This document shows positions 1 to 64,000 of a DNA stretch of 64,000 nucleotides, piece after piece. The notes under the pieces are model-generated. The model searched no databases, had not been told where the DNA came from, and was given only the letters and a program-made list of their open reading frames with translations. The translations under genes were made by a program, and so were the position numbers. Position 1 is the stretch's first letter. The number at the start of each line of letters is the position of its first letter. Origin of the DNA: Methylobacterium variabile (GTDB lineage Bacteria; Pseudomonadota; Alphaproteobacteria; Rhizobiales; Beijerinckiaceae); the NCBI RefSeq assembly GCF_001043975.1, contig NZ_LABY01000178.1, forward strand, positions 1-64,000. The letters run 5' to 3'.

Positions 1-372
1 CTGCGGGGTCTTGCGCTGCGCGGTGAGGGCGGCGGCTCCCTGCGCGAGGAGCCGTGCCAGGGTGCCGGCGTCCACGTAGGCGAGGTGGATCCGCACCAGC
101 GGCGTCCCGCGGCCGGCAGCCTCGGGCGAGAAGGTCCGGGGCTCCGCCGCGACCAGCATCGCCCGCTCGTCCTCCTCGATCGGCACCACCAGCGACACCC
201 CATCCTCCGCCAGCCACGCGAGCCGCCGCCGGCCGAGCCGGAACACCGGCCCGGCCGCCGTGGCGTGCTCCGCGACGCCCGGCAGCTCGCGGGCGGCGCG
301 ACGGGCAACCTCGAACCAGGCCGAGGGTTTCCGCGGCCGGACCGCGCGGCGGGGGCGTGCCTGCCTGCTCAT
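1..372 (-). CDS. MmcQ/YjbR-like DNA-binding protein, C-terminus cut by window edge
   Basis: The first 124 residues are present, starting at the ATG at 372; the 3' end lies beyond base 1. An N-terminal basic stretch precedes AWFEVARRAARELPGV and then FRLGRRRLAWL, the pattern of the MmcQ/YjbR (CyaY-like fold) family, whose members are about 110-140 residues and are annotated as putative DNA-binding proteins of unknown role. The gene is divergent from the reductase at 554. Family call is from the sequence pattern only; exact function is unknown. Confidence 0.7.
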   Translation of the reverse strand, partial: MSRQARPRRAVRPRKPSAWFEVARRAARELPGVAEHATAAGPVFRLGRRRLAWLAEDGVSLVVPIEEDERAMLVAAEPRTFSPEAAGRGTPLVRIHLAYVDAGTLARLLAQGAAALTAQRKTPQ

Positions 373-553
373 CCCGGTGCAACGCCGCCGGGCGCCGGAA
401 GGGGCCCGCGACGGCCTTCGCGGGGCGGGATCCGGGGCAGCGCGCGGATGTTGGCCCCATGAGGCCGCCAGGCCCATCCCGGCCCCACCGGCAGGCCCGT
501 TCTCGGACCCGGCCGGCGGGTCCGTTCCGAAACGGAGCGAGACGTAGAAGACG

Positions 554-1606
554 ATGGCAGAATCCCGAACCGCCCTGGTCGCCGGCGCCAACGGCATCAT
601 CGGCAAGGCGCTGATGGAAACCCTCGGCGCGGCGCCCGGCTGGCGCGCCCGCGCCCTGTCCCGCCGCCCGCACGGCTCGACCGGGGCGATCGCGGCCGAC
701 CTCACCGACGCGGACGCCGCCCGCGCCGCCCTCGCGCCGGCGCGGGACACCACGCACCTGTTCTACGCGGCGCTGGCGCCGCAGCCGAGCCTCGCCGAGG
801 AGGCGAGGGTGAACGGCGCGATGCTGCGCAACCTCCTCGACGGGCTCGAGGCCGCCGGGGCGCCGCTCGAGCGGGTGGTGCTCTACCAGGGCGCGAAGGT
901 CTACGGCGTCCATCTCGGGCCGGTGCCGTCGCCGTTCTACGAGGACGACAACCCGCGCCATATCGGACCGAACTTCTACTTCACCCAGGAGGACGAGCTC
1001 AGGGCCCGGGCGGCCCGGGGCGGCCCGGCCTTCTCGATCCTGCGGCCGGACGTGGTGGTGGGGGATGCCGCGGGCAACGCCATGAACATCGCCATGGTGA
1101 TCGGCGCCTACGCGTCCTTGTGCCGGGCGGAGGGCGCGGCCTTCCGCTTCCCCGGCCCGGCCCACGTCTATGACGGGGTGTTCGCCCAGGTGACGGATGC
1201 GAGGGCGCTGGCCCGGGCGAGCCTCTGGGCCGCCACGGCCGAGGCCGCGCGGGGCGAGGCCTTCAACTACGTGCACGAGCCGTTCCGCTGGCGCCGCATC
1301 TGGGAGAAGCTCGCCGCCACCCTCGACCTGCCGCTCGGGCCGCCGGTGCCGCTGCGCCTCGCCGCCCACATGGCCGACAAGCAACCGGTGTGGGCGCGGC
1401 TGGTGGCCGCGCAGGGCCTGAGCGACGCGCCCTACGAACGGGCGGTCGGCTGGGCCTTCGGTGACTTCGTGTTCCACAGCGACTTCGACCTCGTCTCCGA
1501 CATGGGCAAGATCCGGCGCGCGGGGTTCACCGAGAGCGTCGACAGTCTCGAGGCGCTGGTCGGCGCCATCCGGCGCCTGCAGGAGGCGAAGGTCCTGCCA
1601 CGGTGA
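554..1606 (+). CDS. SDR-family NAD(P)-dependent reductase, PRISE-like
   Basis: A 350-residue atypical extended short-chain dehydrogenase. The Rossmann motif GANGIIG is at residues 11-17. The PRISE (progesterone 5-beta-reductase/iridoid synthase) pattern is visible: a Lys in YQGAKVYG (K115) and a Tyr in PNFYFTQED (Y142), the pair that replaces the classical YxxxK. Family members reduce activated C=C bonds of enones with NADPH; the substrate here cannot be read from sequence. It is a single gene, cytosolic by lack of a signal peptide. A 237-bp gap with no recognisable feature follows before the ZntB-like gene. It could be annotated simply as NAD-dependent epimerase/dehydratase. Confidence 0.75.
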   Translation: MAESRTALVAGANGIIGKALMETLGAAPGWRARALSRRPHGSTGAIAADLTDADAARAALAPARDTTHLFYAALAPQPSLAEEARVNGAMLRNLLDGLEAAGAPLERVVLYQGAKVYGVHLGPVPSPFYEDDNPRHIGPNFYFTQEDELRARAARGGPAFSILRPDVVVGDAAGNAMNIAMVIGAYASLCRAEGAAFRFPGPAHVYDGVFAQVTDARALARASLWAATAEAARGEAFNYVHEPFRWRRIWEKLAATLDLPLGPPVPLRLAAHMADKQPVWARLVAAQGLSDAPYERAVGWAFGDFVFHSDFDLVSDMGKIRRAGFTESVDSLEALVGAIRRLQEAKVLPR

Positions 1607-1843
1607 GCCTGGCCGCCCGGCGCCCCCGGCGACGGGACGGCGCGGGCCTCCTCTCCATGCCGGCAGCGGTGACGCGCGCCCGCGACAGAGAGGATCCGGC
1701 GGATGTCCGTGCCGGTAAGCGCCCTTGCGAACACCCGGGCCTGTCATCGAACCGTCGCGCCCGGCCCCTAGCCACGGCCGCCGGGTGCGGCGGCGTCCCC
1801 GGTCGTCCCCATCGAGACTGGCGGGGATGCGCAAGGACGCCCG

Positions 1844-2872
1844 ATGGCCCACCTCCTCAGCGACGAGCCCGCGCTGCCCGGCCTGATCTGGGCGATGCGG
1901 TTCGATGCGGACGGGCGCGGCCGCATGGTCGAGCCCGGCGAGGAGATCCCGACGCTCGGCCGCTTCGGCGAGGGCTTCGTCTGGCTGCACGTCAACCTCA
2001 ACGACGCCCGGGTGGCGGGCCTCGCGGCGGAGGGGCGCCTCGGACCGCCGGAACTGGCGTCGGCGGCCTTCGCCAGCGATCCGCACCAGCGGGTCACGGT
2101 CGAGGACGGCCAGGTCGGCGGCGTCATCGCCGACCTCGCCCGCGACGCGGACGCGCCGGACGCCTCGGCCCGCCTGCCGGACGCGGCCGGGCGGCTGCAC
2201 TTCGTGCTCGGGCCGAACTACCTCGTCAGCGGGCGCCGTCATCCGATCATCGGGCCCGACGCGGTGCGCGAGGCGGTCGCCGAGGGGAGGGCGCTCGCCG
2301 GCCCGGTGGCCCTGCTCGAGACGCTGATCGGCCGGGTCGCGGCGGCGATCGGGGCGCGGGGCACCATCCTGTCGGAACGCCTCGACGGGATCGAGGACCA
2401 CATCCTCGACGAGCGCATCCGCGACGAGACCCGCCAGCTCGGGCCGATCCGCCGCGACGCCGTGCGGCTGCACCGGCAGCTCAACGGCCTGCGGGCGGTG
2501 TTCCACCGCCTGGAGGAGGACGGCGAGGCGCTGCCGGAGGCGACCCTGGAGGCGGCCTCGCGCATCGCCCAGCGCCTCGACGCCCTCGACCGCGACATGG
2601 TGGTGCTGGCCGACCGCAGCCGGCTCCTGCAGGAGGAGCTGTCGGCGCTGCTCGCGCGCCAGTCGAACCGGCAGCTCCAGACCCTGTCGGTCCTGACCGC
2701 CCTGTTCCTGCCGCCGACCCTGGTCACCGGCCTGTTCGGCATGAACACCAAGGGGCTGCCGCTCGCCGAGTACGACGAGGGCTCGACGATCGCGATCCTG
2801 ATCGCGGTCCTGTCCGCCGCCGCGGCTTTCCTGCTGATCCGCCGCCTCGGCCTCGGCGGGCAGAAGAGCTGA
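1844..2872 (+). CDS. zntB: CorA-superfamily zinc transporter, ZntB-like
   Basis: A 342-residue CorA/ZntB metal channel. A long cytoplasmic N-terminal domain with helical coiled segments (about residues 150-270) leads into two C-terminal membrane helices. The signature GMN is at 299-301, at the end of the first helix, followed by a short periplasmic loop. The ERLDGIEDHILDERIRDET region matches ZntB-type rather than classical magnesium CorA. ZntB moves Zn2+ (proton-driven import in the best-studied homologue), but metal choice is inferred from family only. The reading frame ends 13 bp before the convergent EamA transporter. Confidence 0.8.
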   Translation: MAHLLSDEPALPGLIWAMRFDADGRGRMVEPGEEIPTLGRFGEGFVWLHVNLNDARVAGLAAEGRLGPPELASAAFASDPHQRVTVEDGQVGGVIADLARDADAPDASARLPDAAGRLHFVLGPNYLVSGRRHPIIGPDAVREAVAEGRALAGPVALLETLIGRVAAAIGARGTILSERLDGIEDHILDERIRDETRQLGPIRRDAVRLHRQLNGLRAVFHRLEEDGEALPEATLEAASRIAQRLDALDRDMVVLADRSRLLQEELSALLARQSNRQLQTLSVLTALFLPPTLVTGLFGMNTKGLPLAEYDEGSTIAILIAVLSAAAAFLLIRRLGLGGQKS

Positions 2873-2884
2873 ACCTCTTGCAGC

Positions 2885-3787
2885 TCACGCCGCCCGGCGG
2901 CGTCCCGGCACCTCCGACACCGCGATCCCGCCGAGCACCAGGCCGAGCGCCAGCGCCTCGGTGGCGCCGAAGGGCTCGCCCACCAGGGCGACGGCCAGGA
3001 TCGCTCCGAAGGCCGGCACCAGGTTGGCGAACAGCCCGGCGCGGTTCGGCCCGATCACCTCGACCCCGCGCATGAAGGCGAGCTGCGCCGCCAGCGACGG
3101 CCCCAGCGCCGTGAAGGCGATCAGCCCCCAGCCCGCGGGGCCGGGCCAGAGGACGTGGCCGCTCGCCCACTCGCCGAGGAGCAGCGGCACCGAGGTGGCC
3201 CAGGCCGCCACCGCCATGGCGGCGAAGAACACCAGCCCCGGCACCGCCGGCCGCAGCGGCAGCGCGACGGTGTAGCCGGCGTAGAACAGGCAGGCGAGGG
3301 CCACGAACAGGTCGCCGCGGTTGAAGGTGAGGGCGCTGAGCCGCGCGAGATCGCCGTGGCTCGCGGCGAGCGCCACGCCGGCCAGGGTGACGGCGGCCCC
3401 GAGGAGCTGCACCGGCCGCACCGCGATGCCGCGGGCGAGGTAGTTCAGCAGCATCACCAGGACCGGGATCGCACCCTGGAACAGCACCAGGTTGACGGTG
3501 CTCGTATGGGCGCCCGCGACGTAGAACAGCGCATTGAAGGCGGTGTAGCCGAAGCCGCCCATCAGCAGGATCATGAGCCAGCGGGCGCGCAGGACGCGCC
3601 AGTGCCGGAGCGTCTCCCGCCCGGCGACGAGGGCGATCGCGGTCAGCGCGATCGACCAGCGCAGGCAGGTCAGCGCCTGGGGCGAGACCAGCCCGACCGC
3701 GGCCTTGCTCACCACCGCGTTGGCGGCCCAGAGCAGGGCCGCGAGGCTGAGGAGCGCGTAGGCGGCGGCCGGCGAGGATCCCCTCAC
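2885..3787 (-). CDS. EamA-family (DMT superfamily) transporter
   Basis: A 300-residue inner-membrane protein with about ten hydrophobic helices in two repeated EamA halves (roughly residues 8-140 and 155-290), typical of RhaT/YdcZ-type drug/metabolite transporters. The substrate is unknown. Its ATG overlaps the stop of the upstream esterase gene by 4 bp (ATGA), so the two are probably translated as a coupled pair; it may export or import something related to the esterase, but this is inference. Confidence 0.8.
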   Translation of the reverse strand: MRGSSPAAAYALLSLAALLWAANAVVSKAAVGLVSPQALTCLRWSIALTAIALVAGRETLRHWRVLRARWLMILLMGGFGYTAFNALFYVAGAHTSTVNLVLFQGAIPVLVMLLNYLARGIAVRPVQLLGAAVTLAGVALAASHGDLARLSALTFNRGDLFVALACLFYAGYTVALPLRPAVPGLVFFAAMAVAAWATSVPLLLGEWASGHVLWPGPAGWGLIAFTALGPSLAAQLAFMRGVEVIGPNRAGLFANLVPAFGAILAVALVGEPFGATEALALGLVLGGIAVSEVPGRRRAA

Positions 3788-4734
3788 GCGAGCGCCATCA
3801 GGAACCGCTCGATCAGCTCCAGGGCGCGCTGGGTCATGGCCAGCGGATAGCGGATGAAGACGTGGCAGCCCCCGGTATAGACCGAGGTGTAGCCGCCGTT
3901 GTTGGCCGCCGCCCAGCGCATCGACATGAACAGCGTGTCGTCGAGGAGGGGGTCGCGGGTGCCGACCGAGAACAGGGCCGGGGGCAGGCCGGCGAGGTCG
4001 GCGTAGAGGGGCGAGACCTCGGGCGAGCGGCGCGCCACGCCCTCGGGCACGAACCCGTCGGCGAAGCGGCGGATGTCGGTGGAGTTGAGGACCAGGCGCT
4101 CGTCGCCCCAGTTGCGGGCGCTCGCCGTGACGCCGAGGTCGTAGAGGCCGGAGAAGAGGTTGGCGCCGCGGAAGGCCTTGGGCAGCCGGTGGCGGTCGCG
4201 CAGGCGCAGGAGCGTCATCACGCTCAGATGCGCGCCGACCGATTCGCCGCCGATGGTCAGGGCCTCGATCCCGAACAGCTTGCGGCCCTCATGGTAGAGC
4301 CAGAGCGCCGCCGCCTCGCAATCGTCGATCGGTGCCGGGTAGGGGTGCTCGGGCGCCAGCCGGTATTCCACCGAGACGCAGACGAAGCCGCAGCGCTCGG
4401 CGATGCGCTCGAGCCAGGGATCCTGCTCGTCGGCCCCGCCCCAGACCCAGCCGCCGGAATGGATGTGCAGGTAGGCGCCCCGGGGCTTGCGCTGCGGCCG
4501 GATCACCCGCAGGGCGAGGGGCCCGCCGGGCCCCGGGATGGTCATGGTCTCGGCCCGGGCGCTGCGCGGCATCGCCGGGTAGGCGGTGCTGCCGCGGCGG
4601 CGGCGCTCGCGCACCTCCGCGACCGGCATGGACCACGGGTCCGGCGCCCGGGCCTGGGCGGCGATGATCTCCTGGTTCAGCCGCTCGGCGTCGGGGTCGG
4701 CCTTCGCCGGGTCGAAGAGCGCGTGGTCGATCAT
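3784..4734 (-). CDS. alpha/beta hydrolase of the hormone-sensitive-lipase type
   Basis: A 316-residue esterase. The oxyanion-hole motif is HSGGW (92-96), a variant of HGGG. The nucleophile elbow is GESVG with Ser165, and the triad is completed by Asp261 (GTRDPLLDD) and His291 (GGCHVF). There is no signal peptide. The ATG at 4734 is preferred over an upstream in-frame ATG at 4842, because the conserved region begins just after MIDHALFDP and the upstream extension is low-complexity Arg/Pro. It is coupled to the EamA transporter by a 4-bp overlap. The substrate is unknown. Confidence 0.8.
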   Translation of the reverse strand: MIDHALFDPAKADPDAERLNQEIIAAQARAPDPWSMPVAEVRERRRRGSTAYPAMPRSARAETMTIPGPGGPLALRVIRPQRKPRGAYLHIHSGGWVWGGADEQDPWLERIAERCGFVCVSVEYRLAPEHPYPAPIDDCEAAALWLYHEGRKLFGIEALTIGGESVGAHLSVMTLLRLRDRHRLPKAFRGANLFSGLYDLGVTASARNWGDERLVLNSTDIRRFADGFVPEGVARRSPEVSPLYADLAGLPPALFSVGTRDPLLDDTLFMSMRWAAANNGGYTSVYTGGCHVFIRYPLAMTQRALELIERFLMALA

Positions 4735-5051
4735 GCTCGGTGTATCAATCTCGCGGCGCTGCGCCGCCGGCGGAGCGGCGGAGCGTCTCGGGGTTGCGGG
4801 GCGGGCCGCCCTCCGGCCCGGCGGTCCAGGCCGGACGTCCAAGGGAGCATTTCGGGATGCATCTTGGGATAATCCGCGAAGGTTGCCATCTCAGGTCCGG
4901 ATTGCCAAACGGTGCAATGCGCCGGACCGCCCCGGGTTTCGCCCGCATGTGGCAATCCCGCAACGTTCAGGGCTGCGTGCCGCGACCTCACGGGGTCGCG
5001 GTCCACAACCTTCGGACGCGAGAGAGCGCAACGTCAGGGTCGCGAGGAAGC
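4735..5051. other. divergent intergenic region with GC-rich inverted repeats
   Basis: These 317 bp between the esterase and DUF6460 starts hold no gene I can support. A hairpin at 4980-5001 (arms CCGCGACC/GGTCGCGG, 6-nt loop) sits about 50 bp before the DUF6460 start and could fold in its leader. Several weaker GC repeats lie at 4750-4830. Promoters for both directions are presumably here, but no clear -35/-10 pair stands out. Confidence 0.4.
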
Positions 5052-5441
5052 ATGAGCGAGCAGAGATTCCACCGTCCCTTCGGCGGGCCCGGCCCGGGCG
5101 GGCAGGCCCCCTATGGGCAAGATCACTACGGGCAGGGTCCCGGCGGGCAGGGGCCCGGCGGGTACGGGCCGCGCCGGGAATCCGGGCTGCACCGCTTCCT
5201 CGGCGGCTCGCCGGCGGCGGTGCTGGTCCGGCTCGTCGTCCTGTCGCTCCTCGTCGGGGCCGGCATGGCGATGATCGGGGTCACGCCCGCGGCCCTGTTC
5301 GCCCACGCCTACGACACCGTGCGCTCGCTGATCGAGCTCGGCTTCGACACCTTCCACGATGCCGGCCGCTGGTTCGTCGCGGGCGCCGTGGTGGTGGTGC
5401 CGCTCTGGCTCCTGTCGCGCGTGCTCGCCCGGGGCCGCTGA
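5052..5441 (+). CDS. DUF6460 small membrane protein
   Basis: A 129-residue protein. The first 45 residues are Gly/Pro/Gln/Tyr-rich with a short repeat of the type YGQGPGGQ. They are followed by LHRFLGGSPAAVLVRLVVLS, a characteristic DUF6460 start, with one membrane helix at about 54-77 and a second at about 105-124. DUF6460 proteins are small rhizobial/methylobacterial membrane proteins without known function. The ATG at 5052 follows GAGGAAGC, a plausible ribosome binding site. The MATE gene begins 44 bp downstream. Confidence 0.7.
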   Translation: MSEQRFHRPFGGPGPGGQAPYGQDHYGQGPGGQGPGGYGPRRESGLHRFLGGSPAAVLVRLVVLSLLVGAGMAMIGVTPAALFAHAYDTVRSLIELGFDTFHDAGRWFVAGAVVVVPLWLLSRVLARGR

Positions 5442-5485
5442 CGCCGGAGCTGCTTCAAGCCCGAGATCGCCCCGAGAATCGCCCG

Positions 5486-6841
5486 ATGACGCCCGCCGCG
5501 CGCCCGCAGGTCACGCACCGCCGCATCCTGGCCCTCGCCGGGCCGATGACGCTCGCCAACGTCACGACGCCGCTCCTCGGCCTCGTCGGGACGGCGGCGG
5601 TCGGGCGGCTCGGCGACGCGGCGCTCCTCGGGGCGTTGGCCCTGGGGGCGGTGATCTTCGACTACCTGTTCTGGACCTTCGGCGCCCTGCGCATGGCCAC
5701 CGCTGGCCTGACCGCGCAGGCGGCCGGGGCCGGGGACCGGGCCGAGATCGACCGCACCCTCGCCCGGGCGCTGGCGGTCGCCGTCGCGGTCGGGCTCGCG
5801 ATGGTGGCGCTTCAGGTCCCCCTCGCCGCGGCGGCCTTCCGGCTGTTTGGCGCGAGCCCGGAGGTGACGACGGCCCTGGCGGCGTATTTCGGGGTGCGGA
5901 TCTGGGGTGCGCCGTTCACGCTCGCGAACTACGCCGTCCTGGGCTCGACCCTCGGGCGCGGCCGCACCGACCTCGGGCTCGGCCTGCAGGTGGCGATCAA
6001 CGTCGTCAACGTGGTCCTGACCCTCCTCTTCGTCCTCGGGCTCGGCTACGGCGTCGCCGGTGCGGCGCTCGCCACGGTGCTGGCGGAGAGTGCGGGCACC
6101 GGGCTCGGCCTCCTGGTGCTGCGCCGCCTCGGCGCCCGGCCCTGGCGGGTGCCGTGGGGCGAGGTCGTCGAGGGCGCGGGCCTGCGGCGCATGCTGGCGG
6201 TCAACGGCGACGTGATGGTGCGCACCCTGGCGCTCATCACCGCGCTGGCGCTGTTCTCCGGCCTCGGCGCCCGGGCCGGCGACGTGACGCTGGCGGCCAA
6301 CGCCGTGCTGCAGAACCTCTTCCTCGTCGGCAGCTTCTTCCTCGACGGCTTCGCCACCGCCGCCGAGGTCCTGTGCGGCCAGGCCCTCGGCGCCCGCGAC
6401 GAGGACGCGTTCCGGAGGGCGGTGCGCCTGGCGCTCGGGTGGTGCCTCGGCTTCGCGCTGGCGGTGTCCGGCCTGTTCCTCGGCTTCGGCGGCCCGTTCA
6501 TCGACGCCGTCACCACCACGCCCGAGGTGCGGGCGGCGGCCCGCGACTTCCTGGTCTACGCCGCCCTGACGCCGCTCGCCGCCGCCGCGGCCTTCGCCTT
6601 CGACGGCGTCTATATCGGGGCGACCTGGACCCGGGCGATGCGCAACCTCATGCTGGCCGCCCTCGCGGTGGACGTGATGGTGCTGGCCGCGACCCGAGGG
6701 TCCGGCAATGCCGGGCTGTGGCTCGCGATGCTGGCCTTCCTGGCGGCCCGCGGCCTCGGCCAGGCCCTGCTCTACCCCAGGCTCGTCGCCGGCGCCTTCC
6801 CGCGGCCGCGGGCCACCATGCTGGAGGAGGCGACGCGATGA
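5486..6841 (+). CDS. MATE-family efflux transporter
   Basis: A 451-residue protein with about twelve hydrophobic helices in two homologous halves, beginning HRRILALAGPMTLANVTTPLLGLVGTA after a short N-terminus, the standard MatE N-terminal pattern (DinF-like branch). It is expected to be an inner-membrane Na+ or H+ antiporter exporting small cationic or aromatic compounds; specificity is not readable. The stop overlaps the ATG of the next gene (ATGA at 6838-6841), indicating translational coupling with the GFA protein. Confidence 0.85.
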   Translation: MTPAARPQVTHRRILALAGPMTLANVTTPLLGLVGTAAVGRLGDAALLGALALGAVIFDYLFWTFGALRMATAGLTAQAAGAGDRAEIDRTLARALAVAVAVGLAMVALQVPLAAAAFRLFGASPEVTTALAAYFGVRIWGAPFTLANYAVLGSTLGRGRTDLGLGLQVAINVVNVVLTLLFVLGLGYGVAGAALATVLAESAGTGLGLLVLRRLGARPWRVPWGEVVEGAGLRRMLAVNGDVMVRTLALITALALFSGLGARAGDVTLAANAVLQNLFLVGSFFLDGFATAAEVLCGQALGARDEDAFRRAVRLALGWCLGFALAVSGLFLGFGGPFIDAVTTTPEVRAAARDFLVYAALTPLAAAAAFAFDGVYIGATWTRAMRNLMLAALAVDVMVLAATRGSGNAGLWLAMLAFLAARGLGQALLYPRLVAGAFPRPRATMLEEATR

Positions 6842-7251
6842 TCACGGACGGCCGGATCACCGGGGGATGCCGGTGCGGCGCCCTGCGCTACGAGGCGGGC
6901 GGGGAGCCCTGGAACCAGACCGTCTGCCACTGCGCCGATTGCCGCGGGACCACGGGGGCGCCGATGGTCGGCTGGATCACCGTGCGACGGGCGGCGTGCC
7001 GCTTCACCGCCGGCACGCCGACCTGGTTCCGCTCGAGCCCGCGGGCACAGCGAGCCTTCTGCCCGACCTGCGGCACCCACCTGGCATACGTGGCGGACGA
7101 CCTGCCGGAGGAGATCGACCTCACCACCGCCAGTCTCGACGACCCGGAGCGCTTTCCCCCGCGCGACCACGTCTGGGTCTCCCGCCGCCTGTCCTGGGTC
7201 GCCCTGCCTGCCGGGCTGCCCGCCTACCCGCAGGCGCGGGACGGGTCCTGA
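6838..7251 (+). CDS. GFA (glutathione-dependent formaldehyde-activating enzyme) family protein
   Basis: A 137-residue zinc protein with the Mss4-like/GFA metal ligands in order: CRC (11, 13), CHCADC (30, 32, 35) and CPTC (75, 78). The founding member Gfa accelerates S-hydroxymethylglutathione formation from formaldehyde. Most homologues, including CENP-V-like ones, have no proven activity, so a formaldehyde role in this putative methylotroph is attractive but inferred. It overlaps the MATE gene by 4 bp. Confidence 0.8.
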   Translation: MITDGRITGGCRCGALRYEAGGEPWNQTVCHCADCRGTTGAPMVGWITVRRAACRFTAGTPTWFRSSPRAQRAFCPTCGTHLAYVADDLPEEIDLTTASLDDPERFPPRDHVWVSRRLSWVALPAGLPAYPQARDGS

Positions 7252-7322
7252 CGGCCGCCCCGGCTGGACCCGACCCCGAGCGACCTGACACCCGGGCGAC
7301 CCGCCCCGAGAGACGAGCCCGC

Positions 7323-8153
7323 ATGACGACGGCGGACCTGACCGCGCTTCCCGAGACCGCCTCCGACACCCCCTTCGCGGCGCCCCGTGCGGTCGAGGAC
7401 ATGGCCGCCTGCACCTTCAACCACACCATCGAGCTGCCCGGGCACGGCACCATGACGGGGGCCTGGGACCTGCGGGCGGGTCTCGACGACTACCTCGGCC
7501 ACGTCGCCGTGGCGGGCAAGCGCGTGCTCGATTTCGGCGCCACCAGCGGCTTCGTGGGCTTCGGCATGGAGGCGCGCGGCGCCGAGGTGGTGTCCTACGA
7601 CTTCGCCGGCGACGCGTGCTGGGAGATGGTGCCGTATCCCGACTTCGAGCGCGCCATGATCGCCCCGGAGATCCGCAACCACCTGCGCCGGTTCGAGAAC
7701 GCCTACTGGTTCTCCCACGCCGCCCTCGGCTCGCGGGCGCGGCGGGCGGGCGGCTCGCTCTACGACGTGCCGGAGGCGGTCGGCCCGGTCGACATCGCGT
7801 TTCTCGGCAACGCGCTCGCGCGGCTGCGCGACCCGTTCCGGGCCCTCCACGGCGTCCTGCGGCTGACCCGCGAGACCGTGGTGGTCACCGAGATGCTGCC
7901 GAAATCCCTCCACTTCCTGCGCTACCTGCCGCGCGGCCTCGGCCTGCCGATGTTCCTCCTGCCGCGCGCCGACCAGCGGATTCGCTTCGATTCCTGGTGG
8001 ACCATCGCGCCGACGACGATGCAGGAACTCCTCGCCGTCCTGGGCTTCGGCGAGTCGGTGGTGACCTATCACCGCCAGTTGCTGCTCGGGCAGAGGCGGT
8101 TCTGCTACACCGTCGTGGCCCGCCGCACCGAGCCGACCAACCCGGAGCTGTGA
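7323..8153 (+). CDS. class I SAM-dependent methyltransferase-like protein
   Basis: A 276-residue protein with motif I VLDFGATSGF (68-77) and an acidic residue ending the next strand (VVSYD), the SAM-binding arrangement. The layout around residues 95-150 (CWEMVPYPDFER, NAYWFSHAALG) resembles the DUF1698/CmoB-like branch and O-antigen or rhamnosyl methyltransferases. The GATSG in place of GCGSG is a relaxed glycine motif. The substrate is unknown. It lies 71 bp downstream of the GFA gene in the same direction and converges on pyrD. Confidence 0.65.
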   Translation: MTTADLTALPETASDTPFAAPRAVEDMAACTFNHTIELPGHGTMTGAWDLRAGLDDYLGHVAVAGKRVLDFGATSGFVGFGMEARGAEVVSYDFAGDACWEMVPYPDFERAMIAPEIRNHLRRFENAYWFSHAALGSRARRAGGSLYDVPEAVGPVDIAFLGNALARLRDPFRALHGVLRLTRETVVVTEMLPKSLHFLRYLPRGLGLPMFLLPRADQRIRFDSWWTIAPTTMQELLAVLGFGESVVTYHRQLLLGQRRFCYTVVARRTEPTNPEL

Positions 8154-8196
8154 CACCGCCGCGTCCCGGAGCGAAGGCGCGGCGGCAGGGCGCGCC

Positions 8197-9276
8197 TCAG
8201 GCGGAGCGGGCGAGGTCGGCGGCGTCGCGCCCGACGATCCCCGTGAGGCTCCGGGCGCCCTCCTGCTCGAGCCGGCGCAGGAGGCCGGCCTTGATCTCGC
8301 CGACGAGGCCCGGCCCCGCATAGACGAGGGCGGAGTAGAGCTGGACCAGGCTGGCGCCCGCCCGGATCTTGGTCCAGGCCGCGTCCGCCGAGTCGATCCC
8401 GCCGACGCCGATCAGCGGCAGCTCGGTCCCGACCCGGAGGAAGGCTTCGGCCAGGAGCCGGGTCGCGGGCGAGAACAGCGGCCGCCCGGACAGGCCGCCG
8501 GTCTCGGCCCGGGCGGCCCCGGCGAGGCTCGCCGGCCGCGCCACGGTGGTGTTGGACACGACGAGCGCGTCGATCCCCCGGCGCCGCGCGGTGGCGGTCA
8601 TCGCGTCGAGCCCGTCGAGGCCGATGTCGGGGGCGATCTTGAGCAGCACCGCCGTGCCGGTCCCCGATTCGTCGCGGGCCGCGACCACCCGGGCGAGCAG
8701 GTCGTCGAGGAAGGCCTCGCCCTGGAGGTCGCGCAGGCCGGGGGTGTTGGGCGAGGAGACGTTGACGGTGATGAAGTCCACCAGGCCGGCGAGGCCGCGG
8801 GTGCAGGCGACGTAGTCGGCGAGCCGGTCGGCGGAATCCTTGTTGGCCCCGATGTTGACCCCGACGATCCCCGGCCGGCCGCGCCGTGCCTCCAGGCGCC
8901 CTCGCACCACCGCGAGCCCCTCGCTGTTGAGGCCGAAGCGGTTGATCACCGCCCGGTCCTCGGGCAGCCGGAAGACCCGGGGCCGCGGGTTGCCGGGCTG
9001 CGGCCGCGGCACCACGCCGCCGACCTCGACGAAGCCGAACCCGAGCCCCAGCAGCGCGTCCGGCGCCTCCGCACCCTTGTCGAATCCCGCGGCCAGTCCG
9101 ACCGGATTGGAAAAAGTCCGGGACATAACGGTTACGTGGAGTCGGGGGTCGTCGGCGGGCGGAGGCCGCAGGGGAAGGCGCGCGAGCGCCCCTAAGGTCA
9201 AGCTGTGCGCGGTCTCGGCGTCGAGGGCATGCAGGAGCGGGCGGACGAGCGGGAAAACGGCCGAGAGCACGATCAA
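8197..9276 (-). CDS. pyrD: quinone-dependent dihydroorotate dehydrogenase (class 2)
   Basis: A 359-residue FMN enzyme that oxidises dihydroorotate to orotate, passing electrons to ubiquinone; membrane-associated. Visible class 2 features are the N-terminal helical extension ([21 protein letters not shown]), the FMN-binding [20 protein letters not shown], the catalytic-loop [10 protein letters not shown] with the class 2 Ser base, and [13 protein letters not shown] near the C-terminus. The start overlaps the stop of the upstream DUF952 gene (ATGA). The other pyrimidine genes of the window lie 38-41 kb away. Confidence 0.95.
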
Positions 9277-9620
9277 CCCCTGGTGAAATCTGGAAAAATA
9301 TGAGTTCCTTCGGGGCCGATCGGCAGCGGCGTGACGCGCCTGACGGCGGTGAGCGGCAGCGGGCCGTAAAGGTGCGGGAACAGGGCGCCGCCCCGGGAGG
9401 GCTCGTAGCGCAGGGCGTCCCCCAGGGCCTCGGCGTCGACCGCGATCAGGAGAAGATCATCCAGTCCCGCGAAGTGCTTGGCCGCCGTTTCGGGCGCCTG
9501 CGCCGCGGTCGAGAAATGGATGAATCCGTCCGCCTGGTCGACGGGCGCACCGTCGAAGCGGCCCGCCGCTTCGGCGTCCCGCCACAGGCTGGCAGGGCAT
9601 ATCTTGTACACGAGCGGCAT
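9273..9620 (-). CDS. DUF952 family protein
   Basis: A 115-residue cytosolic protein beginning [16 protein letters not shown], with DGFIHFSTA and HLYGPL, the hallmarks of DUF952 (a small alpha+beta fold of unknown function, about 110 residues). The start at 9620 is chosen over an upstream ATG at 9767, because the family begins at this point and the longer version would run to the divergent S24 regulator's own start. It is coupled to pyrD by a 4-bp overlap, a linkage common in this order. Confidence 0.8.
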
Positions 9621-9727
9621 GGGCGCGGCGGGCCTCCTCGGCGGGCTGGCGGGGAGCGATACCGGTCCCGGGATGAACCGGCAACGCCGTTGCCTTTCGG
9701 TGAGGCTTGGGTACTTTACATTTGTTA

Positions 9728-9741
9728 GTTCGTTGGTGAAC
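9728..9741. promoter_or_regulatory. candidate operator, GTTC-N6-GAAC
   Basis: The palindrome GTTCGTTGGTGAAC lies 26 bp before the S24-type regulator start and in the shared promoter region with DUF952-pyrD. It directly follows a -35-like TTTACA (9715-9720). S24 repressors usually bind such dyads and autoregulate. The assignment is inference from position and symmetry. Confidence 0.35.
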
Positions 9742-9766
9742 ACCTCCCGCGTCAGGCCAGGCCCCA

Positions 9767-10393
9767 ATGCTGTCCCACGAGCGAATCTGGTCCGCGATCG
9801 ATCACCTGGCCCAGCGCAACAATCTCACGGCCTCCGGGCTCGCGAAGCGTGCCGGCCTCGACGCGACGAGCTTCAACCGCTCGAAGCGGATCAGTCCCGA
9901 CGGGCGCAAGCGCTGGCCCTCGACGGAGTCGGTCGCCAAGATCCTGTCTGCCACCGGGACCACCCTCGACGATTTCCTGCACCTCGTCGAGCCGCGGGCA
10001 GGCGAGACGCGCATCGTGGTGCCGCTGATCGGCAGCGAGAGCGCGACCGGCCAGATCGGCGTCAATGGCCTGCCCGGCAACGGCAGCGTCCTCGAGGAGA
10101 TGGAGCTGCCCGGCTTCGGGACCGAGCGCTGCTTCGCCATCGAGGTGCGGGGCAGCACCCTGACGCCGTTCTACCGGGAGGGCGACGTGCTGGTGGTCTC
10201 TCCCACCGCCGCGATGCGCCGGGGCGACCGGGTCGTGACGTGCCTCGGCGGCGGCGGCATCCTGGCGGCCGAGCTGAAGCGGCGCACCGCCCGGGCCGCC
10301 GAGTTCAGCGGGCCCCACCCGGGCGAGCCCGACCGGGTGATCCCGGCGGCCGAGATCGCCTGGATGGCCCGGGTGATGTGGGTGCGGCAGTAG
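9767..10393 (+). CDS. XRE-type transcriptional regulator with S24 (LexA-like) C-terminal domain
   Basis: A 208-residue protein. Residues about 5-75 form a helix-turn-helix (LTASGLAKRAGLDATSFNRSKR). The rest is a LexA/CI-like S24 fold with FAIEVRGSTLTPFYREGDVLVV, in which Ser aligns with the autolysis nucleophile, and ILAAELKRR, where Lys could be the general base. S24 repressors respond to DNA damage or act as phage-type switches; no phage genes are nearby. Whether it self-cleaves is uncertain. It is divergent from the DUF952-pyrD pair. Confidence 0.8.
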   Translation: MLSHERIWSAIDHLAQRNNLTASGLAKRAGLDATSFNRSKRISPDGRKRWPSTESVAKILSATGTTLDDFLHLVEPRAGETRIVVPLIGSESATGQIGVNGLPGNGSVLEEMELPGFGTERCFAIEVRGSTLTPFYREGDVLVVSPTAAMRRGDRVVTCLGGGGILAAELKRRTARAAEFSGPHPGEPDRVIPAAEIAWMARVMWVRQ

Positions 10394-10454
10394 ATCCCGA
10401 CGGCCACTCGCGCTCGACCGCCGGCCTCATGCGATTTCCGATTGAACGCTTCCG

Positions 10455-10476
10455 GCGACCGCTGCGCGGTCGCTTT
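10455..10476 (+). terminator. rho-independent-type terminator after the S24 regulator
   Basis: Stem GCGACCGC/GCGGTCGC with a 3-nt loop followed by TTT, located 62 bp downstream of the regulator stop. Confidence 0.55.
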
Positions 10477-10517
10477 CGCGATGCGGACATCGACCTCGCT
10501 CAAGCGCCGCGCGGGCT

Positions 10518-10561
10518 AGTGATACGACGTCCGGAAGCGATCTTCCAGACGTCGTATCACT
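10518..10561. terminator. long hairpin overlapping the kinase stop codon
   Basis: Arms AGTGATACGACGTC and GACGTCGTATCACT (14 bp) continue, after one mismatch, into a GGAAG/CTTCC stem with a 4-nt loop. It lies between convergent genes and contains the stop codon of the sensor kinase (10557-10559). There is no T-run on either strand, so it may be a bidirectional terminator or a dispersed repeat. Confidence 0.5.
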
Positions 10562-13500
10562 CCGCCGCCGCCCGCTGCCCCCGCCACTGGGTCAGCAGCG
10601 CCCGGAGGGCGGCCGGCTTGATCGGCTTGCTGAGCACCTGGATCCGCTGCGCGCTCGCGGCGTCGCGCACGGCCGGGGAGCGGTCGGCGGTCAGCAGCAC
10701 CGCCGGGATGTCGGCGGAGAGGGCCGCCCGCAAGCCGGCGATCAGGTCGAGGCCAGTGCCCTGGTCGAGGTGATAGTCGGCCACGATCACGTCCGGGCGA
10801 AGCGAGCCGCCGAGCACCAGGGCGAGGGCCTCGCTGAGCGACCCGGCGGTATGGAGCGCGCAGCCCCAGCTGCCGACGAGCACCCGCATCCCGTCGACGA
10901 TCGCCGGCTCGTTGTCGACCGCGAGCACGGTGAGGCCGGCGAGCGGCACGGTGGCCGGACGCGGCGCCTCGCCCTGCGTCTCGAGAGCGGGCCGCAACGG
11001 GGCGCTCGGCACCGCGACCGAGAAGGCCGAGCCGCGGCCGGGCCGCGAGACCAGGGTCACCGGATGGTCGAGGAGGCGCGCGGTCCGATCGACGATCGAC
11101 AGGCCGAGGCCGAGGCCGCGGGCGACCCGCGCGCCCTGGTCGAGGCGCTGGAACTCCCGGAAGACCAGCTTCTGCTGCGCGGCCGGGATGCCGAGGCCGG
11201 TGTCGCAGACCATCAGCACCACCCGCTCGCCGCGCCGGCGCGCGCCGACCAGCACCCGTCCCTGCGGCGTGTACTTGATCGCGTTCGAGACCAGGTTGTG
11301 CAGCAGCCGGCGCAGGAGCTGCCGGTCCGAGCGCAGGGCGAGGGACGAGGGCATCACCGTCAGCCGCAGCCCCTTCTCCTGCGCCATCGGGCCGAACTCA
11401 CGCTGGACCTGGCGGAAGAGGTCCGAGACCCGGACGATCGAGAGCTGGGGCTTCAGCGCCCCGGTGTCAAGGCGCGAGATCTCGAGCAGCGCGGTCAGGA
11501 TCTCCTCGACGGCGTCGAGGGAGGCGTCGACGTTCTCGGCGAGGGTGGGATCGGTGCCGCGATCGCGCTCGACGAGGGCGCTGGCGTAGAGCCGCGCCGC
11601 GTTGAGGGGCTGGAGGATGTCGTGGCTGGCCGCCGCGAGAAAGCGGGTCTTCGAGGCGTTGGCCTCCTCGGCCTCGGCCTTGGCGCGGGTGAGCGCCGCG
11701 TTGAGGCGGGTCAGCTCCTCGGTGCGCTCGCGCACCCGGGTCTCGAGCTCCTCGTTGAGGCGGGTGCGGGCCTCCTCGGCGGCGACCGAGTCGGTCACGT
11801 CGGTGTAGGTCGCCACCACGCCGCCGTTCGGCAGCAGGTTTGCGCGGATCTCGATCACCCGGCCGCTCGGGTGCAGCCGCAGCCGCTGCGGCCCGGCCTC
11901 GAGCCGGAAGGCGGCGATGCGCTCGGCGACCAGGAGGTCGGCGTCCCGCGCCCCGTAGGCCCCGCGGCCGGCATTGAAGCGCACGATCGCCTCGAGGCCG
12001 ATGCCGGTCTGGATCATCTCCGGCGGCAGGTCGTACAGGTCGGCGAAGGCCCGGTTCCAGACGATCAGCTTCATGTCGCGGTCGAAGACCGTGATGCCCT
12101 GTTTGGCGTGGTCGAGCCCGTGCTGGAGGATGTCGCGGCTGTACTGGAAGGCCGCCGAGGCGTCGTCGAGGAGCTTCAGCGCCGCCTTCGGCGAGACGTT
12201 GCGCCGGCGCAGCAGCAGCGACAGGGCGAGCCGGGCGGAGGCCGCGCCGATGGCCGAGGCGAGGAGGTGCTCGGCGTGGCGCAGCTCCGGCAGGCCGGCC
12301 ACGGCCTCGTCCCGCACCGGCCCGCGCCCGTGCGCCTGCGCGAACTCCTCGAAGGCCCGCACCGCCCGCTCCTCGCCGAGGAAGCGGGCCACCGTGGCGC
12401 GCAGCTCCGCCAGGGTCACGGCGCTGCGGAACAGTCGGAAGCTCGACATGCCCGGGCCGGTCTCGTCCAGGCCGAAGGTCTGCCCGAAGGCCTCGGCCTG
12501 CAGCCGCTCGATGGCGCTCGGCGGGCGCAGGAGCGAGCCGACGACGTAGGCGAGCGTGTTGAGGGAGAGGCTCCACAGGGTGCCGTGGACGAGGCGGGGG
12601 AAGTCGTCGACGCCCATGAGCGCGGTCGGGCTCAAGGAGGTGATGCCGAACGGTCCCTCCGCGATGAGCGTGGCGGCCCAGCCGTCGCCGGTGACGAGGC
12701 TCGGCAGCAGCAGGGTGTAGAGCCAGACCGCGAACCCGACGATCAGCCCTGCGGCGGCACCGGTGCCGGTGCCCCTGCCCCAGTACAGCGCGCCGACGAA
12801 GGCCGGGCCGATCTGCGCCACCGCCGCGAAGGACAGGAGCCCGATCGAGGCGAGCGCCACCTCGCCGGCGACCTGCGAGTAGGCGTAGGCCACCAGCACC
12901 ACTGCCACGATCGCCGCACGGCGCACCGCCAGCACGTAGCCGCCGAGATCCGAGGTGCCGGGCTCGGCGCGCGGGGCGGCGCCGGCCCCGAGGTTGCGCC
13001 GCCGCAGGGCGACCGGGATGACGAGGTGGTTCGAGATCATGATCGCCACCGCGACGGATTCGACGATCACCATCGCGGTCGCCGCCGAGAGGCCGCCGAT
13101 GAAGGCCACCAGGGCGATCCCGTCGGCCCGCTCGTGCAGCGGCAGGGCGAGCACGATCATGTCGCGCTGCACCGTGCCCTCGGGAAACAGCGCCAGGCCG
13201 GCGAGCGCCAGCGGCACCACGAACAGGTTGATGAGGACGAGGTAGAGCGGGAAGGTCCAGGCCGCCCGGCCGACATCGGCGACCGCGCGGTTCTCCACCA
13301 CCGCCATGTGGAACTGGCGCGGCAGCAGCAGCACGGCGGCGGCCGAGAGCAGGGTCTGCACGATCAGGGTGGCTGGGCCGGAGGTCTGCCCGGCCAGAGC
13401 GCCGACGCCATGCACGGCGCTGGAGGCCGCCGGCAGGTCGCGCAGCATCCAGCCGACCACGAATCCGCCGACGGTGAGGAAGGCCAGGAGCTTGACGAGG

Positions 13501-14102
13501 GATTCCAGCGCCACCGCCAGGGTCAGCCCGTCCTGGTGCTCGGTGGCATCGGCGTGGCGGGTGCCGAAGGCGACCGCGAAGCCCGCCAGCACCAGGGCGA
13601 CGAACAGGCCGAGGTCGCCGAGCATGCCCGCCGGCGCGCCGACGCCGTCCGTGGCGCGCAGGAAGACCTGGAGCGAGGCCGCCACCGCCCGCAGCTGCAG
13701 GGCGATGTAGGGCACCGCGCCTACCACCGCGATCAGGCAGACCAGCGCGGCGATGCGCTCGCTCTTGCCGTAGCGGGCGGCGATGAAGTCGGCGATCGAG
13801 GTCGAGTTCTGCGCCTTGGCGATCCGCACCACCCGGGCGAGCAGCCGGTAGCCGAAACCGACCACCAGGATCGGGCCGACATAGATGGTGAGGAAGTCGA
13901 GCCCGGCGTGGCTGGCGAGCCCGACGGAGCCGAAGAAGGTCCACGAGGTGCAGTAGACCGCGAGCGACAGGGCGTAGATCGTCGGCCGCACCCGCGCGTC
14001 GCGCATCAGGGTCCGCCCGGCGACGTCGCCCCAGTGCGCGACCGCGAACAGGGCGCAGATGTAGACGAGGGCCGCCAGCACCACCGTCCAGCCCGCGATC
14101 AT
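10557..14102 (-). CDS. hybrid histidine kinase with sodium:solute-symporter sensor domain, PAS and receiver
   Basis: A 1181-residue inner-membrane sensor. Residues about 1-500 are a sodium:solute symporter (SSF) fold of about thirteen helices (VYCTSWTFFGSVG, TSIADFIAARYGKS are typical). A linker and a PAS domain (about 660-775) follow, then a coiled segment with EELETRVRERTEELTRLN, a HisKA box with His827 (AASHDILQPLNAARL), an HATPase_c domain (NAIKYTPQGR; GLGLSIV), and a C-terminal receiver with phospho-acceptor Asp1109 (VIVADYHLD). This matches NahK/CbrA-type kinases. The SSF part may transport or just sense a solute. No partner regulator is adjacent. Confidence 0.9.
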   Translation of the reverse strand: MIAGWTVVLAALVYICALFAVAHWGDVAGRTLMRDARVRPTIYALSLAVYCTSWTFFGSVGLASHAGLDFLTIYVGPILVVGFGYRLLARVVRIAKAQNSTSIADFIAARYGKSERIAALVCLIAVVGAVPYIALQLRAVAASLQVFLRATDGVGAPAGMLGDLGLFVALVLAGFAVAFGTRHADATEHQDGLTLAVALESLVKLLAFLTVGGFVVGWMLRDLPAASSAVHGVGALAGQTSGPATLIVQTLLSAAAVLLLPRQFHMAVVENRAVADVGRAAWTFPLYLVLINLFVVPLALAGLALFPEGTVQRDMIVLALPLHERADGIALVAFIGGLSAATAMVIVESVAVAIMISNHLVIPVALRRRNLGAGAAPRAEPGTSDLGGYVLAVRRAAIVAVVLVAYAYSQVAGEVALASIGLLSFAAVAQIGPAFVGALYWGRGTGTGAAAGLIVGFAVWLYTLLLPSLVTGDGWAATLIAEGPFGITSLSPTALMGVDDFPRLVHGTLWSLSLNTLAYVVGSLLRPPSAIERLQAEAFGQTFGLDETGPGMSSFRLFRSAVTLAELRATVARFLGEERAVRAFEEFAQAHGRGPVRDEAVAGLPELRHAEHLLASAIGAASARLALSLLLRRRNVSPKAALKLLDDASAAFQYSRDILQHGLDHAKQGITVFDRDMKLIVWNRAFADLYDLPPEMIQTGIGLEAIVRFNAGRGAYGARDADLLVAERIAAFRLEAGPQRLRLHPSGRVIEIRANLLPNGGVVATYTDVTDSVAAEEARTRLNEELETRVRERTEELTRLNAALTRAKAEAEEANASKTRFLAAASHDILQPLNAARLYASALVERDRGTDPTLAENVDASLDAVEEILTALLEISRLDTGALKPQLSIVRVSDLFRQVQREFGPMAQEKGLRLTVMPSSLALRSDRQLLRRLLHNLVSNAIKYTPQGRVLVGARRRGERVVLMVCDTGLGIPAAQQKLVFREFQRLDQGARVARGLGLGLSIVDRTARLLDHPVTLVSRPGRGSAFSVAVPSAPLRPALETQGEAPRPATVPLAGLTVLAVDNEPAIVDGMRVLVGSWGCALHTAGSLSEALALVLGGSLRPDVIVADYHLDQGTGLDLIAGLRAALSADIPAVLLTADRSPAVRDAASAQRIQVLSKPIKPAALRALLTQWRGQRAAAE

Positions 14103-14201
14103 CGGCGTCGTCCATCCCCGGCCCGGGCGGGAGCCCGGGCACTGCTCATGTCGACGGCCTGTTTAGAGCATTTTCGCGCCGGTGCACGATCCCGGCGGTG
14201 C

Positions 14202-14375
14202 TCAGCCGTGGCAGGCGCAGCCGGCGTGGTCGCAGCCGGCATGGTGGGGATGGCCGTCGGCGCACTCGTCGCAGCAGAAGGCCTTGCCGTCGCGCGACAC
14301 CGCCTTGGCCAGCGGCACGACGCACACGCAATCCTCGCAGGCGCACTTCACCGCCTCGACATCGACGCTGGCCAT
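14202..14375 (-). CDS. metallothionein, possible independent product from an internal start
   Basis: The same frame as the fusion, read from an internal ATG, gives MASVDVEAVKCACEDCVC and 57 residues, the normal length and start of a free bacterial metallothionein (SmtA/BmtA family, binding about four Zn2+ through Cys and His). A strong ribosome binding site precedes it at the right distance. So the locus may make both a fused regulator and free metallothionein. That both forms exist is inference. Confidence 0.55.
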   Translation of the reverse strand: MASVDVEAVKCACEDCVCVVPLAKAVSRDGKAFCCDECADGHPHHAGCDHAGCACHG

Positions 14376-14711
14376 GGCTCCGGTTCCTCTTCCTGATCCT
14401 GGTTCTCGGGCGCGCTCGTGCGGCTCGGTGAAGTGGGCGAGCATGCTGCTCAGGACGTCGCGGACGTGATCGTCGTCGATCGCGTAGGCGACGTGCCGGC
14501 CGTGCCGGACGGCCCGCAGGATGCGGGCCGTGCGCAGCAGGCGCAGATGATGCGAGGTCAGCGATTGCGAGAGGCCGAGCGCCTCGCCGATCTCGCCGAC
14601 CGTGCGGTCCGTCTCCAGGCAGGCGAGCACGATGCGCAGGCGGTTCGGCTCACCCAGGAGCCGGAAGACCTCCGCCACGTCCGCGACCTGCTCGGGCGAC
14701 GGGAGCTGCAC
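14202..14711 (-). CDS. SmtB/ArsR-type metal-sensing repressor fused to a bacterial metallothionein
   Basis: One uninterrupted reading frame joins two proteins. The first about 95 residues are a winged-helix ArsR/SmtB repressor (VFRLLGEPNRLRIVLACL; recognition helix LSQSLTSHHLRLLR). It has the complete alpha-5 zinc site D-x-H-(10)-H-x-x-E in DDHVRDVLSSMLAHFTE. After a Gly/Arg linker come 57 residues with ten Cys (CACEDCVC, FCCDEC, CDHAGCAC) and several His, a prokaryotic SmtA-type metallothionein. I chose the GTG at 14711, which follows GGGAAGG by 5 nt. An ATG at 14729 in the same frame has no ribosome binding site and lies inside the operator. It probably senses and buffers zinc (or cadmium/copper). 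Confidence 0.85.
   Translation of the reverse strand: MQLPSPEQVADVAEVFRLLGEPNRLRIVLACLETDRTVGEIGEALGLSQSLTSHHLRLLRTARILRAVRHGRHVAYAIDDDHVRDVLSSMLAHFTEPHERAREPGSGRGTGAMASVDVEAVKCACEDCVCVVPLAKAVSRDGKAFCCDECADGHPHHAGCDHAGCACHG
14385..14394 (-). promoter_or_regulatory. internal ribosome binding site for the metallothionein
   Basis: Read on the minus strand, AGGAAGAGGA ends 9 nt before the internal ATG at 14375. In the fusion frame it encodes part of the linker between the two domains, which looks like a former intergenic spacer that lost its stop codon. Confidence 0.65.
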
Positions 14712-14723
14712 GCCGCCTTCCCT

Positions 14724-14751
14724 CAACATATGAACACGTGCTCATATGTTG
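14724..14751. promoter_or_regulatory. SmtB-type operator palindrome
   Basis: A 28-bp dyad: arms CAACATATGA and TCATATGTTG around CACGTG with one mismatched pair. It carries the ATATGA..TCATAT core typical of SmtB/ArsR operators and lies 12 bp upstream of the GTG start of the SmtB-metallothionein gene. Metal-relieved autorepression is the expected control. Confidence 0.75.
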
Positions 14752-14804
14752 CTGCCGCCACGGCAGGGTGTCAAGGGTGATCGGTGCCTGTCGGTGCCGG
14801 ACGC

Positions 14805-15098
14805 TCAGTCGTCGTCGATGTCGGCCGGCGATCCAGGCGCCATCGGACCGCTCTCCTCGACGTCGTTGTCGTCGAAGAGGCCCGGGGGTCCGTCGAATCC
14901 GACGACACCGTCCGGATTGTCCGGGCTCACGTTCGGATCGCCCGCCGGAGGTCGAGCATCCTGCAATCTGCGGTCGAGGCGCTGCTCGCGCCTGAGGTCG
15001 CGCTGAATCGGAACCTCGTCGGATTCCCGGGCCAGCAGGTCGGTCCCGCCGTCGACACAGAAGGCGCCGAGCAGGGCCGCCGCGATCATCGTCCTCAT
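14805..15098 (-). CDS. small exported acidic protein of unknown function
   Basis: A 97-residue protein. The ATG at 15098 has a strong ribosome binding site (GAGGGAG, 6 nt spacing), favouring it over a longer start at 15179. The short hydrophobic N-terminus (MRTMIAAALLGAFCVDGG) may be a signal peptide. The middle is rich in Arg/Asp and the C-terminus is strongly acidic (DDNDVEES...DIDDD). I do not recognise a family. It stands alone between the SmtB-metallothionein promoter and glgA. Confidence 0.5.
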   Translation of the reverse strand: MRTMIAAALLGAFCVDGGTDLLARESDEVPIQRDLRREQRLDRRLQDARPPAGDPNVSPDNPDGVVGFDGPPGLFDDNDVEESGPMAPGSPADIDDD

Positions 15099-15306
15099 CA
15101 CTGGCTCCCTCGCTGCGAGGCGTGAAGCATCGCCGTCTCCCGGACTCTGCCTCGGGGCGCCGCCGTCGTCTGCCGCCACGTTCGGCGATGGAGGGCGGTC
15201 CCGGGGGCTGCAGGGTCGCTCCCTGGGAGGCGCCCGAAGCGAGCGACCCCGCGGTGCCGTCAGCGCCGCGGGGTCGAGGATGAACCGTGACGAGGACCGG
15301 GCCCGA

Positions 15307-16851
15307 TCAGGCGGCCGCCCGCCCGCGGATCAGGTCGGCGCCGTTGCCGACGACGCGGGTGTAGAGCGAGCCGTAGCCGTCGGCGGCCTTGTCCCAGCCG
15401 AACTCCCGCGCCATGGCGTTGCGCCGCATCGTCCCGAGGCGGCGCTTCGAGGCGAAGGTGTCGAAGGCGCGGCGGATGGCGCCGCTCAGGCCCTTGAGCG
15501 AGGCCTCGCCGAACAGGAAGCCGGTGACGCCGTCCTCGACCGTGTCGGCGAGGCCGCCGGTGCGGTGGGCGATCGGCAGGGAGCCGAAGCGCTGGGCGTA
15601 CATCTGCGCGAGGCCGCAGGGCTCGAAGCGCGAGGGCATCAGCAGGAAGTCGCTGCCGGCGAACATCCGGTGGGCGTCGGTCTCCTCGAAGCCGACCCTC
15701 ACCCCGACCGCGCCGGGGTGGCGCCGGGCGAGGTCGAGGAAGGCGGCCTCGAAACGGGGCTCGCCCTGGCCGGTCACCACCAGCTGCCCGCCCTCGGCGA
15801 CGATGGACTCGGCCGCCGCCAAGGTGAGGTCGACGCCCTTCTGGTGCACGAGGCGCGACACGATGGCGAAGAGCGGGCCGCGGGAGACGCCGAGGCCGAA
15901 GCGGCCGCGCACCGCGTCGGCATTGGCGCGCTTGCCCTTCCAGTCGTCGGGCTCGAAGCGGGTGGCGAGGTGGGGGTCGGTGCGCGGGTCCCAGCTCTCG
16001 TCGATGCCGTTGAGGATGCCGGCGAGCCGGCCCTGGTGGGCGCGGGTGCGCAGGAGGCCGTCGAGGCCGCAGCCGAATTCCGGCGTGGTGATCTCGTGGG
16101 CGTAGGTCTCGCTGACGGTGGTGACGTGCGAGGCGTAGAACAGCCCGGCCTTGAGGAAGGAGAGTTTGCCGTAGAACTCGACGCCGTCGATTTGGAAGGC
16201 GCTCTCCGGCACGCCGAGGCGGCCGAGGTTCTCCCAGGGGAACAGGCCCTGGTAGGCGAGGTTGTGGATGGTGAGCACGGTCGGCGTGCGCAGGCCGCGC
16301 CAGGCCAGGTAGGCCGGGGCGAGCGCCGTCTGCCAGTCGTTGAGGTGCAGGAGGTCGGCGCGCCACTCCGGGTCGATGCCCTGGGCGAGCTCGGCGGCCG
16401 CCAGGCTGAGGCGGCCGAAGCGCAGGTCGTTGTCCGAGAAGTCGACGCCCTGGTCGCCGTAGGGCGAGCCGTCGCGCTCGTAGAGGGCGGGGGAGAGGAT
16501 GACGTAGACCGGCAGGCCGTCGCCGGTCTCGATCAGGCCGAGGTCGCAGGGCGGCATGTCGGCGCTGCCCGGCAGCTGGGCCACCACCGCGATCTCGGGA
16601 TGATGCTCGACGACTTGGCGGTAGCCCGGGATCAGGATGCGCACGTCGTAGTGCTGGCGCAGGGCCCGGGGCAGGGAGGCCGCGACCTCGCCGAGGCCGC
16701 CGGTCTTCACGAAATCGGCCATCTCGGGCGTGGCGTACAGGATCCGCGGCTTGAGCGAGCCGCGCAGCGCCTCGACGGCCCCCCTCGGGGATCCGCCTGA
16801 CGGCACTGCCGGCGCCTGGGAAGCCGACCGTGCCGACGCCGGAAATGTCAT
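15307..16851 (-). CDS. glgA: glycogen synthase (ADP-glucose type)
   Basis: A 514-residue GT5 enzyme extending alpha-1,4-glucan from ADP-glucose. The N-terminal ADP-glucose loop KTGGLGEV is at 49-56; HLNDWQTAL, TIHNLAYQG and NGIDESWDP follow; the C-terminal GT-B half carries the retaining-GT motif RFEPCGLAQMYAQRFGSLP. I start at the ATG at 16851, where the family begins shortly afterwards, not at 16920. A GH13 enzyme lies upstream on the same strand and glgP divergently. Branching enzyme and ADP-glucose pyrophosphorylase genes are not in this window. Confidence 0.93.
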   Translation of the reverse strand: MTFPASARSASQAPAVPSGGSPRGAVEALRGSLKPRILYATPEMADFVKTGGLGEVAASLPRALRQHYDVRILIPGYRQVVEHHPEIAVVAQLPGSADMPPCDLGLIETGDGLPVYVILSPALYERDGSPYGDQGVDFSDNDLRFGRLSLAAAELAQGIDPEWRADLLHLNDWQTALAPAYLAWRGLRTPTVLTIHNLAYQGLFPWENLGRLGVPESAFQIDGVEFYGKLSFLKAGLFYASHVTTVSETYAHEITTPEFGCGLDGLLRTRAHQGRLAGILNGIDESWDPRTDPHLATRFEPDDWKGKRANADAVRGRFGLGVSRGPLFAIVSRLVHQKGVDLTLAAAESIVAEGGQLVVTGQGEPRFEAAFLDLARRHPGAVGVRVGFEETDAHRMFAGSDFLLMPSRFEPCGLAQMYAQRFGSLPIAHRTGGLADTVEDGVTGFLFGEASLKGLSGAIRRAFDTFASKRRLGTMRRNAMAREFGWDKAADGYGSLYTRVVGNGADLIRGRAAA

Positions 16852-16953
16852 GAATAAGCCCCCACGCCGCGAGCCGGACGGAATGCGAGCGGACAACGTC
16901 GCGGCGTACTGCGACGACAACGCGCTGCTCTAGCCCCGGTTCCAGTGCGCTGC

Positions 16954-16981
16954 ACAATATCAGAAGGTTTTCCGTCGGCAA
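16954..16981 (-). promoter_or_regulatory. candidate glgA promoter
   Basis: On the minus strand TTGCCG and TATTGT are separated by 16 bp, in an unusually AT-rich patch about 100 bp before glgA. The dyad AATCCGG/CCGGATT at 16995-17018, just upstream, could end the GH13 transcript. Confidence 0.4.
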
Positions 16982-17078
16982 GACAATTTATGATAATCCG
17001 GAACAAAAATCCCGGATTTGCTGTCGTTTTTGCAAGCTTTGCCACTGCGTATCGGAGCTTAGGCGGGTAAAGATCGGG

Positions 17079-18713
<1,635 letters not shown>

Positions 18714-19356
18714 GCTGGGCTCCGTGGCGCGCCCGCGCGGGCGCAGGGAAGGGATCAAGGATCGGGGAGGGCGTCCGGTCGGGTGCCCGGTCGGGCGGCG
18801 GGGTTGAGCGGGTGACCGGCCGCCCCTATATGAGCGCCCGCGGCCACGACGCCCTTGCGACACCCTGCGGGGAAGCCGCGCTGCCGCTTCCGGTTCCCGC
18901 ATTCCTGCACGCGGGCGCCGAGCGTGGCACGCCTGCATCAGCGGCGGCCGCGCCGTCATCAGCGGGGAGGCGCCCGCCCGGTCACCCGGGCCGAGGGATC
19001 CGCCGAAAGAATGATCCGCCGAAAGACCGGTGGGCGTCGGGGACGGGCTCAGACCCAAGGCTTAAGCCTTTCCCAGGGTCAGTGCGCCTCGCCTTAACCC
19101 TAAGGTCCGGCGTGCGGGCGGCTTCCGGGGCGTTCACACTCGCTTCAGGCCGCTTCGCCAAAATCAAGTCTCGTTTCCGTGAGACGTGTCGGGACAGCAA
19201 CACGCGGGAAGACGCGTGCAGGAGTTGGTCTCGGCGTCTCGACATCGTCGTCCGACAGCCACACGATGCTGCCGTGGCCGAAGGTTAGCTGCACAGCACG
19301 CGACGCGAGATCGCGCTGCAGCAATCGAGACCTGCGGCAGCGAAGGGGGTTCCAAG
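18714..19356. other. divergent glg regulatory region
   Basis: 643 bp between the GH13 gene and glgP, with no gene I can support. It holds a direct repeat GATCCGCCGAAAGA (18997-19010 and 19013-19026), a perfect palindrome AAGGCTTAAGCCTT (19057-19070) and a CCTTA/TAAGG dyad (19092-19105). These are candidate control sites for the two divergent glucan genes. A ribosome binding site AAGGGGG lies just before the glgP GTG. Confidence 0.45.
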
Positions 19357-21873
<2,517 letters not shown>

Positions 21874-21900
21874 AACGCCTGACCGTGTGACGTGAAACAG

Positions 21901-21933
21901 AAAGCCCCGCGGTGCGAGCCGCGGGGCTTTCTT
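21901..21933 (+). terminator. glgP terminator
   Basis: AAGCCCCGCGG and CCGCGGGGCTTT pair around a 6-nt loop and are followed by CTTG; the stem lies 27 bp after the glgP stop. Confidence 0.8.
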
Positions 21934-21974
21934 GTCGGGCAGGCAGGATGACGCTCGTCTGCGATTCACTGCGC

Positions 21975-22008
21975 CATCCCGGGTTCCGCTTCGCGGCCCC
22001 GGGATGAC
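21975..22008. repeat. REP-like palindrome, copy A
   Basis: CATCCCGGG and CCCGGGATG bracket TTCCGCTTCGCGGC. This is the same design as copies at 25676, 59018 and in 59107-59250. It lies between the convergent glgP and opgG-like genes. Confidence 0.7.
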
Positions 22009-22039
22009 GTCGGCGTATGTCGAACCCGCCGAGTCGGGC

Positions 22040-23599
22040 TCAGGCCGGCGGAATATACTGGTAGGTCCAGGTCTCGCTCAGGGTCTCATCCCCCCGGCGC
22101 AGGAACAGCCGCAGTTCCACCGGCTCGGGTCCGGTCACCGCGATGTCGAACTCGGCCCGCCAGTGGCCTGGCACGTCGTCCGGCACCGCCTCGGTGCGGG
22201 CGAGCGGGAAGGTGCCGCGGGAGGCGGTCAGCACGGCTTCCGGCTTCACCCCGGCGGGCAGGCGGGCCAGGGGCTCGCCGAGGAACTCGACCACGAACTT
22301 GCGCACGCCCTTCGGCCGGTCGGTGCCGGCCTGGCCGCCATTGCCCTCGCGGGTCGCGACGCAGCGCGCGAAGGGGGTAGGGTAGGGCTCGTCGGCGACC
22401 CAGTGCAGGCGATAGGCGAGGTCGTGCGAGGTGCCGGCGCGGGCGGGTTCCGCCGGCACCCACATCGCCACCACGTTGTCGTGGATCTCGTCGTCGGTGG
22501 CGTTCTCGACCAGCTGCACGCTGCCCTTGCCCCAGTCGCCGAGGGGCTCGACCCAGAGCGAGGGCCGGCGGTCGTAGTAGACGCCGTCCTGGTAATGGTC
22601 GAACAGCCGGTCGCGCTGCATCAGCCCGAAGCCGCGCGGGCGCTCGTCGGCGAAGGCCGAGACCATGGTGCGGGGCGGGTTGCGCAGGGGGCGCCACAGC
22701 CGCTCGCCGGTCCCGGTCCAGAGCGCCAGGCCGTCGGAATCGTGGACCTCCGGCCGCCAGTCCACCGCCGTCGGCTTGGTGGTCTCGGAGAACCAGTACA
22801 TCGAGGTGAGCGGCGCCAAGCCGAAGCGGCCGACATCCTTGCGCAGATGCAGGCTCGCCTCGATCTCCATCACCACCGCCTTGGTGCGGCGCATGCGGAA
22901 GCGGTAGGCGCCGGCGGCCGAGGGGCCGTCGAGCAGCGTCAGCACCGTGACGGTGTCGGAGCCCGGCGCCGGGGTCTCGAACCAGACATGGGTGAAGTCC
23001 GGGAATTCCTCCGGCCGGTCCGGCATCACGGTATCGACGGCGAGCCCGCGGGCCGAGAGCCCGTACTGGTAGAGCTCGCCGATCGCCCGGAAGTACGAGG
23101 CGCCGAGGAACGCGACCCAGTCGTTGCGGCGCCAGTCGAGGGGGCCATCGCGGCGCTCCTGGAACCGGAAGCCGGCAAAGCCCGGGTTCGGCGGAAGGCG
23201 CCTGGCCGGCGAATCCGCCGGCATCTCGAAGGCGGCCGGATCGTAGATGATCTCGCGCGCTTGGCCGCCCTCGACCACGTGCATCCGCACCGGCTTCTGG
23301 AAGTAGCGGCCGAGATGGAAGAACGTGACCGGGAAGGCGCTCGGCCCCTCGGCCCACAGGGCGTGGTCCGGCTTGTACCTCAGCTTGCCGTGGGCGTCGT
23401 AGTCGATCGCCTGCAGCACGTCGCGGTCGGGGACCGCCGGGGCCGCGTAGGGCCGGCGGGCGAGGTCCCGCGCCCGGGCCTTCAGGGCCTCGAAGTCGAA
23501 GGGCTCCGGCCGGCCGAGGGGCAACTCCGCGCTCAGGACTTCGGGGCCGGAGCCGAGCAGGAGCGCGGCGCCGGCGAGGAGCGTGCGGCGGTCGATCAT
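22040..23599 (-). CDS. periplasmic glucan biosynthesis protein (OpgG/OpgD family)
   Basis: A 519-residue exported protein needed for the backbone of osmoregulated periplasmic glucans. The N-terminus MIDRRTLLAGAALLLGSG has a twin-Arg-free but hydrophobic export signal. The MdoG fold runs from PFDFEALKARARDLA to the end, with DYDAHGKLRYKPDHALW and YWFSETTKP typical. The MIDRRTLLAG start, if read as RR-x-LL, could also use Tat, as OpgD does. A 77-residue membrane protein lies 12 bp upstream in the same operon. No opgH is in the window. Confidence 0.88.
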   Translation of the reverse strand: MIDRRTLLAGAALLLGSGPEVLSAELPLGRPEPFDFEALKARARDLARRPYAAPAVPDRDVLQAIDYDAHGKLRYKPDHALWAEGPSAFPVTFFHLGRYFQKPVRMHVVEGGQAREIIYDPAAFEMPADSPARRLPPNPGFAGFRFQERRDGPLDWRRNDWVAFLGASYFRAIGELYQYGLSARGLAVDTVMPDRPEEFPDFTHVWFETPAPGSDTVTVLTLLDGPSAAGAYRFRMRRTKAVVMEIEASLHLRKDVGRFGLAPLTSMYWFSETTKPTAVDWRPEVHDSDGLALWTGTGERLWRPLRNPPRTMVSAFADERPRGFGLMQRDRLFDHYQDGVYYDRRPSLWVEPLGDWGKGSVQLVENATDDEIHDNVVAMWVPAEPARAGTSHDLAYRLHWVADEPYPTPFARCVATREGNGGQAGTDRPKGVRKFVVEFLGEPLARLPAGVKPEAVLTASRGTFPLARTEAVPDDVPGHWRAEFDIAVTGPEPVELRLFLRRGDETLSETWTYQYIPPA

Positions 23600-23611
23600 C
23601 TCAGCGAGCCC

Positions 23612-23845
23612 TTAGCGGATCGGCTCGATGCTGGTGGCCCGGCGCCAGAGCTGAACCATGATGTAGAGGGCGAGCAGGCTGAACACCGCCATCAGCACGT
23701 GGCCGATGGTGTCGCCGAGCTCGAAGATGCCGGCCAGCGCCCAGCCCGCCGCGATCGCCACGGCGAACACCTCGATGCCGACCAGCACCATGATGCTGAC
23801 GATGGTGAGGAGGCTGCGGGGCTTGAGGGAACCTGATGCGGGCAC
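23612..23845 (-). CDS. small two-helix membrane protein upstream of the glucan gene
   Basis: A 77-residue protein with two hydrophobic helices (about 13-35 and 44-66) and basic ends; I do not recognise a family. The GTG at 23845 is chosen because AGGAAGG stands 11 nt before it; longer frames reach into the divergent gamma-glutamyltransferase region. The 12-bp gap to the OpgG/D gene makes co-transcription almost certain, suggesting a membrane partner of the glucan machinery, which is inference. Confidence 0.6.
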   Translation of the reverse strand: MPASGSLKPRSLLTIVSIMVLVGIEVFAVAIAAGWALAGIFELGDTIGHVLMAVFSLLALYIMVQLWRRATSIEPIR

Positions 23846-24030
23846 GCGGCCTGACCCTTCCTGCTGCGAGACGGGGTGCCGACGGGCACGAGGCCGTCGG
23901 TGCCGACGGGCGATGCCGTGGCGGCATGCGCCTATCGTTTCATGGCTGCGGGCACTAGCCTGAACCGGCGGACCTGCGCAACCTCGCGGGCCCGTGGCGC
24001 TTCCGCCGAGCCCTCGCAAAAGCCTCCGAG

Positions 24031-25629
24031 ATGCCCGAGACTCCCGTCTTCGCCCGTGCCGCCTGCGCGGCTCCCCATCACCTCGCGGCCGAGGCCGGCC
24101 GGGCGATCCTTGCCGAAGGCGGCAACGCCGTCGAGGCGATGCTCGCCATGGCGGCGACCATCGCGGTGGTCTACCCCCACATGAACGGCATCGGCGGCGA
24201 CGGCTTCTGGCTGGTGCGCGGCCCGAACGGCGCGGTGCGGGCGATCGAGGCCTGCGGGCCCGCCGGCAGCCTCGCCACCATCCGGCGCTACCGCGACAAG
24301 GGCTACGACGCGATTCCCGAGCGCGGGCCCGACGCCGCCCTGACGGTGGCCGGCGCCGTCGGCGGCTGGGCGCTCGCCCACGACATCGCCCGCGACCTCG
24401 GCGGGCGCCTGCCCCTCGGCCTGCTCCTCTCCGACGCGGTGCGCCATGCCCGGGAGGGCGTCGCGGTCTCTCCTTCCGAGGCGCGCTACGTGCCGAAGGA
24501 GTTCGACACGCTCCACGACCAGCTCGGCTTCCGCGAGACGTTTCTCATCGACGGCAAGAGTCCGAAGGCCGGGACCGTGCGGGCGCTGCCGGCGCTCGCC
24601 GCCACCCTGGAGCAGCTCGGCCATGCCGGCCTCGACGACTTCTACCGCGGCGACGTCGGCCGCGAGGTCGCCGCCGACCTCGAGCGGGCCGGCAGCCCGG
24701 TGACCCGAAGCGACATCGAGCGCTACCGGGCGGTGTCGCGGGCGCCGCTCTCGCTGAAACTGTCGGGCGCCACGGTCTACAACTGCCCGCCGCCGAGCCA
24801 GGGCCTCGCCGCCCTGATGATCCTCGGCCTCTACGAGCGGCTGGGCGGCATCCGGCCCGAGACGGCGGCGCATTACCACGGCCTGATCGAGGCGACGAAG
24901 CGGGCTTTCCGGGTGCGCGACGCGGTGGTGACCGACTTCGACCGCCTGCGCCACGACCCCGCCGCCTTCCTCGCGCCGGAGCGCCTGGAAGCGGAGGCGG
25001 CGATGATCCGGATGGACCGCGCCTCGCCCTATCCGGTGCGCCCGGTCGGCGACGGCGACACGGTGTGGATGGGGGCGATCGACCAGAACGGCGTCGCGGT
25101 CTCCTACATCCAGTCGGTCTACTGGGAGTTCGGCTCCGGCCTCGTCCTGCCCCGCACCGGCATCACCTGGCAGAACCGGGGCGTGGCCTTCTCCCTCGAT
25201 CCTCGCTCGGTCAACCCGCTCGAGCCGGGGCGGCGGCCATTCCACACCCTCAACCCCGCGCTGGCGGTGCTCGCCGACGGGCGGGTCCTGTCCTACGGCA
25301 GCATGGGCGGGGACGGGCAGCCGCAGTTCCAGGCCCAGGTCTTCACCCGCTACGCCACCTACGGCATGGGCGTCGCCGAGGCGGTGGACGCCCCGCGCTT
25401 CCTGTTCGGCCGCACCTGGGGCGCCGAGTCGATGACCGTGAAGGTCGAGGACCGGTTCGAGTCGTCCTGCATCGCGGCGCTGGCCCGGATGGGGCACGAG
25501 GTCGAGGAGCTGGGCGGGTCGTACATCGACTCGCTGGGTCACGCCGGCCTGCTGGTGCGCCATCCCGGCAACGGCCGGATCGAGGCGACGCACGATCCGC
25601 GCTCGGACGGGGGTGCGGCGGGGGTGTAG
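24031..25629 (+). CDS. gamma-glutamyltransferase family protein
   Basis: A 532-residue N-terminal-nucleophile hydrolase. The large-subunit part includes MNGIGGDGFWLVR. The autoprocessing Thr is T344 in GDTVWMGAIDQNG, giving a small subunit of about 190 residues with a GSMGGDGQPQ oxyanion region. There is no signal peptide, so it is probably cytosolic, like the oxamate amidohydrolase-type (HpxW-like) branch rather than the periplasmic glutathione hydrolase. Substrate is therefore uncertain. It is divergent from the glucan operon; a REP hairpin and a terminator follow. Confidence 0.85.
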   Translation: MPETPVFARAACAAPHHLAAEAGRAILAEGGNAVEAMLAMAATIAVVYPHMNGIGGDGFWLVRGPNGAVRAIEACGPAGSLATIRRYRDKGYDAIPERGPDAALTVAGAVGGWALAHDIARDLGGRLPLGLLLSDAVRHAREGVAVSPSEARYVPKEFDTLHDQLGFRETFLIDGKSPKAGTVRALPALAATLEQLGHAGLDDFYRGDVGREVAADLERAGSPVTRSDIERYRAVSRAPLSLKLSGATVYNCPPPSQGLAALMILGLYERLGGIRPETAAHYHGLIEATKRAFRVRDAVVTDFDRLRHDPAAFLAPERLEAEAAMIRMDRASPYPVRPVGDGDTVWMGAIDQNGVAVSYIQSVYWEFGSGLVLPRTGITWQNRGVAFSLDPRSVNPLEPGRRPFHTLNPALAVLADGRVLSYGSMGGDGQPQFQAQVFTRYATYGMGVAEAVDAPRFLFGRTWGAESMTVKVEDRFESSCIAALARMGHEVEELGGSYIDSLGHAGLLVRHPGNGRIEATHDPRSDGGAAGV

Positions 25630-25675
25630 GTTCTTTCCGGATCGCCTTCGGTTGTCTCGGCGAAGCCCCTATCCC

Positions 25676-25719
25676 CCTGGTCATTCCGGGCTCCGCTGCG
25701 CGGACCCGGAATGACCAGG
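25676..25719. repeat. REP-like palindrome, copy B (44-nt near-perfect hairpin)
   Basis: Arms CCTGGTCATTCCGGG and CCCGGAATGACCAGG are perfect 15-mers. The 14-nt middle folds further (TCCGC/GCGGA). It is the best preserved copy of the family, between the convergent gamma-glutamyltransferase and regA. Confidence 0.8.
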
Positions 25720-25775
25720 AGGGTGTCGTTTCGACCTGAGAGAAGTCGCAAAGCCCGCGGTCCATCCCAAAAACA

Positions 25776-25812
25776 AAAGACCCGGCGCCTCCCGGCGCCG
25801 GGTCCTTCTTTC
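25776..25812. terminator. bidirectional terminator between ggt-like gene and regA
   Basis: Stem GACCCGGCGCC/GGCGCCGGGTC with a 4-nt loop region, A-rich on the left (AAAACAAAA) and T-rich on the right (CTTCTTT), so it can end transcripts from both sides. Confidence 0.75.
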
Positions 25813-25827
25813 CCCGATCATTCCGCC

Positions 25828-26427
25828 TCAGCGCGGCGCGCGCTTCGCCAGGATGCGCTGCAGCGTGCGCCGGTGCATGTTGAGCCGGCGCGCCGTCTCG
25901 GAGACGTTGCGGCCGCACAATTCGTAGACCCGCTGGATGTGCTCCCAGCGCACCCGGTCGGCGGACATCGGGTTCTCCGGCGGGTCGGCCCGCTCGCCGG
26001 GCTCGGCCATCAGGGTGCCGTGGATCTCGTCGGCGTCGGCGGGCTTCGCCAGGTAGTCGAAGGCGCCGAGCTTCACCGCCGTGACGGCGGTGGCGATGTT
26101 GCCGTAGCCGGTCAGGATCACGCCGCGGGCCTCGGGCCTTCGCTCCTTCAGGCGGGCGATCACGTCGAGGCCGTTGCCGTCGCCGAGCCGCATGTCGATC
26201 ACCGCGAAGGCGGGGGGCTGCGCGTCCACCGCTGAGACTCCCTCGGCGACGCTCTCGGCGACGTGAACCCGGTAGCCGCGCGCCTCCATGGCCCGGGCGA
26301 GGCGGGTCGAGAACGGCTTATCGTCATCCACGATCAGCAGGCTGCGATCGGCGTGGTTGGCGAGGGCGTCGCCCTCCGGAATGGTACCGGCCGCGGCCTC
26401 CGGGCTGAGTGTTCCGTACTGCGTCAT
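25828..26427 (-). CDS. regA: RegA/ActR-type response regulator
   Basis: A 199-residue redox global regulator. The receiver domain holds the acidic pocket (VDDD) and phospho-acceptor Asp78 (FAVIDMRL). A proline-rich linker leads to a Fis-type helix-turn-helix whose NVSETARRLNMHRRTLQRIL is nearly invariant in RegA/ActR/PrrA. It controls energy metabolism (respiration, carbon and nitrogen fixation) in response to redox state. I choose the ATG at 26427 (GGAGGAG 9 nt upstream) over an adjoining TTG. Its partner kinase is 42 bp upstream. Confidence 0.92.
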   Translation of the reverse strand: MTQYGTLSPEAAAGTIPEGDALANHADRSLLIVDDDKPFSTRLARAMEARGYRVHVAESVAEGVSAVDAQPPAFAVIDMRLGDGNGLDVIARLKERRPEARGVILTGYGNIATAVTAVKLGAFDYLAKPADADEIHGTLMAEPGERADPPENPMSADRVRWEHIQRVYELCGRNVSETARRLNMHRRTLQRILAKRAPR

Positions 26428-26469
26428 CAAACGACGCTCCTCCAGCTTTCAGTCAGCAAGTTCAGAGAT

Positions 26470-27861
26470 TTATATAGGAACGTCACGGGCCTGCGTCAGG
26501 GGTGCGGCGTCGTCCGTGCCCGGGTTTCGGTGACCTTTCGCCTCCCTCTCGAAAACGTGACGGGGCCACACGATCCGCACCACGGCGCCGGTCGAGGGGT
26601 CGACCGCGTTGGCCAGGCTCAGCTGCGCGCCCGAGCGCTCGATCAGCGTCTTGGCGATGAACAGGCCGAGCCCCAGCCCCGTTCCGCCCTCCGGCCCGGC
26701 CTTGTCCGGCCCGGTCCTGGCGACGCTGCGGGTGCTGACATACGGCTCGCCCACGCGCAGCAGCACCTCGGGGGCGAAGCCGGGCCCGTCGTCCCGGATC
26801 TCGAGGGAGACCCGCTCCGGGCTCCAGCGCGCCTCGATCGAGACGCAGCTCTCGGCGAAGTCCACCGCGTTGTCGACGATGTTGCCCAGCCCGAACATCA
26901 CCCCGGGATTGCGCCGGCAGGCCGGCTCCGGCCCGTCGCCCCGCGTCGAGACGTCGAGGACGATGCCGAGCGCCCGCTGCGGCGCCACCAGCTCCTCCAC
27001 CAGGTGGCTCAGGGTGATGGTCTCGATGAAGCCGCCCTGGTCGGCGTCGAGGGAGGTGAGCTTGGCCAGGATGCCGCGGCAGCGCTCGACCTGGTCGCGC
27101 AGGAGCCGCAGGTCCTCCGCCACGCTGGGCGAGGCGCTCGGGCCGAGCTGACGGTCGAGCTCCTTGGCCACCACCGTGATCGTCGCGAGGGGGGTGCCGA
27201 GCTCGTGGGCCGCCGCCGCCGCCAGCCCGTCGAGCTGGGACAGGTGCTGCTCGCGGGCGAGCACCAGCTCGGTCGCGGCGAGCGCCTGGGCGAGCTGGCG
27301 CGCCTCCTCGGCGACGCGCCAGGCGTAAACTCCCGTAAACGCAGTTCCGAGCAGGATCGCGGTCCAGACGCCCGACACGTACAGGAACGGCAGTTCGAGC
27401 TTCTCCCCGGCGAACCACGGCAGGGGCCGGTACACGAGGGCGAGCAGGGTCGAGAGGCCGACCGCCAGGAGGCCGAGCGCCAGGGTCCGGGCCGGGGGCA
27501 GCGCGGTGGCGGAGATCAGCACGGGGGCGAGGAAGAGCAGCGCGAAGGGATTCTGCAGGCCCCCGGTGAGGAAGAGGAGGGCGGCGAGCTGGATGATGTC
27601 GAAGGCGAGGAGCAGCACCGCGGCGTCGTCGCTGAGCCGGTGGCTCGCCGGGTAGCGGATGCGCAGGGTGAGGTTGAGCCAGGACGAGGCGGCGATGACG
27701 AGGAAGCACCAGCCGAAGGGCAGGGGCAGGCCGAGCCCGAGATGGGCGCCGGCCACCGCCGCGCCCTGGCCGGCCACCGCCAGCCAGCGCAGCCGCACCA
27801 GGGTGTCGAGGCGCAGGTGGCGGGCGTCGCGCACCAGGTCGGTCTGCGAGGTATCGAACAT
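26470..27861 (-). CDS. regB: RegB/ActS-type redox-sensing histidine kinase
   Basis: A 463-residue inner-membrane kinase with six N-terminal membrane helices, including the ubiquinone-binding heptad GGLQNPF. The H-box is AAAHELGTPLATI with His219. Forty-two residues later comes the redox-active Cys (C261, in QVERCRGILAKL), matching RegB His225/Cys265. HATPase motifs follow (NIVDNAVDF, DDGPGF, GTGLGLGLF). Oxidised quinone or Cys oxidation is expected to lower its activity on RegA. Start at 27861 avoids a Cys-rich upstream extension outside the family. Confidence 0.92.
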   Translation of the reverse strand: MFDTSQTDLVRDARHLRLDTLVRLRWLAVAGQGAAVAGAHLGLGLPLPFGWCFLVIAASSWLNLTLRIRYPASHRLSDDAAVLLLAFDIIQLAALLFLTGGLQNPFALLFLAPVLISATALPPARTLALGLLAVGLSTLLALVYRPLPWFAGEKLELPFLYVSGVWTAILLGTAFTGVYAWRVAEEARQLAQALAATELVLAREQHLSQLDGLAAAAAHELGTPLATITVVAKELDRQLGPSASPSVAEDLRLLRDQVERCRGILAKLTSLDADQGGFIETITLSHLVEELVAPQRALGIVLDVSTRGDGPEPACRRNPGVMFGLGNIVDNAVDFAESCVSIEARWSPERVSLEIRDDGPGFAPEVLLRVGEPYVSTRSVARTGPDKAGPEGGTGLGLGLFIAKTLIERSGAQLSLANAVDPSTGAVVRIVWPRHVFEREAKGHRNPGTDDAAPLTQARDVPI

Positions 27862-28175
27862 GGCCTGACGATAGTGCGGCACCGCCCGCCGCCCAGGGCG
27901 ACCGATTGGGAAACCCTTTGGCCGCCCGACGCGTTCTCCTCTCCCGCGCGACCGTCGCTCCAGCACAGGCTTCCTTCGACCGCACTGGCTTCCGCAACGC
28001 TCCGGGCGCGCGCGGAGATTGAGGTAAAAAGGGCACAGTTCCACCTTTTGACAGCTTGGTTTTCCGCAGATGTTGCCCTTCAATACCGGTACTCTATTGT
28101 CTGACTCCCGGTAGGGTCAGGCGTCTCCTGGTGGCGGCTGCGCGCGCCGCTGGGTCAATCGTGGACGGTGGCGTC
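27862..28175. promoter_or_regulatory. divergent regB-phaZ intergenic region
   Basis: 314 bp with no gene. A relatively AT-rich patch near 28020-28110 holds a TTGACA (28048-28053) with TGTTGC 17 bp downstream, a possible phaZ promoter. It also has the separated dyad AAGGGCA/TGCCCTT around the same place. Evidence is positional only. Confidence 0.35.
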
Positions 28176-29444
28176 ATGGATCTCTCGTATTTCTGGTATG
28201 AAGCAGCCCACTGGATGTTGACGCCTGCCCGAGCGGCCGCCGACGCCACGCAGCTCGTGTTCAAGAATCCCGTCAACCCGATGACGTACACGCCCTACGG
28301 CCGGACCGTGACGGCGGCGTGCGAGATGTTCGAGCGCACCACGCGCCGCTACGGCAAGCCGGCCTTCAACCTCCCCCGCACCACCGTCGAGGGCGTGCCC
28401 GCCGAGGTCACCGAGCGGATCGTGTGGGAGAAGCCGTTCTGCCAGGTGATCGCGTTCGAGCGCGCCCTCAAGCACACGCCGGCCCAGGCCCAGCCCAAGG
28501 TGCTGGTGGTGGCGCCGATGTCGGGCCACTACGCCACGCTCCTGCGCGGCACCGTCGAGGCGCTGCTGCCGGCCCACGAGGTGATGATCACCGACTGGAC
28601 CGACGCCCGCATGGTGCCGCTCGAGGCCGGCCGCTTCGACCTCGACACCTACATCGACTACCTGATCGAGATGTTCCAGGCCTTCGGCCCGGACCTGCAC
28701 GTCGTCGCGGTGTGCCAGCCCTCGGTGCCGGTCTTCGCCGCGGTGGCCCGGATGGAGGCGCAGGGCCTCCCCGGCGTCCCGACCTCGATGACCCTGATGG
28801 GCGGCCCGATCGACACCCGCCGCTCGCCGACCGCCGTGAACTGCCTCGCTGCCGAGCGCGGCTCCGAGTGGTTCAAGCGCAACTGCATCACGGTCGTGCC
28901 CCCGGGCTACCCGGGCAGCTGGCGCGAGGTCTATCCGGGCTTCTTCCAGCTCTCCGGCTTCATGGGCATGAACCTCGACCGTCACCTGACGGCGCACTGG
29001 GACATGTTCAAGCACCTCGTGCGCCACGACGGCGATTCGGCCGAGAAGCACCGCGAGTTCTACGACGAGTACCTCTCGGTGATGGACCTGACGGCGGAGT
29101 TCTACCTCCAGACCGTCAACACCGTGTTCGTCGAGCACGCCCTGCCGAAGGGCGAGATGCGCCACCACGGCGAGCTCGTTGACCTGACGGCGATCCGCCG
29201 CTGCGCCATCATGGCGGTGGAGGGCGAGAACGACGACATCTCGGGCGTCGGCCAGACCCTGGCGGCCCTCGACCTGACGCCGAACCTGCCCGCAGAGCGC
29301 AAGCATTACCACCTGCAGAAGGGCGTCGGCCATTACGGCGTCTTCAACGGCTCGCGCTTCCGCGCCCACATCGCGCCGCGCATCTCCGCCTTCATGCACG
29401 AGATGCAGGGGACGCAGCTCTCCGACCTGCGCGAGGCGTCCTGA
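28176..29444 (+). CDS. phaZ: intracellular polyhydroxyalkanoate depolymerase
   Basis: A 422-residue enzyme that mobilises native PHB granules. The family's lipase-box-like element has Cys as nucleophile: VAVCQPSVP with C180, equivalent to Cys183 of Ralstonia PhaZ1. SEWFKRNCI, YPGFFQLSGFMGMNLDRH and GVGHYGVFNGSRFR (the His of the triad) match throughout. No signal peptide, as expected for granule-associated intracellular depolymerase. Start at 28176 (MDLSYFWYEAAHWML) fits the family. It is divergent from regB. Confidence 0.93.
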   Translation: MDLSYFWYEAAHWMLTPARAAADATQLVFKNPVNPMTYTPYGRTVTAACEMFERTTRRYGKPAFNLPRTTVEGVPAEVTERIVWEKPFCQVIAFERALKHTPAQAQPKVLVVAPMSGHYATLLRGTVEALLPAHEVMITDWTDARMVPLEAGRFDLDTYIDYLIEMFQAFGPDLHVVAVCQPSVPVFAAVARMEAQGLPGVPTSMTLMGGPIDTRRSPTAVNCLAAERGSEWFKRNCITVVPPGYPGSWREVYPGFFQLSGFMGMNLDRHLTAHWDMFKHLVRHDGDSAEKHREFYDEYLSVMDLTAEFYLQTVNTVFVEHALPKGEMRHHGELVDLTAIRRCAIMAVEGENDDISGVGQTLAALDLTPNLPAERKHYHLQKGVGHYGVFNGSRFRAHIAPRISAFMHEMQGTQLSDLREAS

Positions 29445-29453
29445 GCCTCGCGA

Positions 29454-29485
29454 CCGGCGCCGCCCCGGCGGCGCCGGCCGGACTT
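29454..29485 (+). terminator. phaZ terminator
   Basis: Arms CCGGCGCCGCC/GGCGGCGCCGG (11 bp, 2-nt minimal loop) followed shortly by ACTTT, beginning 9 bp after the phaZ stop. Confidence 0.6.
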
Positions 29486-29598
29486 TCCCGACGGACGCAC
29501 CAATCTCCCTTCTGAGGATCCTGCCCGCAGTGCCGCCGGCCCACCGCTTGCGCGCATGGTTCGAAACCCTGCTCGCCGTGGCGCGGCGAACCGGGACG

Positions 29599-29628
29599 CT
29601 GACACGCTCGGGTCCTCCCGCGTACAAT
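29599..29628 (+). promoter_or_regulatory. candidate sigma-70 promoter for the metalloprotease gene
   Basis: CTGACA (29599-29604) and TACAAT (29623-29628) are 18 bp apart. The -10 ends 6 bp before the ATG at 29635, so initiation about 7 nt downstream would give a leaderless mRNA. No Shine-Dalgarno-like sequence is needed in that reading. Confidence 0.45.
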
Positions 29629-29634
29629 GGTGGC

Positions 29635-30378
29635 ATGCGAGTCGCGCTCCTGCGCCGGTCGGCGCCCGAACCCACCCACGTCACCGTCATCCATGCCGGC
29701 ACCTGCTACCCGGTCTGCGTGCGCCGCCGCGCGGCGGCCCGGCGGATCACCCTGCGGGTCTCGAGCGCCACGGGCGAGATCGTCCTGACGCTGCCGGAGC
29801 GCACCGACCTCGCCGCCGCCCAGCGCTTCGCCGATTCCCACGGCGCCTGGATCGCGGCCCGGGTGGCCAAGCTGCCGGAGCGCGTCGCCTTCGTGCCGGG
29901 GGCGGTGGTGCCGCTGCGGGGCGTACCGCACCGCATCCTGCACTGGTCGACCGCCCCGGGCGCGACGGTCGCCACCACGGAGCCGGACGGCACGCCGGTG
30001 ATCGCGGTCTCGGGCGGGCTGCCCCACGTCGCCCGCCGGGTGCGCGACTTCCTCGAGGCCGAAGCGCGCCGGGACCTGAGCGCGGCGGTGGCGCGCCACG
30101 CCGGGGCTCTCGGCCGCTCGCCCAAGCGCCTGACCGTGCGCGACACCCGCAGCCGCTGGGGCTCATGCTCGGCCGCGGGCCACCTGAACTTCTCCTGGCG
30201 CCTGATCATGGCGCCGCCGGCGGTGCTGGACTACCTCGCTGCCCACGAGGTCGCCCACCTCGCCGAGATGAACCACTCGGACCGGTTCTGGCGCGTCGTG
30301 GCCGGCCTCTACCCGGGCTACGAGGAGCCCGAGGGCTGGCTGAAGCGGCACGGCACCGAGCTGCACCGCTACGGCTGA
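29635..30378 (+). CDS. YgjP/SprT-like zinc metallopeptidase (M48-type, DUF45)
   Basis: A 247-residue protein of the YgjP family. The zinc motif HEVAH is at 204-208 in AAHEVAHLAEMNHSDRFWRVV, the third ligand His following 11 residues later in NHSDRF. SRWGSCSAAGHLNFSWRLIMAP is the invariant upstream segment. Family members are presumed cytosolic metallopeptidases, with a reported UTP pyrophosphatase activity for E. coli YgjP; the physiological role is unclear. It follows phaZ after a terminator and faces a convergent exported protein. Confidence 0.85.
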   Translation: MRVALLRRSAPEPTHVTVIHAGTCYPVCVRRRAAARRITLRVSSATGEIVLTLPERTDLAAAQRFADSHGAWIAARVAKLPERVAFVPGAVVPLRGVPHRILHWSTAPGATVATTEPDGTPVIAVSGGLPHVARRVRDFLEAEARRDLSAAVARHAGALGRSPKRLTVRDTRSRWGSCSAAGHLNFSWRLIMAPPAVLDYLAAHEVAHLAEMNHSDRFWRVVAGLYPGYEEPEGWLKRHGTELHRYG

Positions 30379-30396
30379 CGCCCCCGGCCCGGCGCG

Positions 30397-30777
30397 TCAG
30401 CCCTTCGTGCGGACCACCACCACGCGCTCCGCCGGCCAGGCCGGCCGGGGATCGACGTAGCCCGGCGCCAGAGTGCGGGGCGCGATGCTGTCGCAATTCT
30501 CGCGCTGGCGCAGGATGATCTCGCCGTGCTCGCCGCGGCGGCGGATCACGCCCGCGTCGCGGCAGAAGCCGGCGATCTCGGCCGAGCGCGAGGCCCGGCG
30601 CCCGCGCGGATTGCGGGGCACCGGCGGGTGCTCGATCGTCAGCGTCGCGTCGTGGTTGAGCGAGCGCTCGATGTAGGTGGTCTCGTCCACCGGCAGCGGC
30701 TCGGCCGCGGCGGCGCCCGCGGCCAAGACACCGGCGGCCAGGACCAGAAGGGCGAGGGAGGTGGCGGCGACTCTCAT
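30397..30777 (-). CDS. exported protein of unknown function
   Basis: A 126-residue protein with a clear Sec signal peptide (MRVAATSLALLVLAAGVLAAGAAAAEP, cleavage after about residue 25). The mature part has two Cys, likely disulfide-bonded (GFCRDAG and RENCDSIAP), and many Arg. I do not recognise a domain. The ATG at 30777 directly begins the signal peptide. Convergent to the metalloprotease gene and divergent from the IalB operon. Confidence 0.65.
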   Translation of the reverse strand: MRVAATSLALLVLAAGVLAAGAAAAEPLPVDETTYIERSLNHDATLTIEHPPVPRNPRGRRASRSAEIAGFCRDAGVIRRRGEHGEIILRQRENCDSIAPRTLAPGYVDPRPAWPAERVVVVRTKG

Positions 30778-31062
30778 CGGGGCGGCTCTCGCGAGGAGGG
30801 GAGGGCGGTCTGAGCGATCGTTTCGGACGGCGCGCGCTCCCCGGCGGAGCCCGCGCGTTGGTGTCCGTATGAACCAGAAACCGTGTGAAACCACTAACGC
30901 CGGTCCGCACGCTCCGCGGCGCGGCCCGAGCCTACAGCTAAGCCCGCGCCGGGCCATCCGGTTCCCGGTTGCGACGGGATGAGGCCGGCACCTCGGCTTG
31001 ACAGCTTCCGTGCCCCGTGGTCGGAACGCCCCGGACCGGCGGTCGGCCGGGGCAGCGGAGCG

Positions 31063-31596
31063 GTGAGCGGCGTGGGAGACAGCTTGCGACGGATCGGACG
31101 CCGGGTGCGGGCCGGCACCTTCGGCCTCGCGCTCGCCCTCGGCCTGCCGGCCCCCGCCGCCCTGGCGCAGGGCGCGGTCAAGCAGAGCTTCGAGGACTGG
31201 CAGCTGCGCTGCGAGACGCCTGCCGGCGCCAAGGCCGAGCAATGCGCCCTGGTGCAGTACGTCGCCGCCGAGGACCGGCCGAACCTCACCCTCGTGGTGA
31301 TCGTGCTGAAGACCGCCGACAACCGCGGCACGCTGCTGCGGGTGGTGGCGCCCCTCGGCGTCCTGCTGCCCTCCGGCCTCGGCCTGAAGATCGACCAGGC
31401 CGAGATCGGCCGCACCTCCTTCGTGCGCTGCCTCTCCACCGGCTGCGTCGCCGAGGTGGTGATGGACGACAAGCTGATCAACCAGCTCAAGACCGGCCAG
31501 CAGGCCACCTTCATCGTCTTCCAGACCCCCGAGGAGGGCGTCGGCATCCCCTTGTCCCTCAAGGGGTTCAAGGAAGGCTTCGACAGCCTGAAGTAA
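31063..31596 (+). CDS. invasion-associated locus B (IalB) family protein
   Basis: A protein of about 177 residues with a Sec signal peptide ending in PAALAQG and the IalB domain: SFEDWQLRCETPAG, CALVQY, LLRVVAPLGVLLPSGLGLKID, and FVRCLSTGCVAEVVMDD. IalB-family proteins are periplasmic or outer-membrane proteins of alphaproteobacteria, named from Bartonella but widespread in non-pathogens, with unknown biochemical role. The start is uncertain: the GTG at 31063 gives a normal signal peptide; GTG 31072 and ATG 30979 are alternatives. First gene of a tight four-gene run. Confidence 0.8.
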   Translation: MSGVGDSLRRIGRRVRAGTFGLALALGLPAPAALAQGAVKQSFEDWQLRCETPAGAKAEQCALVQYVAAEDRPNLTLVVIVLKTADNRGTLLRVVAPLGVLLPSGLGLKIDQAEIGRTSFVRCLSTGCVAEVVMDDKLINQLKTGQQATFIVFQTPEEGVGIPLSLKGFKEGFDSLK

Positions 31597-31616
31597 CCCG
31601 ACACCGGGAGAGGACC

Positions 31617-32231
31617 GTGACGGCTGGCTTTCTCCGTATCCCCCGTCTCGCCCTGGCGGCCGCGGCGCTCGTCGGGCTTGCGGCCCCGGCGCTGGCGCAG
31701 ACCGCGCCGCCGCAGGACGAGGGCAATTCCTTCCTCAACATCTTCAAGTACGGCGGCACCACCAAGCCGCCCGAGGCGCCCCCGAGCCCCGACGACGTCT
31801 ACTGCCCGATCATCGACATCACCGAGGGCGGCTCCTCCCTGCAGACCCTGGCGGGCGGCACGGTGCGCACGCAGATCCGCCTCGGCCAGATCAGCCGCTC
31901 GTGCCAGCCCGGGCCGAACGGCAGCACCATCGTCACGGTCGGCGTGCAGGGCGTGGTCCTGCTCGGGCCCGGCGGCGCGCCCGGACGGTTCAACGCCCCG
32001 GTCACCGTGACGGTGAAGAACGGCACCCAGGTCGTCGACCGGCGCAGCCGCCAGGGCGCCGCGACGATCCCGCCGGGTGCGGCCAGCGGCAGCTTCACGG
32101 TGGTGGAAGAGGGCTTCATCGTCCCGGCCGCCCTCGCGCGGGACTTCGAGATCGAGGTCGGCCTCGGCGGGGGCGGCAAGCCGGCCAGGGCGCCGCGGCG
32201 CAAGCCCGCCGCTCCGCCGGCCGACGGCTGA
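31617..32231 (+). CDS. exported protein of unknown function in the IalB operon
   Basis: A 204-residue protein starting at a GTG preceded by GAGAGGA. Signal peptide to about residue 27 (PALAQTAPP), then NSFLNIFKYGGTTKPPEAPP, a Cys pair (DVYCPIID, SRSCQPGP), and a beta-rich body with VTVTVKNGTQVVD that looks like an immunoglobulin-like fold. Lys/Pro-rich C-terminus. I know no named domain for it with confidence. It lies 20 bp after the IalB-like gene and 7 bp before a glycosyltransferase. Confidence 0.7.
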   Translation: MTAGFLRIPRLALAAAALVGLAAPALAQTAPPQDEGNSFLNIFKYGGTTKPPEAPPSPDDVYCPIIDITEGGSSLQTLAGGTVRTQIRLGQISRSCQPGPNGSTIVTVGVQGVVLLGPGGAPGRFNAPVTVTVKNGTQVVDRRSRQGAATIPPGAASGSFTVVEEGFIVPAALARDFEIEVGLGGGGKPARAPRRKPAAPPADG

Positions 32232-32238
32232 CGGGCCG

Positions 32239-34221
32239 GTGGCGCCGGGCACCTGCCGCATCGCGCCCCGCTCGGACGATCCGGACTTCACCCGCGAGCT
32301 GATCCCCGGCGCGGTATCTCCCGGGCGCTGGCTCGCCCTCGACTATGCCCTCGACCGCTTCGCCGAGCCGGTGCGGCCGCTCCTGCGCTTCCGCCGCCGC
32401 GACGGCACCCACGAGGACGCGCTGCTGCCGGGCCCGGTGCTCGGGCGCGCCTCCTGGCTCGGGCCGGTGCCGCCCGGCACGGACGCCATCCTGCTCGCCG
32501 CCCCGGCGGAGGGGTTCCGGATCGAGGCGGCGCGGCTCCTCTCCCGCGCCGCGATGCTCGCCTTCTGCGCCCGGCGGCGGCCGGACAAGCTGCCGGTCGC
32601 CCTCTACCAGTGGCTGCGCCGGGACGCGCGCCGCCTGCGCAACACCCTGCGCATCGCCGCCGGCGTGAGGCCGCTCGCGCAGTATCCGACCTGGAAGGCG
32701 GAGCGTGCCCGGCCCTTCGAGCCCGCCTTCGACCGGATGCCGCTGAAGCCCTTGCCGCGCCTCGGCCTGATCCTGGAGGTGGCGCCGGAGCAGGCCGAGG
32801 CGGTGCGCCGCACGCTCGCCGCCCTCACGGCGCAGAGCCACCGCGACTGGCGCCTCGCCGTGCGCTGGGGCGGCCCGGCGCCCGCCGGCGTCGTGCCGGA
32901 CGATCCGCGGATCGCCGGCGACGGCCTGCCGGATGGGGTCGCGATCGGGCACCTCGCGGCGGGCGACGTCCTCGCGCCCCATGCCCTGGCCCAGCTCGCC
33001 GCCGCCTTCGCCGGGCCGGAGCCGGCGGACCTCGCCTACGCCGACAGCGAGGTGGAGGAGGCCTCGGGCCTGCGCCCGCGCCTCAAGCCGGCCTGGAGCC
33101 CGGACCTCGCCCTGACGACGCTCTATCCCGGCCGGCCGTTCCTCGTCGCGGCGGATCTCGTCGCTCGCAGCGGCTGGGAGCCCGGGCAGGGCGCCCGGGC
33201 GCTTCTCCTCGCCGCGATCCTGGCGGGGCCGGTCCGCCCGCGGCGCATCCCCCGCATCCTCTGCCGCACCGCGCCCGAGGCGCCCGACCCCGACGGCCAC
33301 GCCGCCGACCTCGCGGCGGCGTTGCGCCGGGCGGGCGCGCCCGCCGCCATGGTGCGCAGCGGCGACACCCTCGACCTCGACTGGCCGCTGCCCGAGCCGG
33401 CGCCGCTCGTCTCGGTGGTGATCCCGACCCGCGACCGGCCGGAGCTGCTGCGGGTGGCGGTGCAGGGCGTGCTGCGCGACACCGCCTACCCGGCCCTCGA
33501 ACTCGTCATCGTCGACAACGGCTCGACCGATCCGGCCGTCGCCGCCCTCTACGCCGAGTGGGACGCCGACCCGCGGGTGCGCCGCCTCGAGCGTCCCGGC
33601 CCGTTCAACTTCTCGGCCCTCGTCAACGACGGCGCCGCCGCCGCCCGCGGCGACGTCCTGGTGCTCCTCAACAACGACGTCGAGGTGCTGCACCCCGACT
33701 GGCTCTCCGCGATGGTGCGCCAGGCCCTGCGGCCGGAGGTCGGCGCCGTCGGGGCCAAGCTCCTGTTCGGCAACGGCCGGCTGCAGCATGCCGGCGTCGT
33801 GGTCGGGCTCGGCGGCCGGGCCGGGCACATCCTGCGCAACCGCCCGGCCGACACGCCGGGCCATCTCGGCCGGCTCACCGTCGCCCACGAGGTCGCGGGC
33901 GTCACCGCCGCCTGCCTGGCGGTGGCCAGGGCGAAGTTCGCGGCCGTCGGCGGCCTCGACGCCGAGGCCTTCCCGATCGACTTCAACGACATCGACCTTT
34001 GCCTGCGCCTCCGGGCGGCGGGCTGGAGGTCGGTCTGGACGCCGCGGGCGGTGCTGGCCCACCACGAGTCGGTCAGCCGCGGCCCGAGCGTCGGCGCCGC
34101 CCGGCTGCGGTTCGACGCCGAGGGCGAGCGCTTCGCCGCGCGCTGGCGGGCCATGATCCGCGACGACCCGTACTATCACCCGGCCTTCTCGGTCACGACC
34201 TTCGGGGAGGAGCTGGAGTGA
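32239..34221 (+). CDS. large glycosyltransferase family 2 protein
   Basis: A 660-residue protein beginning at a GTG 7 bp after the preceding stop. The C-terminal 280 residues are a complete GT2 domain: VSVVIPTRDRPELL, IVDNGSTDP, FNFSALVNDGAA, the acidic metal site NNDVEVLHPDWL, and FNDIDLCLRLRAAG. Residues about 175-310 are a degenerate second GT2-like unit (LILEVAPEQAEAVRRTLAAL...YADSEVEE) without the nucleotide-binding signature. It probably adds sugars to a surface polysaccharide. The stop overlaps the GTG of the next gene. Confidence 0.82.
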   Translation: MAPGTCRIAPRSDDPDFTRELIPGAVSPGRWLALDYALDRFAEPVRPLLRFRRRDGTHEDALLPGPVLGRASWLGPVPPGTDAILLAAPAEGFRIEAARLLSRAAMLAFCARRRPDKLPVALYQWLRRDARRLRNTLRIAAGVRPLAQYPTWKAERARPFEPAFDRMPLKPLPRLGLILEVAPEQAEAVRRTLAALTAQSHRDWRLAVRWGGPAPAGVVPDDPRIAGDGLPDGVAIGHLAAGDVLAPHALAQLAAAFAGPEPADLAYADSEVEEASGLRPRLKPAWSPDLALTTLYPGRPFLVAADLVARSGWEPGQGARALLLAAILAGPVRPRRIPRILCRTAPEAPDPDGHAADLAAALRRAGAPAAMVRSGDTLDLDWPLPEPAPLVSVVIPTRDRPELLRVAVQGVLRDTAYPALELVIVDNGSTDPAVAALYAEWDADPRVRRLERPGPFNFSALVNDGAAAARGDVLVLLNNDVEVLHPDWLSAMVRQALRPEVGAVGAKLLFGNGRLQHAGVVVGLGGRAGHILRNRPADTPGHLGRLTVAHEVAGVTAACLAVARAKFAAVGGLDAEAFPIDFNDIDLCLRLRAAGWRSVWTPRAVLAHHESVSRGPSVGAARLRFDAEGERFAARWRAMIRDDPYYHPAFSVTTFGEELE

Positions 34222-35852
34222 GGCTCCCGCCCCATCCGGCCTTCGACCTGCTGCGCTTCGCGGACGATCAGCCCGGCGCCGCCCGGCGCTGGCGCGCCGG
34301 GGCCCTCCTCGCGGCCCGGCACCCGGGCGAGGCCTGGCAGGTCGTCCGCGCGCTCCTCGCCGGCAAGCGGGTGCGGGCCCGCGACCGTGCCGCGATCCTC
34401 TGGGGCGCCCGCCACGCCCTGCATCCGCCGCCGTTCGCGGCGGGGAAGGCCGAGGCCGTGCCGGGCCTGCGCGTGGCGACGTCCGCCGAGATCCTGTCGG
34501 AGGGCGCCGGCCCGGCCGCGATCGTGGTGCTGACGGCGCCCGGCCACCGGCTCGTGCCGGGTGCGGCCCCCGCCATCGCGGAGGTCTTCGCGGCCGAGCC
34601 CGGCCTCGAGGCCCTCTACGGCGACGCTCTGGTGCTCGGGCCCGGGGGGAAGCCGCTGCTGCCGGTGCTGCGCCCGGCCTTCGATCCCGACTACCTGCTC
34701 GCCACCGACTATGTCGGCCCGGTGGTGGCCCTGCGCCGGCAGGCCCTGGACCGCCTCGGGCTCGATCCGTCCCTGCCCGGCGCCGAGGCCGCCGACCTGC
34801 TGCTGCGCCTCGCGGCCGAGGGACTCGGCACCATCCGCCACCTGCCGCGCCTGCTCTCGACGTGGTCCCCGTTCGAGGCCGCGCCGCCGGTCACCCCCGA
34901 GGTCTGGCGCCGGTCGCGGCGCGCCCTCGCCGAGCGCAGCCTCGCCGGGGTCGGCCGCGTCGAGGAGGCGGGCGGCGTCCTCGTCTCGCGCCGGACCCTG
35001 CCCGAGCCGCCCCGCGCCACCGTGATCGTGCCGACCCGCGACCGGGTCGCGCTGCTGCGCACCTGCCTCGAGAGCCTCGTCGCCCGCACCGACTGGCCGG
35101 AGCGGGAGATCATCGTCTGCGACAACGACAGCCGCGAGCCCGAGACCCACGCGTATTTCCGTGAGCTGGAGCAGCGCGGCCTCGCCCGGGTGCTGCCCTG
35201 CCCCGGCCCGTTCAACTTCGCCGCGATGAACAACCGGGCGGCGAGCGAGGCCAGCGGCAGGCTCCTCGCCTTCGTCAACAACGACGTCGAGGCGATCCAT
35301 CCCGACTGGCTCGCCCGGATGGCCGGCGAGGCCCTGCGGCCGGAGGTCGGGGCGGTGGGGGCGAAGCTCCTCGATGCCGAGGGCCGGATCCAGCACGGCG
35401 GCATCGTCCTCGGCGCCGGAGGCCTCGTCACCCACGCCCACCGGCATTTCCCCGGCGACGCCCCGGGCTACCTGCACCGCCTGCGGGCGACGCACCGGGT
35501 CTCGGCGGTGACGGCGGCCTGCCTGGTGATCGAGGCCGAAAAATTCCGGGCGGTGGGGGGCTTCGACGCCGAGGCCTTCGCGGTCGACTTCAACGACGTC
35601 GACCTGTGCCTGCGCCTCGACCGGGCCGGGTACCGCAACCTGATCGTGCCGGGCGCCGTGCTCCACCACCGCGAGGCGGCGAGCCGCCGCTGGACCCCGG
35701 CGGCGCAGGAGCGCCACGCCGCCGAGGTGGCGCGGCTGCGCGAGCGCTGGGGCGAGGCGCTGGCCGCCGACCCCTGGTACAATCCCGGCTTCGACCCGCG
35801 CTCCGGCGCCTACCTGCGCCTGCGAGACCCGATCGAGGGCAATCCGCGCTGA
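34218..35852 (+). CDS. glycosyltransferase family 2 protein, paralogue of the preceding gene
   Basis: A 544-residue protein coupled to its paralogue by GTGA. The C-terminal GT2 domain (RATVIVPTRDRVALL, CDNDSREP, FNFAAMNNRAA, NNDVEAIHPDWL, FNDVDLCLRLDRAG) is intact. The N-terminal part is a shortened GT2-like remnant (LYGDALVLGPGGKPLLP). The pair resembles rhamnosyl-type transferases of surface-glycan clusters, but the donor and acceptor are not readable. Last gene of the IalB-GT2 run; a repeat element starts 13 bp after its stop. Confidence 0.82.
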   Translation: MRLPPHPAFDLLRFADDQPGAARRWRAGALLAARHPGEAWQVVRALLAGKRVRARDRAAILWGARHALHPPPFAAGKAEAVPGLRVATSAEILSEGAGPAAIVVLTAPGHRLVPGAAPAIAEVFAAEPGLEALYGDALVLGPGGKPLLPVLRPAFDPDYLLATDYVGPVVALRRQALDRLGLDPSLPGAEAADLLLRLAAEGLGTIRHLPRLLSTWSPFEAAPPVTPEVWRRSRRALAERSLAGVGRVEEAGGVLVSRRTLPEPPRATVIVPTRDRVALLRTCLESLVARTDWPEREIIVCDNDSREPETHAYFRELEQRGLARVLPCPGPFNFAAMNNRAASEASGRLLAFVNNDVEAIHPDWLARMAGEALRPEVGAVGAKLLDAEGRIQHGGIVLGAGGLVTHAHRHFPGDAPGYLHRLRATHRVSAVTAACLVIEAEKFRAVGGFDAEAFAVDFNDVDLCLRLDRAGYRNLIVPGAVLHHREAASRRWTPAAQERHAAEVARLRERWGEALAADPWYNPGFDPRSGAYLRLRDPIEGNPR

Positions 35853-35864
35853 CGCGCGCCTCAC

Positions 35865-35895
35865 GGGTCAGAACTCAATCAGCTTGACCGTGCGA
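35865..35895 (+). repeat. 31-bp terminal-type repeat, left copy
   Basis: Contains CAATCAGCTTGACCGTGCGA. It matches, inverted and with one difference in 31, the copy at 37448-37478. A diverged direct copy (26 of 31) is at 63644-63674. It starts 13 bp after the second glycosyltransferase gene. Confidence 0.8.
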
Positions 35896-36178
35896 TGGAC
35901 TGCTGAGGGTGGGGAGCGGCGGTTCAATAGGTGGATGCTGAACGGCAGGATCGCGCCAGAAGCCGACATCCGAATTTTCACGTCTAACGGTCCGCTCATG
36001 ATTTAGAGGTGTGATCTCTTATTTAGAGGTGCGATCTCCTAGCCGAGCGCGACGCCGTGACTGCTTGGTAGTCGCATCATGACCGTTGCCAGCCTTGCGG
36101 CCTGAAGCGCCTGGAGCATCGATCTGTTAGGATGAAGCGCGAACGCGACCCGTCGATGCCGGCTGGCAGGAGGCTGAC
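35896..36178. other. non-coding sequence inside the inverted-repeat unit
   Basis: No gene seen. It shows GGGTGGGGAGCGG, also present after the copy at 63644, and the tandem 20-mers at 36001-36040. The ribosome binding site GGAGG lies 10 bp before the hydrolase ATG. Confidence 0.5.
36001..36040. repeat. tandem 20-bp direct repeat
   Basis: ATTTAGAGGTGTGATCTCTT is followed at once by ATTTAGAGGTGCGATCTCCT (18 of 20 identical). It lies 140-180 bp upstream of the exported hydrolase; each copy has an AGAG/CTCT-like dyad, so it could be a repeated operator or an old insertion footprint. Confidence 0.7.
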
Positions 36179-37057
36179 ATGAAGCGATGCGTTACCTTTG
36201 TGTTGGCGATGGTGCTTGCCATCGGGCCGGCCTCGGCCGACCCGGTGGAGCTCTCAACCTTCCGCGACCTGCCGAGGCCCAACCCCACTGTGCAGGTCGC
36301 GTACGGCGAAGCGCTCGCCCAGGGCGTGGACGTGTTCCTGCCCGACGGCCCCGGCCTGCATCCGGTCGCAGTGCTCATCCATGGCGGGTGCTGGAGCGCC
36401 ACCACCGCTGGGCGGGAGCAGATGCGGCACCTCGGGGCGGAGCTGGCGCAGCGCGGCATCGCGGTCTGGAGCATCGGCTACCGCCGCGCCAACGAGGCCG
36501 GGGGCGGGTATCCCGGCACCTACCAGGACGTCCGCGCGGCTCTTGACCGGCTGACCGAGGACGCCCCCACCTACCGGCTGGACCTCTCGCGGGTGGTGCT
36601 CGCCGGGCACTCGGCGGGCGGCCATCTCGCATTATGGGCGGTGTCGCGCGGATCGCTTCCAACCGGAAGCCAGCTGTACGGGTCACCTCAGTTCGTGCCA
36701 CGCGCGGTGATCAGCTTGGGCGGCGTGGGCGACCTCGCCACGTTTGCCCGGTTCGTCCCGGTGCTGTGCGGCCCCGGCATCGCGGAACGTCTCGCCCCGG
36801 CGGACAAGCTCGCGGAGGTCTCGCCCGCGGCCCTCACGCCGTCAGCGGGGTCGATCGTCATGGTCAGCGGCGTGCTCGACCGGCTGATCCCGCCCTGGGT
36901 CGCCTATGACTATGCCCGTGCCCTCAGAGGCAAGTCCGCGATCGAGCCGAGGCTGGTCAACATCCCGGAGGCCGGTCACTTCGACCTGGTCACGCCGTCT
37001 GCGCCAGCCTGGAAGCAGGCGCGCAGCCTCATCGAGGAGGCGCTGGAAGTCCGGTGA
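36179..37057 (+). CDS. exported alpha/beta hydrolase
   Basis: A 292-residue protein with a Sec signal peptide (cleavage near ASADP, residue 20). The fold is of the BD-FAE/kynurenine-formamidase-like esterase type: oxyanion loop LIHGGCW, nucleophile GHSAGGH, and C-terminal DRLIPPWVAYDYA and EAGHFDLV giving the Asp and His. RBS GGAGG is 7 nt before the ATG. Codon usage is less GC-extreme than its neighbours, and it sits inside a unit bounded by inverted repeats, suggesting acquisition. Substrate unknown. Confidence 0.8.
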   Translation: MKRCVTFVLAMVLAIGPASADPVELSTFRDLPRPNPTVQVAYGEALAQGVDVFLPDGPGLHPVAVLIHGGCWSATTAGREQMRHLGAELAQRGIAVWSIGYRRANEAGGGYPGTYQDVRAALDRLTEDAPTYRLDLSRVVLAGHSAGGHLALWAVSRGSLPTGSQLYGSPQFVPRAVISLGGVGDLATFARFVPVLCGPGIAERLAPADKLAEVSPAALTPSAGSIVMVSGVLDRLIPPWVAYDYARALRGKSAIEPRLVNIPEAGHFDLVTPSAPAWKQARSLIEEALEVR

Positions 37058-37447
37058 GCGGAATTTAAAGGGAGGCTGGCGAGCGGGGTTGTCCGCCTCT
37101 CAAGCCTGGAAACGCAGTCATCGCCGCCACCGGCTTCATCGTGGCCAGCTTGTCCGCCGGCACACTCGCCGCCTGCCCAGGGCGGGGTCGGAATGTATTG
37201 ACACGAGTTCACTACGGCAGCGGCATCCTCGGAGCCGGCCTTATCAGCGCCTTCTCCAGCGGCATGGCATCCATGGCTTGGGGTGTGGCCCGCGCCAAAC
37301 TCGACAGTGCTGCCACGCCGCTGCCTGCCACTCCGACACATGGGGGCAGAACCTGTTCATATCAGGCCCTGCAGGCCAGCTTTTTCCGTCCAAGCGGCCA
37401 TTCAAACCGGCAAGGCGGACGGTCCGGCAGGGGCTGCGAGCGGCCCC
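37058..37447. other. apparently decayed or non-coding sequence
   Basis: No convincing gene. An open frame at 37141-37464 begins with a hydrophobic stretch reading back to AVIAATGFIVASLSAGTLAAC, but has no ribosome binding site, no recognisable domain, and runs into the inverted repeat. It may be the remnant of a small membrane protein. Confidence 0.4.
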
Positions 37448-37478
37448 TCGCACGGTCAAGCTGATTGAGTTTTGACCC
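37448..37478 (-). repeat. 31-bp terminal-type repeat, right inverted copy
   Basis: Reverse complement of the repeat at 35865 with 30 of 31 identical. Together they bound a 1614-bp unit. No clear target-site duplication flanks it. Confidence 0.8.
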
Positions 37479-37581
37479 TCAGCGGACGAAGCGCCGGCAA
37501 GCCAACGCGTCGTCCGTGTATGTCTGAGTTCTGTCGCCGATCGTTTTTCGCAAACCTGATCACCACTCTTGCGAAATCCGC

Positions 37582-38850
37582 TCAGCGCACCAGTGCCCCG
37601 TAGAGCAGGTTCTTGAACAGGAAGCGGGTTTTCTGCCGGGTGCTGGGACCGGCCGACAGGAAGATCCCGACGATCCCCTCCTTGCGGTCGACCGTGAAGC
37701 TGGTGCCGCCGGCGCCGGCCCACATCGCATCGCCCTTCGAGCCCGGGATCCAGGCCCCGCCCTCGTCGAGGCGCACGCCCCAGCCGAGGCCGAAGCCGTA
37801 GCCCGGACCCGTGGTCGGCGTCGGCGAGCCCTCCAGCCCCTGGATGTGGTTGGCGAGCATGAACTCGACCGATTCGCGCGACAGGATCCGCACGCCGTCG
37901 AGTTCGCCGCCATTCGCCACCATCTGGGCGAAGCGGAGATAGTCGCCCGCCGTGATGACCGCGCCGGCTCCGCCATGGACGTAGCGCTTGCCCGGGTCCT
38001 GCTCGCTGCGGGCGAGCTTCCACAGGTCGGCTCGGAGCGGGTCGGACTCATAGGCATCGGCGAGGCGCGGCGCCTGATCGGGCCTGAGCTGGAAACTGGT
38101 CTCGGTCATGCCGAGGGGCTTGAAGATCATCTCGTCGAGGTGGAGGTCGAGGCGCTTGCCCGCCACCTTCTCGACCACGAGGCCGAGGACGTCGGTCGCC
38201 ACCGAGTATTCCCAGCGCGTGCCGGGCTCGTAGGCGAGCGGGATCGCCGCGAGGCGCTTGACGAACTCCTCGTTGGAGATGTCGGTTTCCAGGCTCTCGA
38301 CGTCGGCCTTCTCGTAGGCCTCCTTCATCTCCGGGAACGGTGCCGACCCGCTATAGGTGAAGCCTGCGGTGTGACGGATCAGGTCCCAGACCAGGATCGG
38401 GCGCTTGGCCGGCACCGCGACCCGGCTCGTGCGGCCGCGCTCGTCGCGCACCTCCTGGTAGACTTTCATGTCCTTGAACTCGGGGAAGTACTGCGAGAGC
38501 GGGTCGCGCAGGCCGAGCCTGCCCTGCTCCATCAGGGCGATCGCCGCCACCGAGACGATCGGCTTCGTCATCGAGAAGCCGCGGAACACCGCCTCGCGGG
38601 GCATCGGCTTGGTCTTCGCCGAATCGAGGAAGCCGTGCGCTTCGAAATGCACGATCTTGCCGTTGCGGGCGATCAGCGTCACCGCGCCCGGAATCGTGCC
38701 GCCGTCGATCTCCCGCTTCATCGCCGGGCCGATGCGGGCCAGCCGCTCGGCCGAGAAGCCCTCCGGCGTGGCGGTGTCGGCAGCGGGGGCCGGCCCGGCC
38801 CACAGCATGACGGCGAGCGCGAGCGATGCCGCGCGCGTGGCGTTGCGCAT
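37582..38850 (-). CDS. exported serine hydrolase, class C beta-lactamase/EstB family
   Basis: A 422-residue protein with a Sec signal peptide (AGPAPAADT, cleavage near 23). The serine-lysine pair is in FSMTKPIV (SxxK), the tyrosine motif is YSV in RWEYSVATDVLGLV, and GAGGTSF takes the place of KTG. These proteins are esterases or D-amino peptide hydrolases more often than beta-lactamases, so antibiotic resistance should not be assumed. Stands alone, downstream of purC and its terminator on the same strand. Confidence 0.85.
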   Translation of the reverse strand: MRNATRAASLALAVMLWAGPAPAADTATPEGFSAERLARIGPAMKREIDGGTIPGAVTLIARNGKIVHFEAHGFLDSAKTKPMPREAVFRGFSMTKPIVSVAAIALMEQGRLGLRDPLSQYFPEFKDMKVYQEVRDERGRTSRVAVPAKRPILVWDLIRHTAGFTYSGSAPFPEMKEAYEKADVESLETDISNEEFVKRLAAIPLAYEPGTRWEYSVATDVLGLVVEKVAGKRLDLHLDEMIFKPLGMTETSFQLRPDQAPRLADAYESDPLRADLWKLARSEQDPGKRYVHGGAGAVITAGDYLRFAQMVANGGELDGVRILSRESVEFMLANHIQGLEGSPTPTTGPGYGFGLGWGVRLDEGGAWIPGSKGDAMWAGAGGTSFTVDRKEGIVGIFLSAGPSTRQKTRFLFKNLLYGALVR

Positions 38851-39027
38851 GTCGTGTGTCCTCCCATTTTTCGCGCAGCATAAGCGTGGCGGTTCGGGAG
38901 GACCAGATGGTGAGCCGCTGACGGTGCGGGACGGGGCGGATCCTGGTGCGTCCGCCGTGCCGCCGTGCTCGCTGCCCCCAAGGGCGGTCCCGGGGACATC
39001 GCGTCCTTGCCACCGCCCATAGGCAAA

Positions 39028-39062
39028 CAGCGGTCCGAGGGTTGGAACCCCTCGGGCCGCTG
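39028..39062. terminator. 14-bp stem hairpin between purC and the serine hydrolase
   Basis: Arms CAGCGGTCCGAGGG and CCCTCGGGCCGCTG (one G-T pair) with a 7-nt loop; read on the minus strand it is followed by TTTGCC. A second stop signal after purC, or a leader hairpin of the hydrolase. Confidence 0.5.
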
Positions 39063-39079
39063 TTCATCGAACGATGAAC
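39062..39079. promoter_or_regulatory. perfect palindrome, candidate operator
   Basis: GTTCATCG and CGATGAAC separated by 2 bp. It lies between two hairpins in the purC-hydrolase gap, about 210 bp before the hydrolase start. Function unknown. Confidence 0.3.
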
Positions 39080-39108
39080 CGGGCGTGCTCGTCGCACGGA
39101 GGCCGCAG

Positions 39109-39137
39109 CCGGACCGGCTCGCGAGGAGCCGGTCCGG
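39109..39137 (-). terminator. purC terminator
   Basis: Arms CCGGACCGGCTC/GAGCCGGTCCGG, 12 bp with a 5-nt loop, starting 6 bp after the purC stop on the minus strand; no long T-run. Confidence 0.6.
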
Positions 39138-39142
39138 GCCGT

Positions 39143-39937
39143 TTACTGAACCAGGCGCGGCCCGCCGGTCTGCACCTTCTCGTTCTCGCCCAGGATGCCG
39201 AGGCGGCGGGCCACCTCGGTGTAGGCCTCGATCAGGCCGCCGAGATCCTTGCGGAAGCGGTCCTTGTCGAGCTTGTCCTGGCTCTTGATGTCCCACAGAC
39301 GGCAGGAATCCGGGGAGATCTCGTCGGCGACGACGATGCGCATCATGTCGCCTTCCCAGAGCCGGCCGGTCTCCATCTTGAAGTCGACGAGGCGGATGCC
39401 GACGCCGAGGAAGAGGCCGGACAGGAAGTCGTTGACCCGGATGGCCAACGCCATGATGTCGTCGATCTCCTGCGGCGTCGCCCAGCCGAAGGCCGTGATG
39501 TGCTCCTCCGACACCATCGGGTCGTTGAGCTGGTCGTTCTTGTAGTAGAACTCGATGATCGAGCGCGGGAGCTGGGTGCCCTCCTCCAGGCCCAGCCGCG
39601 TTGCCAGCGAGCCCGCCGCCACGTTGCGCACCACCACCTCGAGGGGGATGATCTCGACCTCGCGGATCAGCTGCTCGCGCATGTTGAGCCGGCGGATGAA
39701 GTGCGTCGGCACGCCGATGTCGTTGAGGTGCTGGAACACGAACTCGGAGATCCGGTTGTTCAGCACGCCCTTGCCGTCGATCACCTCGTGCTTCTTGGCG
39801 TTGAAGGCGGTCGCGTCGTCCTTGAAATGCTGGATGAGCGTGCCGGGCTCGGGACCCTCATAGAGGACCTTCGCCTTGCCCTCGTAGATGCGACGGCGGC
39901 GATTCATAGGCGTGTACCGTGGTTTGAGGAAGTCCAT
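39143..39937 (-). CDS. purC: phosphoribosylaminoimidazole-succinocarboxamide synthase (SAICAR synthetase)
   Basis: A 264-residue enzyme that condenses CAIR with aspartate using ATP in purine synthesis. [16 protein letters not shown] is the ATP-binding start, and [27 protein letters not shown] and [13 protein letters not shown] are diagnostic. The ATG at 39937 has AGGAG 10 nt upstream; the ATG at 39907 ([11 protein letters not shown]) is the start used by many homologues and remains possible. No purS, purL or purQ genes are within the window. Confidence 0.94.
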
Positions 39938-40292
39938 GGGGCCGAGGCTCCTGACGACGTGTGGGACCCGCGGCGCGGCGACCTCGAGGAGAAGGTCGGG
40001 CCGGGGGACGCGTCGATCCGGGGCGTCCCGGCGGCCGGTGGCAAATTAGCCGAACCGCGAAGGCAGCACAACGCGTTAGCCGGATCGCCCGGGGGGCACC
40101 CGGACGTCGCTGCGATGAATTGCGGTCGTTGGTCGCGCCGATATGCGCATGCCGTGGCCTCGATGCAAGCGTGGCGGGAGGGGGCGGCATGTCGCGGGCG
40201 CGGGGACTCCGCCTCGACGGCGCGGTCGAGCCTGACCTAAGCTCGCCCCTCGAGAGCCGCGCAACGAGTCAGCGGCCGGGCCGGGAGGGCGC
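39938..40292. other. divergent purC-aldolase intergenic region
   Basis: 355 bp with no gene, no clear repeat and no strong promoter match that I can see. The aldolase ribosome binding site GGGAGGG is just before 40293. Confidence 0.4.
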
Positions 40293-41078
40293 ATGATGGC
40301 GGAACGAGGTGGGGCGGTGGCCGCGCTGGCGGCGCGATTCCGTGAGGGCAAGCCGCTGATCACGGCCTGGTGCGGCATCCCGGAGCCCGCGGTCGCGGGG
40401 CTCCTCGCCGCCGAGGCGTTCGATACCGTGACGCTCGACATGCAGCACGGCGCCCACGACTTCGACAGCATCAGCCGCACCGTCGCCCTCGTCGCGGCCC
40501 GCGGCAAGCCGACCCTGGCGCGGGTGCCGGTCGGCGGGTTCTCGACGGTCTCGCGCCTGCTCGATGCCGGGATCTCCGGGATCATCGCCCCGATGGTCAA
40601 TACCGTGGAGGACGCGCGGCGTTTCGCAAGCCTCGCCAAGTACCCGCCGCTCGGAGAGCGCAGCTGGGGCCCGGGCCCGGCCCTGATGCTGTCGGGCCTC
40701 GCGCCCGAGACCTACCTGCGCGAGGCCAACGGCTTCTGCCAGACGCTCGCGATGATCGAGACCCGCGAGGCGCTCGCCGCCCTCGACGACATCCTGGCGG
40801 TGGACGGGATCGACGGCATCTTCATCGGCCCCTCCGACCTCTCGATCGCCCTCTCGGGCGGGGCCGGCCTCGACCCCGACGGCGCGGCGGTGCGCGACGC
40901 CCTCAAGCACGCCATGGCGCGCACCCGGGCGGCGGGCAAGCGCATCGGCATCTACTCCCTGTCGGGCCCGCGCACCCGCGAGCTGATCGCGGAGGGCTTC
41001 GACCTGATCGCGCTCTCCGGCGATTCCGCCCTGCTGCGGGCGGGTGCGCAAGCCGCGCTGAGGGAGGCGCGGGGCTAG
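40293..41078 (+). CDS. HpcH/HpaI-family class II aldolase
   Basis: A 261-residue (beta/alpha)8 aldolase, metal-dependent, cleaving hydroxy-keto acids to pyruvate plus an aldehyde. FDTVTLDMQHGAHD, ARVPVG, GISGIIAPMVNT, MIETREAL (metal-binding Glu) and GIFIGPSDLSIALS (metal-binding Asp) follow the HpaI layout. The physiological substrate (homoprotocatechuate pathway, KDR-type sugars or other) is not determined by context: neighbours are a convergent esterase and divergent purC. Confidence 0.87.
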   Translation: MMAERGGAVAALAARFREGKPLITAWCGIPEPAVAGLLAAEAFDTVTLDMQHGAHDFDSISRTVALVAARGKPTLARVPVGGFSTVSRLLDAGISGIIAPMVNTVEDARRFASLAKYPPLGERSWGPGPALMLSGLAPETYLREANGFCQTLAMIETREALAALDDILAVDGIDGIFIGPSDLSIALSGGAGLDPDGAAVRDALKHAMARTRAAGKRIGIYSLSGPRTRELIAEGFDLIALSGDSALLRAGAQAALREARG

Positions 41079-41752
41079 CGCTTCCGCGCCCGGGCGAAGC
41101 CGGCGGCGAGGAACTGCCCGGCATGGTGCAGGGCGCCGTCGTCGATGCCGTGGCCGATCCCGGCAGAGAGGTGCCACTCCGCCGGCACGTCCGCCGCCGC
41201 GAGCGCCTCGGCGGAGAGGAAGAGCGCGTCGACCGGGATCACCTCGTCCTGGTCGCCGTGGGCGAGGAGGACTGGCGGCACCGAACGGACCGCGGGCTTC
41301 AGGCTCTCGGGGCCCTTGCCCTCCTCCAGCACGAGCATGCCGGACAGGCCGACCACGGCCGCCACCGGTGTCGGGCGGCGCAGGCTCACGTGCAGCGCCA
41401 TCATGCAGCCCTGGCTGAATCCGACGAGGGCGAGCTGGTGGGGGCCGAGCCCGTGCGCCTCGAGCTCGGCGTCGAGGAACGCGTCCAGCGTCGGGCCGGC
41501 CCGGTTCACGCCGCGCCAGCGCTCGTGCGGGTCGCGGAAGGTGAGGGAGAACCACTGCCGGCCGAAGCCCTGGATGCAGGGCTCGGGGGCGTGCGGCGCC
41601 ACGAAGGCGGCGTCCGGCAGGAGCGGCTGCCACTCCTGGGCGAGGTCGATCAGGTCGTTGCCGTCGGCCCCGAAGCCGTGCAGCAGGACAACGAGCTGGC
41701 GCGGTGGCGCTCCCGAGCGGGGTCGCAGGCGCGGGCCGGTGAGGATCGGCAT
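41075..41752 (-). CDS. phospholipase/carboxylesterase family alpha/beta hydrolase
   Basis: A 225-residue cytosolic esterase (PF02230-type, YpfH/EstB-like). Start motif LVVLLHGFGADGNDLIDLA, nucleophile GFSQG, Asp in HGDQDEVIP and His in GIGHGID. The ATG at 41752 is preferred; an ATG at 41815 would extend it into the tandem-hairpin array. It lies 123 bp downstream of alkA on the same strand, with the array between them, and overlaps the aldolase end by 4 bp on the opposite strand. Confidence 0.83.
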   Translation of the reverse strand: MPILTGPRLRPRSGAPPRQLVVLLHGFGADGNDLIDLAQEWQPLLPDAAFVAPHAPEPCIQGFGRQWFSLTFRDPHERWRGVNRAGPTLDAFLDAELEAHGLGPHQLALVGFSQGCMMALHVSLRRPTPVAAVVGLSGMLVLEEGKGPESLKPAVRSVPPVLLAHGDQDEVIPVDALFLSAEALAAADVPAEWHLSAGIGHGIDDGALHHAGQFLAAGFARARKR

Positions 41753-41790
41753 CGGGTCGAACTCCGTTCGGTCGCGTCGTCGGGCGCAAG

Positions 41791-41906
41791 GGCCGCGCCA
41801 CCGCGCGGCCTCCATGATGGAAGAGCCGCGCCATCGCGCGGCTTCACGATGGGCGCGGCGCGCCGTCGCGCGCCTTTACGATGGGACAGGCGCGCCGTCG
41901 CGCGCC
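41791..41906. repeat. four tandem 33-bp hairpin repeats with covarying stems
   Basis: Hairpins at 41791-41810 (GGCCGCGC/GCGCGGCC), 41824-41843 (AGCCGCGC/GCGCGGCT), 41857-41874 and 41889-41906 (GGCGCGC/GCGCGCC). Each has a 4-nt loop (CACC, CATC or CGTC), with period 33, 33, 32. A conserved spacer ending ATGATGG or ACGATGG follows the first three. Stem bases change in pairs between units. The last unit encodes the C-terminus of AlkA (KARDGAPVPS). Confidence 0.85.
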
Positions 41907-42586
41907 TTGGCGATCCGGTAATAGGCCCACAGCACCTTGGCGGCGACCCCGCGCCAGGGCCGCCAGGCCTCGGCCCGCGCCGTCAGGGCGGCGGCGTTCG
42001 GGCGCGCGTCGAGCCCGTCGGCGAGGCGCGCCGCCTCCTGCAGGGCGAGGTCGCCGGCCGGAAAGGCGTCCGGATGGCCGAGGCAGAACAGCAGGTAGAC
42101 GTCGGCGGTCCAGGGCCCGATGCCGTGCACCGCCACCATCAGCCGGTGGGCCTCGTTCGCCGACAGGGCGTGCAGGGTGTCGAGGGGCAGGGCGCCGCCG
42201 ACGACGGCCCCGGCCGCCGCCCGCAGGGTGCGGATCTTCGGCGCCGACAGGCCGGCCTCGCGAAGCGCGGAGTCCGGGGCCGCCGCCAGGGCCTCGGCGG
42301 TGAGGTCGGGCAGGCGGGCGGTGAGCCGGCCCCAGATCGCCCCGGCGCTGGCGGTGGAGAGCTGCTGCGCCACCACGATGCCGGCGAGGCCCTGGAAGCC
42401 CGGCGGGCGCTTGCGCAGGGGCGGCACCGCGCCCTCCGCCACGAGGCGCGCCATGATCGGGTCCTGCGCCGTCAGCGCCGCCACGCCCTCGCGCAGCACC
42501 GCCTCAGAATCGAGCAAGAGGGAGGGCGGCCCGGTGACGCCGGCGGCCGGCGGGCTTATGGGCTTGGGGTTCCTCCGCGTCCGCAT
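41876..42586 (-). CDS. alkA: DNA-3-methyladenine glycosylase II (AlkA-type, HhH-GPD)
   Basis: A 236-residue base-excision repair enzyme removing alkylated purines. The helix-hairpin-helix VHGIGPWTADVYLLF and the catalytic Asp in FPAGDLALQ are both present. FQGLAGIVVAQQLST is the family's N-terminal core. It lacks the extra N-terminal beta domain of E. coli AlkA, as short forms do. The final residues come from a hairpin repeat unit. Its ATG (42586) is only 6 bp from the divergent gluQRS start; a later start at the Met in PIMARLVAEG is possible but would cut conserved sequence little. Confidence 0.88.
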   Translation of the reverse strand: MRTRRNPKPISPPAAGVTGPPSLLLDSEAVLREGVAALTAQDPIMARLVAEGAVPPLRKRPPGFQGLAGIVVAQQLSTASAGAIWGRLTARLPDLTAEALAAAPDSALREAGLSAPKIRTLRAAAGAVVGGALPLDTLHALSANEAHRLMVAVHGIGPWTADVYLLFCLGHPDAFPAGDLALQEAARLADGLDARPNAAALTARAEAWRPWRGVAAKVLWAYYRIAKARDGAPVPS

Positions 42587-42592
42587 CCCGCC

Positions 42593-43441
42593 GTGCCGTC
42601 TCCTCGCCTGCGTTTCGCCCCGAGCCCGAACGGGCGCCTGCATCTCGGCCACGCCTACTCGGCCCTCCTCAACGCGGCCGTCGCCCGGGCGATCCGGGGC
42701 GAGCTGCTGCTGCGCATCGAGGACATCGACCCCGTGCGCTGCCGGCCGGAGCTGACCGACGCGCTGGTCGCCGACCTCGCCTGGCTCGGGCTCGCCTTCC
42801 CGGAGCCGGTCTGGCGCCAGTCGGACCGGATGCCCGCCTACCGGGCCGTCCTCGACGACCTGCGGGCGCGGGGCCTCGTCTATCCCTGCACCTGCACGCG
42901 CCGGGAGATCCAGGCCGCCGCCACGGGCGCCCGCGACCCGGACGGCGCGCCGCTCTATCCGGGCACCTGCCGCGGCTCGGCGGCGACCGCCGCGGCCGTG
43001 GCGGCGGGCGCGCCCCATGCCTGGCGCCTCGACATGGCGCGGGCGCTGCAGTCCTGCCCGGGACCGCACGCCTACACGGCCTTCGCGCCGGGCGTCCCCG
43101 GCGCGACCCGCGCCGCCGACCCGGCCCGCTGGGGCGACGTGGTGCTGGGCCGCAAGGACGTGCCGACGAGCTACCACCTCGCCGCGGTGCTGGACGATGC
43201 CGCGCAAGGCATCACCCACGTGGTCCGCGGCCAGGACCTCGAGGCCGCGACCGACCTTCACGTCCTGCTCCAGCGCCTCCTCGGCCTGCCGACGCCGTGC
43301 TACCACCACCACGCGCTGATCCGCGACGCGGCGGGGGAGAAGCTCTCGAAGAGCCTGGGCTCCGAGGCGCTGGCGGCTTTGCGGGAGCGGGGCGTGAGCC
43401 CGGGGGAGGTGCGGCGGTGGCTCGGATTCACCGAGGCATGA
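42593..43441 (+). CDS. gluQRS: glutamyl-Q tRNA(Asp) synthetase
   Basis: A 282-residue paralogue of the GluRS catalytic core without an anticodon-binding domain. It attaches glutamate to queuosine in tRNA-Asp. Signature HLGH in RFAPSPNGRLHLGHAYSA, zinc-type Cys (YPCTCTRREI, YPGTCRG), and KLSKS in GEKLSKSLGS. The GTG at 42593 (VPSPRLRFAPSP) is the only sensible start, with no visible ribosome binding site, and it is 6 bp from the divergent alkA start. Confidence 0.9.
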   Translation: MPSPRLRFAPSPNGRLHLGHAYSALLNAAVARAIRGELLLRIEDIDPVRCRPELTDALVADLAWLGLAFPEPVWRQSDRMPAYRAVLDDLRARGLVYPCTCTRREIQAAATGARDPDGAPLYPGTCRGSAATAAAVAAGAPHAWRLDMARALQSCPGPHAYTAFAPGVPGATRAADPARWGDVVLGRKDVPTSYHLAAVLDDAAQGITHVVRGQDLEAATDLHVLLQRLLGLPTPCYHHHALIRDAAGEKLSKSLGSEALAALRERGVSPGEVRRWLGFTEA

Positions 43442-43514
43442 CGGCAAGGCGCGCCGTCCAAGAGGACCCGCGCCGGCTGGCCAGCGCGTCGTTCGCTTAA
43501 AGGTCTGCCCTGTC

Positions 43515-43559
43515 GCAGGTTCCTGTTACGGAGGCGTCAACCGCCTCTGCGAAACCTGC
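43515..43559. terminator. nested hairpin between gluQRS and ispB
   Basis: Outer arms GCAGGTT/AACCTGC enclose an inner stem GAGGCG/CGCCTC with a 5-nt loop. It ends 2 bp before the ispB stop and lies between convergent genes, so it may terminate both. Confidence 0.45.
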
Positions 43560-43561
43560 TT

Positions 43562-44590
43562 TCAGCGCGCCCGCGCGATGCAGAAATCCACCGCCTCGAG
43601 CAGCGCCTGCTTCATCGGCGCATTCGGGAACAGGGCGAGCGCATCCTTGGCCATGGCGCCGTAGTGCCGGGCGCGCTCGATCGTATCCTCGAGGGCGCGG
43701 TGGCGGCGCATGATCGCGATCGCCGCGTCGAGGTCGCGGGGCTCCTCGATCTCCTGGCGCTCCAGGGTGCGGCGCCAGAACGCCCGCTCCTCGTCGGTGC
43801 CGCGGCGGAACGACAGCACGACCGGCAGGGTGATCTTGCCCTCGCGGAAATCGTCGCCGACGTTCTTGCCGAGGTCGGCGCTGGTGCCGCCGTAATCGAG
43901 GGCGTCGTCGACGAGCTGGAACGCGATGCCGAGGTTCATGCCGTAGCTGCGGCAGGCGGCGATCTCGGATTTCGGCCGCTGGGCCAGGACCGGGCCGACC
44001 TCGCAGGCGGCGGCGAACAGCTCGGCGGTCTTCGCCCGGATCACCGCCAGGTACTCGTCCTCGCTGGTCTCGGTGCTGCGGGCGGCGGTGAGCTGCATCA
44101 CCTCGCCCTCGGCGATCACCGAGGCGGCCGACGACAGGATGTCGAGGGCGCGCAGCGAGCCGACCTCGACCATCATCTTGAAGGCCTGGCCGAGCAGGAA
44201 GTCGCCGACGAGGACGCTGGCCTCGTTGCCCCACTTGATCCGGGCCGCGACCTTGCCGCGACGCATGTCGCTCTCGTCGACGACGTCGTCGTGCAGGAGC
44301 GTCGCCGTGTGCATGAACTCGACGCTGGCGGCGAGCTTCACGTCGCCGTCGCCGGCCGCGTCGTAGCCCGACAGGGCCGCGGTGGCGAGCGTCAGGATCG
44401 GGCGCAGGCGCTTGCCGCCCGAGGAGATGAGGTGGTTGGCGACCTCCGGGATCATCGTGACGTCGGAGCCGGTGCGCGACAGGATCATCGCGTTGACACG
44501 CTCCATCCCGCCCGCCACGAGCGCCACCAGGGCGTCGAGGCTGGCCTCCGGGTCGGAGGGTTTGTCCTGGAGGGGAAGTACGACGCCCAC
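43562..44590 (-). CDS. ispB: polyprenyl (octaprenyl/decaprenyl-type) diphosphate synthase
   Basis: A 342-residue trans-prenyltransferase making the quinone side chain. First Asp-rich motif LLHDDVVDES, second FQLVDDALDYGG, plus GGKRLRPILTL. Chain length (C40 or C50) cannot be set from what I see, though alphaproteobacteria commonly make ubiquinone-10. It starts at a GTG preceded by GAGGAG. It is divergent from the DUF2007 gene. Confidence 0.92.
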   Translation of the reverse strand: MGVVLPLQDKPSDPEASLDALVALVAGGMERVNAMILSRTGSDVTMIPEVANHLISSGGKRLRPILTLATAALSGYDAAGDGDVKLAASVEFMHTATLLHDDVVDESDMRRGKVAARIKWGNEASVLVGDFLLGQAFKMMVEVGSLRALDILSSAASVIAEGEVMQLTAARSTETSEDEYLAVIRAKTAELFAAACEVGPVLAQRPKSEIAACRSYGMNLGIAFQLVDDALDYGGTSADLGKNVGDDFREGKITLPVVLSFRRGTDEERAFWRRTLERQEIEEPRDLDAAIAIMRRHRALEDTIERARHYGAMAKDALALFPNAPMKQALLEAVDFCIARAR

Positions 44591-44818
44591 GCCCGCGCGA
44601 TCTCCTCAGCGCCGCCCCGGATCGCGGGGCTCCTCGATCATCTCCCGCCCCCTTTGGCACGCAGGCGCCCCCGGCGGCAACACGCAAGCTGCCGCAAGGC
44701 CCTGCTGCAGTGCGGCGGTCTGGGGATGCGGCGCACCCGGCGGGCTTGTGTGGTATGGCCGCCGCGGTCCGGCGAACGACCGGCCAGGGACCCCCGGCGA
44801 GAGACCTTTGGCCACCCC

Positions 44819-45046
44819 ATGATCGAGTTGATCCGCACCAACGACATCGTCCTGATCGGCTTCGCGGAATCGCTCCTCGCGGGGGCCGGGATCCCGGTGC
44901 TGGTGGCCGATAACCACATCAGCGTGATGGAGGGGATGATCGGCGCCTTCCCGCGCCGGCTGCTGGTGCCGGAGGACCACGCCCGCCAGGCCCGGCGCCT
45001 CCTCACCGATGCGGGCCTGGCCCACGAGTTGCGTCACGAGGCGTGA
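44819..45046 (+). CDS. DUF2007 family small protein
   Basis: A 75-residue protein (MIELIRTNDIVLIGFAESLLAGAGIPVLVADNH...RRLLVPEDHARQARRLL), the standard DUF2007 (putative signal-transducing GlnB-like fold) layout. Role unknown. It lies 4 bp upstream of the TrmN6-like methyltransferase, in the same direction, so they are one transcript. Confidence 0.8.
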   Translation: MIELIRTNDIVLIGFAESLLAGAGIPVLVADNHISVMEGMIGAFPRRLLVPEDHARQARRLLTDAGLAHELRHEA

Positions 45047-45050
45047 GCCG

Positions 45051-45815
45051 ATGAGCCCGCCCGACGCCCGGTCCGTTCCCGATTCCTGGCTCGGCGGACG
45101 GCTCACCTTGCGCCAGCCGCCCCGCGGCGCCCACCGCGCCGGGACCGACGCGGTGCTGCTCGCGGCGAGCGCCGATGCGCGAGGCGGGGAGACCGTGTGC
45201 GATCTCGGCGCCGGCACCGGCGCGGTCGGTCTCGCGGTCGCCCTCGCCTGCCCCGAGGCGCGGGTGATGCTGGTCGAGCGCGACCCGGAGGCCGCGGCAT
45301 TGGGCCGCCTCAACGCGCAGGAGAACGGGCTCGCCGAGCGGGTCCGGGTGATCGAAGCCGACGTCACGGCGCCGGGGCGCGAGCGCCGCGCCGCCGGTCT
45401 CCTGCCGGATTCGGTCGACCTGCTGCTCACCAACCCGCCCTTCTTCGAGCCCGGCCGGCACCGCGCCTCGCCGGTGGCGACCCGGGCCGTGGCGCACGGC
45501 TTCCCCGAGCCCGGCGGGCTGGAAGCCTGGCTGCGCACCGCCGCCGACCTGCTGCGCCCCGGCGGCCGGATGGTGCTGATCCATCGGGCCGACGCTCTCC
45601 CCGCCTGCCTCGACGCGATGGCGGGCCGGTTCGGTGCGCTCACCGTCACGCCGGTCCAGCCGCGGGCGGAGGCGGCGGCGATCCGGGTGCTGGTGGCGGG
45701 CGTGCGCGGCAGCCGGGGCCCCTTCACCCTGGCGCCGGCCCTGGTGCTGCATGGGCCGGACGGGCGCTTCACGGCGGAGGTCGAGGCGATGCACCGGGGT
45801 GAGGCGCCCCGGTAG
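45051..45815 (+). CDS. TrmN6-like tRNA/protein N6-adenine methyltransferase
   Basis: A 254-residue class I methyltransferase. SAM motif VCDLGAGTGAVGLAVAL, acidic LVERD, and the catalytic NPPFF (for N6-adenine or glutamine methylation) in LLLTNPPFFEPG. This is the layout of TrmN6 (tRNA1-Val A37). The start at 45051 (MSPPDARSVPDSWLGGRLTLRQP) is 4 bp after the DUF2007 stop; a longer start at 45009 would overlap. Converges on dprA. Confidence 0.85.
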   Translation: MSPPDARSVPDSWLGGRLTLRQPPRGAHRAGTDAVLLAASADARGGETVCDLGAGTGAVGLAVALACPEARVMLVERDPEAAALGRLNAQENGLAERVRVIEADVTAPGRERRAAGLLPDSVDLLLTNPPFFEPGRHRASPVATRAVAHGFPEPGGLEAWLRTAADLLRPGGRMVLIHRADALPACLDAMAGRFGALTVTPVQPRAEAAAIRVLVAGVRGSRGPFTLAPALVLHGPDGRFTAEVEAMHRGEAPR

Positions 45816-45963
45816 TAGCTCGAAACGTCGGACGGGCGCGGGTTGGCTCTGACAGCCCTGCCGGGCGGGGGAGCGGACGTGCCGTATCGAGAACCGTCGG
45901 CGTGGGGCTGCGGTGCGGTTCCGCCGTCGTCATCTCTCAACCGACGAGGATCGCTCGGACGCC

Positions 45964-47163
45964 TCACCGCAGCGACACCGACCCGCCCGGGTGCCGCCAT
46001 ACCTTCCCATCGAGCTCCAGCTCCATCAGCAGCCCCTGGACCACCCGCGCCGACAATCCGGCCTGCCGCGCCAGGGCGTCGACCGGCACCGGCGACGGTC
46101 CGAGGAGTTCGAGCAGGATGATCCGGTCGTCCTGCGGCACCGGCCGCGGCGGCGCCGGTTCGAGGGAGCTTTCGAGGGGGCTCTGCGCCGGTTCGGCCGC
46201 CATGGCGGTGATCGGCTCGGCCGAGAAGTCGATCTCGTCCCAGTACAGGGCGGCCTCCGGCAGGTCCGCCGCCTCCTCGGCGCCCGTCGCCGGACCGGGC
46301 CGGTCGATCAGGGGTCCGAGTACCGCCATGACGTGCTCGGGGGCGGCGCACAGGGTGGCGCCGTCGCGGATCAGGTCGTTGGTGCCCTCGGCCCGGGGAT
46401 CGAGGGGCGAGCCCGGCACCGCGAAGACCTCGCGGCCCTGCTCCAGGGCGAAGCGGGCGGTGATGAGCGAGCCGGAGCGGCGCGCCGCCTCCACCACCAC
46501 GGTGCCCAGAGAGAGGCCGGAGATGATGCGGTTGCGGCGCGGGAAGTCGCGGCCCCGGGGCTCCCAGCCCATCGGCATCTCGGCGACGACGGCGCCGCCG
46601 GCCTCCAGGATGCGCGCGACCAGCTCCTCGTGCTCCGACGGGTAGATCCGGTCGTGCCCGCCGGCCAGCACCGCCACGGTGCCGCTCGCGAGCGCCGCCT
46701 TGTGGGCCCGGGCGTCGATGCCGCGGGCCAGGCCGGAGACGATCACCAGCCCCTCGGCACCGAGCGCGTGCGACAGGCGCTCGGTGAAGGTGAGGCCGGC
46801 GGCGGATGCGTTGCGCGAGCCGACGAGGGCGACGGCGGGGCGCTTCAGGCAGGCGGCGTCGCCGCGCACGGCCAGCAGCGGCGGCGCGTCGGCGGTGGCC
46901 TGGAGCGGCAGCGGGTAGTCGGGCTCGCCCATCGCCACGAACCGGGCGCCGAGGCGGGCGGCGGCCGCCAGCTCGCGCTCGGCCTCGGCCTTGGTCGTGA
47001 CCCGGATCGGCTTAGCCCGGGCCTTGGCGAGGCCCGGGAGCGCCTTCAGCGCCGCGCCGGCGCCGCCGAAGCGGTTCACCAGTCCCCGGAAGGTGCGCGG
47101 ACCGATGCCCTCCGAGCGGATCAGCCGGAGCCAGTCGAGGCGCTGCGCGTCGCTGAGGTGCAA
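45964..47163 (-). CDS. dprA: DNA-processing protein DprA
   Basis: A 399-residue protein that loads RecA on incoming single-stranded DNA during transformation and related uptake. Rossmann region LVGSRNASAAG, IVSGLARGIDARAHKAAL, GGHDRIYPSEH and FPRRNRIISGLS are diagnostic. The last about 60 residues are the DprA winged helix (DDRIILLELLGPSPVPVDALARQAGLS). It starts at TTG (47163), closely preceded by GAGAGGG. Downstream of plsY in the same direction, a conserved alphaproteobacterial order. Confidence 0.93.
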   Translation of the reverse strand: MHLSDAQRLDWLRLIRSEGIGPRTFRGLVNRFGGAGAALKALPGLAKARAKPIRVTTKAEAERELAAAARLGARFVAMGEPDYPLPLQATADAPPLLAVRGDAACLKRPAVALVGSRNASAAGLTFTERLSHALGAEGLVIVSGLARGIDARAHKAALASGTVAVLAGGHDRIYPSEHEELVARILEAGGAVVAEMPMGWEPRGRDFPRRNRIISGLSLGTVVVEAARRSGSLITARFALEQGREVFAVPGSPLDPRAEGTNDLIRDGATLCAAPEHVMAVLGPLIDRPGPATGAEEAADLPEAALYWDEIDFSAEPITAMAAEPAQSPLESSLEPAPPRPVPQDDRIILLELLGPSPVPVDALARQAGLSARVVQGLLMELELDGKVWRHPGGSVSLR

Positions 47164-47218
47164 GGCCCTCTCCCCCTTGAGGTCACGCGAACCTTGGGTG
47201 AGGGCCAGTGTAAGACCT

Positions 47219-47818
47219 TCAGCCCTTCTGTCCGATGCGCCCCTCGGTCCCCGCGGCGAGGCGGCGGATATTGGGCGCGTGCTTCCACCATAGCAGCAGG
47301 GCGAGCACGCAGAACAGCACGGCGAGGCGGCCCTGCCCGAAGGCCCACAGGGCGACGGGCGTCGCGGCGGAGGCCGCCAGCGCCGAGGCCGAGGAGTAGC
47401 GCAGCAGGAAGGCGAGGCCGAGCCACACCGCGGCGAAGACCAGCACCCCGAGGGGGAAGAGCCCGAGCAGCACGCCGATGAAGGTGGCGACGCCCTTGCC
47501 GCCCTTGAAGCCGAGCCAGACGGGGAAGAGATGGCCCAGGAACGCGCCGAGCCCCGCCGCCAGCGCCGCCTCCTGGCCGCCGAAGTGCGCGGCGATCAGG
47601 ACCGCGGCGGTGCCCTTCAGCGCATCGCCCAACAGCGTCGCCGCGGCGAGCCCCTTGCGGCCTGTGCGCAGCACGTTGGTGGCGCCGATATTGCCCGACC
47701 CGATTGCCCGCACGTCGCCGAGCCCGGCGACGCGCGTGAGGATCAGCCCAAAGGGAATCGCGCCGAGGAGGTAGCCGAGGGCGAGGCCCGCGGCGACGAG
47801 CGTCCAGTCCGGCGCCAT
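47219..47818 (-). CDS. plsY: acyl-phosphate:glycerol-3-phosphate acyltransferase
   Basis: A 199-residue integral membrane enzyme with about six helices, making lysophosphatidate from acyl-phosphate. Signature loops: [48 protein letters not shown], and [14 protein letters not shown] near the C-terminus. The ATG overlaps the pyrC-like stop by one base (TGATG), so it is translated as part of the pyr operon. Confidence 0.94.
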
Positions 47819-49119
47819 CAGCGCGGCTCCTCGGTGCGGTGGACGATCCGGCCGGCGACCAGGGTGAGCGTGGCCCGCCCCTGCAGCCGCGCCTCGTCGA
47901 AGGGCGAGTTCTTCGAGCGCGACTTCAGGTGCCGCTTGTCGAGCACGTAGGGCGCGTCGGGGTCGATCAGCGCGAGGTCGGCCGGGGCGCCGGGGGCGAG
48001 GCGCCCGGTCTCGCGGCCGAGCAGCCGCGACGGTGCGGCCGAGAGGGCGGCGAGGAGCCGCGGGAGGCCGATATCGCCCGCGTGGACCAGTCGGAGTGCG
48101 GCGGCGAGCAGGGTCTCGATCCCGAGCGCCCCGTCGGCGGCCTCGGCGAAGGGCAGGCGCTTGGTCTCGACGTCCTGCGGGTTGTGGTCGGAGACCACGA
48201 CGTCGATCACGCCCTCGTTGAGCGCCGCCACCACGGCCTGGCGGTCCTCCTCGGTGCGCAGGGGCGGCGAGAGCTTGCAGAAGGTGCGGTAGTGGCCGAT
48301 GTCGTTCTCGTTCAGCACCAGGTTGTTGACCGAGACGCCGCAGGTCACGGGCAGGCCCGCCTCCTTCGCCCGGCGCACGATCTCGACCGAGTCGGCGGTT
48401 GAGATCATCGCGGCGTGGTAGCGCCCGCCGGTCAGGCGCACGAGGCGGATGTCGCGCTCGAGCAGGATCGTCTCGGCTTCCCGCGGGATGCCGTGCAGGC
48501 CCAGCCGCGAGGCCATCTCGCCCTCGTTCATCACCCCGTCGCCGACGAGCGTCGGCTCCTCGACGTGCTGCATCAAGAGGACGCCGAAGTCGCGGGCGTA
48601 GGTCAGCGCCCTGCGCATCACCTGGGCGTTGGTCACGGCCTTCAGCCCGTCCGTGAAGGCGACGGCGCCGGCCTCGGTGAGCAGGCCGAACTCGGTCATC
48701 ACCTGGCCGGCCAGCCCCCGGGTGATGGCGGCCGTCGGCAGCACGTGGATGCTCGCGGTGTCGCGCGCCCGGCGCAGCACGAAGTCGACGATCGCCGGAT
48801 CGTCGATCGGCGGGTTGGTGTCGGGCATGCACACCAGCGTCGTCACGCCGCCGGCGGCGGCCGCGGCGCTGGCGCTCGCCAGGGTCTCCCGGTGCTCGGC
48901 GCCGGGCTCGCCCACGAAGGCGCGCAGGTCGACGAGGCCGGTGGTGAGCACCTGCCCCCCGCACTCGATCACCTCCGCCCCCTCGGGCAGGACCGCGGGG
49001 GTGCCCCAGTGGACGTCGGCGATCGATCGATCGCGGACGAGCACCGCGCCCGGCCCCTCGCGGCCGGAGGCGGGGTCGATCAGATGGGCGTTGGTGAGGA
49101 GGAGGCAGGAGGGTGACAT
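47818..49119 (-). CDS. dihydroorotase-like protein, non-catalytic (PyrC' / PyrX type)
   Basis: A 433-residue amidohydrolase-fold protein, close to type I dihydroorotase, but without the metal-binding residues. The usual DxHxH is [15 protein letters not shown], a later His motif reads [10 protein letters not shown], and SDHNPQD replaces the normal DHAPH. Such forms (PyrC' of Pseudomonas) are structural partners of aspartate carbamoyltransferase. So it is probably an assembly subunit for PyrB, whose gene is upstream in the operon, and the true dihydroorotase is elsewhere. hicAB lies between it and pyrB. Confidence 0.82.
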
Positions 49120-49155
49120 CGGCCTACGGAAGCGGGAGCGGATGAGAGGGGCGGG

Positions 49156-49542
49156 TCAGCCGGCGATCTCGTCGAGCACCAGGACCCGGACGAGGCCGCT
49201 GCGGGCCAGGCCGCGCCGCTCGGCGGCCCGGTCGACGGCCTGGAGCTGGGCGTCATCGAGGCCGAGATCGTCGGCCGGAGGCCTGACCGCGACGGCGACG
49301 TGGCCCGACGCGAGGGCACCGGCGACGTCCGGGTCGGATCGCAATGCCTCGATGGAGCGGGGCACCGGGAGGACGACGCCGTCCTCCGGCGCCAGGGCAG
49401 CCCACTGGTCCAACGTTTCGGCGGCCTGGGCCAGGGTCTCGCCGGCCGCCGCGCCGGCGGCGATGCAGCCCGGCAGGTCGGGGAACCAGAGCCCCCACAG
49501 GGTGCCGGGCTCCTGCTCCGGTATGCCGATATACGCCGTCAC
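49156..49542 (-). CDS. hicB: HicB-type antitoxin
   Basis: A 128-residue protein starting at GTG 49542, which overlaps the toxin stop (GTGA); an ATG at 49566 is an alternative with 28 bp overlap. The N-terminal half is the HicB RNase-H-like fold (WGLWFPDLPGCIAAGAAAGETLAQAAETLDQWA). The C-terminus is a ribbon-helix-helix (LDDAQLQAVDRAAERRGLARSGLVRVLVLDEI), as in RHH-type HicB antitoxins that also bind the promoter. Partner of the upstream toxin. Confidence 0.83.
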   Translation of the reverse strand: MTAYIGIPEQEPGTLWGLWFPDLPGCIAAGAAAGETLAQAAETLDQWAALAPEDGVVLPVPRSIEALRSDPDVAGALASGHVAVAVRPPADDLGLDDAQLQAVDRAAERRGLARSGLVRVLVLDEIAG

Positions 49543-49757
49543 GGCTCCTCGCTCCCGTCCAGCCACCCGGCATTGCGCGCGATCGACCGGGCCGTCCCGG
49601 GCGGCAGGCTGCCGCGGCCCCGGGGCACCGCGACGTGCGGGCGTCCCGGCATGGTGTCGATGTCATGCGGGCCCTTCGATGGCCGGATCCGCCACCCCTC
49701 CCGCTCGAGGCGCCGCCGGATCGCCTGGATGTCAAGGTCGAAGTCCCGCGGCGGCAT
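49539..49757 (-). CDS. hicA: HicA-type mRNA interferase toxin
   Basis: A 72-residue double-stranded-RNA-binding-fold toxin: LEREGWRIRPSKGPHDIDTMPG with the catalytic His in GPHD, PHVAVPRGRGSLPPGTARSIARNAGW as in HicA. It cuts mRNA when free of antitoxin. It starts 18 bp after the pyrB stop and overlaps hicB by 4 bp, so toxin and antitoxin are coupled and lie inside the pyrimidine operon. Confidence 0.83.
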   Translation of the reverse strand: MPPRDFDLDIQAIRRRLEREGWRIRPSKGPHDIDTMPGRPHVAVPRGRGSLPPGTARSIARNAGWLDGSEEP

Positions 49758-49775
49758 GTCAAGCGGCGGACGGCG

Positions 49776-50723
49776 TCACGCGTTCGGCAGGTGCGTGGCC
49801 AGCGCCTCCAGCACCGCCATGCGCACCGCGACCCCCATCTCGACCTGCTCCCGGATCAGCGACTGCGCGCCGTCGGCGACCTCGGAGGAGATCTCGACGC
49901 CGCGGTTCATCGGGCCCGGATGCATCACGAGGGCGTCGGGCCGGGCGTGGCGCAGCTTGTCGCCGTCGAGGCCGAAATAGCGGAAATACTCCTTCACGGA
50001 CGGCACGAAGGAGCCGTTCATCCGCTCGCGCTGCAGCCGCAGCATCATCACGATGTCGGCGTCCTTCAGGCCCGCCCGCATGTCGGTGAAGACCTCGACG
50101 CCGAAGCGCGCGAGCCCCGGCGGCAGCAGGGTCGAGGGGCCGATCACCCGCACCCGGGCGCCGAGCGCCATGAGCAGGATGATGTTCGAGCGCGCGACCC
50201 GCGAGTGCAGGACGTCGCCGCAGATCGCCACCGTCAGCCCCTCGATCCGGCCCTTGTTGCGGCGGATGGTGAGGGCGTCGAGGAGGGCCTGGGTCGGGTG
50301 CTCGTGGGCGCCGTCGCCGGCATTGACCACCGCGCAGTCGACCTTGCGGGCGAGCAGGTGCACCGCGCCGGCCTGGTGGTGGCGCACCACGATGATGTCG
50401 GGCCGCATCGCGTTCAGTGTCGCGGCGGTGTCGATCAGGGTCTCGCCCTTCTTCACCGACGAGGAGGCGACCGACATGTTCATCACGTCGGCGCCGAGGC
50501 GCTTGCCGGCCAGCTCGAACGAGGACTGGGTCCGGGTCGAGGGCTCGAAGAACAGGTTGATCTGGGTGCGCCCGCGCAGGGTCGTGCGCTTCTTCTCGAC
50601 CTGGCGGCTGATCTCGACGGCCTCGTCGGCACGGTCGAGGAGCGCCACGATGTCGAGGGGCGAGAGGCCCTCGATGCCGAGGAGGTGGCGGTGCGGGAAG
50701 CCGGGGGGTGCCGAGGTGCTCAT
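49776..50723 (-). CDS. pyrB: aspartate carbamoyltransferase catalytic subunit
   Basis: A 315-residue enzyme for the second pyrimidine step. Carbamoyl-phosphate site [19 protein letters not shown] (Lys reaching from a neighbour subunit), HPTQALLD, and MLRLQRER with [12 protein letters not shown] for the aspartate side. The start at 50723 ([15 protein letters not shown]) is used; an ATG at 50828 would run into the divergent topA promoter. No regulatory subunit gene pyrI is nearby. First gene of pyrB-hicA-hicB-pyrC'-plsY. Confidence 0.94.
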
Positions 50724-50923
50724 CCTGAGCCGAGCGCTATAGGAGCCGCGGGGGCGGGCCGCAAGGATGCCAAGACGGATGGCATGCGATGGTCGCCGGT
50801 ATTTGACAACCGCCGCGTCATCACCCACTTGTCCGCTTCGCCGCGCGAAAACCCGCGCCGGCCGCCCCGCACAAGTTGAAGCCCGATCTGCCGCGGTGTG
50901 CTCTTCGAAAAGGCAAGCCGTCT

Positions 50924-53686
50924 ATGAAAGTCGTCGTTGTCGAGTCGCCGGCCAAAGCCAAGACAATCAATAAATATCTCGGCCGCGACTACGAGGTGTT
51001 GGCCTCGTTCGGACATATCCGCGATCTTCCGGCGAAGGACGGCTCGGTCGATCCGGAGCAGGACTTCCATATGTTGTGGGAGCTGGAGGATCGCGGGGCG
51101 AAGCGCGTCGCCGAGATCGCCAAGGCGGTCAAGGGCGCCGACACGCTGATCCTGGCGACCGACCCGGACCGCGAGGGCGAGGCGATCTCCTGGCACGTGC
51201 TGGAGGCGCTGCAGGCGCGCAAGGTGCTCAAGGACGTCGCGGTCGAGCGCGTCACCTTCAACGCCATCACCAAGGACGCGGTCGAGACCGCGATGGCCCA
51301 GCCCCGGGCGATCGACCAGGCCCTCGTCGACGCCTACCTGGCGCGGCGCGCCCTGGACTACCTCGTCGGCTTCAACCTCTCGCCGGTCCTGTGGCGCAAG
51401 CTGCCGGGCGCCCGCTCGGCCGGCCGGGTGCAGTCGGTGGCGCTGCGCCTCGTCTGCGACCGCGAGCGCGAGATCGAGACCTTCAAGCCCCGCGAGTACT
51501 GGTCGATCGTCGCGACGCTGGCCACCAAGGGCGGCGGCGTGTTCGACGCCCGCCTCGTCGGCGCCGACGGCAAGCGCATCCAGCGCCTCGACGTCGGCAC
51601 CGCCGAGGAGGCGGAGGCGTTCCGGCGCGACCTCGAACTCGCGACCTTCACGGTGGCCCAGGTGGAGGCCAAGCCCGCCAGGCGCCACCCGCAGCCGCCC
51701 TTCACCACCTCGACCCTGCAGCAGGAGGCCTCGCGCAAGCTCGGCCTCGCTCCGGCCCAGACCATGCGGGTGGCCCAGCGCCTGTACGAGGGCGTGGAGA
51801 TCGGCGGCGAGACCGTCGGCCTCATCACCTACATGCGGACCGACGGCGTCGACATGGCGCCCGAGGCCGTCGCGCAGGCCCGCCAGGTGATCGAGGCGGA
51901 GTACGGCGCGCCCTACGTGCCGGGGGCGCCGCGCAAGTACAGCGTCAAGGCCAAGAACGCCCAGGAGGCGCACGAGGCGGTGCGCCCGACCGACCTCGGC
52001 CGCCTGCCCAAGGACGTCGCCCGCTTCCTCGAGCCCGAGCAGGCCCGGCTCTACGAGCTGATCTGGATCCGCACCGTCGCGAGCCAGATGGAGTCGGCCG
52101 AGCTGGAGCGCACCACCGTCGACATCGCCGCGCAGGTCGGCCCGCGCCGCATCGACCTGCGCGCCACCGGCCAGGTGGTGAAGTTCGACGGCTTCCTCAC
52201 CCTCTACCAGGAGGGCAAGGACGACGAGGAGGACGAGGAAGCCCGCCGCCTGCCCGCGATGGCGGCCGGCGATCCCCTCACCCGCGAGCGCATCGCCGCG
52301 ACCCAGCACTTCACCGAGCCGCCGCCGCGCTACTCCGAGGCGAGCCTGGTCAAGCGGATGGAGGAGCTCGGCATCGGCCGGCCCTCGACCTACGCCGCGG
52401 TGCTGCAGGTGCTGCGCGACCGCGAATACGTCAAGATCGACAAGAAGCGTCTGGTGCCGGAGGACAAGGGCCGGATCGTCACCGGCTTCCTCGAGAGCTT
52501 CTTTCGCCGCTACGTCGAGTACGACTTCACCGCCGACCTCGAGACGCAGCTCGACCGGGTCTCCAACGCCGAGATCGACTGGCGCGCGGTGCTGCGCGAC
52601 TTCTGGCGCGACTTCTCCGCGGCGATCGCCGGCACCAAGGAACTGCGCACCGCGGAGGTGCTCGAGGCGCTCAACGGGCTTCTCGCCGAGCACATCTTCC
52701 CGGCCAAGGCCGACGGCTCGAACCCGCGCGCCTGCCCGAACTGCGCCAGCGGCCAGCTCTCGCTCAAGCTCGGCAAGTACGGCGCCTTCGTCGGCTGCTC
52801 GAACTATCCCGAGTGCAAGTACACCCGCCAGCTCAACGCCACCGGCCTCGACGGCGAGGGCGAGGGGGCCGGCGAGGGCGGCCAGCCCGGCGTGCGGGTG
52901 CTCGGCGACGACCCCGAGACCGGCCTGCCCGTCACCCTGCGCGACGGCCGATTCGGCCCGTTCGTGCAGCTCGGCGAGGCCTCGGCCGAGAAGGGCGCCG
53001 AGAAGCCCAGGCGCTCGTCGCTGCCCCGAGGTCTGTCGCCGTCGGCGGTCGACCTCGAGAAGGCCCTGAAGCTCCTCTCGCTGCCGCGCGAGGTGGCCCG
53101 CCACCCCGAGACCGGCGAGCCGATCCTCGTCAATATCGGGCGCTACGGCCCTTACGTGCAGCACGGCAAGACCTACGCCAACCTCGGCAAGGACGACGAC
53201 GTGCTGGAGGTCGGGGCGAACCGCGCCATCGACCTGATCGTCCAGAAGGAGCAGGGCGGCGGGCGCCCCGCGCAGGATCCCGGCCGGCTGATCGGCACGG
53301 CGCCGGACAGCGGCCGCCCGGTCACCGTCAAGGCCGGCCGATACGGGCCCTACGTCACCGACGGCGAGATCAACGCCACCCTGCCCAAGGGCGCCGATGC
53401 CGGGGCCGTTACCCTCGACGAGGCCCTGCGCCTGATCGCGGCGCGCCGCGAGGCCGGTGGCGGGACCAAGAAGAAGGCGGGCGCGCGCAAGGCGGCCGGC
53501 GGCAAGACGGCCGGCAAGTCGACGGCTGCCAAGGCGGCGACCGCGGCCGGCGAGGAGGACGGCGAGGCCAAGCCCGCTGCCCGGAAGTCCTCGGCCAAGA
53601 GCGCGGCAGCCAAGACCACGGCTAAGAAGGTGCCCGCGAAGAAGCCGGCCGCCAAGGCCGCGGGCAAGAGCGCGGCGGGGGAGTGA
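50924..53686 (+). CDS. topA: DNA topoisomerase I (omega protein)
   Basis: A 920-residue type IA topoisomerase relaxing negative supercoils. TOPRIM VVVESPAKAKTINKYLG, DPDREGEAISWH, and the active Tyr303 in ITYMRTDGVDM. A single four-Cys zinc finger (ACPNC...CSNYPEC) is followed by C-terminal repeats of the form GRYGPYV, and a tail of about 65 residues rich in Lys, Ala and Ser, typical of alphaproteobacterial TopA and probably DNA-binding. The ATG at 50924 begins MKVVVVESPAK; divergent from pyrB. Confidence 0.96.
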   Translation: MKVVVVESPAKAKTINKYLGRDYEVLASFGHIRDLPAKDGSVDPEQDFHMLWELEDRGAKRVAEIAKAVKGADTLILATDPDREGEAISWHVLEALQARKVLKDVAVERVTFNAITKDAVETAMAQPRAIDQALVDAYLARRALDYLVGFNLSPVLWRKLPGARSAGRVQSVALRLVCDREREIETFKPREYWSIVATLATKGGGVFDARLVGADGKRIQRLDVGTAEEAEAFRRDLELATFTVAQVEAKPARRHPQPPFTTSTLQQEASRKLGLAPAQTMRVAQRLYEGVEIGGETVGLITYMRTDGVDMAPEAVAQARQVIEAEYGAPYVPGAPRKYSVKAKNAQEAHEAVRPTDLGRLPKDVARFLEPEQARLYELIWIRTVASQMESAELERTTVDIAAQVGPRRIDLRATGQVVKFDGFLTLYQEGKDDEEDEEARRLPAMAAGDPLTRERIAATQHFTEPPPRYSEASLVKRMEELGIGRPSTYAAVLQVLRDREYVKIDKKRLVPEDKGRIVTGFLESFFRRYVEYDFTADLETQLDRVSNAEIDWRAVLRDFWRDFSAAIAGTKELRTAEVLEALNGLLAEHIFPAKADGSNPRACPNCASGQLSLKLGKYGAFVGCSNYPECKYTRQLNATGLDGEGEGAGEGGQPGVRVLGDDPETGLPVTLRDGRFGPFVQLGEASAEKGAEKPRRSSLPRGLSPSAVDLEKALKLLSLPREVARHPETGEPILVNIGRYGPYVQHGKTYANLGKDDDVLEVGANRAIDLIVQKEQGGGRPAQDPGRLIGTAPDSGRPVTVKAGRYGPYVTDGEINATLPKGADAGAVTLDEALRLIAARREAGGGTKKKAGARKAAGGKTAGKSTAAKAATAAGEEDGEAKPAARKSSAKSAAAKTTAKKVPAKKPAAKAAGKSAAGE

Positions 53687-53689
53687 CCC

Positions 53690-53712
53690 GCCTCGCAGCC
53701 CGAGGCAGGTTT
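53690..53712 (+). terminator. topA terminator (weak)
   Basis: Stem GCCTCG/CGAGGC with a 5-nt loop, then AGGTTT, starting 4 bp after the topA stop. Confidence 0.4.
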
Positions 53713-53738
53713 CCGAGGGCGCCGTCGTGCGCCTGCGC

Positions 53739-54698
53739 CTACCGCAGCAGCGTCGCCCGCACCCACCAGCCCGGCTGGGCCGCCGCGATCGCCCGGGCGG
53801 CGCGCCGGGCGGCCGAGCGGTGGGCGAAAAGTCCGAAGACCGTGGCGCCGGAGCCGGACATGCGGGCGAGGCGGCAGCCGGGCTGATCGCGCAGGGCCGC
53901 GAGGGTGTCGCCGATCACCGGCGCGACCGTGAGGGCAGGGGCTTCGAGGTCGTTGCGGGCCGGGGCGATGCGGGCGAGCAGGGCTTCCGGGCCGTCGAGG
54001 CCCGCGATCTCCGGGTGGGCCTGCCCGGCGAGGGGATGCGCCTCGCCGACCGCGAGCCCGAGGGCGCGGAAGACCGGCGCCGTCTCGACCGGCACGCCGG
54101 GATTGATCAGCACCGCCGGCAGGGCCGGCAGGCCCACCGCCGGGCCGACCGCCTCGCCGGCGCCGCGCATCATCCGCGCCTGCGGGTCGAGGCACACCGG
54201 CACGTCGGCGCCGGTGCGGCGGGCCGCCTCCATCAGCGACGGGGGGTCGGGCGAAAGGCCGTTCAGGCGCCCGAGGAGCCGCAGGGCCGCCGCCGCGTCG
54301 GACGAGCCGCCGCCGATCCCCGCCGCCACCGGCAGGCGCTTGACGAGGCGGAAGTGTCCCACCCGCAGCCCGGGATGCTCGGCGGCGAGGTGGCGGGCCG
54401 CCCGCATCACCAGGTTGTCGTCGGTCCGGCCCGCCGGGCCGGCGGTCGGGCCGGAGACCGAGAGGGCGAGCGCCGGTCCGGGCTCGAGGGAGAGGAGGTC
54501 GCCGGCTCGCGGCCCCGCGAAGGCCACCAGGCTCTCGAGGGCGTGGTAGCCGTCGCCGGGGCGGCGGCCGAGGACGTGCAGCGTCAGGTTGATCTTGGCG
54601 GGCGCGCGGGTGGCCAAGGGCGGCGGAAGGGGCGGCACGTTCACGTCTCTCGAAACAGGCGTGGGTTCCGAAACAGGAGTGGGTCTCGAAACAGGCAT
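53739..54698 (-). CDS. ispE: 4-diphosphocytidyl-2-C-methyl-D-erythritol kinase
   Basis: A 319-residue GHMP kinase of the MEP isoprenoid pathway, phosphorylating CDP-methylerythritol. [18 protein letters not shown] is the N-terminal lobe, [18 protein letters not shown] the ATP loop, and [12 protein letters not shown] the C-terminal motif. The first about 18 residues ([12 protein letters not shown]) come from an 18-bp tandem repeat; true translation might begin at a GTG at 54644. The TPR gene lies 64 bp upstream on the same strand. Confidence 0.92.
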
Positions 54699-54704
54699 GG
54701 GGCG
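54651..54704. repeat. three tandem 18-bp repeats at the ispE start
   Basis: Units begin CGAAACAGGCGTGGG, CGAAACAGGAGTGGG and CGAAACAGGCATGGG. They run across the proposed ispE start, and multiples of 18 keep the frame, adding one PVSxPT per unit. Confidence 0.85.
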
Positions 54705-54762
54705 CGGCGCCTCTCCGGCGCCGCGCCCGCGGGTGTCATCTCGACTGCGCGATCGACGGGGC

Positions 54763-56622
54763 TCAGCCGCCGCTCTTCGTCTCCGTGCCCATCGCCGGCG
54801 GCTCGCTCGGCGCGGGGGCGCCCTTCGGCATCTCGGGCTGGGCCGGGGGCTGGCTGTCGGCGGTGGCGGCGGGCTTCTCCAGCTCCGGCAGCCCGTCCTT
54901 CAGCTTCGCCTCGATCTTCGCCAGGTCCTCGGGCTCGGGGTTCAGGTCCTTGGCGTGCTGCCACTGGAACTTGCCCTCGAGCCGCCGGCCGCTGCGCCAG
55001 TAGGCGTCGCCCAGGTGGTCGTTGATGGTCGGGTCGCCGGGCTTCAGCTCGATCGCCTTCTCGAGCTCGCGCACGGCGTCGTCCCAGCGGCCGAGCCGGT
55101 AATAGGCCCAGCCGAGGCTGTCGATGATCATGCCGTCGCGCGGCTGCAGGTCGACCGCCTGCTTCAGCATGCGGAACGCCTCATCGATGTTCTGGTTCTG
55201 GTCGACCCAGGAATAGGCGAGGTAGTTCAGCACCTGGGCGCGGCCGTTCGGCTGCGTCGCCGGCACCAGCTCGAGCGCCTTCTTCAGGTCGGCCTCGGCC
55301 TTCGGCCACTCCTTGGCCCGCTCGTAGGCGGTGCCGCGGAAGTAGTACAGCGTCCAGTAGTTGCGCGCCGGCTGGTCGCCGATCAGCTCGATCGCCTTGG
55401 TGTAGGTCTGGGCCGCCTCGGCGTACTTCTTGCGCGAGCGCTGGACGTTGCCGAGCGCCGAGATCACGTCGATGTCGTTGGGATAGGTCTTGGCGACTTG
55501 GTCGAGGTGGGCGATCGCCTCCTCGCCCTTGCCCATCTGCTCGAGGTTGAGGCCGATCTGGATGTCGGCGTTGAGCTTGAGCGGCGAGTTCGCCGGCATG
55601 CGGGCGAAGGTCTCGTTCGCCCGGTTGGGCGCCTTCATCCGCTCGAGGGTGTCGGCGAGCGTCAGCAGCGCGAGGGAGTGCTCGGGCGCCAGGTGGAGCG
55701 CCAGGCGCAGGTAGACCACCGCCGGCAGCTCGTCGCCCTGCGAGGTCCCGGCGGAGCCGAGGCCGTAGAGCACCTCCGCCGCACCCTCCTGGGCCGAGGC
55801 GATCAGCGGCGTGAGCGGCTTGCCGGCCTTGAGCTTGTCGAGGGCGTCGCGCACGATCGGGTGGCGCGGCAGGACGTTGTCGAATTCCTGGTAGGCCGCC
55901 ACCGCGAGGTCGGGCCGGCCCGATTCGGCCTCGAAGCGCCCGTAGGCGTCGACGATGCGAAGCGTGTTGCGGTCGGCGTCGTAGGCCGCCTTGAGCCGCC
56001 GCTCGGCCTCGACCTTGTCGCCGACGAGCGCTGCGATCAGCCCCGCGTGATAGTCGCGGAAGACGTTGTAGTAGCGCTCGCCCTTGAGCTTGTTGATCGT
56101 CTCGAGCGCCTTCTTGCCCTCGCTGTTGCCGGCGAAGGACCAGGCGGTCAGCAGCGTCGAGGTCAGGTCCGCCGCCGCGCCCTTGCCGCCGCGCTGCAGG
56201 TTCTGGCGCGCCGCGGCGAACTGCTTGGCCTTGATCTTCTGCACCCCGAGGGCGAGCTGGGCCAGGCCGTTGGCGCCGTCCCGGGCGGTCAGGCGCTCGG
56301 CGGCCCGGAACGCCTCGGGCAGGGAGCCGTCGGCGAGGAGCGCCACGAAGGACCGCTCGAGGAGCTCGGCGTTGCGCGGGTCGCCCTTGACGGCCTCGCG
56401 GTAGTAGGTAGCCGCGGCGGCCGTGTCGCGGGACGCGCCGGCGATGTACGCCGCCAGGAAGTTGCCTTCCAGGGAATCCGCCGGTTCGTAGGCCTGCGCG
56501 GCCGCGACCTCCCGCGCCGGCAGCCGCGCCGCGAGGGCCGGCGCCGTCGAGGCGGCGAGGAGGAGGGCCAGCGCGGCGAGCGCGCGTCCGCGGCGGAGGG
56601 CGGGGAGTCGAGTCGTGGGCAC
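54763..56622 (-). CDS. exported TPR-repeat protein
   Basis: A protein of about 619 residues. The GTG at 56622 ([33 protein letters not shown]) gives a clean Sec signal peptide; an ATG at 56682 adds 20 Arg/Pro-rich residues and is less likely. The rest is tetratricopeptide repeats, clear from about residue 65 to 570 (for example [28 protein letters not shown]), and the C-terminus is Pro/Glu-rich and low-complexity. It probably scaffolds a periplasmic or envelope complex. Linked to ispE as in related genomes. Confidence 0.85.
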
Positions 56623-56882
56623 CAAGCGCTGGCTCCGTGGTCGCACCGGCCGCGGCGCCGGTGCGCGAAATCGGCGCGACATTGGACCCTGCGCGGGGCA
56701 GCGGCAAGACCAAACGGCGGCGGCGATGTGTCGGCGCCCCGCGGCGGAACGGCTGGGACCGGGGGTGCCGCCGCGCCGCCGGAGCGTGCCGACGCGCATC
56801 GCTCCGTTTTGTAAGGGCTATCTTAAGCGATGCGCACGAATGGTGGCGAAGATCTCGATTATCGTTCTCTGAGCTGCCGGAC

Positions 56883-58940
56883 ATGTCGCTGCGTAGACAA
56901 ATTTTCCTGATCTTGGGTCTGATCGGCTGCCTGCTGGTCGGGCTCGCCGGTTATCACGGTATAGATGCGTGGCAGCGGGCTGAAATCATGCGGCGGGCGG
57001 CGGAAGCCAACAGTGTGACTGACAGTCTCGCGGCCGCGGCCGCGTCCCTCGCGGCCGAGCGCGGCCTGACGAACGGATGGCTGGCCAAGCCGCCGGCGGC
57101 CTCCGAGCGATCCGTGCTCGCCAGCCTGCGGGAGGAGGGCGACCGCCACCTCGCCGCCGCCCTGCCGCGGTTGCGGGAGGACGAGACCGTGTCCCGGGCC
57201 GCCGCCGCCCTCGGCGCCGCGCGCCAGGACCTCGCGGCCCTGCGCCGGCGGGCCGACCAAGTCCTCTCGGGCACTCCCGATCCCGACCTCGCCGCCACCT
57301 GGTTCACTGGCGTGACCGGCGTGATCGCCCGCGAGCAGGCCCTGTTCGACGCCGTCCGGGCCGGCATCGTCGGGGCCCTGCCGGGGGAGATCCATCGCGG
57401 TCTGGACGTCAAGCGGGCGCTGTGGGACGCGAGCGAGTTCGCCGGCCGCGAGCGCGGCCGCCTCAACGCCGCGATCGCCGGGCGCCAGGGCCTGCCGGTG
57501 GAGCAGGTCCGCGCCCTGGCCGTCCTCGCCGGGCGCGTCGACGCCGCCCTGGACCAGGCTCACGCCTCCGGGGCCGCCCTCGGCCGCGACGTCACCGAGG
57601 CGCTGGCCGCCGCCGGCCGCCGCCTCGAAGCGTTCGAGGCGACCCGCGCGGCGGTCTACCGGGCCGGGGCCGCCCGCGAGCCCTACCCGGTCACTGCCGA
57701 GGAGTGGTTCCGCCAAGCGACGGAGGTCATCACCGGCCTCAACCAGGCCCGCACCGCCGCGACCGCGTCGCTCGGCGCCATCGTGGCGGCGGAGAGCCGC
57801 GCCAGCGAGGTCCGGTTCCTCGGCGCGCTCGCGATCCTCGCCGGCGCCTGCGCGGCGGTCGGCGGCGGCGCCCTGCTCCTCGTGCGCGGCGTGACCGGGC
57901 CGCTCGCCCGGATGATCGAGGCGATGCGCCGCCTCACCGCCGGCGATCTCGCCGTCGCGGTGCCGGCCGCCTCGGCCCGCAGCGAGATCGGCGCCATGGC
58001 GTCGGCGATGCGCCAGCTCCGCGACGGCCTCGCGCGCAGTGCCGTCCTGGAGCAGGAGGCCGCCGGCGCCCGTGCCGGAGCCGAGGCGCAACGCCGCGCC
58101 GCCCTGCGGGAGCTCGCCGACCGGTTCGAGGGCTCCGTCGGCGCCGTCCTCGTCGCGGTGACCGCTGCCGCGTCGGAGATGGAGGCCACCGCCCACGGCA
58201 TGACGGAGATTGCCGGCCGCACGGCGGACCAGGGCACCAGCGTCGCCGCCGCCGCCGAGGAAGCGTCCTCGAACGTCGCGACCGTCGCGGCCGCGGCGGG
58301 CCAGCTCGGCGCCTCGGTGAACGAGATCGGCCGCCGGGTCGGCTCCTCCGCCGAGATGGCGCGGAACGCCGCGGAGGCCGCGGGCGACACCGCCCGGCTG
58401 GTCCACGACCTGCGCCAGGGCGCCGCCCGGATCGGCGACGTGCTCGGGCTGATCTCCTCGATCGCCGACCAGACCAACCTGCTCGCGCTCAACGCCACCA
58501 TCGAGGCGGCGCGGGCGGGTGCCGCCGGCCGCGGCTTCGCGGTGGTGGCGGCCGAGGTCAAGGCGCTCGCCGGCCAGACCGGCCGTGCCACCGCCGAGAT
58601 CGCCGAGCAGATCGCCCGCATCCAGGGCTCGACCGAGCAGGCCGTGGCGGCGATCGGCGGCATCGCCGGGCAGATCGGCGAGATCAGCGCCGCCTCGACC
58701 GCCATCGCGGCGGCGGTGGAGGAGCAGGGCGCGGCGACGCAGGAGATCGTCCGCAACGTCGCCGAGGCGGCCAAGGGCACGGACGAGGTGACCGGCAGCG
58801 TCGTCCAGGTCGCGGGCGCCGCCGAGGAGACCGGCACTGCGGCCGTCCAGGTCCTGTCCGCGGCAAGCGAGCTGTCGCGCCAGTCCGAGCACCTGCGCGG
58901 GGAGATGGGACGGTTCCTGACGACGGTCAGAGCGGCGTGA
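56883..58940 (+). CDS. methyl-accepting chemotaxis protein with NIT-like sensor
   Basis: A 685-residue transducer. Membrane helix 1 at about 8-28, then a periplasmic helical domain whose [16 protein letters not shown] fits the nitrate/nitrite-sensing (NIT) fold, and helix 2 at about 315-335. A HAMP domain ([24 protein letters not shown]) and a long signalling region follow, with the hairpin tip [20 protein letters not shown]. Nitrate as ligand is inference. No che genes are in the window. Start at 56883 ([15 protein letters not shown]) because the upstream frame is Arg-rich and unconserved. Confidence 0.9.
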
Positions 58941-59017
58941 AAATCACATCGCGGGATTTGGCTTGGTAATACCTCAGAGCCCGGTTGAATTTCTGGATAG
59001 TATTAGCACTCTCTTCG

Positions 59018-59053
59018 TCATCCCGGCGCCGCGCAGCGGAGCCCGGAATAACA
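59018..59053. repeat. REP-like palindrome, copy C
   Basis: GTCATCCCGG and CCCGGAATAAC with a GC-rich centre, related to copies at 21975 and 25676. Found just downstream of the MCP gene. Confidence 0.6.
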
Positions 59054-59106
59054 TGCAGGGTGTCAAATCTATGGGATCCAAACAAACAGGCTCTCAGCCT
59101 CACCTG

Positions 59107-59250
59107 GTCATCCCAGGGGTTGCCTGAGGCGAGAGCCCGGGATCCAGAGCCTCGGGCAGTACAGAACGCAGCCGATCGTCGACGATTTCATTCGGCAAAA
59201 AGCCGCGGTTCTGGATGCCAGGCTACGCTTCTCGCCCCCGGAATGACTTG
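59107..59250. repeat. inverted pair of REP-like elements (BIME-type)
   Basis: A left half (GGTCATCCCAGGGG, GCCCGGGATCCAGAGCC) and a right half read inverted (GTTCTGGATGCC, CCCCCGGAATGAC) flank about 60 bp of unrelated sequence. No gene spans it. Together with copy C this fills the 320-bp gap between the MCP and ETF-QO genes. Confidence 0.65.
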
Positions 59251-59261
59251 ACTACGTAGAA

Positions 59262-59296
59262 GAAGGGCGGGCCCAAGAACAGGGCCCGCCCTCTTC
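59262..59296 (-). terminator. ETF-QO terminator
   Basis: Stem GGGCGGGCCC/GGGCCCGCCC with a 7-nt loop; on the minus strand it is followed by TTCTTCT, directly after the ETF-QO stop. Confidence 0.8.
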
Positions 59297-59297
59297 C

Positions 59298-60962
59298 TCA
59301 CATGTTCACGTAGTTCGGCCCACCCGGACCTTCCGGCGTGACCCAGTTGATGTTCTGGTTCGGGTCCTTGATGTCGCAGGTCTTGCAGTGGACGCAGTTC
59401 TGCGCGTTGATCTGGTAGCGCGGTGACCCGCCCTCCTCGATCCACTCGTAGACGCCGGCCGGGCAGTACCGGGCCGAGGGCCCGCCGAACACGTCGTGCT
59501 CGGAGGATTTCTGCAGGCCCATGTCCTTGACCTGGAGGTGGACCGGCTGGTCCTCCTCGTGGTTGGTGTTCGAGAGGTAGACCGACGACAGGCGATCGAA
59601 GGTCAGCACCCCGTCGGGCTTGGGGTACTTGATCGGCGTGACGTCCTTGAGCGGCTTGGTGCAGGCATAGTCCGGCTTGCCGTGGCTGAGCGTGCCGAAC
59701 AGCGACAGGCCGGCGAGCTCGTTGAGCCACATGTCGAGGCCGCCTAAGCCCACGCCGACGAGGGTGCCGTACTTCGACCACAGCGGCTTGACGTTGCGCA
59801 CCCGCTTGAGGTCGTAGCCGATCGGGCTCGCGCGCCAGCCTTCCTCATAAGACGTCAGCTCGTCCTGGGCCCGGCCGGCGACGAGCGCCTCGTGGATCGC
59901 GCCGGCCGCCTGCATGCCGGAGAGCACCGCGTTGTGCGAGCCCTTGATCCGCGGCACGTTGACGAAGCCGGCAGAGTCGCCGACGAGGCAGCCGCCCGGG
60001 AAGACCAGTTTGGGCACCGACTGCCAACCGCCCTCCATGATCGCCCGCGCGCCGTAGCCGATGCGCTTGGCGCCCTCAAACACGTCCCGGATCATCGGGT
60101 GGGTCTTGAAGCGCTGGAACTCTTCGAACGGCGACAGGGTCGGGTTCTCGTAGTTCAGGTGCGTCACGAACCCGACCGAGACCAGGTGGTCGTCGAAGTG
60201 GTAGAGCCAGGAGCCGCCGCCGGCCTTGTTCGGCAGCGGCCAGCCCATCGAGTGCTGCACCAGCCCCGGCCGGAATTTCTCCGGCTTGACCTGCCACAGC
60301 TCCTTGACCCCCAGGCCGTACTTCTGGTGGTCGGAATGCTGGTTGAGGCGGTAGCGGTCGATCAGCTTCTTGGTCAGCGAGCCGCGGGCGCCTTCGCCGA
60401 ACACCGTGTACTTGGCGCGCAGCTCCATGCCGCGGGTGAAGTCGTCCCGCGCCTCGCCCGAGCGGGCGATGCCGAGGTCGCCGGTGGCGACGCCGACCAC
60501 GGCGCCCGCGTCGTCGTAGAGGATCTCGGCAGCCGGGAAGCCCGGATAGATCTCGACGCCGAGCTCCTCCGCCTTGCGGCCGAGGTACTTCGTGACGTTC
60601 GAGAGCGAGCCGACGAAGTTGCCGTGATTGCTCATCAGCTTCGGGAAGGCGATGTTCGGCAGGCTGACGCCGCCGGCCGGCCCGAGGAACATGAACTCGT
60701 CCTTCACCACCTCGGTCTTGAGGGGGCGGTCGGGGTCCTGGCGCCACTCGGGCAGCAGCCGGTCGAGGCCGCTCGGGTCGATGACGGCGCCCGACAGGAT
60801 GTGCGCCCCGACCTCGCTGCCCTTCTCCACCACCACCACCGACACCTCGGTGCCGGCCTCGGTGGCGAGCTGCTTCAGCTGGATGGCGGCAGCCAGCCCG
60901 GCCGGGCCCGCTCCGACGATCACCACGTCGAAGTCCATCGCCTCGCGTTCCGGCAGCTCCAT
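59298..60962 (-). CDS. electron-transfer flavoprotein:ubiquinone oxidoreductase
   Basis: A 554-residue membrane-associated flavoprotein passing electrons from ETF to ubiquinone in fatty- and amino-acid oxidation. FAD motif VVIVGAGPAGLAAAIQL (from residue 13) and a C-terminal [4Fe-4S] site: RYCPAGVYEW, then NCVHCKTCDIKDPNQNINW. The ATG at 60962 has GGGAGGA 5 nt upstream. The ETF subunit genes are not in the window. Divergent from the UDG gene. Confidence 0.95.
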   Translation of the reverse strand: MELPEREAMDFDVVIVGAGPAGLAAAIQLKQLATEAGTEVSVVVVEKGSEVGAHILSGAVIDPSGLDRLLPEWRQDPDRPLKTEVVKDEFMFLGPAGGVSLPNIAFPKLMSNHGNFVGSLSNVTKYLGRKAEELGVEIYPGFPAAEILYDDAGAVVGVATGDLGIARSGEARDDFTRGMELRAKYTVFGEGARGSLTKKLIDRYRLNQHSDHQKYGLGVKELWQVKPEKFRPGLVQHSMGWPLPNKAGGGSWLYHFDDHLVSVGFVTHLNYENPTLSPFEEFQRFKTHPMIRDVFEGAKRIGYGARAIMEGGWQSVPKLVFPGGCLVGDSAGFVNVPRIKGSHNAVLSGMQAAGAIHEALVAGRAQDELTSYEEGWRASPIGYDLKRVRNVKPLWSKYGTLVGVGLGGLDMWLNELAGLSLFGTLSHGKPDYACTKPLKDVTPIKYPKPDGVLTFDRLSSVYLSNTNHEEDQPVHLQVKDMGLQKSSEHDVFGGPSARYCPAGVYEWIEEGGSPRYQINAQNCVHCKTCDIKDPNQNINWVTPEGPGGPNYVNM

Positions 60963-61109
60963 CCCGTTCCTCCCTCGACTCTGCGATGGTTCACATATAA
61001 ACGATCTGGAAACGCCTCAAGCGGTTCCAAGGTGGGAACCGTGCGACGCCGTGTCCCCGGGCGCAAGCCGCCGGGCGGTCCCTCGCCCGCGAGAACGCGC
61101 CCGCGCGCA

Positions 61110-61142
61110 GTGTCGCGGCGGTTGTCCACAGCTGCGCGACAC
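61110..61142. other. hairpin enclosing a DnaA-box-like nonamer
   Basis: Arms GTGTCGCG/CGCGACAC enclose TTGTCCACA (61122-61130, one base from TTATCCACA). It lies 15 bp before the UDG start. A second dyad CGGTTCC/GGAACCG is at 61022-61041. Function unknown. Confidence 0.35.
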
Positions 61143-61156
61143 GCCACATCCGTCCC

Positions 61157-62074
61157 ATGACGACCGACGCTCCCGACAGCCGCGACCTCCTCTCCTTCCT
61201 CGACTTCCACGTCGAGGCCGGGGTCGATGCCGCGCTGGACGAGACGCCCCACGACCGCTTCTCCGAGCCCGAGGCCCCGCGCCGGGCCGCCCGGGCGGAG
61301 CCCGCGAGCGAGGAGCCGCACCGCCGTGCCGCGCCGGCGGAGCCCGCCGGTGCCCCGCGTCCGGAGCCGGTGCGGCCGGATCCCGCCCGGCCAGATCTTG
61401 CCCGGATGGAGCCCGCCAGGGCGGAGCCGCCCAGCACCTACGGCCGCTCGGCCGCCGCAGCCCCCGGCGAGGCCGCCGGCGACGCCCGGGAGCTCGCCGC
61501 CACCGCGGCAAGCCTGGAGGAGCTGGAGGGGCTGCTCGCCCGGTTCGAGAGCTGCGCGCTGCGCTTCACCGCCAAGAATCTCGTCTTCGCCGACGGCAAC
61601 CCGCAGGCCCGGGTGATGTTCGTCGGCGAGGCGCCGGGCGCCGACGAGGACCGGGTCGGCAAGCCGTTCATGGGCCGCTCGGGCCAGCTCCTCGACCGGA
61701 TGATGGCGGCGATCGGCCTCGACCGGTCCAACGCCTACGTCGGCAACGTCGTGCCCTGGCGCCCGCCGGGCAACCGCAACCCGACCCCGCAGGAGATCGC
61801 GACCTGCAAGCCGTTCATCGAGCGGCAGATCGCGCTGGCCGACCCCGATTTCCTGGTCTGCCTCGGCGGCGTCGCCACGCAGTCCCTCGCCGGCACCAAG
61901 GACGGCATCCTGAAGTCCCGCGGCCGCTGGTACCCCTACCGCACCGGTCGGCGGGAGATCCGGCTGCTGGCCACCCTGCACCCGGCCTACCTGCTGCGCC
62001 AGCCGCTGCAGAAGCGCCTCGCCTGGCGCGATTTCCGGGCCCTGCGGGCGGCTCTCGACGAGGGGGAGCGGTGA
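61157..62074 (+). CDS. family 4-type uracil-DNA glycosylase
   Basis: A 305-residue repair enzyme. The catalytic motif A is GEAPGADEDRVGKPFMGRSGQLLD (from 157) and motif B is LHPAYLL. Cys in FESCALR, ATCKPF and VCLGG fit the Fe-S cluster of thermostable-type UDGs. Residues about 45-115 are a low-complexity Pro/Glu/Arg/Ala linker, seen in alphaproteobacterial versions. Divergent from ETF-QO; a hairpin overlaps its stop codon at 62074-62104 (AGCGCCGGC/GCCGGCGCT). Confidence 0.9.
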   Translation: MTTDAPDSRDLLSFLDFHVEAGVDAALDETPHDRFSEPEAPRRAARAEPASEEPHRRAAPAEPAGAPRPEPVRPDPARPDLARMEPARAEPPSTYGRSAAAAPGEAAGDARELAATAASLEELEGLLARFESCALRFTAKNLVFADGNPQARVMFVGEAPGADEDRVGKPFMGRSGQLLDRMMAAIGLDRSNAYVGNVVPWRPPGNRNPTPQEIATCKPFIERQIALADPDFLVCLGGVATQSLAGTKDGILKSRGRWYPYRTGRREIRLLATLHPAYLLRQPLQKRLAWRDFRALRAALDEGER

Positions 62075-62182
62075 GCGCCGGCCAAGCGGAACCGTGCCGG
62101 CGCTGGTCGATTACCCTTGAGCCTTAAGCCTGCGCCGCGTAGCCGTCGCGGCCAAGGTTCACGGGCCAACGGGTAGCTGACC

Positions 62183-63079
62183 ATGCGCTGGGAAGACTTT
62201 CGTACCTCCGACAACGTGGAAGACCGTCGCGGCGAGGGCGGAGGTGGCGGCTTCGGCTTCCCCGGGGGCGGCGCCGGCGGCCTCGGCATCGGCACGATCG
62301 TGATCCTGTGCATCATCGGCTGGGTCACCGGCATCAACCCGGCGATCCTGATCGGCGGCGCCGAGACGGTGACGCGCCAGCGCGCGCCCCAGGAGCAGGG
62401 CCAGCAGCCCGACCGGCGCACCGGCGCCCCCTCCGACCAGACCGGCAAGTTCGCCGCCGCGATCCTCGGCAACACCGAGGACGTGTGGAAGGAGGTGCTG
62501 CCGAACCAGACCGGGCGCCAGTACACCCCGACCACGATGGTGCTCTACACCGGCGGCACCCGCAGCGGCTGCGGCCAGGCCCGCGCCGCCATGGGCCCGT
62601 TCTACTGCCCGCTCGACAAGAAGGTCTATCTCGACACCTCCTTCTTCAAGGAGATGGAGCAGAAGTTCCGGGTGAAGGGCGACTTCGCCTACGCCTACGT
62701 CATCGCCCACGAGGTCGGCCACCACGTCCAGGACGTGCTCGGCATCCTGCCCAAGGTGCAGAAGCGCCAGCAGCAGGTCGGCGAGCGGGAGGCGAACGCC
62801 CTCTCGGTGCGCGTCGAGCTGATGGCCGACTGCCTCGCCGGCGTCTGGGCCAAGAACTCGAACGACCGCTTCAACGCGCTTGAGCCGGGCGACATCGAGG
62901 AAGCCATGCAGGCCGCGAGCGCCATCGGCGACGACCGGCTGCAGAAGCAGAGCCAGGGCTACGTGGTGCCCGACTCCTTCACCCACGGCTCCTCGGCCCA
63001 GCGCATGCGCTGGTTCCAGACCGGCTACCGCAGCGGCCAGACGCAGTCCTGCGACACCTTCCGGGCGGCGCAGCTCTGA
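62183..63079 (+). CDS. YpfJ-type neutral zinc metallopeptidase
   Basis: A 298-residue membrane-anchored protein. MRWEDFRTSDNVEDRRG is the conserved N-terminus, followed by a Gly-rich stretch and one membrane helix (about 36-57). The zinc site HEVGHH begins at 176, with a downstream ELMADCLAG supplying the third ligand. The family is annotated as neutral zinc metallopeptidase without known substrate. The stop shares a base with the moaB ATG. Confidence 0.9.
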   Translation: MRWEDFRTSDNVEDRRGEGGGGGFGFPGGGAGGLGIGTIVILCIIGWVTGINPAILIGGAETVTRQRAPQEQGQQPDRRTGAPSDQTGKFAAAILGNTEDVWKEVLPNQTGRQYTPTTMVLYTGGTRSGCGQARAAMGPFYCPLDKKVYLDTSFFKEMEQKFRVKGDFAYAYVIAHEVGHHVQDVLGILPKVQKRQQQVGEREANALSVRVELMADCLAGVWAKNSNDRFNALEPGDIEEAMQAASAIGDDRLQKQSQGYVVPDSFTHGSSAQRMRWFQTGYRSGQTQSCDTFRAAQL

Positions 63080-63666
63080 TGGCCGGCCTCGACACCGCCC
63101 GCGTCTTCGTGCCGCTCGGGATCGCGGTGCTCACCGTCTCGGACACCCGCACGCTCGCGGACGACCGCTCCGGCGACACCCTGGCCGAGCGGCTCACGCA
63201 AGCCGGCCACCGCCTCGCCGCCCGGGCGATCGTGCCGGACGAGGTCGAGGCGATCCGCGGCCAGGTGAAGGCCTGGGCCGAGGATCCGGGGGTGGACGTG
63301 GTGATCACCACCGGCGGCACCGGCTTCACCGGCCGCGACGTGACGCCGGAGGCCCTCGAGCCGTTGTTCGAGAAGCGGATGGACGGGTTCTCCGCCATCT
63401 TCCACCGCATCTCCTACGACAAGATCGGCACCTCGACGCTGCAGTCGCGGGCCACCGCCGGGGTCGTGGCCGCGACCTACGTCTTCGTGCTGCCGGGCTC
63501 GCCTGGGGCATGCCGCGACGCCTGGGACGGCATCCTGGCCGCCCAGCTCGACTACCGGCACCGGCCTTGCAACTTCGTCGAGATCATGCCGCGCCTCGAC
63601 GAGCACCTGAAACGCGGAGCCCCCGCCCCGCAAGGGGTGCCCAGGGTCCAAACGCGATCAGCTTGA
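63079..63666 (+). CDS. moaB: molybdenum cofactor biosynthesis protein B
   Basis: A 195-residue MoaB/MogA-fold protein for molybdopterin (adenylylation branch): ITTGGTGFTGRDVTPEAL, RMDGFSAIFHRIS, GTSTLQSRATAG and LPGSPGACRDAWD are all present. The natural end is expected near MPRLDEHLK. The last residues, from about RVQTRSA, and the stop codon are encoded by the dispersed 31-bp repeat at 63644, so the C-terminus has been rewritten. Translationally linked to the zinc protease by TGATG. Confidence 0.92.
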   Translation: MAGLDTARVFVPLGIAVLTVSDTRTLADDRSGDTLAERLTQAGHRLAARAIVPDEVEAIRGQVKAWAEDPGVDVVITTGGTGFTGRDVTPEALEPLFEKRMDGFSAIFHRISYDKIGTSTLQSRATAGVVAATYVFVLPGSPGACRDAWDGILAAQLDYRHRPCNFVEIMPRLDEHLKRGAPAPQGVPRVQTRSA

Positions 63667-63674
63667 CAGTGCGA
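63644..63674 (+). repeat. diverged third copy of the 31-bp repeat
   Basis: 26 of 31 bases match the copy at 35865, including ATCAGCTTGAC and GTGCGA, and GGGTGGGGAGCGG follows in both. It contains the moaB stop codon. The 180 bp after it hold no recognisable gene. Confidence 0.7.
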
Positions 63675-63853
63675 CAGGCTGTTCCGGGTGGGGAGCGGGC
63701 TTCGGCGCTGCTGCCGAAACCAGACGTTCAAGCCGGTCGAGATCGGTCCAGTGTGAGTGCACCCAAGCTGGACCAGCCTGTCGGCGTCTTCGGCTCATTT
63801 CCTGCCGGTCACCTTCATGCTGCAATCAATCGACAGCTGACCCAGCGGGACGA

Positions 63854-64000
63854 ATGACGAACCAAGGCACGCCCATCGCTGATGTGAAGGACTGGCAGCG
63901 GCGCTGGCACGCCATCCTCGACCGCAATGGTATCGAGCTGGAAGGCAGGACCGATCCGGCGCAGCTCCCGCCCATCGAAGAGGACTTCCGGCTTCATTTC
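63854..64000 (+). CDS. unknown protein, 3' part beyond the window
   Basis: The first 49 residues begin MTNQGTPIADVKDWQRRWHAIL and are hydrophilic. I do not recognise a family. The ribosome binding site is weak (GGGA). Its composition is less GC-extreme than that of the flanking housekeeping genes, and it follows a repeat copy, so it may belong to an accessory segment that continues beyond base 64000. Confidence 0.4.
   Translation, partial: MTNQGTPIADVKDWQRRWHAILDRNGIELEGRTDPAQLPPIEEDFRLHF

Follow-up and report, generated by a model that had tools for sequence, protein, structure and literature searches.

As a rule, a repressor and the metal store that uses the same zinc are two separate proteins. 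In the 64,000-nucleotide stretch of Methylobacterium variabile DNA analysed here (the window), an SmtB-type repressor and a metallothionein (MT) share one open reading frame. This raises the questions of whether the fusion is genuine, how it arose, and what it would mean for metal sensing.

An SmtB-type repressor and a metallothionein in one reading frame

The initial annotation had described the locus as a repressor joined in frame to an MT, and this description stands. Positions 14202-14711 of the minus strand form a single open frame from GTG 14711 to TGA 14202 (169 codons plus stop; an alternative longer form from ATG 14729 would have 175 aa), and the one protein matches both Pfam families, HTH_5 with an E value of 5.7e-11 and Metallothio_Pro with 1.2e-17. 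The following parts were assigned.

14202..14711, minus strand: fused gene (SmtB-type repressor, linker and MT), GTG start, TGA stop, 169 aa
14424..14711, minus strand: SmtB/ArsR winged-helix domain, residues 1-96, with the alpha-5 site D80/H82/H93/E96 (Pfam, alignment; best match of the AlphaFold model SmtB 1smt)
14376..14423, minus strand: linker of 16 residues (PHERAREPGSGRGTGA), pLDDT under 50 at residues 99-117
14385..14394, minus strand: AGGAAGAGGA, Shine-Dalgarno-like stretch nine bases 5′ of the internal ATG, aligning with the stretch that precedes the MT start in relatives
14202..14375, minus strand: MT part with preserved internal ATG, 57 aa, ten Cys, closest solved structure 1jjd (E 1.3e-12)

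The repressor part exceeds the cut-offs of HTH_5 and of the NCBI ArsR/SmtB model NF033788, and SmtB is the solved structure closest to it (E 1e-16). Residues D80, H82, H93 and E96 (GTG numbering) fit the pattern D-x-H-10-H-x-x-E and do not vary across an alignment of 19 repressors, confirming the full alpha-5 zinc site that had been proposed. With its winged helix, its alpha-5 ligands and a 12-2-12 repeat near the promoter, the protein has the predicted features of an alpha-5 ArsR/SmtB metalloregulator. The proposal that a ten-Cys MT of standard length begins at the internal ATG was also borne out. The MT part starts with MASVDVE and scores 64.3 bits against Metallothio_Pro (cut-off 33); its cysteines are those of 1jjd, which we take to be SmtA, plus one. 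The His residues of DGH and GCxHxGC match 1jjd in the alignment and presumably bind Zn in SmtA, so that profile, Cys and His all agree with an MT of the SmtA type. Since relatives carry both parts as two adjacent genes, the two domains are not chance frames.

Directly downstream of the fused gene, the window encodes a hybrid histidine kinase of 1181 aa (10557-14102, minus strand) that contains PAS, HisKA, HATPase and receiver domains and is hydrophobic in its N-terminal half.

Arrangement of repressor and metallothionein genes in known systems and in the genus

SmtB/SmtA of Synechococcus PCC 7942 supplies the top-ranked solved repressor and MT, and resembles the window locus in the alpha-5 motif and in the 12-2-12 type of operator. 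Wild-type SmtB has Cys in the alpha-3 stretch, which has no counterpart in the window repressor. The window gene, lying in one frame on one strand, also differs from the smtB-smtA divergon, which consists of two divergent genes according to the available portions of PMC8790569 and PMC7387436. Separate, divergent genes had been taken as the cyanobacterial rule; this is correct for PCC 7942 but does not always hold, as repressor-MT operons are published as well (PMC8790569, accessible text). BxmR/BmtA of Oscillatoria brevis is one of the systems in which repressor and MT share an operon, as in the window, a likeness by description; the same portion of PMC8790569 gives them as two genes, whereas the window has one frame. 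The fused loci are not two-cistron operons either, since no stop lies between the domains in the window, in M. ajmalii (L087) or in M. aquaticum MA-22A (L137).

Metallothio_Pro matches were found in 71 of 111 Methylobacterium genomes at 73 places, all of which were compared with 1.5-2 kb on each side. A repressor lies directly 5′ on the same strand in 21 of these loci and was not detected in the other 52. Among the 21, the repressor and MT genes overlap in ATGA in 12 cases, are otherwise separate in seven, and are fused in two, the window and M. ajmalii. M. aquaticum MA-22A has a third fused copy, located on its plasmid pMaq22A_1p, for which the sequence is complete. A search for the domain pair in other genomes thus found it fused in M. 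ajmalii and MA-22A. The loci used for comparison were as follows.

NZ_AP014705.1, 1358490-1359026: fused copy L137 of M. aquaticum MA-22A
G000:C118, around 11231-11742: L001, second pair of the window's genome, unfused, operator core upstream
Unfused Methylobacterium repressor-MT loci (n = 19): L001, L015, L026, L027, L075-L083, L085, L088, L090, L091, L093, L097
Solitary MT loci (n = 52): L003-L014, L016-L025, L028-L031, L058-L074, L084, L086, L089, L092, L094-L096, L098, L099
Two-gene operons of other Alphaproteobacteria: L100-L103, L108-L110, L113, L138

When 19 distinct repressor-MT loci were compared with the window DNA, 14 matched on at least one flank (12 unfused loci, M. ajmalii and MA-22A) and five in the gene pair only. 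By this flank match, the 12 unfused loci are orthologous in place. Unlike the window, the two-gene operons of Methylobacterium have a stop between the genes (within an ATGA overlap in 12 of 19). The divergent cyanobacterial pair, which the initial annotation had chosen for comparison, is therefore not the appropriate comparator: in the unfused orthologues the two genes form an operon on one strand and mostly overlap, and judged by these loci such an operon is likely the ancestral state here. The fused gene of M. ajmalii is the sole MT match in its genome. The genome of the window has a second repressor-MT pair (L001) of two separate genes, with a repressor 76% identical to that of the window.

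Beyond the genus, Metallothio_Pro matches occurred in 10 of 149 genomes sampled from the family, 10 of 397 from the order, 3 of 385 from the class and 23 of 398 from the phylum (genus members included). None of the 33 extra-genus loci, eight of which are weak matches under the Pfam cut-off, showed a fusion; a separate repressor, sought by similarity to that of the window with E up to 1e-3, was found in eight of the 33. Cyanobacteria were covered in this search by one control genome. A search of 72,556 plasmid records gave two with coverage of the fused protein of 80% or more: MA-22A, where the gene is fused, and a Sphingomonas, which has two genes.

Some further observations concern these loci. 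Most Methylobacterium MT genes have neither a detected adjacent SmtB-type repressor nor such an operator in the 250 bases upstream. In L090 (G064:C1, 2128186-2132332) the N-terminus of the repressor is replaced, the operator is absent and the MT is intact, which looks like a decaying repressor. The MA-22A locus is on a 1.57-Mb replicon labelled as a plasmid, and the block may therefore sit on a second large replicon.

Start codon and candidate operator

The fused gene likely starts at GTG 14711, as all repressor-MT loci of the genus except L080 and L090 (19 of 21) have a GTG codon at this position. ATG 14729 was rejected as the start, because it is located inside the candidate operator and the conserved codon is GTG 14711. 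Two elements were assigned upstream of the GTG.

14725..14750, minus strand: 12-2-12 inverted repeat AACATATGAGCA-CG-TGTTCATATGTT, candidate operator, 26 bases, 11 of 12 arm bases paired
14769..14774, minus strand: TTGACA, -35-like hexamer 5′ of the inverted repeat

According to the part of PMC8790569 at hand, 12-2-12 repeats are bound by SmtB/ArsR repressors. A repeat as good as that of the window was obtained in none of 200 shuffles, and for 19 of the 21 loci of the genus in which a repressor precedes the MT, no more than 17 of 200 shuffles matched the best repeat. It was at chance level in L026 (52/200 shuffles) and L090 (71/200) and lay in another register in L088 and L097; outside the genus, L109 had no significant repeat (198/200 shuffles as good). 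TTGAC precedes the best 12-2-12 repeat by a gap of 16-18 bases at 16 of the 21 loci. The operator core ATGA-N8-TCAT is present upstream of the start in 19 of the 21, missing in L080 and the degenerate L090, and in 17 of the 19 unfused loci. A wider pattern including this core was not found in the 250 bases upstream of any of the 52 solitary MT loci of the genus. A strict operator pattern matched this site only in the whole genome of the window, which says little about a wider regulon because the repeat of the second pair (L001) does not fit the pattern. Since the operator-like repeat, its core and the GTG are conserved across the loci of the genus, the view of the locus as a predicted autoregulated unit is well supported.

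Two apparent origins of the fusion

In M. indicum (L033/L088), repressor and MT are in the same frame, separated by TGA and one codon before the ATG. In M. ajmalii (L032/L087) and MA-22A, CGA replaces this TGA, and by this comparison their fusion is a stop loss. The linker of MA-22A is six bases longer than that of M. ajmalii, with the frame maintained; the three fused copies have linkers of 16, 22 and 24 aa.

The linker of the window is one base out of step. Its adjacent frame reads NQDQEEEPEP, a sequence similar to those with which repressors of relatives end (NQDHEEETDP in L093). Where the relatives have ATGA, the window has ATGG. Read against these relatives, the window fusion is a one-base linker shift plus a change of ATGA to ATGG, as represented in one draft assembly. 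The change is recent or an error, because the old frame NQDQEEEPEP is still readable.

In a DNA tree of 20 of the 31 rows (11 distant or degenerate rows were left out), the fused label requires two changes. A single ancestral fusion was rejected by constraining the fused copies to one clade (p-AU 0.0012). Two changes are likewise needed in the protein tree, built from all 31 rows, although its well-supported branches alone force only one. Judged by trees and linkers, the fusion apparently has two independent origins. By alignment with the unfused relatives, the internal ATG is the ancestral MT start, and it is retained together with the Shine-Dalgarno-like stretch in all three fused copies.

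Several unfused repressors (e.g., L075, L076, L081, L082, L083 and L097) end in a His/Asp-rich tail followed by EEPEP or EEPDP. This tail is absent from the window frame; its His-rich stretch is kept as linker in M. ajmalii and MA-22A.

The internal start and predicted free metallothionein

An internal start preceded by AGGAAGAGGA at a distance of nine bases had been proposed for the MT. Its position is indeed as in the relatives, but its strength is unexceptional, as 41 of 486 frame positions and 85 of 500 shuffles equal it. Termination-reinitiation can serve to translate the second gene of a close or overlapping pair; in E. coli it drops strongly with distance (PMC10666635, in the portion available). 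In 12 unfused relatives MT translation is probably coupled, because the repressor stop overlaps the MT start in ATGA. The fusion has no stop, so that the reinitiation route would be lost and free MT would require internal initiation at the ancestral ATG. Since the stretch is located as in the relatives but many positions are as strong, we regard production of free MT from the internal ATG as moderately probable.

Constraint and predicted structure of the fused protein

In pairwise comparisons with four unfused relatives, the window had a dN/dS of 0.18-0.27 in the repressor part and 0.16-0.49 in the MT part, the loosest value (0.49) being that against L093; between M. ajmalii and M. indicum the values were 0.13 (repressor) and 0.12 (MT). 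These values cover more than the time since fusion, and by them both fused domains look constrained.

AlphaFold predicted the winged-helix domain and a small C-terminal domain with a disordered linker between them (residues 99-117, pLDDT under 50). The best model reached a mean pLDDT of 72.4, the other four lay at 55-60, and outside the repressor core the prediction is weak. The underlying alignment combined 17 repressors from unfused loci with two fused proteins, so that only the latter two inform the MT part of the model. SmtB 1smt was the first fold match (E 4.5e-08, TM 0.74 by target length, but rmsd 10.0), and CzrA was also among the matches.

Discussion

Taken together, our data partly support the earlier reading of the fused locus. 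We consider it rather probable that the locus is a metal-detoxification operon under its own control, in which the repressor is joined to a metal store; some free MT is probably made as well, by internal initiation. From the sequence we infer that both a fusion protein and free MT are produced and that sensing is altered. As long as Zn or Cd is not in excess, the dimer would occupy the operator and shut its own promoter; metal at the alpha-5 sites would release it. One transcript would then yield the repressor-MT fusion and some free MT from the ancestral internal ATG, and both would bind metal until repression is restored. In the unfused relatives, MT translation would probably be coupled to that of the repressor at ATGA. 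After fusion, a flexible linker would tether an MT to each repressor subunit. In a comparison with animal and plant MTs, bacterial MTs bound Zn with a higher affinity than even the tightest sites of the others (PMC10612145, as far as its available text goes). In the least certain step, the tethered MT may capture metal ahead of the alpha-5 site and raise the induction threshold.

It is possible, but less probable, that the genes were joined neutrally. The stop would have been lost or bypassed in a tolerant operon, repressor activity and free MT from the internal start would suffice, and the tether would do nothing. An overlapping or abutting pair is only one or two small mutations short of fusion, and linker length varies freely. 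None of the three fused copies has lost the ancestral MT start or the Shine-Dalgarno-like stretch before it. The fusion is rare (2 of 21 loci of the genus, plus MA-22A), that of the window is recent, and the window's genome retains a separate pair, so that the fusion may be a tolerated accident. Against this, it has two independent origins, and the frame was kept in M. ajmalii and MA-22A despite the difference of six linker bases, although this is a single event in near-identical loci.

A more specific proposal, which we regard as doubtful, is a one-piece sensor with a built-in buffer. The tethered MT would fill before the alpha-5 sites of the DNA-bound dimer, the operon would report saturation of the store, and the fusion would have arisen twice because the induction threshold became sharper or higher, with free MT made in parallel from the internal start.

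A sequencing or assembly error in the window, with an extra linker base making two genes look like one, is very unlikely: the fusion is seen there in one draft assembly (562 contigs), hinges on one linker base and with one base fewer would read as in the relatives' tails, but the shift site is not a homopolymer, ATGG would in that case let the repressor run past the MT start and stop inside the MT, and two other assemblies, M. ajmalii and MA-22A, one of them a complete record, carry a fusion of separate origin. A hidden stop codon, which the initial annotation had considered, is thus unlikely for these two strains, and retains a small probability for the window, with its single assembly and its one-base shift.

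The preferred reading remains that of a self-regulated operon with a metal store on its repressor. Repressor-MT operons and divergons are already known (PMC8790569 and PMC7387436, in their available portions); a repressor-MT fusion was not found described in those parts of the literature that were searched, which takes in few subscription journals. The two apparently independent cases illustrate how an overlapping operon can become a fused protein, with unfused orthologues in the same place as controls. In such a natural fusion, whether an MT hands metal to its own repressor or withholds it becomes testable via one stop codon.
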